Shown: in pieces, positions 1 through 20,882 of the stretch | Position numbering within the stretch: position 1 is the stretch's first letter | Layout of the letters: each line of letters opens with the position of its first letter | Source of the DNA: a virus | Strand: one strand, 5' to 3' | IMG/VR virus record: IMGVR_UViG_3300008216_001984 | Span: 1 to 20,882 of that record | DNA: 20,882 nt | The notes under the pieces: model-generated | Told to the model about the DNA's origin: nothing | The model's database searches: none | Seen by the model: only the letters and a program-made list of their open reading frames with translations | Translations under genes and position numbers: made by a program

Positions 1-457
1 GAAATATGTCTCCTACACGAGCTGGATACTTTGAAACACAGTATAAGAAATCGGAGTTTCTATACCGCATCATCATAGAATAGATTTCATCTCTACACTT
101 ACTACCGCAGGATATAATCAAGTCGCTTTCTGGTGTGAAGAATTGTATCCTATCCCAGTCGTGGCTACCTATCTTTACTCTATCGACACATTCAGTGTTG
201 AGGATAAAATTAACTGCGTAGTTATCGTGAGGAGTTATTATGAATTGTAGGCCGTGCTTATTGCAGTCTTCCTTTAGTGGAAGAATATACTTCTCAGGTA
301 GCCAAGGGAGCTGTCTGTGTGCCCCTTGAAAGCCTTCTTTATAGTACTGAAGTTTAAAGGCGTCTACTTTGGCTCTGACCGCTGTGTCTAGTAGAGCTGT
401 AAGACGTCCAGGGTCGCCCTCGTGATCAATTCCTGCTTCTGCTATTATGTATACCAT
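1..457 (-). CDS. neuB: NeuB-type nonulosonic (sialic) acid synthase, partial (N-terminal 152 residues)
   Basis: Read from an ATG at 457 leftward with no stop to the window edge. The product would condense phosphoenolpyruvate with an N-acetylhexosamine (ManNAc or a derivative) to form a nonulosonic acid in the cytoplasm. The start IIAEAGIDHEGDPGRL matches the NeuB TIM-barrel opening (IIAEIGxNHxG), and DAFKLQ follows near residue 33. Further on come FIITPHD, VKIGSHDW and near the edge FLYCVSKYPA, matching the family's 'KIAS...' and 'LLHCTSxYP' segments. Full-length family members are about 340 residues with a C-terminal SAF (antifreeze-like) domain, which would lie off the left edge. An AGGA about 10 nt upstream supports the start. 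It lies 4 bp after the 84-aa gene and is the last gene visible in the operon. Whether the product is sialic, legionaminic or pseudaminic acid cannot be told. Confidence 0.9.
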   Translation of the reverse strand, partial: MVYIIAEAGIDHEGDPGRLTALLDTAVRAKVDAFKLQYYKEGFQGAHRQLPWLPEKYILPLKEDCNKHGLQFIITPHDNYAVNFILNTECVDRVKIGSHDWDRIQFFTPESDLIISCGSKCRDEIYSMMMRYRNSDFLYCVSKYPARVGDIF

Positions 458-461
458 GTTC

Positions 462-707
462 TTAATGTCCTAATTTAGAGTTTAACTCTACGGCCTCGTT
501 GTGAGTCATACATTTCATCTCTAATACCTTGACGAAAGGTTTACCAACCTGATACTTAATTCCTTGTACTAGATTGTCGTAATTAACTCCAACCATGTCC
601 ATACAAACCTCTTTAGTAGGATGGGGATTAGTCCATTGAACCCAGCCTTTATCTGGTGTATGCGTAGTTACTATCAAAGCACTTATAAAATACATAGTTA
701 TCATCAT
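462..707 (-). CDS. Small protein with hydrophobic N-terminus, unknown
   Basis: About 81 aa, read from the ATG at 707, whose ATGA overlaps the stop of the SQD1-like gene. A GTG at 716 is a possible longer start (84 aa) and an ATG at 704 a shorter one. Residues 1-15 (MMITMYFISALIVTT) are hydrophobic and could be a short signal peptide or membrane segment. The rest is polar, with two cysteines, and matches no family I recognise. It sits between two sugar-nucleotide genes and is co-transcribed with them. A secreted or membrane-anchored accessory protein is possible, but nothing in the sequence assigns a function. Confidence 0.65.
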   Translation of the reverse strand: MMITMYFISALIVTTHTPDKGWVQWTNPHPTKEVCMDMVGVNYDNLVQGIKYQVGKPFVKVLEMKCMTHNEAVELNSKLGH

Positions 708-1834
708 AACACCCACTTGGTTTTAGGTTCTATAGAATTGAGACGGACTCTATCTAAGAATGGAGATATTGCATCTGCCATTTCCTGTATTAGTCCTGCA
801 GTTAGAAAGTGTGGAGTAAGTCCATCCAGGATAAAGCTATCATTTACGGGAGAGTAGTAGTGTTGCTCTGCTTCTACTCTTGGATTTGGGAGTTCTTCTA
901 TTTTACCGCCTATAGCTTTTACAACACAGTCAGCTATGTGCATGACGCAGTACTTCTGTGTGTATTGATTTCTTACTTTAAACTCTCCAGGAGCGGCAGG
1001 GACTTCTGCAGCTATCTGTACACATTTCATAGTGTCTCTTATATCAAGGAAGCCTCTCTGCTGACCTCCTGTTCCATAAACAGTTATTGGTATGCCCAGT
1101 AGGGACTGTACTATAAACCTGTTTAGAACGGTTCCAAAGGTTTCATCGTAGTGGAAGCTGGTTCTGTTATTAGAGTCATATGGGCCATCCTCTGTCCCTA
1201 CCCCATATACTATTCCTTGGTTAAGATCAGTGACTCGTAGTCCCCATATTCTACAGGTAAATTCTAGGTTGTGGGAGTCGTGAACCTTTGATAGATGATA
1301 GAAGGAACCTGGCCGCTTGGGGAAGAGAACTCTATCTTCTCTCCCTTTATGTGTTATATCAAGCCAACCTTCTTCTATGTCTATATTAGGGGTCCCATAC
1401 TCTCCCATAGTTCCTAGCTTTATTATATGGATATCTGGATTTACCTTCTTGACGGCGAACATAAGATTCAAGGTTCCCGCGATATTGTTCACCTGGGTTT
1501 CTATTGCAGCAGACCTGCTCCTCATGGAGAAGGGCGCGGAGGGCTGCTCTGCGTAATGTACTATAGTGTTTATTCGATCGTTTTCTAGTATGTTGCATAG
1601 AGTTTTAAACCCTTCTTCTTTTGATAGGTCGAAAATGTGGCAAGGCATATTATCGAACTGCTTTGCTCTAACTTCTAATAGCTCTGGTAGTATTAGAGGA
1701 GTTACCCCTATACTTCTTTCCATTCTTCTTTTTAAGTAGTTATCAGCTACTGTGACGTTGTGATTTCTGGCCTTAAAGTGTAGCGCTGTGGGCCAGCCTA
1801 GATATCCATCGGCCCCCAGTATTAAAACATTCAT
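704..1834 (-). CDS. UDP-sulfoquinovose synthase (SQD1)-like NAD-dependent epimerase
   Basis: A 376-aa extended short-chain dehydrogenase/reductase. SQD1 enzymes convert UDP-glucose plus sulfite to UDP-sulfoquinovose using bound NAD+. The Rossmann motif is GADGYLGW (residues 7-14), where SQD1 has GGDGYCGW. Residues 141-156 (GTMGEYGTPNIDIEEG) reproduce the SQD1 signature, with T142 and E145 at substrate-contacting places. YHLSK (179-183) gives the catalytic Tyr and Lys. FYHLSKVHDSHN, TDLNQGIVYG, RGFLDIRDT and PNPRVEAEQHYY also follow plant and bacterial SQD1 closely, and the length fits. It overlaps its upstream neighbour by ATGA at 1831-1834 and its downstream one at 704-707. SQD1-like enzymes also occur in surface-glycan clusters, so the exact sugar is uncertain, but the subfamily call is firm. 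Confidence 0.92.
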   Translation of the reverse strand: MNVLILGADGYLGWPTALHFKARNHNVTVADNYLKRRMERSIGVTPLILPELLEVRAKQFDNMPCHIFDLSKEEGFKTLCNILENDRINTIVHYAEQPSAPFSMRSRSAAIETQVNNIAGTLNLMFAVKKVNPDIHIIKLGTMGEYGTPNIDIEEGWLDITHKGREDRVLFPKRPGSFYHLSKVHDSHNLEFTCRIWGLRVTDLNQGIVYGVGTEDGPYDSNNRTSFHYDETFGTVLNRFIVQSLLGIPITVYGTGGQQRGFLDIRDTMKCVQIAAEVPAAPGEFKVRNQYTQKYCVMHIADCVVKAIGGKIEELPNPRVEAEQHYYSPVNDSFILDGLTPHFLTAGLIQEMADAISPFLDRVRLNSIEPKTKWVL

Positions 1835-2025
1835 TTCTCTAGGCCTCCCTGCCTCACTATCTTATTGAACTTGTTCATAGGTAGTTTAGATGCTACCCAT
1901 CCATATATAGTATTGTACTTTACACCGTGTGCCATGCAAGTACCTACTAGCCTGTATAGATAAGAACTGTTCCGTTTATCAACTGCTAGTTCTATCTCTT
2001 CTCTTATCGTAGTGTTCTTTACCAT
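1831..2025 (-). CDS. Small basic protein, possible helix-turn-helix, unknown
   Basis: 64 aa, starting 1 bp after the neuA stop and overlapping the SQD1-like start by ATGA, so it is translated within the operon. Residues about 30-47 (MAHGVKYNTIYGWVASKL) have the rhythm of a helix-turn-helix recognition segment, and the protein is basic. This is weak evidence for DNA binding. No family is recognised. Its place between neuA and the SQD1-like gene suggests a regulator or an accessory peptide, which is inference from position only. Confidence 0.6.
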   Translation of the reverse strand: MVKNTTIREEIELAVDKRNSSYLYRLVGTCMAHGVKYNTIYGWVASKLPMNKFNKIVRQGGLEK

Positions 2026-2026
2026 C

Positions 2027-2731
2027 TTAAGTCTCCCATATTCCTAGTGCGTTGGCTTCTATTAATGCGTCTGCTATAAGTAAGTCGTCTCTTCCGTCGA
2101 TATCCATACTATCATAGATTCCTATTGGAACAGCCGCTGATGGTTGTGCAAATACTATTCCCTTCTCCAAGCTCTCTGTCTTGGTTATGACCAGGTTTCC
2201 AAACTTATATAGTATTGGTTTCTTCTCCTTATTATATGCCCACTCTCTCTGGTTGTATGCCCAGGTTACTCGCCCTTGCTTTAACACTCTTTGGTTCCAC
2301 GCATGATAGTTATGTGGAACTTTGCATACTGTTTGTACACTCTGTAGATCTGGCTCTTCCTTCAATCTCTTTATACATTCATTTATCTGATAGGGGAGGA
2401 GAAAGGGACTTGTGGGCTGAATAAGGGCGATTGCGTAATGTCGCTCCTCATCCTGCCCATAGTAGGTGTTAATAAAGTTTGTGAGTACCTTACCAATGGG
2501 CGTGTCGGCCTTAGTAAGATGCTCTGGTCTATTAACGACCTCTATTCCCTTTCTCCTCGCTAAGTTGGCTACTGGTTCACTATCAGTGGAGCAAACTCTA
2601 TCTGTAATAGAGCTAGCTTTTAGTGCTTCTATGCAGTATGATATTAGATGCTCTCCTCCTAATAGAGCCATGTTTTTATGCTCTATAGATTTGGAACCGG
2701 CTCTTGCTGGGATAAATCCTAGTATTCTCAC
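2027..2731 (-). CDS. neuA: CMP-nonulosonic acid synthetase (acylneuraminate cytidylyltransferase, NeuA-type)
   Basis: 234 aa, the usual length for this family. The enzyme would transfer CMP from CTP to a nonulosonic acid, giving the activated donor used by glycosyltransferases. The N-terminal IPARAGSKSIEHKN (residues 7-20) is the nucleotide-binding P-loop-like motif of NeuA/CMP-KDO synthetases. STDS (48-51), QPTSPF (105-110) and the C-terminal MDIDGRDDLLIAD (209-221, with Asp210 and Asp212 for metal binding) are all intact. It overlaps the upstream hydrolase gene by ATGA (2728-2731). With the NeuC- and NeuB-type genes in the same operon it completes the three-step route. Specificity for Neu5Ac versus legionaminic or pseudaminic acid is not visible in the sequence. 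Confidence 0.93.
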   Translation of the reverse strand: MRILGFIPARAGSKSIEHKNMALLGGEHLISYCIEALKASSITDRVCSTDSEPVANLARRKGIEVVNRPEHLTKADTPIGKVLTNFINTYYGQDEERHYAIALIQPTSPFLLPYQINECIKRLKEEPDLQSVQTVCKVPHNYHAWNQRVLKQGRVTWAYNQREWAYNKEKKPILYKFGNLVITKTESLEKGIVFAQPSAAVPIGIYDSMDIDGRDDLLIADALIEANALGIWET

Positions 2732-3162
2732 TTCAAATCCTTTCGTTCCCAGCGATAGAAGGCATGATTTCCTATTACAGTTGTTAGACTCTTAGTTTCT
2801 GCCCAGTCTGGAAAGATATAGTCAGCGTGGTAGTGAGTTGCTCCTTTAGTAACTGGGGGATAGTTAGCTTTAGTTACTAATTGTGCTATTAGGTATGCCC
2901 ATGCAAATGCTTCTTTATCTTTAGCCTTGTCGCTTTTGCCATCACAGTACCAGCTAAACTGACACTTATGTCGCACAGGAAACGCGGTTTTTGCATAGAC
3001 AGGTCCTTGCATTACCACCTTGCATATATCGTCAGGATATCGTGGGTCTTCTACCCTATTCATTACTACTTCTGCTACTGCTACTTGACCTACTATATCT
3101 TGATCTCTTGACTCAAAATATATATTGAGTGCTAGGCACATAATAGCTGTTGTGCCTATCAT
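2728..3162 (-). CDS. SleB-type cell wall hydrolase (probable endolysin)
   Basis: 144 aa. It has the layout of the Hydrolase_2/SleB family, which cleaves peptidoglycan, and phages use such proteins as endolysins. The start LALNIYFESRDQ carries the family's Glu (E17), followed by GQVAVAEVVMNRV (25-37), DICKVV, CQFSWYCDG (67-75) and GATHYHA (107-113), in the expected order for the catalytic fold. The N-terminus is only mildly hydrophobic and shows no clear signal peptide, so release would normally need a holin. It lies inside the sugar operon, overlapping the dehydrogenase stop and the neuA start by ATGA on both sides. A 33-aa membrane peptide two genes upstream is a possible partner. SleB proteins are also known as spore-cortex enzymes, but the phage setting favours lysis. 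Confidence 0.88.
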   Translation of the reverse strand: MIGTTAIMCLALNIYFESRDQDIVGQVAVAEVVMNRVEDPRYPDDICKVVMQGPVYAKTAFPVRHKCQFSWYCDGKSDKAKDKEAFAWAYLIAQLVTKANYPPVTKGATHYHADYIFPDWAETKSLTTVIGNHAFYRWERKDLK

Positions 3163-4043
3163 CTTACTCTACCTATAACTTCATATATCACCGCGCGTTC
3201 TGTTGCGCTCCAAGCGCTTATTGTACTCCCCCCTATGTGGGGAGTAAGTATTAGATTGTCTTCTCGTCTAGCGTATTCACAGACAGAAGAGTACATAGGA
3301 GTGAAGCCTGGCTCAAATTCATTTGGCAGAACGTCTAGCGCAGCTCCTGCTAATTCTCCTAGATCTAACATGGTTAGTAAATAGTCAGTGTCGATCAGCT
3401 CTCCTCTGGCGGTATTAACCACAAAGGCTGAACGTCTTAGCAACTTCAGTTTGTCTTTACTAATTATAGGTTGGGTATCTTCGTCTCTTACAGAGGCAGT
3501 TACTGCTAGTACGTCACAGTATAATAGGACTACTGCATCTGTGTCTGTATCTACTAGTGTGACCTTCTCGAATATAGGAGTAGCCATCTTATGCAGCATC
3601 TTCCCTATCCTCCCTGCACCCCATATACATAAGTGCATTTCTGATAACATCTTTTCTGCAGGTCTAATTGTACGGTTCCACATACCCCAACTTGCTTCAG
3701 TGTGATAAGCTGGTATTCCTCTATGCACAGCGAGGATTAGTCCTAAGGTATGCTCAGCAGTAGCCGTTATCATTTTCATATCTGGGTTATTCCAGTTAGA
3801 TATGATCGTAATCTGATCACTGTCTAGAGTAGGTTTGAATGAAGTGTTCATAACTAGATATCTTGTATCAGGATATCTACCTTTTATAAAGTCGTATCCC
3901 AGGGGCCAGAAGACAACCTCTTCTCCAGACCTCCCTCCATCTGGAAAGGGTTGCCTGGTTAGCTCGAAGTTCTTGTCTATGAGATCTATATTATCGTCTT
4001 GCCACCCTAGGCAGTCGAAATATAATGCAGTTGGTTTACTCAT
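3159..4043 (-). CDS. NAD-dependent D-2-hydroxyacid dehydrogenase (phosphoglycerate dehydrogenase-like)
   Basis: 294 aa from the ATG at 4043. That start is chosen because it overlaps the stop of the 33-aa upstream gene by ATGA; a GTG at 4055 would add 4 residues. The cofactor domain shows GAGRIG (about 142-147) with an acidic residue at the end of the next strand (LVDTD). The family catalytic triad is present: Arg213 in NTARGELID, Glu242 in DVLPNE and His269 in TPHIGGST, with Arg-Glu spacing as in SerA. The N-terminal substrate domain is divergent, and there is no C-terminal ACT domain. The substrate cannot be inferred. In this operon it might oxidise or reduce a keto/hydroxy acid linked to PEP supply or to the sugar acid, which is speculation. 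Confidence 0.88.
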   Translation of the reverse strand: MSKPTALYFDCLGWQDDNIDLIDKNFELTRQPFPDGGRSGEEVVFWPLGYDFIKGRYPDTRYLVMNTSFKPTLDSDQITIISNWNNPDMKMITATAEHTLGLILAVHRGIPAYHTEASWGMWNRTIRPAEKMLSEMHLCIWGAGRIGKMLHKMATPIFEKVTLVDTDTDAVVLLYCDVLAVTASVRDEDTQPIISKDKLKLLRRSAFVVNTARGELIDTDYLLTMLDLGELAGAALDVLPNEFEPGFTPMYSSVCEYARREDNLILTPHIGGSTISAWSATERAVIYEVIGRVR

Positions 4044-4141
4044 ATCGATTGCCACTCTGTTACTAATAGGTATATTACTATGATCCAGCCAATTAGCATT
4101 AGCTTTCTATAGGTGCGTATTAGTAGATCTATAAACTCCAT
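4040..4141 (-). CDS. 33-aa single-membrane-segment microprotein
   Basis: Below a 60-codon cutoff and found by reading the gap between the dehydrogenase and neuC. The ATG at 4141 overlaps the neuC stop (TAATG), and the TGA at 4040-4042 overlaps the dehydrogenase ATG (ATGA), so it fills the gap exactly. The product starts MEFIDLLIRTYRKLML and continues IGWIIVIYLLVTEWQSI. A short amphipathic N-terminus with Arg/Lys (9, 12, 13) is followed by one hydrophobic segment at about 15-27, consistent with an inner-membrane peptide. It lies two genes from the SleB hydrolase. A small holin-like role is possible but unproven. The double translational coupling is the main evidence that it is real. Confidence 0.7.
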   Translation of the reverse strand: MEFIDLLIRTYRKLMLIGWIIVIYLLVTEWQSI

Positions 4142-5265
4142 TATAGGTCTCCCTTTACTATACATTCTAGTCCACTAAATACTGCGTCTGTGGCATTGCC
4201 TTTACCGTATGGAAAGGATCTTTCTCCTAGCACAGCGCGATCTACTGTGTGGTTCTTTAGCCAGGTTAGTGTTGAACCCAGATTTTTATGAGTCCTAACA
4301 TGAAAGACTCCACAGTCCCTAGCCCTACCTTCCTGTCTCGTTCCTATGTCTATGGAGATTGTTTCTACGAAGGGAGCTTCTTTTATTCCAGCAGAGCTGT
4401 TTCCTACCATGAGGTCTGCATCTGTTAGAAGTCTACGGAATACACGACCAGGTATGTTTTGAAATACCATAGCTTCTCCCCGCGTCTCAAACTCGTGCAG
4501 TGTATCTATTATATATTCATTCCCAGGGTCTGAGCATGGATAGATCGCTATTATGTGGTAGTTGTAATCTACTAACTCTTGGAGTACCCTATGAGCAAAG
4601 TCTCCTGTATCTAGTCTAGTATGATCACCATAATCTTCTATCACAGGGTGCATTAGGAAGATAGCTGTTTGCTTACTAACTATTGGCTTTGGGTAGTAGC
4701 TTTGGATCCATAACTCGGCCTCCTCTGTTGTAGCTATATCTTTATAGGCATCTAGGTGAAGATCCCCTGACACTGTTGTATGAGTTATCTTCTCTACTCG
4801 TCTTTCTGCATCTTCGTGAGGTGCGAAGGCATAGTCTGCCATGCAGGTAATAGCCATCCTTGTGGGATCATCTATTGTACCCGTTACCTCTCCTGCTTCT
4901 AGGTGTATTATCTTTACTTCATTGATAAGGGCAGCTTGAGCAGCAGCGAGTGATTCTCCCCTATCTCCGTATAATATCAGAGTATCTAGGAGCGTACATA
5001 TCTCAGTCATTTCCTTCATCACCTTAGAACAGTTATAACTTCTATTCGTGCAGGTGTTTCCAGCTATGGCTGTTATATATGTTATCTTAGTTTCTGGCTG
5101 AAGGTGTCCTTTGACATATAGGTGGGTGTCTCCAAACATCTTCATCATATGTTGATCGCACACTATGACAAATAGGTTGGCCCACTCAGCTTCCTCTAAT
5201 CGTTTTATAAGGGGGAGCATAGCATCGAAGCCACCACGCTTTCCTGTTAGTATACCAATATTCAT
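4141..5265 (-). CDS. neuC: Hydrolysing UDP-N-acetylglucosamine 2-epimerase (NeuC-type)
   Basis: 374 aa with a GT-B-like two-domain fold. It would hydrolyse and epimerise UDP-GlcNAc (or a diacetamido derivative) to ManNAc plus UDP, the first step toward nonulosonic acids. Motifs in order: GDRGE (100-104), HLEAGEVTGTIDDPTRMAIT (121-140), YPCSDPGNE (242-250), GNSSAGIKEAP (288-298), GTRQEGR (308-314) and PYGKGNAT (352-359). These are the hallmarks of the NeuC/GDP-like hydrolysing subfamily rather than the reversible WecB type. An AAAGGA 6 nt before the ATG is a good ribosome site. It is preceded by the 101-aa gene after 14 bp and is coupled to the 33-aa peptide downstream. All diagnostic residues appear intact. 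Confidence 0.93.
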   Translation of the reverse strand: MNIGILTGKRGGFDAMLPLIKRLEEAEWANLFVIVCDQHMMKMFGDTHLYVKGHLQPETKITYITAIAGNTCTNRSYNCSKVMKEMTEICTLLDTLILYGDRGESLAAAQAALINEVKIIHLEAGEVTGTIDDPTRMAITCMADYAFAPHEDAERRVEKITHTTVSGDLHLDAYKDIATTEEAELWIQSYYPKPIVSKQTAIFLMHPVIEDYGDHTRLDTGDFAHRVLQELVDYNYHIIAIYPCSDPGNEYIIDTLHEFETRGEAMVFQNIPGRVFRRLLTDADLMVGNSSAGIKEAPFVETISIDIGTRQEGRARDCGVFHVRTHKNLGSTLTWLKNHTVDRAVLGERSFPYGKGNATDAVFSGLECIVKGDL

Positions 5266-5279
5266 ATCGCATCCTTTCG

Positions 5280-5585
5280 TTATTCAAGGAGCGCATCAAT
5301 AACCACTACTTTCTCTATATACTCACCATCTCGAAATAAGAGATAATTGACACGCCCAAACTTCCTACTCATAATTGCACTGGCTAGTGCGTTCAAGATG
5401 GCTAGGGAACTGATCAGCAGGTAATCAGTTTCCTCGGCATCCTGCATACCTTCTACTAACTCTCTGTACATACTTTCTGTATTATATCGGGGAACGGAGC
5501 CTGAAGTCAAAAACACGAAATCTCCGAAGCGATTTGCATCGGAGTAATCATGTGCCCCTTTATTAGGAATGTAGACTTTAGGCAT
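5280..5585 (-). CDS. Phage hypothetical protein, 101 aa
   Basis: A soluble alpha/beta-looking protein with PKVYIPNKGAHDYSDA at the start and LLFRDGEYIEKVVVIDALLE at the end. The central segment (about 50-75) has SSLAILNALASAIM, a small-residue-rich helix. I recognise the general look of a conserved phage protein but know no function for it. No clear Shine-Dalgarno is seen before the ATG at 5585. It is the first gene of the sugar operon side, 14 bp ahead of neuC, and may be transcribed by read-through from the promoter at 6061-6089. Confidence 0.75.
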   Translation of the reverse strand: MPKVYIPNKGAHDYSDANRFGDFVFLTSGSVPRYNTESMYRELVEGMQDAEETDYLLISSLAILNALASAIMSRKFGRVNYLLFRDGEYIEKVVVIDALLE

Positions 5586-5670
5586 TGGGTTAAAGAGGGT
5601 AAACTAATTTCAGAGGGAGGAACCCGAAAGGACAATGTGGGTATGGAAATCAGCTTACCCTCGATACTCC

Positions 5671-6000
5671 TTAGATGTCGTTGATCATAGCGAGCAGTTC
5701 TTGCTTCTGCTCGTCTGAGAGGTTCGCGTATTCCTCTTTAAGTTTCTCGGTTTTCGGCTTAGCGGCTTTGCGAATACCAGGTACCCAGGAATCTGCAACT
5801 TTTTGCAAATCTGCACCTTTAGTTCCGGCATCTATAGCTGAGCGTACAACCGATTGTAGACCGACGATCATATTAGCTCGGGCTTTGTCATAAACTACGT
5901 CTGCACCGAACTTCTTGACCATTGCGTCAAGATCTTTTCCGAACTCAAACTTAACGCTTTGCTTTGCGCCATCTTGTCCAATTTTAGCAGAAACTTCCAT
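5671..6000 (-). CDS. Highly expressed small phage protein, 109 aa, unknown
   Basis: An AAGGAG lies 8 nt before the ATG at 6000, and a near-consensus promoter lies 60 bp upstream, so strong expression is expected. The protein is charged and mostly helical, with a lysine-rich stretch (KAAKPKTEKLKEEYANLSDEQ) near the C-terminus and no cysteines or membrane segment. It can be aligned by eye with the 114-aa product of 10335-10679: DLDAMVKKFGAD with TVEELVSRMGDE, QSVVRSAI with QSIVRTQL, ADSWVPG with LAGWSPD, and the terminal SDEQKQELLAMI with SKAEMLALI. This suggests two diverged paralogues. A nucleic-acid-binding role would fit abundance and charge, but no known domain is seen. Confidence 0.82.
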   Translation of the reverse strand: MEVSAKIGQDGAKQSVKFEFGKDLDAMVKKFGADVVYDKARANMIVGLQSVVRSAIDAGTKGADLQKVADSWVPGIRKAAKPKTEKLKEEYANLSDEQKQELLAMINDI

Positions 6001-6060
6001 GATATTTTCTCCTTATTCATGGTTGTTAAGATAATGCTTCCTCATCTGAAGCGTATGTGT

Positions 6061-6089
6061 ATTATGATGGATAGCAGATTACTTGTCAA
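6061..6089 (-). promoter_or_regulatory. Sigma70-like promoter, leftward
   Basis: On the minus strand TTGACA (6089-6084, perfect -35) is followed after 17 nt by CATAAT (6066-6061, 5 of 6 for the -10). Transcription would start near 6054 and run into the 109-aa gene at 6000 and on through the sugar operon. Expression by the host polymerase is implied. Confidence 0.72.
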
Positions 6090-6110
6090 GCAGAAAGTTT
6101 TAACTTACTC

Positions 6111-6476
6111 CTATCCGGTAGTGCGCTTTTTTACTATTTCTCGGAGGTCAGTAGAAGCGCCCTGCGACTTTAGTATCTCGTGTGTAACTGCCGCAGCTAC
6201 TTGCTCCGCATCTTCACTACTACGTCCGTGAGATAGGTGGGCTGACTTTCTTCTCTTCATAGAGAGAATGGCTCGATATCTAACTTCAGCCATCTCTCCA
6301 TCAGTTCCGTCAGGCCACAAAACTGCACCCCAGTCACGACCCCTAAGTATACGAGATATAGTAGGTTGGGATACCTCGTATCTATCCGCGATCGACTCTT
6401 GAGTGAGTTGACCCTCCCAGAGGAGGGTCTTAATCTCACGTGCGTTGTCTTCGTTTAGCATTCCACGCGGTAGCAT
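6111..6476 (-). CDS. Helix-turn-helix DNA-binding protein, 121 aa
   Basis: Residues 23-46 (QLTQESIADRYEVSQPTISR) form a clear helix-turn-helix of the kind in resolvase and sigma-region-4-like DNA-binding domains, with the recognition helix at SQPTISRIL. A second half rich in Arg/Lys and Glu (63-118) is likely helical and may serve for oligomerisation. The ATG at 6476 lies 2 bp after the upstream stop; an ATG at 6461 is an alternative start. It may be a transcription factor of the phage, and its own target is not evident. A similar but shorter helix-turn-helix protein lies three genes upstream at 6917-7294. Confidence 0.78.
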   Translation of the reverse strand: MLPRGMLNEDNAREIKTLLWEGQLTQESIADRYEVSQPTISRILRGRDWGAVLWPDGTDGEMAEVRYRAILSMKRRKSAHLSHGRSSEDAEQVAAAVTHEILKSQGASTDLREIVKKRTTG

Positions 6477-6478
6477 AG

Positions 6479-6670
6479 CTAACCGTCCAGTCCGCTCTTG
6501 TTTACATTCAACGAGAATCCGACCCCATTGCCGTAATCTAGTTTTTGAAATCCGTGGCTTGTTGCCACTTTAACTGTTTTTTTGGAACTAGAAAAGCCGA
6601 AATCTTTGTCTAGATCGACCTCTATCACCAGTTTGTTTCCTTCAATCTTGTAGTCTATATTAGTCAACAT
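6479..6670 (-). CDS. Small conserved-looking phage protein, 63 aa
   Basis: A beta-rich 63-aa protein: YKIEGNKLVIEVDLDKDFG followed by SSSKKTVKVATSHGF and a VGFSLNVNKSG end. The pattern (IEGNKLxIxVDL ... SSSxKT) recalls a small conserved phage protein of unknown function. It overlaps the upstream gene by 7 bp, with a GGAG-containing site upstream of the ATG at 6670. No catalytic residues or cysteines are seen. Confidence 0.72.
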   Translation of the reverse strand: MLTNIDYKIEGNKLVIEVDLDKDFGFSSSKKTVKVATSHGFQKLDYGNGVGFSLNVNKSGLDG

Positions 6671-6936
6671 GGTTGTTCTCCTTTGTTGAGGGTTCTTAGT
6701 TTATTCCAGCGGATAGTTTTGTTGCGGAAGTGCTGATTTGCCATTCTCAGCTCTTCTTTTGGAATAAGCTCTGAGGTATGGACAGTGGATACACGGGCAC
6801 AGTAGAAGCCCAACTTCTCTACTATCTTATGGCAGATCTTGACAGCTTCTTTTAGAGTTTGCTCTTCAGTTAGGCGTTGCCAGTTTGGGTCTGAAGAGGT
6901 GGTTAGGAAGTATATATTATACATCGGCTCTACCAT
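6664..6936 (-). CDS. Small hypothetical protein, 90 aa
   Basis: Read from the ATG at 6936 (90 aa). A second ATG at 6924 would give 86 aa with a shorter overlap of the upstream gene (8 instead of 20 bp). The product has a helical core (QTLKEAVKICHKIVEKLGF) and a basic tail (RNKTIRWNKLRTLNKGEQ). No family is recognised. It is tightly packed between the coiled-coil helix-turn-helix gene and the 63-aa gene, so it is probably part of the same transcript. Confidence 0.65.
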   Translation of the reverse strand: MVEPMYNIYFLTTSSDPNWQRLTEEQTLKEAVKICHKIVEKLGFYCARVSTVHTSELIPKEELRMANQHFRNKTIRWNKLRTLNKGEQPC

Positions 6937-7294
6937 TCAACCGATTATCTATAGAACGTAGTTGTTCTAGTATATCTTTGGTAGTTCGTTCTTGTGTGCC
7001 AAGTCTTTGTTCTACTAGAGTTATTCTATCTTCATTCTTGGCTTTTGCAAGTCTTCTGTCTTTACTTGCTTTTAGCTCGCCGAAATTCTCTCTGCGAGTT
7101 TTAGAGATAGTGCTGATAGACATATTGAGATGTTCAGCTACTTTAACATCGGTCCAGTTTTGTTTATAGTCGCATAGGTTGTTTTCGTACTTTGTGAGAT
7201 TGTCACTAAGGAATAGATACGCCTTTATTGCGCTTTGTTGAGTGCCACCTTCCTTACGTTTGGTGGATAGGTCTAACTCTGATTGTTCAGTCAT
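6917..7294 (-). CDS. Helix-turn-helix protein with C-terminal coiled coil, 125 aa
   Basis: The start at 7294 (MTEQSELDLS) is preferred over a GTG-type start at 7345 because GGAGGT lies 4 nt before it, and it leaves only an 8-bp overlap with the upstream gene. Residues 47-68 (WTDVKVAEHLNMSISTISKT) form a helix-turn-helix. Residues about 87-119 (DRITLVEQRLGTQERTTKDI onward) show heptad spacing typical of a coiled coil, so a dimeric or tetrameric DNA-binding protein is likely. It lies near the divergent spacer at 7509-7926 and could regulate it, as phage repressor-like genes often do. That link is inference. Confidence 0.75.
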   Translation of the reverse strand: MTEQSELDLSTKRKEGGTQQSAIKAYLFLSDNLTKYENNLCDYKQNWTDVKVAEHLNMSISTISKTRRENFGELKASKDRRLAKAKNEDRITLVEQRLGTQERTTKDILEQLRSIDNRLNGRADV

Positions 7295-7508
7295 TATTAC
7301 CTCCATAAACGGGAGCAAAGCCATTCTCTCTGCACCAGTAATCAACTATCATTTCACGAACAGAGTTCTTCTGTTTGTCATTCAGATCGTGTAGGTTCCA
7401 GCTTTGGCCTTTAACCTCCACGAGGTGCGTTCCAGCATTTCTATGAATTCTAAGCAAGTGCTTGTATCCTTTCAGTTGTGTAGATTCCCCAATTATGTAT
7501 TTTGGCAT
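7287..7508 (-). CDS. Small hypothetical protein, 73 aa
   Basis: Read from the ATG at 7508 (MPKYIIGESTQLKGY); a GTG at 7520 is a less likely start. It is a mixed alpha/beta soluble protein with a segment HLVEVKGQSWNLHDLNDKQK and a C-terminal WCRENGFAPVYGG. No family is recognised. It is the first gene of the leftward block after the divergent spacer. No strong -10/-35 pair is seen just ahead of it: a TTGACA at 7527-7522 is too close to the start codon to serve it. Confidence 0.6.
   Translation of the reverse strand: MPKYIIGESTQLKGYKHLLRIHRNAGTHLVEVKGQSWNLHDLNDKQKNSVREMIVDYWCRENGFAPVYGGNND
7299..7304 (-). promoter_or_regulatory. Strong ribosome binding site deciding the 7294 start
   Basis: The minus strand reads GGAGGT, then 4 nt, then ATG at 7294. 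No comparable site precedes the upstream in-frame start at 7345. Confidence 0.7.
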
Positions 7509-7559
7509 ATTGCACACCACTTGTCAATCACATTGTCATAAGATGCTATGTGAATACAT

Positions 7560-7759
7560 GAATAAATAAATATATGTATAGTGACCCCCCCTGATGTTGG
7601 TGGAAGTGGAAAAGGGGTCTTGTAAGAGGGTATATATAATAAGATAAAAAAAAAATAACCCTCGTAATAGAGTAAGGGGAGCTTACATCCTCGCCGTAAG
7701 TTCGTATTCGGCCCCGTGGTTAGTATGGCACCCCCCAACATCCATATATTCATTTATTC
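7560..7759. repeat. Imperfect inverted repeat in the divergent AT-rich spacer
   Basis: GAATAAATAAATATATG (7560-7576) is matched in inverted orientation with one mismatch at 7743-7759. A second inverted pair, GATGTTGG (7593-7600) and CCAACATC (7735-7742), lies inside it. The interior holds a run of ten A (7646-7655) and short T/A-rich tracts. The whole 7509-7926 stretch has no convincing gene; an 86-aa minus-strand frame across it lacks protein-like composition. It may be a replication, regulatory or recombination site between divergent transcripts. Confidence 0.55.
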
Positions 7760-7795
7760 ATTTATGTATCATGCAACATTCAAACATCCTACTCC

Positions 7796-7823
7796 TTGAC
7801 AACATAGCGAATATGAGTATAAT
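7796..7823 (+). promoter_or_regulatory. Near-consensus sigma70-like promoter, rightward
   Basis: TTGACA (7796-7801), a 16-nt spacer and TATAAT (7818-7823): both boxes are perfect. Transcription would begin near 7830, giving a leader of about 97 nt before the gene at 7927. It drives the short rightward operon 7927-8736. Confidence 0.8.
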
Positions 7824-7915
7824 AGTAAGATGAGAAACAAAAATACAGAAATTGAGCGTCTTTGGCTTGCCTCTGGTCCAGCTATGCAAAGGATGCGTCT
7901 ATTTCATGGCACATT

Positions 7916-7921
7916 GGAGAG
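7916..7921 (+). promoter_or_regulatory. Ribosome binding site deciding the 7927 start
   Basis: GGAGAG lies 5 nt before the ATG at 7927. In-frame alternatives at 7852 (TTG) and 7906 (ATG) lack a site at proper spacing. Confidence 0.6.
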
Positions 7922-7926
7922 TAAGT

Positions 7927-8223
7927 ATGCCCCGGAAGGTATTGAGCAAGAGTCCTCACATCCTCGAAGGAATAAAGGCGATGGCGGAGTTCTTCGGGAA
8001 GCATCCAACAACGATAGCTAAGTGGATTGAGACTGGATACCTGCCAGCTAGCAAGACACCTGATGGTGTCTGGTTCATATCCAAGAGTCTTATCAATATG
8101 TGGATGTTTGCAGGTAATAGAGCAGAGCTTAAACGCAAGGTAGAAAGTGGAGAGCATCGGGTTGACCCTGAGATAGTCAAAGAGTTGCTCGAAGATGGAA
8201 GGGATAAGAGCTGGAATGACTGA
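7927..8223 (+). CDS. Winged helix-turn-helix DNA-binding protein, 98 aa
   Basis: Starts at MPRKVLSKSP, chosen for the GGAGAG 5 nt upstream. Residues 14-35 (EGIKAMAEFFGKHPTTIAKW) form a helix-turn-helix, followed by a short wing (KTPDGVWFISKSLINMW, about 43-59), as in small DNA-binding domains of the Nu1/excisionase type that read a DNA site. The C-terminal third is charged and helical. It is first in a three-gene operon behind the promoter at 7796. It could be a small terminase component, an excisionase-like factor or a regulator. The neighbouring 8216 gene is an alternative candidate for the small terminase. Confidence 0.75.
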   Translation: MPRKVLSKSPHILEGIKAMAEFFGKHPTTIAKWIETGYLPASKTPDGVWFISKSLINMWMFAGNRAELKRKVESGEHRVDPEIVKELLEDGRDKSWND

Positions 8224-8563
8224 TTATCGTCCTGTACCCAAGGTGGATATCCATAACGAACTTAAAAGATATAGCAGGGAGCCATTTATACAAACTCTCG
8301 CTTATCTTCTAGGTTGTATGCCTACTAAAGAAGCTGTGCAAGAGTTCGCTAATGCCCATCCTGATAGATGGGCTAACTCTATATCTACTTTTAGTAAGAT
8401 GGCTGGATATCACGATAAATTAGAAATAGAACACAATATCCACTTGGATATGACCAGACTCGGAGATGCAGAGCTTGATCAACGCTTGCTCGAACTTAGG
8501 GAGGTTAAAGATATCACACCTTTGGTACACGAAGTCGATATCAATGAGGACGCCCCCGACTAA
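8216..8563 (+). CDS. Possible small terminase subunit, 115 aa
   Basis: Read from the ATG at 8216 (MTDYRPVPKV), an 8-bp overlap with the previous gene; an ATG at 8195 gives 122 aa. The middle PTKEAVQEFANAHPDRWANS followed by FSKMAGYHDKLEIEHNIH, and the end RLGDAELDQRLLELREV, resemble the helical C-terminal half of small terminase proteins that precede a TerL, where 'GY..K.E..' and 'LSDAEL..RL.EL' recur. TerS would recognise the packaging site and load TerL. Against this, TerL is 2.7 kb away behind an oppositely transcribed block, which is unusual. The gene is certain; the function is tentative. Confidence 0.7.
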   Translation: MTDYRPVPKVDIHNELKRYSREPFIQTLAYLLGCMPTKEAVQEFANAHPDRWANSISTFSKMAGYHDKLEIEHNIHLDMTRLGDAELDQRLLELREVKDITPLVHEVDINEDAPD

Positions 8564-8736
8564 TGCTGTGCCCTAAGTGCTCCGGCGCGGGCCTTGTTCA
8601 TGCGTCTCACTTAAACATTCCCCCCACTGGCTTTCTTCCAGGAAGTTTATATCCTTGCGACTATGAGGGTTGCCATAGTGGGCATATTTCATGTTGTGAT
8701 GGGTTGGCAAAAGAGAAGGGGGCCGAAGCCCCCTAG
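8563..8736 (+). CDS. 57-aa zinc-finger protein
   Basis: A short gene starting at the TAATG overlap with the previous stop (8561-8565). It has CPKCSGAG near the N-terminus, resembling a DnaJ-type CxxCxGxG element, then CDYEGCHSGHISCC in the second half, giving enough cysteines and histidines to bind one or two zinc ions. Its last codons (GAEAP) and stop lie on the terminator hairpin at 8718-8733, so the coding end and the terminator share bases. Unknown partner. The overlap, reading length and cysteine pattern together make it likely real. Confidence 0.68.
   Translation: MLCPKCSGAGLVHASHLNIPPTGFLPGSLYPCDYEGCHSGHISCCDGLAKEKGAEAP
8718..8733. terminator. Two-way terminator between convergent operons
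   Basis: GGGGGC (8718-8723), CGAA, GCCCCC (8728-8733): a perfect 6-bp stem. Read on the minus strand the loop is UUCG closed by C-G, a very stable tetraloop, and a T-rich run (TTCTCTTTT) follows. On the plus strand the tail is weaker. It ends the rightward operon 7927-8736 and the leftward operon that stops at 8751. Confidence 0.75.
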
Positions 8737-8750
8737 TTTGGGTGAGAATC

Positions 8751-9050
8751 TTATACGTCTGGAAATAGGTCTTCCCATTCTTCGGGAGTTGCTCCGGTCA
8801 TTATAAACTCTCTATCGTCTAGTGAGAGGTATGGGAACTCATTCTGAATCAAATCCGTGGTTCCCTCACGTCTCCGGCGCATATAGTCAGTGTATTTGTC
8901 TTCAGGTATGTCCAACGATCTAGTGTTGAGTTTTCCTGTGAAGTTTGACCGTCGTTTCACTGTTATCATGTCTAAAAAACCTCCATCAAAATCAGGATCT
9001 ATTAGGTGACAATCTTCTAGATCTTTGGTTAAGAATCTAATCGGAGTCAT
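8751..9050 (-). CDS. Phage hypothetical protein, 99 aa
   Basis: An acidic 99-aa protein whose C-terminus (LSLDDREFIMTGATPEEWEDLFPDV) resembles a recurrent phage tail end of 'DREFxxTGxTPEEWDxLF' type. I recognise the pattern from small phage proteins of unknown role but no function. The ATG at 9050 overlaps the preceding gene by 14 bp, and it is last in the leftward operon before the terminator. No membrane segment or catalytic motif is seen. Confidence 0.72.
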   Translation of the reverse strand: MTPIRFLTKDLEDCHLIDPDFDGGFLDMITVKRRSNFTGKLNTRSLDIPEDKYTDYMRRRREGTTDLIQNEFPYLSLDDREFIMTGATPEEWEDLFPDV

Positions 9051-9423
9051 CTTCCAACTCCACTTCTAATAGTTCTTTCTGCCTATCAGCATATCTCTCC
9101 TGGAGCATTTCTTTAATCTTTATGTACTCCTCTCCTAGATGCTCTGACTGTGTCTTATTATAAACTATCATGGGTTGTACGATAACCTCGTCGGTTTCCA
9201 TCTGATCTTCCACGCCTTCCTTATACCTCCAGTGGTCTTTTTCAAGTGGAACACCAAAATCCAGTTCTAGTCTTTGCTTACTGAAAACGGCAGTAGTTAC
9301 ACTATCAAACTTAGTGTGCAGTGGTAGTGAACTTAGTACCTCTGTTACCTCGTCCTCACTCTCACATACTATGTTGTCCATCTCAAACTGATGTGGCAAC
9401 TTTACGTTAAAATAAATTTCCAT
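9037..9423 (-). CDS. Phage hypothetical protein, 128 aa
   Basis: The start at 9423 (MEIYFNVKLP) is chosen because AAGGAAG lies 7 nt upstream. The upstream in-frame codon at 9465 would read through the palindrome at 9448-9464. The protein is acidic, with two beta-strand-like openings (EIYFNVKLPHQFEMDNIVCE) and a long helical, charged C-terminus (YIKIKEMLQERYADRQKELL). No known family. Possibly a structural or inhibitor-type phage protein, but nothing decides this. Confidence 0.75.
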   Translation of the reverse strand: MEIYFNVKLPHQFEMDNIVCESEDEVTEVLSSLPLHTKFDSVTTAVFSKQRLELDFGVPLEKDHWRYKEGVEDQMETDEVIVQPMIVYNKTQSEHLGEEYIKIKEMLQERYADRQKELLEVELEDDSD

Positions 9424-9447
9424 CTTTTTGCTTCCTTTTCTAAGATG

Positions 9448-9464
9448 TGATCGGAATCCGATCA
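9448..9464. promoter_or_regulatory. 17-bp palindrome, possible operator
   Basis: TGATCGGAATCCGATCA: perfect 8-bp arms around a central A, between the stop at 9469 and the ribosome site of the 9423 gene. A 15-of-17 match lies at 12816-12832 downstream of the terminase gene, and another at 3803-3819 inside the dehydrogenase gene. The length and symmetry suit a dimeric helix-turn-helix protein. Confidence 0.5.
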
Positions 9465-9468
9465 TAAG

Positions 9469-9900
9469 TTAATGTATGGTTTTGTTCTTTGTGATCAGCT
9501 TGTCTAGCTCACCCTTAGTATAGGCTTTCCAAGCGATCCAACTTCCGTATATAGCCTCGTCGAAGCTGATATCATCCTGGTACGACTTATACCAGAGCAT
9601 GAACGTAACTCCTTGGAAGACCATTTCACTTATAGGCCCATGATGTAGGATAGCATCGCTAATAGAGAAGAAATAGCTTGTTATACTTAGGTCTTCTGCA
9701 TCTAGGCACTCTGCTTTCCAATCTTCTGATATCAAAGCATCTACTTGCTTACGATATTCTTTGAAGAAACTATCAGGTAGCTGTTCAGCTAACTCTCTCC
9801 TACTGTCGAGTGAGTCGCCGAGTTTCTCTACAACGTCAATAAGAGCAGGCATAGAATCAACCAAACGGGCACTCTCCAGAATAGTATTGTAATCATCCAT
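9469..9900 (-). CDS. Phage hypothetical protein, 143 aa
   Basis: An acidic 143-aa protein, largely helical, with a C-terminal half rich in aromatics (LWYKSYQDDISFDEAIYGSW). AAAGGA lies 7 nt before the ATG at 9900, a clear ribosome site. No known domain, signal or transmembrane segment. It precedes the palindrome and the 128-aa gene, and is followed upstream on the strand by a hairpin at 9960-9975 that separates it from the 26-aa peptide gene. Confidence 0.78.
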   Translation of the reverse strand: MDDYNTILESARLVDSMPALIDVVEKLGDSLDSRRELAEQLPDSFFKEYRKQVDALISEDWKAECLDAEDLSITSYFFSISDAILHHGPISEMVFQGVTFMLWYKSYQDDISFDEAIYGSWIAWKAYTKGELDKLITKNKTIH

Positions 9901-9959
9901 TTACTCGTCCTTTCGGTAAGGTATCTGCCTCATCAGTGACTGGCGATAAGTCCAGCCAG

Positions 9960-9975
9960 AGGGGCTTACGCCCCT
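9960..9975. terminator. Hairpin between small leftward genes
   Basis: AGGGGC (9960-9965), TTAC, GCCCCT (9970-9975): a 6-bp stem. On the minus strand the loop reads GTAA, a GNRA-type tetraloop. No long U-tract follows, so it may act as a partial attenuator or an RNA stabiliser after the 26-aa gene rather than a full terminator. Confidence 0.55.
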
Positions 9976-9980
9976 TTCGG

Positions 9981-10061
9981 CTAATGTACTATTAAGTAGG
10001 AAGCTAAAACTATCCCTACCATTATCATTGCATAGCCGAATGCTAATTGTTTATCTATCAT
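9981..10061 (-). CDS. 26-aa single-membrane-segment microprotein
   Basis: Found in the gap between 9900 and 10058. The ATG at 10061 overlaps the stop of the zinc-ribbon gene (ATGA), with GGAGGGATGAGCC immediately upstream as a strong ribosome site. The product is MIDKQLAFGYAMIMVGIVLA followed by SYLIVH: a short polar start and one hydrophobic segment (about 8-25). Coupling and ribosome site make it likely real. Function unknown; it belongs to the same class as the peptides at 4040-4141 and 18206-18283. Confidence 0.68.
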   Translation of the reverse strand: MIDKQLAFGYAMIMVGIVLASYLIVH

Positions 10062-10270
10062 GGCTCATCCCTCCTATATAGGTTATGTTGAAGTACAAAC
10101 TCAGCACCATAAACTGAGGGCTCTCCACATTCTTCGCACTCATACTTCTGAGCGTCGGGTTCACATCCGTCTTGCTCGATTCCACAAGAAATGCAGAGTC
10201 CAGGGTTCTCGGTTGTAGTCATATATCTTTCGTAAGATTTGGCTACTTGAGTCAATAGCGGTAAGGGCAC
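10058..10270 (-). CDS. Zinc-ribbon protein, 70 aa
   Basis: The start is a GTG at 10270. A GTG at 10276 lies inside the perfect GGAGGTGA ribosome site, so the codon just downstream is the better choice. It has CISCG, a lone Cys, then CEECG, a Cys-rich ribbon in the style of small phage and bacterial zinc-binding proteins, ending SVYGAEFVLQHNLYRRDEP. Such proteins often assist in nucleic-acid or protein binding. No specific role can be assigned. It follows the terminator at 10309-10328. Confidence 0.72.
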   Translation of the reverse strand: MPLPLLTQVAKSYERYMTTTENPGLCISCGIEQDGCEPDAQKYECEECGEPSVYGAEFVLQHNLYRRDEP

Positions 10271-10272
10271 TA

Positions 10273-10280
10273 TCACCTCC
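10273..10280 (-). promoter_or_regulatory. Perfect ribosome binding site before the zinc-ribbon gene
   Basis: The minus strand reads GGAGGTGA, complementary to the 16S rRNA 3' end over 8 bases. It decides the GTG start at 10270. Confidence 0.7.
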
Positions 10281-10300
10281 TCTTGTTAAAAAAATTAGGC

Positions 10301-10328
10301 AAAAAAGTGGGAGGGCTTTCGCCCCCCC
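10301..10328. terminator. Rho-independent terminator, leftward (possibly both ways)
   Basis: On the minus strand an 8-bp GC-rich stem (one G-U pair, 10309-10316 with 10321-10328) encloses a GAAA loop and is followed by ACTTTTTT (10308-10301). It ends the gene at 10335. A T-run on the other side (10332-10336) could make it work in both directions. Confidence 0.8.
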
Positions 10329-10334
10329 TCCTTT

Positions 10335-10679
10335 TTAGTCGTCCATTGTTTCAATGAGTGCCAGCATTTCCGCTTTTGACATTCCAACCATTAGCTTTTT
10401 CACCTTGGTGGCTTTGTCGGCGGGCTTGCGAGTTGGCGGGATAAAATCCGGTGACCATCCTGCGAGTATCACCTTGTCCGTAACATCCTTTTTCAGTTGT
10501 GTGCGAACAATGCTTTGAGCTGAAATTTTCAAACCACGGGTAAAAAAGTCTATTGCGGTTTGTTCATCACCCATCCGGGAAACCAATTCTTCGACGGTTT
10601 CCGGAACATTCAAATCGACCGACAACGAACGCGCCGCCGCATCATTTGAAACCGATGTATTGAGAGTAATTGTTTTCAT
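10335..10679 (-). CDS. Small phage protein, 114 aa, possible paralogue of the 109-aa protein
   Basis: Read from the ATG at 10679 (MKTITLNTSVSN); a GTG at 10688 would add 3 residues. The product has a central AQSIVRTQL helix, a Lys/Arg-rich segment (TRKPADKATKVKKL) and a C-terminal SKAEMLALIETMDD. It follows the same layout, with scattered identities, as the 109-aa protein at 5671-6000, suggesting common origin. Its codons are more GC-rich than those of its neighbours. It sits directly beside the repeat-dense control region, is first in its operon and is ended by a strong terminator, so it may be an abundant early protein. Function unknown. Confidence 0.78.
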   Translation of the reverse strand: MKTITLNTSVSNDAAARSLSVDLNVPETVEELVSRMGDEQTAIDFFTRGLKISAQSIVRTQLKKDVTDKVILAGWSPDFIPPTRKPADKATKVKKLMVGMSKAEMLALIETMDD

Positions 10680-10726
10680 GTTTTTCACTTTCTGTTAGTG
10701 ATTGGATAATCCCAACCAACAAAACC

Positions 10727-10755
10727 ACAATGCACCAATTTGACCCAGTTGTCAA
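10727..10755 (-). promoter_or_regulatory. Possible leftward promoter
   Basis: TTGACA on the minus strand (10755-10750), 17 nt, then CATTGT (10732-10727). The -35 is perfect and the -10 is poor (3 of 6). It would serve the gene at 10679. Confidence 0.4.
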
Positions 10756-10825
10756 CAAATCATTTGCATGTTTTTGACCTATCCAATGTGTCGGTTCATC
10801 CTATGTGTTTTGGACGTGCTACCAG

Positions 10826-11028
10826 CATGACAGAATCGGTCATACTCAGAACGCCATGTGTCAAGTGGCAACTGACAGTTTACAAGTGGTGACTGGCAAC
10901 TGTATGCTTACAGTTTACAAGTGCCAAGTGTAAGCTGTCAGTTGCCACCCCTCGGTTCATGTAAACTGTAAGCTGACAGTTTACAAGGCCCCAAAGTGAC
11001 CGCATGTGGCACATGACAGAATCGGTCA
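10826..11028. repeat. Direct repeat pair CATGACAGAATCGGTCA
   Basis: The 17-mer occurs at 10826-10842 and 11012-11028, identical in both copies. Each copy has TGAC/GTCA ends and is thus also partly symmetric. It lies in the long noncoding control region. Confidence 0.75.
10865..10987. repeat. Cluster of nested inverted and direct repeats
   Basis: GTGGCAACTGACAG (10865-10878) is the exact reverse complement of 10935-10948. GCTTACAGTTTAC (10906-10918) is the exact reverse complement of 10961-10973. ACAGTTTACAAG recurs at 10875-10886, 10910-10921 and 10976-10987. Such iteron-like packing is typical of origins and protein-binding arrays. Confidence 0.7.
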
Positions 11029-11102
11029 CACTGGCTCGCCCAAGCAAGCTATTGCAGTTGAGAATCATTCGCAACTGGCCCAAGTGTGACCGCATGTGGC
11101 AC
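10996..11102. repeat. Direct repeat pair GTGACCGCATGTGGCAC
   Basis: Identical 17-mers at 10996-11012 and 11086-11102. A preceding GGCCC makes the match about 26 bp with a few mismatches. Spacing start to start is 90 bp. Confidence 0.75.
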
Positions 11103-11158
11103 CCACTACCTATGGTACCCCCAGCTATACGGGGGGCACTACACCTTGTGGGGGGGTG

Positions 11159-11186
11159 ACCCCTTGACGCACTACAGTCAAGGGGT
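11159..11186. repeat. Perfect 10-bp hairpin in G-rich stretch
   Basis: ACCCCTTGAC, loop GCACTACA, GTCAAGGGGT. The loop octamer GCACTACA also occurs at 11136-11143. It may be a terminator-like barrier, a packaging-site element or an origin structure. No T-run follows on the plus strand. Confidence 0.65.
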
Positions 11187-11260
11187 GGGGGGGACCCATC
11201 TCGCCAGAATATGATGTGGCCTATGTTTTGCATCTTATGAAGAATATGGTAGGTTCGAGA

Positions 11261-11267
11261 AAAGGAG
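11261..11267 (+). promoter_or_regulatory. Ribosome binding site of the large terminase gene
   Basis: AAAGGAG, 5 nt before the ATG at 11273. It rules out the upstream GTG at 11216 as the main start. Confidence 0.75.
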
Positions 11268-11272
11268 ATATC

Positions 11273-12802
11273 ATGCTTTATGTAGATCGTAAGAATAAAG
11301 AAGAAGAGTATATGCTTCTATCGGAGAGGCAGAGAAGACAGCAGGAAGATCCCCTACATGGATTTGTTCCACACGGTAAGCAGAGGGTTTTTCTTAACAA
11401 TGTATTGCAGAGGAAGTTTAAGGAGAATTATTACCTAGGAGCTAATAGGTCAGGGAAGTCAGATGCTGGCTGCTATGTTGGAGCCTCCTTAGCAAGATTC
11501 GGGGATCAATCTGATAAGGTTAAGTGGGTTAGAGGTAAGGACTCCTCTGTGTCTATACGAGATAGATCTACCAGTGGATGGGTGGTATCTCTGGATTTTC
11601 CTTCCTCTAGGGATATAGTTCAGCCCAAGTACTTTGATAATGGATTCATACCTCCGGGGGCTACGCACGAGCCGTTTATCCCACAGAGAGAGTTAAAGAA
11701 AAACGGGTGGCGAGTATCGGATCAGATACTCCAGTTAAAGAACGGATCTATCGTGGGTTTCAAGAGTGCAGACTCTGGAAGGCTTAAGTTCCAAGGAACT
11801 GAGAAGGATTGGGTACACTTCGACGAAGAGCCTCCTATGTCTATATATGAGGAGACTGTTATAAGGGTAGGTTCTCGCCCCTTGAATCTATTTTTTACCT
11901 GCACTCTCCTACCGCCCGAGGGACAGATCGGGGGAATAACCTGGTTATACTCTGAAAAAGTAAAACCGTGGCAACAAGGTCTTATGGAAGACATAGGAAT
12001 AGTATCCGCGTCTATATACGATAATCCCCATATAGCATCTGAGGAGGTAGAAAGATTAGAGAGTATATTTCCAGAAGGATCAGTTCAACGACGTATCCGT
12101 CTGAATGGGGAGCTTATCCCTGGATTGTCTGGCGCTAGAATATATAGTGGATTCGACTTTAGATTAAATGTAAAAGATCAATCGGATATAGCATCTAGAC
12201 GTCCTCTATGCTGGATCTGGGATTTCAACGTTGAGCCTATGGTTAGTCTTATTGGTCAGAGAGAAAAGGGATTATTCCGAGTATTTAGAGAACTCATTCT
12301 CGAGGAGGGAAACATCCAGGAGATGTGTGATTACTTCAAACGGGTTCATCCTTCTCATCTAGCTGAAATATGGATATATGGTGATGCGTCAGGAAAGGAC
12401 AGAAGTCATCAGACTAAGAAGTCATCGTATAATCTTATACTAAACAATATGGTAGATTATCCTACTCCTATGAAGATGAAGGTTCCAGAGAGTAATCCTA
12501 GCATAGCGGATAGAATAAATGCAGTTAATAGAATATGTAAGGATGAACATGGAGAAGTACAGTTAGAGGTAGATCCTAAGTGTAAAGAATTGGTAGAAGA
12601 TTTTGAACAGGTAATATCGGACGGACGCGAAGGCATTAAGAAAACGTTCAATAGAAAAGATCCCTACTATAAAAGAACTCATACAAGTGACGCATTAGGT
12701 TATTGGATAGCACAAGAGGCTCCAATACGGCCTATGAGAGCTAGTCATGTAGGAACTCGTGTTCGTATACCATCGGTTAGTTATATGAGAAAGGGATTGT
12801 AA
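11273..12802 (+). CDS. terL: Terminase large subunit
   Basis: 509 aa from the ATG at 11273. The ATPase drives DNA into the procapsid and the nuclease cuts the concatemer. N-terminal ATPase domain: Walker A GANRSGKS (56-63) and Walker B WVHFDEE (180-186). C-terminal RuvC-like nuclease: Asp317 in WDFNVEP, Asp371 in YGDASGK and Asp473 in HTSDALGYW provide the three metal-binding acids. An arginine-rich approach (RQRRQQEDPLHGF) precedes the ATPase domain. All key residues are present, so it should be active. It is the first gene of the packaging and head module, followed by a palindrome and a membrane coiled-coil gene. Confidence 0.95.
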   Translation: MLYVDRKNKEEEYMLLSERQRRQQEDPLHGFVPHGKQRVFLNNVLQRKFKENYYLGANRSGKSDAGCYVGASLARFGDQSDKVKWVRGKDSSVSIRDRSTSGWVVSLDFPSSRDIVQPKYFDNGFIPPGATHEPFIPQRELKKNGWRVSDQILQLKNGSIVGFKSADSGRLKFQGTEKDWVHFDEEPPMSIYEETVIRVGSRPLNLFFTCTLLPPEGQIGGITWLYSEKVKPWQQGLMEDIGIVSASIYDNPHIASEEVERLESIFPEGSVQRRIRLNGELIPGLSGARIYSGFDFRLNVKDQSDIASRRPLCWIWDFNVEPMVSLIGQREKGLFRVFRELILEEGNIQEMCDYFKRVHPSHLAEIWIYGDASGKDRSHQTKKSSYNLILNNMVDYPTPMKMKVPESNPSIADRINAVNRICKDEHGEVQLEVDPKCKELVEDFEQVISDGREGIKKTFNRKDPYYKRTHTSDALGYWIAQEAPIRPMRASHVGTRVRIPSVSYMRKGL

Positions 12803-12815
12803 TGTCTCGATCTAC

Positions 12816-12832
12816 TGATCGGATTACGATCA
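12816..12832. promoter_or_regulatory. 17-bp palindrome, second copy
   Basis: TGATCGGATTACGATCA, with 6-bp arms TGATCG/CGATCA, 15 of 17 identical to the palindrome at 9448-9464. It lies in the 38-bp gap after terL. Probable operator-like site. Confidence 0.5.
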
Positions 12833-12840
12833 TATAGAGC

Positions 12841-13095
12841 ATGGAATTAATAAAACTATATTGGCATCAAATAGTTTTCATTATAGGACTAGTAGTAGTG
12901 GCAGTAAAGCTATCTGCTCAAGTAAACTCTATTCAGAAAGATTTAAATAATCTTACAAAAGATTTAAATCGTAGAGATACCTATGTTGAAACTGTTAAAC
13001 TAAGAGCAGAAGTGGATGGAATAAATAGAAATATAACAGGTCTATGGGCTTTCTGTGACAAACTTAGAGATAAACTTAATGGATCATCTGGATAG
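12841..13095 (+). CDS. Membrane-anchored coiled-coil protein, 84 aa
   Basis: A single hydrophobic segment at residues 9-24 (HQIVFIIGLVVVAVKL) followed by a coiled-coil-like stretch (AQVNSIQKDLNNLTKDLNRR and onward) to about residue 80. The layout resembles XhlA-type hemolysin/holin-associated proteins and small spanin-like phage proteins, but no family is certain. It has no lipobox. Located between terL and portal, it could be a lysis accessory factor or a membrane-associated virion factor. The ribosome site is weak (TAGAGC before ATG). Confidence 0.7.
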   Translation: MELIKLYWHQIVFIIGLVVVAVKLSAQVNSIQKDLNNLTKDLNRRDTYVETVKLRAEVDGINRNITGLWAFCDKLRDKLNGSSG

Positions 13096-13133
13096 TACGC
13101 GACAAGATATACATATATGCGTATTATAAATAA

Positions 13134-13331
13134 ATGTCAAAGCGCGAAGATATTACATTATGCTGCAAGATGTGCGGTGATGACCTCTCTCCTGGAGGCC
13201 ATAGACGCATAGGAATCTGCGCTTGGTGTATGGCGTCGAATAAGTATAAGGCAACAAGGATACCTGGAGTGCAGTATGGCAGATCAAGTTCGTACAACAC
13301 CGGGCGAGGATCGCCCTATATCCCCGAATAG
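13134..13331 (+). CDS. Small zinc-ribbon protein, 65 aa
   Basis: A CKMCG ... CAWCM pair of CxxC motifs (about residues 11-33) spaced by 18 residues makes a likely zinc ribbon, followed by a basic, Tyr/Arg/Gly-rich tail. It overlaps the portal start by 56 bp in another frame, a longer overlap than elsewhere in this genome, and no ribosome site is obvious before the ATG at 13134. The two CxxC motifs with correct spacing argue that it is genuine. It may be translated at low level. Confidence 0.55.
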   Translation: MSKREDITLCCKMCGDDLSPGGHRRIGICAWCMASNKYKATRIPGVQYGRSSSYNTGRGSPYIPE

Positions 13332-15240
13332 TGAAGTATCTATACTTAACTCTATAAGGGAATTTAGAAAAGAAGCTAAGGATGCTAAGAAGCATCGTAT
13401 GTATGTTAACCAGATAAATAAAAATGCTTATCTGGGAAAGCAAGACTTTTCTCATAAGAGAAAGGGTCAGTCTAGGGAATTTCTTCCTAAGACTCCTGTA
13501 GCTATAGAACAGTTGACGGCATTTATAAAACGGGGATTGACCCAGTTTGGTGCTTGGTATGATGTTGAGCTATCTCCAGACTCTCCATCTCCTTTAGCAT
13601 CTCACGAGATCCGTAGTTTATTAAATTGCTTCCTGGACAACTGCTACACGTCGGACTATCAAAAAGAGAATTTAGCAACTATACTAACAGATGCAATTAA
13701 GGTTGCAGCTCTGGAGAGTCTAGCTATATTCAAGGTACACGGATTCCAGAAACCTGAACGTAAGTTTGTAGCTAAGAAGGGAAATATATCCGTTACTGGT
13801 GGTGAGATACTCCAAGGCGAGTCTGTATTAGAGACGGTTACTAGAAACGCTTGGAATCTTCGTGTAGATCTAATAAGACCTGAAGACTACTATCCAGATC
13901 CTACTGGGAGAAATATGTATGAGATACATGAAAGTGAGTTAGATCTATCCTCTGTAAAACGACTTGCTGAGCAAGGCATCTATGATAAGGCGGCTGTAGA
14001 TAGTATAGAGGAAGACTATAAGAAGATAGAAGAGGAATCGCGGCGTCCTGGTGATATGCAGCAAGATGAATCTCAGAATCCATCCTTTAGGAGACGCGTA
14101 GTAATAACAGAATTATGGGGAACTTTGTTGGATGAGAACGGAGACATTACCCATGAGAATATATTCTGTGCTATGGCTAATGATAAGTATATAATAAGAG
14201 CTCCTCAACCTAATCCCTTCTGGCATCAGAAGAGTCCCTTTGTACGGTTTCCTCTAATCCGTGTTCCATTCAGTGTATGGCATAAAGCTCTGTTTGATCA
14301 TGCCAGTCAGTTGAATATGGCCCTAAACGAAGTATTTAACCTTATTCTTGATGGTGGCATTTCATCTGTATGGGGGATAAAGCAAATACGAATAGATGAC
14401 CTTGAAGATCCTAGACAAGCGACTGATGGTATAGCACAAGGTGATACCCTAGCAGTAAAGAACACTCTCCCTCATGGAACTAAGGTTCTGGAGACAGTAT
14501 CTGAAGGAGAAGTACCTAGAGACTCTATGGCTGTGTTTGAGATGGTCAATAGAGAGTTTATGGCTGCTGCTCTTACTACAGAATTAAAGTTAGGCTCACT
14601 CCCTGCTAAACAAGTCAAAGCAACTGAAATTGTAGAGTTAAGTCAAAGTCAATCATTAACTATCGATAGTCTAGTAGCTGATGTAGAAGGCTATCTGACT
14701 GAACTACTGGAGAAGATTTTTCTTACTGTCTTACAGAACTTAGAAGTCACCCCAAGTGAATACATAGTTAATAGTGTAGGACTAGACGGTGCATTTCGAT
14801 TAGCTCAAATGGACAAAGCGACTCGATTCGCTACATTTGCTAACTTTTGTTCGTTTAAGGTCCACGGGCTTTCGAGCATTCTATCTAGGGTTCGAGACTT
14901 CCAAAAAATGGCATCCTTACTCCAGATGGTCACAGTCAATCCTATCCTACTACAGAGCTTCTACAAGAGATATAGTGGCGATAGAATCTTATCTCATATG
15001 ATGAAGACGCTCAATGTAAATCCCGAGAGAATAGAGAGGGATCACGAAGAACTAGCTAGAATAGATAAAGATATGCAAGAACTTCCAGCCTTCCAAAACC
15101 TCACGTCTCAGACAGGAGGAGCGGGGGGTAATGCAGGCAACGTAGGTGGTCCTGGTACTGGTGGAGATGAAGGTGCCGCAGAGATATCTGCCCTATCCAA
15201 TCCAACCGCTAGCCTTGCTGGGTTAGGTAATTCTCAATAG
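13276..15240 (+). CDS. Portal protein
   Basis: 654 aa. It would form the ring at the capsid vertex through which TerL threads DNA and to which the tail attaches. Recognisable stretches include the N-terminal helical arm (ILNSIREFRKEAKDAKKHRM), the clip/stem region FPLIRVPFSVWHKALFDHAS followed by LNMALNEVFNLILDGG, and VNREFMAAALTTELKLG. This matches the head-tail connector class seen with N4-gp56-type capsids. The end is a low-complexity Gly/Ala/Asn tail (SQTGGAGGNAGNVGGPGTGG). The GGAG 6 nt before the ATG at 13276 supports the start. It follows terL closely, as expected for a packaging and head operon. Confidence 0.88.
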   Translation: MADQVRTTPGEDRPISPNSEVSILNSIREFRKEAKDAKKHRMYVNQINKNAYLGKQDFSHKRKGQSREFLPKTPVAIEQLTAFIKRGLTQFGAWYDVELSPDSPSPLASHEIRSLLNCFLDNCYTSDYQKENLATILTDAIKVAALESLAIFKVHGFQKPERKFVAKKGNISVTGGEILQGESVLETVTRNAWNLRVDLIRPEDYYPDPTGRNMYEIHESELDLSSVKRLAEQGIYDKAAVDSIEEDYKKIEEESRRPGDMQQDESQNPSFRRRVVITELWGTLLDENGDITHENIFCAMANDKYIIRAPQPNPFWHQKSPFVRFPLIRVPFSVWHKALFDHASQLNMALNEVFNLILDGGISSVWGIKQIRIDDLEDPRQATDGIAQGDTLAVKNTLPHGTKVLETVSEGEVPRDSMAVFEMVNREFMAAALTTELKLGSLPAKQVKATEIVELSQSQSLTIDSLVADVEGYLTELLEKIFLTVLQNLEVTPSEYIVNSVGLDGAFRLAQMDKATRFATFANFCSFKVHGLSSILSRVRDFQKMASLLQMVTVNPILLQSFYKRYSGDRILSHMMKTLNVNPERIERDHEELARIDKDMQELPAFQNLTSQTGGAGGNAGNVGGPGTGGDEGAAEISALSNPTASLAGLGNSQ

Positions 15241-15254
15241 AAAGGTAAGAACAG

Positions 15255-15551
15255 ATGGCAGTAATAACTGATGGTCTAATAAAGAAGTTAGAGCAGATAT
15301 CTACGGATACACACCTACCTCTCGAAAAACGGCTAATAGACACCGCTGTTTGGTACCACAAGAACAAAGATACAATACCTAAATCTAACGTCGAGAAACG
15401 CGTAGAGTTTCTCGAGAAGACTTTTGACATATTCCTAGAGCTTATAGCTATGCAAGTAGAACGTACACAGAGGGTAGAAGGGTATGGAAGTGATAGCCTT
15501 TGGTTACCTAAGGGTATGACCTACTCCGGGGATTTAAAGGACTTTGGTTGA
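15255..15551 (+). CDS. Hypothetical protein, 98 aa
   Basis: A small helical protein (ITDGLIKKLEQISTDTHLPL), rich in charged residues, ending with LPKGMTYSGDLKDFG. AAAGG lies upstream of the ATG at 15255. It shares a stop/start overlap (TGATG) with the next, large gene, so the two are coupled. It could be a small head or accessory protein. No family is recognised. Confidence 0.72.
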   Translation: MAVITDGLIKKLEQISTDTHLPLEKRLIDTAVWYHKNKDTIPKSNVEKRVEFLEKTFDIFLELIAMQVERTQRVEGYGSDSLWLPKGMTYSGDLKDFG

Positions 15552-17206
15552 TGGCTGAGCCTACGCTTAATGAGATCTTTGATAATCTGACTGTAGACGA
15601 GATTAGACGACTAAAGGACGAGGTTAGTTCTACGGCTAGAAAGAGATTCGGAATGGGTCTACCTACAGGCATAATGGAGGGTGGACAATCACTGATACAT
15701 AGTCGAGGCCCACAGAGTGCATTAGCTGAAAAACTTAGAGACCTTGTAAAAGGGTTAACTGCACCTCAGGTGCCTATGGGAGAGATATCAAAGTTTGAGT
15801 CCTCTTTCTTTAAAGAGTTAGGGGCTGATATAGAAAAGAATTGGATGTCTTTTCTTCCTTGGGGTAAGTTTTTTAGGGCAGGTGGCAAGTTAGCACGGCA
15901 GAAGTTACTTCCGGGCACTCCTCCTCGTACAACTATAGGATCTAAGAAAGCTCGTAAAGGTCAAATTCCATATCTGTATCATGGATCATCAGATCCAGCA
16001 TACAAGGCTGGGACGCAGTTTACAAGAGGGTCTTCTGCAGAAGTTCGGATTCCAGGAACTTCTCTAACTAGAGATCCATCAGTGACTTCAAGAGAAGCAT
16101 TTTCTAGGAACATAGGGATAGGGCATAACTCAGCAACGGATGCCTTAACGAATCTAGCTTCCAGCTATGTAGTTAGAATGAATCCTAAGGCTATGAATGA
16201 AGTATTAAATATATCTCCAGGGGTCTATGCTAGTCGGCCCTATATGAAAAAACAAGAACTTACTGGTAGATTACTAGCTAAACCTCAATCTTTCTTTACC
16301 GAGCTGGAAATCTTTGCAACAACAGGTACTAGGCATGAGAGTATGGAGCCAGGAGATGTAGCGGCTTACATGGCTCAAGACCGAGACTTCTTAAGTCCTG
16401 AACAGTTTGATAAGAAATATCGTCTTAGTACTTCTATTAGATCTGGTATGCTTCCTCAGGATTTAGAAGGTAAACTGTTAGAGAGAGCAGAGAGGATAGT
16501 AACTAATATAGACGATAGTCGGCGGCTTTCTGGTAAATATCTTGACGCTGTTAATCAGGTATATGATTCTGCAACCCAAGCGTCTAGGAATCCAGTGCCT
16601 TATGTATTAGAAGGTCAAGGGGGAGTTGCAGGACGTGGGCCTACAGCTAGTAGTATAGACTATGTCCAACTGCAACGAACCAGACCATCTAACGGGGTTA
16701 AACTAATGAAGCGAGCTTTAGCTACGGGAAGTAGAGCTTATAGAGCGCAGTTATGGAATGCTCATAATAAGCATGGAGGCCCTATAGGAAAGATACTAGC
16801 TATGTTTAACAAGACTATACCTAATTTAGCTTTGTATCCTGATCCTAGTCGTTCTGATGCAGAGTTAGAGGTAGACCCTCGCTTTCCCCCATTAGTAAAG
16901 GATATAAAAGGAGCTAGAATTTTAGAAAAGATGACTAGGTACGCATGGGAGGCACAGTCAAGGAGAGCAACTGAGATAGCGGATCTCCCAGAGGGTCAGT
17001 ATGCTAGTAAAATGGCTATAGATTTACATAACGACGCCTATAGAAAGTATGTTAAGGCGAGAGAAACCTTGTATGATTATATTGACAAGATGGAAGTTTC
17101 TATGAAAGATGACTTTGATTATATAAAACATTACACTAACAAGTATCCTATGCACAACACTGAGTTCAGAGGTGTACACAATAGATACTTAGATAACGCA
17201 GAGTAG
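15551..17206 (+). CDS. Large protein with possible ADP-ribosyltransferase domain, 551 aa
   Basis: Read from the ATG at 15551, whose TGATG overlap with the previous stop and AAAGGA upstream favour it over a TTG at 15548. Residues about 140-260 show a pattern close to ADP-ribosyltransferase (ART) folds: YLYHGSS (141-147) as the motif-1 aromatic/His region, GTSLTRDP (169-176) as the S-T-S-like strand motif, and TELEIFATTG (250-259) with the E-x-E of the catalytic loop. The N- and C-terminal parts are helical with no known domain. It sits between portal and scaffold, a place for virion or injected proteins. An ART here would be unusual. The domain call is an inference by eye; the gene itself is certain. 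Confidence 0.8.
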   Translation: MAEPTLNEIFDNLTVDEIRRLKDEVSSTARKRFGMGLPTGIMEGGQSLIHSRGPQSALAEKLRDLVKGLTAPQVPMGEISKFESSFFKELGADIEKNWMSFLPWGKFFRAGGKLARQKLLPGTPPRTTIGSKKARKGQIPYLYHGSSDPAYKAGTQFTRGSSAEVRIPGTSLTRDPSVTSREAFSRNIGIGHNSATDALTNLASSYVVRMNPKAMNEVLNISPGVYASRPYMKKQELTGRLLAKPQSFFTELEIFATTGTRHESMEPGDVAAYMAQDRDFLSPEQFDKKYRLSTSIRSGMLPQDLEGKLLERAERIVTNIDDSRRLSGKYLDAVNQVYDSATQASRNPVPYVLEGQGGVAGRGPTASSIDYVQLQRTRPSNGVKLMKRALATGSRAYRAQLWNAHNKHGGPIGKILAMFNKTIPNLALYPDPSRSDAELEVDPRFPPLVKDIKGARILEKMTRYAWEAQSRRATEIADLPEGQYASKMAIDLHNDAYRKYVKARETLYDYIDKMEVSMKDDFDYIKHYTNKYPMHNTEFRGVHNRYLDNAE

Positions 17207-17211
17207 CTTAT

Positions 17212-17397
17212 ATGCCAGGTATAGTAAAAGACTCTGATAGTAAAATGACTCAGGCGTTATCTAGATATAACTATGAGGCTAAGCATAACTGTGTAGACTG
17301 TGAGAAGTTTCTAGACCCGTCTGCTTGCGACATAGTACAAGGCCCTATAGCTAAAAATGGAAGTTGTATGTTTCATAGTACGAGAGAGAAAAGATAA
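17212..17397 (+). CDS. Four-cysteine protein, high-potential iron-sulfur-like, 61 aa
   Basis: Cysteines at residues 27, 30, 39 and 52 (CVDCEKFLDPSACDIVQGPI then NGSC) follow the high-potential iron-sulfur protein (HiPIP) pattern C-x2-C-x8-C-x12-C, with a conserved Val-x-Gly and 'NG' before the last Cys. HiPIPs bind a 4Fe-4S cluster. Here it may instead bind zinc. It starts 5 bp after the large gene and is coupled to the next by TAATG. An iron-sulfur fold in a virion-region gene is unexpected; similar motifs are seen in some phage proteins, by my recollection. Confidence 0.72.
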   Translation: MPGIVKDSDSKMTQALSRYNYEAKHNCVDCEKFLDPSACDIVQGPIAKNGSCMFHSTREKR

Positions 17398-18209
17398 TGC
17401 CTGACCCTATTGACTACTCTGGTCGATTAAAAGAGCTACTAAAGGAGCCTTATGCAAACTCTCCTGAGTTGAGGGAAATCTATAGAAATGTAGGTAAGGG
17501 TCTAGGTACGTCTGGGAATAGGTTTGTGGACTTCACTCAGAGGCTTGGAGATCTTATAGGTTTTGGCTCGATTCAGGATATAGAAGGCTCTATAGATAGA
17601 TATAAACAGTCACAGTCAAAAGATACTGGAAAGTTACTAGGAGAACTATTACAGAGTGGATCTCAGTTAGTTCCTCCTGGAAGATTTGCTAGAGCCTTAC
17701 GTCAGGCGGGGTTGCCTACGTTGGGTAGAGTTCTTGAAGGAGAGGGAAGAGCTGCTGAGGGATACCTTACTAAGGAGGCAAGAGAGGCAGGTGTTAGGGA
17801 ACTTCTGAGGAGCTTTCGTCCCACGGGGGAAACTCCTATTGAGCTAGACTTAGTTCGAGACTTAGCAGAGCATTATCTACTGCGGAAAGCTGCTGTTGAT
17901 AGACCACCTAGTAGTCCCTTTCAAGTTAGAGATATTACTCCGTCTGATGTTACTCCGTCTGATGATAAACCTACTACTGATAAGTATGGATATGATAGAT
18001 CTGCTCCCGATATATATACTACGAATCCGGATCTAGGGCTAAACGACTATGGAATTTCTGTCCATAAATCTAAAGATGGTCCTTTTGTAATTAAGCGGAA
18101 GGGTAAAGCCCTGGGAATTGCTGATAGTTTGGAGTCAGCTAGTAAGCTAGTTTTGGATCATATAAAACGATTTGATGCAGAAGATACTACGGAGCCACCA
18201 AAGAAATGA
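17397..18209 (+). CDS. Hypothetical virion-region protein, 270 aa
   Basis: 270 aa, starting at the TAATG overlap. The N-terminal half is helical (KELLKEPYANSPELREIYRN; GKLLGELLQSGSQLV), the middle carries a Pro/Ser/Thr-rich linker with two copies of TPSD (about 180-187), and the C-terminus is a compact alpha/beta segment (GISVHKSKDGPFVIKRKGKA). The DNA has a perfect 15-bp tandem repeat at 17935-17964 that encodes the linker repeat. No family is recognised. It may be an internal or accessory head protein, by position. Confidence 0.75.
   Translation: MPDPIDYSGRLKELLKEPYANSPELREIYRNVGKGLGTSGNRFVDFTQRLGDLIGFGSIQDIEGSIDRYKQSQSKDTGKLLGELLQSGSQLVPPGRFARALRQAGLPTLGRVLEGEGRAAEGYLTKEAREAGVRELLRSFRPTGETPIELDLVRDLAEHYLLRKAAVDRPPSSPFQVRDITPSDVTPSDDKPTTDKYGYDRSAPDIYTTNPDLGLNDYGISVHKSKDGPFVIKRKGKALGIADSLESASKLVLDHIKRFDAEDTTEPPKK
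17935..17964. repeat. Tandem 15-bp repeat inside the 270-aa gene
   Basis: TTACTCCGTCTGATG twice head to tail with no mismatch, encoding VTPSD-like units. Probably a recent duplication in a flexible linker. Confidence 0.7.
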
Positions 18210-18283
18210 TAGACTATAAAGAGTTTGCACTAGCGATTGCAACAGTAGTAGTGTTTGCCTTTCTAATCTGGATCGCACTATAA
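18206..18283 (+). CDS. 25-aa single-membrane-segment microprotein
   Basis: ATGA overlap with the previous stop (18206-18209), ending 10 bp before the next gene, whose AAGGAG lies in that gap. The product starts MIDYKEFALAIATVVVFAFL and continues IWIAL: six polar residues, then one long hydrophobic segment. The exact fit between neighbours and the coupling support a real gene. It is the third such peptide in this window and lies in the structural module. Function unknown. Confidence 0.68.
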   Translation: MIDYKEFALAIATVVVFAFLIWIAL

Positions 18284-18293
18284 GGAGATAATA

Positions 18294-18554
18294 ATGCAAG
18301 AAGAATCTATAAAAATGATACATAAGGGACAAGCGTCCCAAGCAGTGAAGTTAGAAGTACAAGATGTTATCTTTAAACGTGAAGTTGATGTTATGAATAA
18401 ACTAATAGCATTCTATAGATCGGGGGAATTGACAAATGAACAACTAAGAGGTAGTATTGGGGAGATTGCAGGTCTCCGATCTGTATTAGAAGAGTTAGAA
18501 CGATCAATAAGACGTGGAATAAGTGAAACTGAAAAGGTGATAACAAATGGCTGA
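18294..18554 (+). CDS. Small helical protein, 86 aa
   Basis: AAGGAG 6 nt before the ATG at 18294. The protein is almost wholly helical and charged (SQAVKLEVQDVIFKREVDVM; LRGSIGEIAGLRSVLEELER), so it likely forms an oligomer or coiled coil. It overlaps the scaffold-like gene by 8 bp. By position it may be a small head-assembly factor. No family is recognised. Confidence 0.72.
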   Translation: MQEESIKMIHKGQASQAVKLEVQDVIFKREVDVMNKLIAFYRSGELTNEQLRGSIGEIAGLRSVLEELERSIRRGISETEKVITNG

Positions 18555-19290
18555 TTTTGAAGTAGCCCCAGATAGTATAAATACAAAGGAAGACCGCGAG
18601 AACTACGAGCAGTCTGCTTTTATACAACCCGGTTCTATATTAGATAATTTGAACCAGACCCCTCCTGATAATCCTGATACACCTACACCGGAAGCTCCGT
18701 TATATGACCTCAATATCGGGGGACAGGTGTTCAAGGTTCCAAAAGAACAATATGATGCTTATACAGTAGAAAAGGCTACACAGGAAGCCCAGATAGCATC
18801 TAGTCAACAACCAGTTCTAACAGAACCTGTACAGGAAGGAGATCCAGACTGGAAAGACTCTTTTTATGCAGATCCAGATGCTGCTATGGATAAGTTTAAG
18901 GCTGAAGTAGTTGATCATGTAAAAGAGGCTGTTCAGCAGGAATACACTAAGCAAGGTACTAAGGATCAATTCTGGAATGACTTTTATTCAGAGCATAAGG
19001 AACTAGAAGGGGAAAAAGGAATGGTTCTTCAAATTCTCCAGAATAATCCAAGCATAGGCGACCTACCTGTAACTCAGGCAGGTGGTGAACTTGCTAAACA
19101 GACAAAGGCGGAGTTACTCCGCATAGCTAAATCATACGGTGGAGCTCAAGAACAAGCTCAGGACCTTGGCCTCGTTGGTGCTGCTCAAGAAGTCCCTAGA
19201 GAACAATCACAAGAACAATCAGACGACACCCCGATTTCTCTTTCTGCTGCTCTGGACGAGCGTAGAAAGTCGAGATCTAAATCTAGCTAA
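18547..19290 (+). CDS. Capsid scaffold-like protein
   Basis: 247 aa, acidic and Gln/Glu-rich, low in aromatics, with disordered Pro/Thr stretches (QTPPDNPDTPTPEAP) and a helical centre. It ends in a short basic tail (SAALDERRKSRSKSS), the hallmark of scaffold C-termini that bind the capsid shell. AAAGGTGA lies before the ATG. It directly precedes the major capsid gene, the classic scaffold position. It would guide procapsid assembly and then leave. No protease is seen, so it may exit intact. Confidence 0.85.
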   Translation: MADFEVAPDSINTKEDRENYEQSAFIQPGSILDNLNQTPPDNPDTPTPEAPLYDLNIGGQVFKVPKEQYDAYTVEKATQEAQIASSQQPVLTEPVQEGDPDWKDSFYADPDAAMDKFKAEVVDHVKEAVQQEYTKQGTKDQFWNDFYSEHKELEGEKGMVLQILQNNPSIGDLPVTQAGGELAKQTKAELLRIAKSYGGAQEQAQDLGLVGAAQEVPREQSQEQSDDTPISLSAALDERRKSRSKSS

Positions 19291-19291
19291 T

Positions 19292-19296
19292 AGGAG
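19292..19296 (+). promoter_or_regulatory. Ribosome binding site deciding the capsid start
   Basis: AGGAG, 7 nt before the ATG at 19304. The open frame extends upstream to 19139 but only through the scaffold gene, without such a site. Confidence 0.7.
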
Positions 19297-19303
19297 ACAT
19301 AGT

Positions 19304-20248
19304 ATGGCCCAGTTTCAGTGGCAATTTGACGCTCCTAGTGGTGTTTTTAAGCAACACGCCTTATCAAGGCGTCTGTATTGGGCGGCACTAGAGAATAGCG
19401 TCTTTATGGATCATGTTGCACCTATCCCTGCCTTTGGCAAGGGTAAAGGTGAGAATGTGACTCTTACGAGGATTAGTAGCATTAGTGAACCTACTTCTGC
19501 TGATCTGACTGAGGGAGAGAGAATACCCGAAGATAGCCATTCGATCAGTACGACTTCGATCACCGTTGTCGAGATTGGTCGGGCGGTTCCGTTTACTAGC
19601 TTCGCGTCGGATCTTTCCTTTTTCAATCTCCAGAATAGCATCCAACGGCGTCTTCGTGACCAAATGCGTTTAGTCATGGATACTAAGGCTGCTGCGGCAT
19701 TTAAAAATGCCAAGATTAAGTATGCCCCGACTGGTCTTGCTTCTGGATCTTTCGACACTGATGGTACTCAGTCTACTACTGCTACCGCTAACTGGAATAT
19801 GTTTCATGTTGAGGAAGTCCGTGACTACCTCTTTGATACACTCCAGACACCCCCCGTAGAAGGTGACGACTATATTGCGATTTTCCGCACATTGGGACTT
19901 CGTGGTTTGAAACGTGACCCATCTTGGGAGGAGTGGCATAAGTACACTGATCCTCAAGCTAAGTTCAACAACGAAATCGGTCGTATTGAGAACGTCCGGC
20001 ACATTGAGACCAACCACGCTAATGCTCTTAGTAAAACGGGCACAGGCTCGGTTCTCGGTGAAGGCATTGTATTCGGTGCTGATTCAGTCGCTATGGCTGA
20101 AGTAGCAACTCCCGAACTTCGTGCCGCTATGCCAGACGATTTTGGTCGGTCCAAAGCTGTTGCTTGGTACGGTATCCTTGAGTTCGGACTTATCTGGGAT
20201 ACAGCTAACGCAGGCGAGGCCCGCGTTGTTCATGTTAACTCTGCGTAA
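19304..20248 (+). CDS. Major capsid protein, N4-gp56 type (HK97 fold)
   Basis: 314 aa from the ATG at 19304. It would form the icosahedral shell. Typical segments include RRLYWAALENSVFMDHVAPI, TLTRISSISEPTSADLTEGE, VEIGRAVPFTSFASDLSFFN, the loop region WEEWHKYTDPQAKFNNEIGR and an end near VAWYGILEFGLIWDT. This order resembles the N4-gp56-like family of HK97-fold capsids. Codon choice here (more CGT and C-ending codons) differs from neighbours, as expected for the most abundant protein. It follows the scaffold and precedes a likely decoration protein. The exact subfamily is by my recollection of the motifs; the major capsid identity is strong. Confidence 0.85.
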   Translation: MAQFQWQFDAPSGVFKQHALSRRLYWAALENSVFMDHVAPIPAFGKGKGENVTLTRISSISEPTSADLTEGERIPEDSHSISTTSITVVEIGRAVPFTSFASDLSFFNLQNSIQRRLRDQMRLVMDTKAAAAFKNAKIKYAPTGLASGSFDTDGTQSTTATANWNMFHVEEVRDYLFDTLQTPPVEGDDYIAIFRTLGLRGLKRDPSWEEWHKYTDPQAKFNNEIGRIENVRHIETNHANALSKTGTGSVLGEGIVFGADSVAMAEVATPELRAAMPDDFGRSKAVAWYGILEFGLIWDTANAGEARVVHVNSA

Positions 20249-20287
20249 GCAGACATCCTAGGCGGATGATCTATTAGGAGACTATAG

Positions 20288-20749
20288 ATGGCCTATACAC
20301 ACTCTAAGTACGAAGTTGAAGTTCAACCTGCTACGCCTTCATCGGCTCCGGCGGCTGGCTTTAACTGTATTGACTTCAATCAGCCTGGAGCTACTGTAGC
20401 TGCTGGTGTTTACGCACCTGGCTACGTACCTCACATCATTCGTGGTGCTGCCGTTATCCCTTTGGTAACAACAGCGCTGGCAGATGATGTAAGTGTTAAC
20501 TTCGACGCTGATATTTCCACTGCCGGTACTCCCACAAATATGTTTAAGGTTTTGTGGCCTACCGAGATCAAGGCGCATAGATCTCTTTACTATACGCCTA
20601 CGTACTACATCGAGATTAAACCTGGTCGGCACGTTAACGTTAGGGTTACAACCCTAGGTGCTGCGGCTTCAAACGCTAAGGTTGTTCTTTATGTAGAACC
20701 ACGTTGGGAAGAACCTGCGAACGTAACTGGTATGCAGTCCGCTTCGTAA
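20288..20749 (+). CDS. Possible head decoration protein, 153 aa
   Basis: A beta-rich 153-aa protein (VTTALADDVSVNFDADISTA; YYIEIKPGRHVNVRVTT), rich in Ala, Val and Thr. AGGAG lies 7 nt before the ATG at 20288. It immediately follows the major capsid gene, with high-expression codon choice, so a shell-decorating or stabilising protein is likely. No family is certain. Confidence 0.75.
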   Translation: MAYTHSKYEVEVQPATPSSAPAAGFNCIDFNQPGATVAAGVYAPGYVPHIIRGAAVIPLVTTALADDVSVNFDADISTAGTPTNMFKVLWPTEIKAHRSLYYTPTYYIEIKPGRHVNVRVTTLGAAASNAKVVLYVEPRWEEPANVTGMQSAS

Positions 20750-20761
20750 TTAATTAATCCA

Positions 20762-20823
20762 ACCAGTCAGGGGTTATAGCCTAGCCCCTGGCATCTCTTC
20801 GGAGAGAGGGTTTACTGACTGGT
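20762..20823 (+). promoter_or_regulatory. Structured RNA element, three-way junction-like
   Basis: Outer arms ACCAGTCAG (20762-20770) and CTGACTGGT (20815-20823) pair perfectly over 9 bp. Inside lie a hairpin GGGGTTA-TAGCC-TAGCCCC (20770-20788) and a TCTC-TTCG-GAGA hairpin (20794-20805) with a UUCG tetraloop. The inner stem can extend to 9 bp in competition with the outer one. No U-run follows, so it may be an attenuator, a processing site or a stabiliser between highly expressed head genes and the downstream gene. Confidence 0.6.
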
Positions 20824-20837
20824 AAAGGAGATATACT

Positions 20838-20882
20838 ATGGCTGCTTTAAGTGCTACCTGTTGGAGCGTATCAGTACAAGAC
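20838..20882 (+). CDS. Start of next head/tail gene, partial
   Basis: ATG at 20838 after AAAGGAG with 7-nt spacing. The reading frame gives MAALSATCWSVSVQD to the window end, with no stop. Too short to name. Confidence 0.6.
   Translation, partial: MAALSATCWSVSVQD

Follow-up and report, generated by a model that had tools for sequence, protein, structure and literature searches.

A predicted HiPIP-type protein without an export signal encoded in the head operon of an uncultivated phage

The Locus and Its Neighboring Genes

The window analyzed here is the whole of a virus contig of 20,882 bases. Between its genes for the portal and the major head protein, both identified with PHROGs, lies an open reading frame with an ATG start that encodes a protein of 61 aa, MPGIVKDSDSKMTQALSRYNYEAKHNCVDCEKFLDPSACDIVQGPIAKNGSCMFHSTREKR (table 1). 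The preliminary description, which was made from the letters alone, had placed this gene in a head module and reported a HiPIP-like cysteine motif, and both observations hold: Cys27, Cys30, Cys39, and Cys52 form the pattern C-x2-C-x8-C-x12-C, and Asn49-Gly50 precede the last Cys. The gene starts 5 nt past the stop codon of the 552-aa gene that precedes it, and at its 3' end the stop codon overlaps the start of the 270-aa gene downstream by one base (TAATG).

Table 1. Genes of the head module in the window and codons of interest in the HiPIP-like gene
Feature	Position	Strand	Basis or remark
Terminase large subunit	11216		PHROGs
Portal protein	13276..15240	+	phrog_1216, E=3.7e-12
98-aa conserved head-module gene, upstream of variable slot	15255..15551	+	48/97 relative loci
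552-aa gene directly upstream, linked partner	15548..17206	+	Possible ADP-ribosyltransferase-like motif
HiPIP-like gene, 61 aa, without export signal	17212..17397	+	ORF, PDB phmmer, profile, predicted fold, N-terminus check
Tyr19 codon	17266..17268	+	Tyr invariant N-terminal to first Cys in alignment A1, 24/24 rows
Cys27 to Cys30 codons, C-x2-C putative ligand pair	17290..17301	+	Aligned with PioC Cys22/Cys25
Cys39 codon, putative third ligand	17326..17328	+	Corresponds to PioC Cys34
Cys52 codon, putative fourth ligand	17365..17367	+	Ser in L298 and L311 orthologs
270-aa gene directly downstream	17397..18209	+	No Pfam or PHROG match
86-aa conserved head-module gene, downstream of variable slot	18294..18554	+	57/97 relative loci
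247-aa protein, putative scaffold by position	18547..19290	+
Major head protein	19301..20248	+	phrog_1357, E=4.1e-16

The 552-aa protein matched no PHROG or Pfam family, a profile built from it found no relative in the PDB, and its AlphaFold2 model had a pLDDT of 35. Four aligned sequences of its family share a conserved H-G and a conserved Q-S-x3-E-x-E, which we take to resemble the motifs of ADP-ribosyltransferases. That the protein might be ADP-ribosyltransferase-like is an idea suggested by these residues; neither it nor three homologs matched a Pfam ART model. Elsewhere in the window, the translations of a gene run on the minus strand (704–5265) appear by eye to be of a sugar type, with epimerase-like, cytidylyltransferase-like, and UDP-GlcNAc 2-epimerase-like products, and two small Cys-rich ORFs with CxxC pairs (10058–10276, minus strand, and 13134–13331, plus strand) look zinc-finger-like by eye.

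Sequence Family and Predicted Fold

In a phmmer search of the PDB with the 61-aa protein as a query, the only match below an E value of 1 was PioC from Rhodopseudomonas palustris (E=3e-4), which aligned without gaps over residues 24–56 with all four Cys in register; the other match up to E=10 was a zinc-finger protein at chance level (E=1.3). PioC (6xyv, 7a4l, 7a58) has the same x2, x8, and x12 spacing and is a solved [4Fe-4S] HiPIP whose cluster is bound by Cys22, Cys25, Cys34, and Cys47 (PMC7462912). A profile built from alignment A1, which comprises 24 sequences including the 61-aa protein, matched six PDB entries up to E=1, and all six are HiPIPs (PioC, 8e-16; 3h31, 6.8e-5; 1isu, 6e-4; 1hlq, 3.4e-3; 1eyt, 0.8; 3hip, 0.89). 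The Pfam HIPIP model (PF01355) matched neither the protein itself nor any part of the 20,882-base contig in a six-frame scan, and a Pfam and PHROG family search with the single protein gave no match. Among 14 standalone phage relatives scanned with the same Pfam model, four passed the cut-off, six fell below it, and four had no match.

Because the search pattern described below fixes ten residues, we examined features that lie outside it. We built a profile from 25 standalone phage relatives; the 61-aa protein was left out of it, although the relatives derive from a pattern taken from its own contig. This profile scored the protein at 47.9 bits, whereas the best of 20,000 shuffles with the Cys residues fixed reached 25.0 bits, and the next best of the 312 frames in the whole contig had an E value of 0.28. 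When the shuffles kept all ten pattern residues in place, a stricter control, 47.9 bits was reached by 37 of 20,000 (mean 35.9, sd 3.6). A Tyr within the 16 residues preceding the first Cys, a position outside the search pattern, is present in 117 of the 118 testable phage relatives among the matches listed, and the 61-aa protein has Tyr19. Two other positions depart from the family: Ser51, directly before the fourth Cys, stands where Trp is common, and His55 occupies a position held by W, F, or Y in 118 of 120 relatives among the matches listed. The C-x-[FW]-H ending of the protein also occurs in a phage relative that passes the Pfam cut-off.

AlphaFold2 run on alignment A1 gave a model with a mean pLDDT of 81 (about 86–89 over residues 11–50) and a pTM of 0.55; because the relatives in the alignment were picked by motif, this prediction is not independent of the motif. 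All 17 Foldseek matches of the model up to E=10 are HiPIPs, with a best TM of 0.67 and weak E values (best 0.026). VIA-align superimposed 47 residues of the model on 1isu_A at 1.3 Å with a Z of 6.6, a middling value that, by the tool's own warning, is common when taken alone. The predicted fold is thus shared with PF01355 proteins such as those of Rhodocyclus tenue (1isu) and Rhodothermus marinus (3h31); the loop between the second and third Cys is shorter in the 61-aa protein than in the classical members.

The preliminary description had offered a zinc-ribbon fold as the finding that would count against its HiPIP reading. Structure prediction returned a HiPIP fold, no Pfam zinc ribbon matched the 61-aa protein, and none appeared among the 17 matches from Foldseek or the 6 from the profile. 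In the relative L067 a Pfam zinc ribbon scores 13.6 bits, below the cut-off of 27 and lower than the HIPIP match of the same protein, 16.6. We consider it very improbable that the 61-aa protein is a HiPIP relic that binds zinc or no metal: two aromatic residues are missing from it and two orthologs have Ser in place of a Cys, but an ortholog with 38% identity retains all four Cys and the Tyr, and the profile and fold matches are exclusively HiPIPs. With the PioC match, the profile, and the predicted fold behind it, the view that the gene encodes a HiPIP-type protein of the short-loop PioC kind is largely right as judged from sequence and model, and metal binding is predicted.

Relatives, Fusions, and the Export Signal

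Although a protein search with the single 61-aa sequence found no relatives, a DNA pattern derived from the motif matched at least 120 stretches in uncultivated viral contigs. Among the matches listed, the motif lies in an open frame in 120 of 120, comprising 32 proteins of 150 aa or less and 88 longer ones; by this sequence criterion the HiPIP module is common in uncultivated phages, both as a standalone protein and as a fusion. Fusion partners among the matches listed include head-maturation proteases, capsid, portal, and tail proteins. A PHROGs scan of the 70 proteins with distinct module segments among the 88 longer ones listed, in which counts overlap, assigned 33 to phrog_80 and 10 to phrog_53 (both head maturation protease), 29 to phrog_617 (major head protein), 7 to phrog_5939 (tail), and 2 to phrog_2662 (portal). 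Once the module was masked, the 88 fused proteins listed fell into 14 groups without mutual similarity (54, 11, 7, 4, 2, 2, and eight single members), mostly in a few big ones, so the large fusion counts reflect few lineages; the predicted module is nevertheless joined to many unrelated partners. Pfam matches of single fusions comprise an S49 protease (L022), an S78 protease with a capsid protein (L070), two portal families (L002 and L003), and a Mu F-like head protein (L056). In four large proteins (L021, L031, L061, and L093) the segment F-A-x-G-G-x-V, where x is any residue, directly precedes a C-terminal-side module.

Large phage polyvalent proteins, which are likely packaged in the capsid, have been described to include fusions of InPase to a portal protein (PMC5512222); the text of that study does not contain "iron-sulfur," "Fe-S," or "high potential." L002 combines a portal protein, InPase, and the HiPIP module.

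The same pattern occurs in at least 118 stretches of bacterial genomes that include, by record title, Rhizobiales, Acetobacteraceae, Acidithiobacillus, and Eremiobacterota. Bacterial HiPIPs reach the periplasm by Tat export and are described as periplasmic electron carriers, mainly of purple photosynthetic bacteria (PMC7462912). Among the standalone copies listed, with the 61-aa protein left out, a hydrophobic N-terminal segment is present in 96 of 113 cellular copies versus 1 of 31 phage copies (Fisher P=9e-18, with relatedness ignored), and a median of 60 residues precedes the first Cys in cellular copies versus 24 in phage copies among the matches listed. The stretch before Cys27 of the 61-aa protein contains neither a hydrophobic segment nor a twin Arg. 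Lacking the signal, the phage copies appear to reside in the cytoplasm or the virion, and the 61-aa protein, encoded in a head operon, differs in this from PioC with its role in photoferrotrophy.

Standalone copies are not confined to head modules, as the mixed neighbors indicate. Of 20 neighbors of standalone relatives scanned singly, three are named head genes (two terminase, one portal); the others comprise one each of PAPS reductase, RNase E, ParB-like, and DNA methyltransferase, two families of unknown function, and 11 without a match. In L010 (6428–9135) a standalone HiPIP-like gene lies between a terminase gene and a PAPS reductase gene, an arrangement that hints at sulfur chemistry; the terminase belongs to a set of 47 of 54 neighbors, the other 7 being duplicates or genes on the opposite strand. 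Among records of cultured phages, the module was found in Synechococcus phage S-SRM01, whose "hypothetical protein" QPX48026.1 has 67 aa, matches Pfam HIPIP at 23.7 bits, and has the same C-x-[FW]-H ending; the 10 kb stretch around its gene contains no annotated head genes. The L010 arrangement and this cyanophage copy would fit the product of an auxiliary metabolic gene, an electron carrier that acts in the cytoplasm and reroutes the metabolism of the host. For the 61-aa protein such a role seems most unlikely given the location of its gene in a head operon, the fusions to head proteins, and the linkage to a large head-slot protein described below.

One record carries the annotation in question without belonging to the family: in Actinomycetia phage DSL-LC01, a GenBank CDS (L242, 3052–3783) bears the name "high potential iron-sulfur protein" but matches neither Pfam HIPIP nor the family of the 61-aa protein, and with its CxxC motifs it perhaps represents a separate phage family. 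This phage also encodes a "capsid maturation protease" that matched the module (E=4.7e-7) with a profile that included the locus of the 61-aa protein itself. The main text of the paper on this phage (PMC10611076) mentions neither "iron" nor "HiPIP," and we found no paper on phage HiPIPs in the open-licence literature.

The preliminary description had not expected a virion operon to encode an Fe-S protein, a view that is only partly borne out. Fe-S clusters are known from lambda gpL-type tail hubs of phages, where those of RcGTA and roseophage R4C hold a four-Cys cluster in a virion protein, and the available passages of the two papers mention none in the head (PMC7296036, PMC10276861). As compared from those passages, the gpL-type protein is a tail hub and a different protein, whereas the 61-aa protein is encoded between portal and capsid genes.

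A Replaceable Cassette and a Possible Role for the Module

Searches with the terminase and capsid proteins yielded 97 relative loci; a portal-based search for relatives found none. The HiPIP profile matches six of the 97 loci, on five contigs. Three of these contigs (L244, L245/L262, and L260) share one protein that is 38% identical to the 61-aa protein over 58 aa, retains all four Cys, and is encoded directly before the 86-aa gene in a shared gene order, without a counterpart of the 270-aa gene. Where the locus extends far enough upstream (L244, L245, and L262), it follows a homolog of the 552-aa gene, and overall the HiPIP gene lies directly after such a homolog in all five loci (four contigs) that have one. 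Portal and capsid matches occur together in 47 loci, of which two (one contig) contain both the HiPIP gene and the 552-aa homolog and 45 contain neither, and the pair is therefore accessory. Over the 6,309 bases that lead up to this slot L243 and L244 share 99.65% identity, after which they diverge, with L243 encoding a 567-aa ORF there and no HiPIP, which suggests that the slot holds exchangeable cargo; the apparent swap between the 98-aa and 86-aa genes spans 6308–7997 in L243 and 6310–7944 in L244. Judged from these alignments, the HiPIP gene and its upstream gene travel as a replaceable cassette in the relatives.

These arrangements bear on whether the module is a targeting or docking tag that guides cargo, along with head enzymes, into the procapsid, acting here in trans on the 552-aa protein. 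The occurrence of the module at one or the other terminus of numerous head-associated proteins without mutual relationship, its linkage to the 552-aa gene, and the swapping of the slot between near-identical phages would all be compatible with such a tag. We nonetheless think it somewhat unlikely: tail proteins carry the module as well (7 of 70 among the matches listed), no binding surface was identified, and the protease and capsid fusions belong mostly to one large related group (54 of 88 among the matches listed).

The remaining two orthologs (L298, 2567–2812, and L311, 2721–2957) retain the Tyr, three Cys, and the Trp three residues past the fourth ligand position, which is Ser in both (TCC and TCT), so the full Cys set is not essential in all orthologs. 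They may represent HiPIPs with a natural Ser ligand, or else genes in decay. One of the Foldseek matches, 1js2, is titled as a C77S HiPIP with a serine-ligated cluster, and we take Cys77 to be its fourth ligand.

The reading we prefer, and consider moderately probable, is that the 61-aa protein is a HiPIP-fold protein with most likely one [4Fe-4S] cluster, serving mainly as a structural staple that accompanies head-loaded cargo. The cluster would be held by Cys27, Cys30, Cys39, and Cys52 and shielded by Tyr19 and other hydrophobic residues. Having no Tat signal, the protein would fold and receive its cluster in the cytoplasm of the host and would stay there, on or in the phage head. The cluster would probably staple together a very small, compact, oxygen-stable module, accompanying the 552-aa protein in this phage and fused in others to proteases, capsid polyproteins, portals, and tail proteins. 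A structural role is favored because the partners are varied, no electron partner was recognized nearby, and a variant with a Ser ligand survives.

Alternatively, the module could be a redox device in which [4Fe-4S]2+/3+ cycling switches assembly, protease activation, or an effector, or senses oxidants as the virion exits or enters a cell. HiPIPs are redox proteins, with a potential of +450 mV given for PioC (PMC7462912), the Tyr that would shield the cluster is retained along with most aromatics, and fusions to head proteases recur. This reading is in our judgment unlikely, since neither PHROGs nor Pfam recognized an electron partner among the neighbors, two orthologs lack the fourth Cys, and so high a potential would be expected to hold the cluster reduced in the cytoplasm.

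A broader proposal, which we consider about as likely as not, is that tailed phages have repeatedly acquired a short HiPIP, removed the signal for its export, and employ the [4Fe-4S] module as a standard block in head, portal, protease, and cargo proteins. They would then possess a class of virion Fe-S proteins, with natural Ser-ligated variants, built on a fold that has until now been linked to electron transfer in the periplasm. What is new is the context, that is, a predicted HiPIP fold without an export signal in phage head operons and head-protein fusions. If the proposal is correct, a redox-cofactor fold has been reused in virus assembly, phage assembly is tied to the Fe-S supply of the host, and virion heads contain iron.

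The slot has other occupants as well. In L264 (1629–3904) it encodes two proteins with HEIGHA and HEVGHA motifs that look metalloprotease-like by eye, and both have sub-threshold matches to LPD23 (large polyvalent protein associated).
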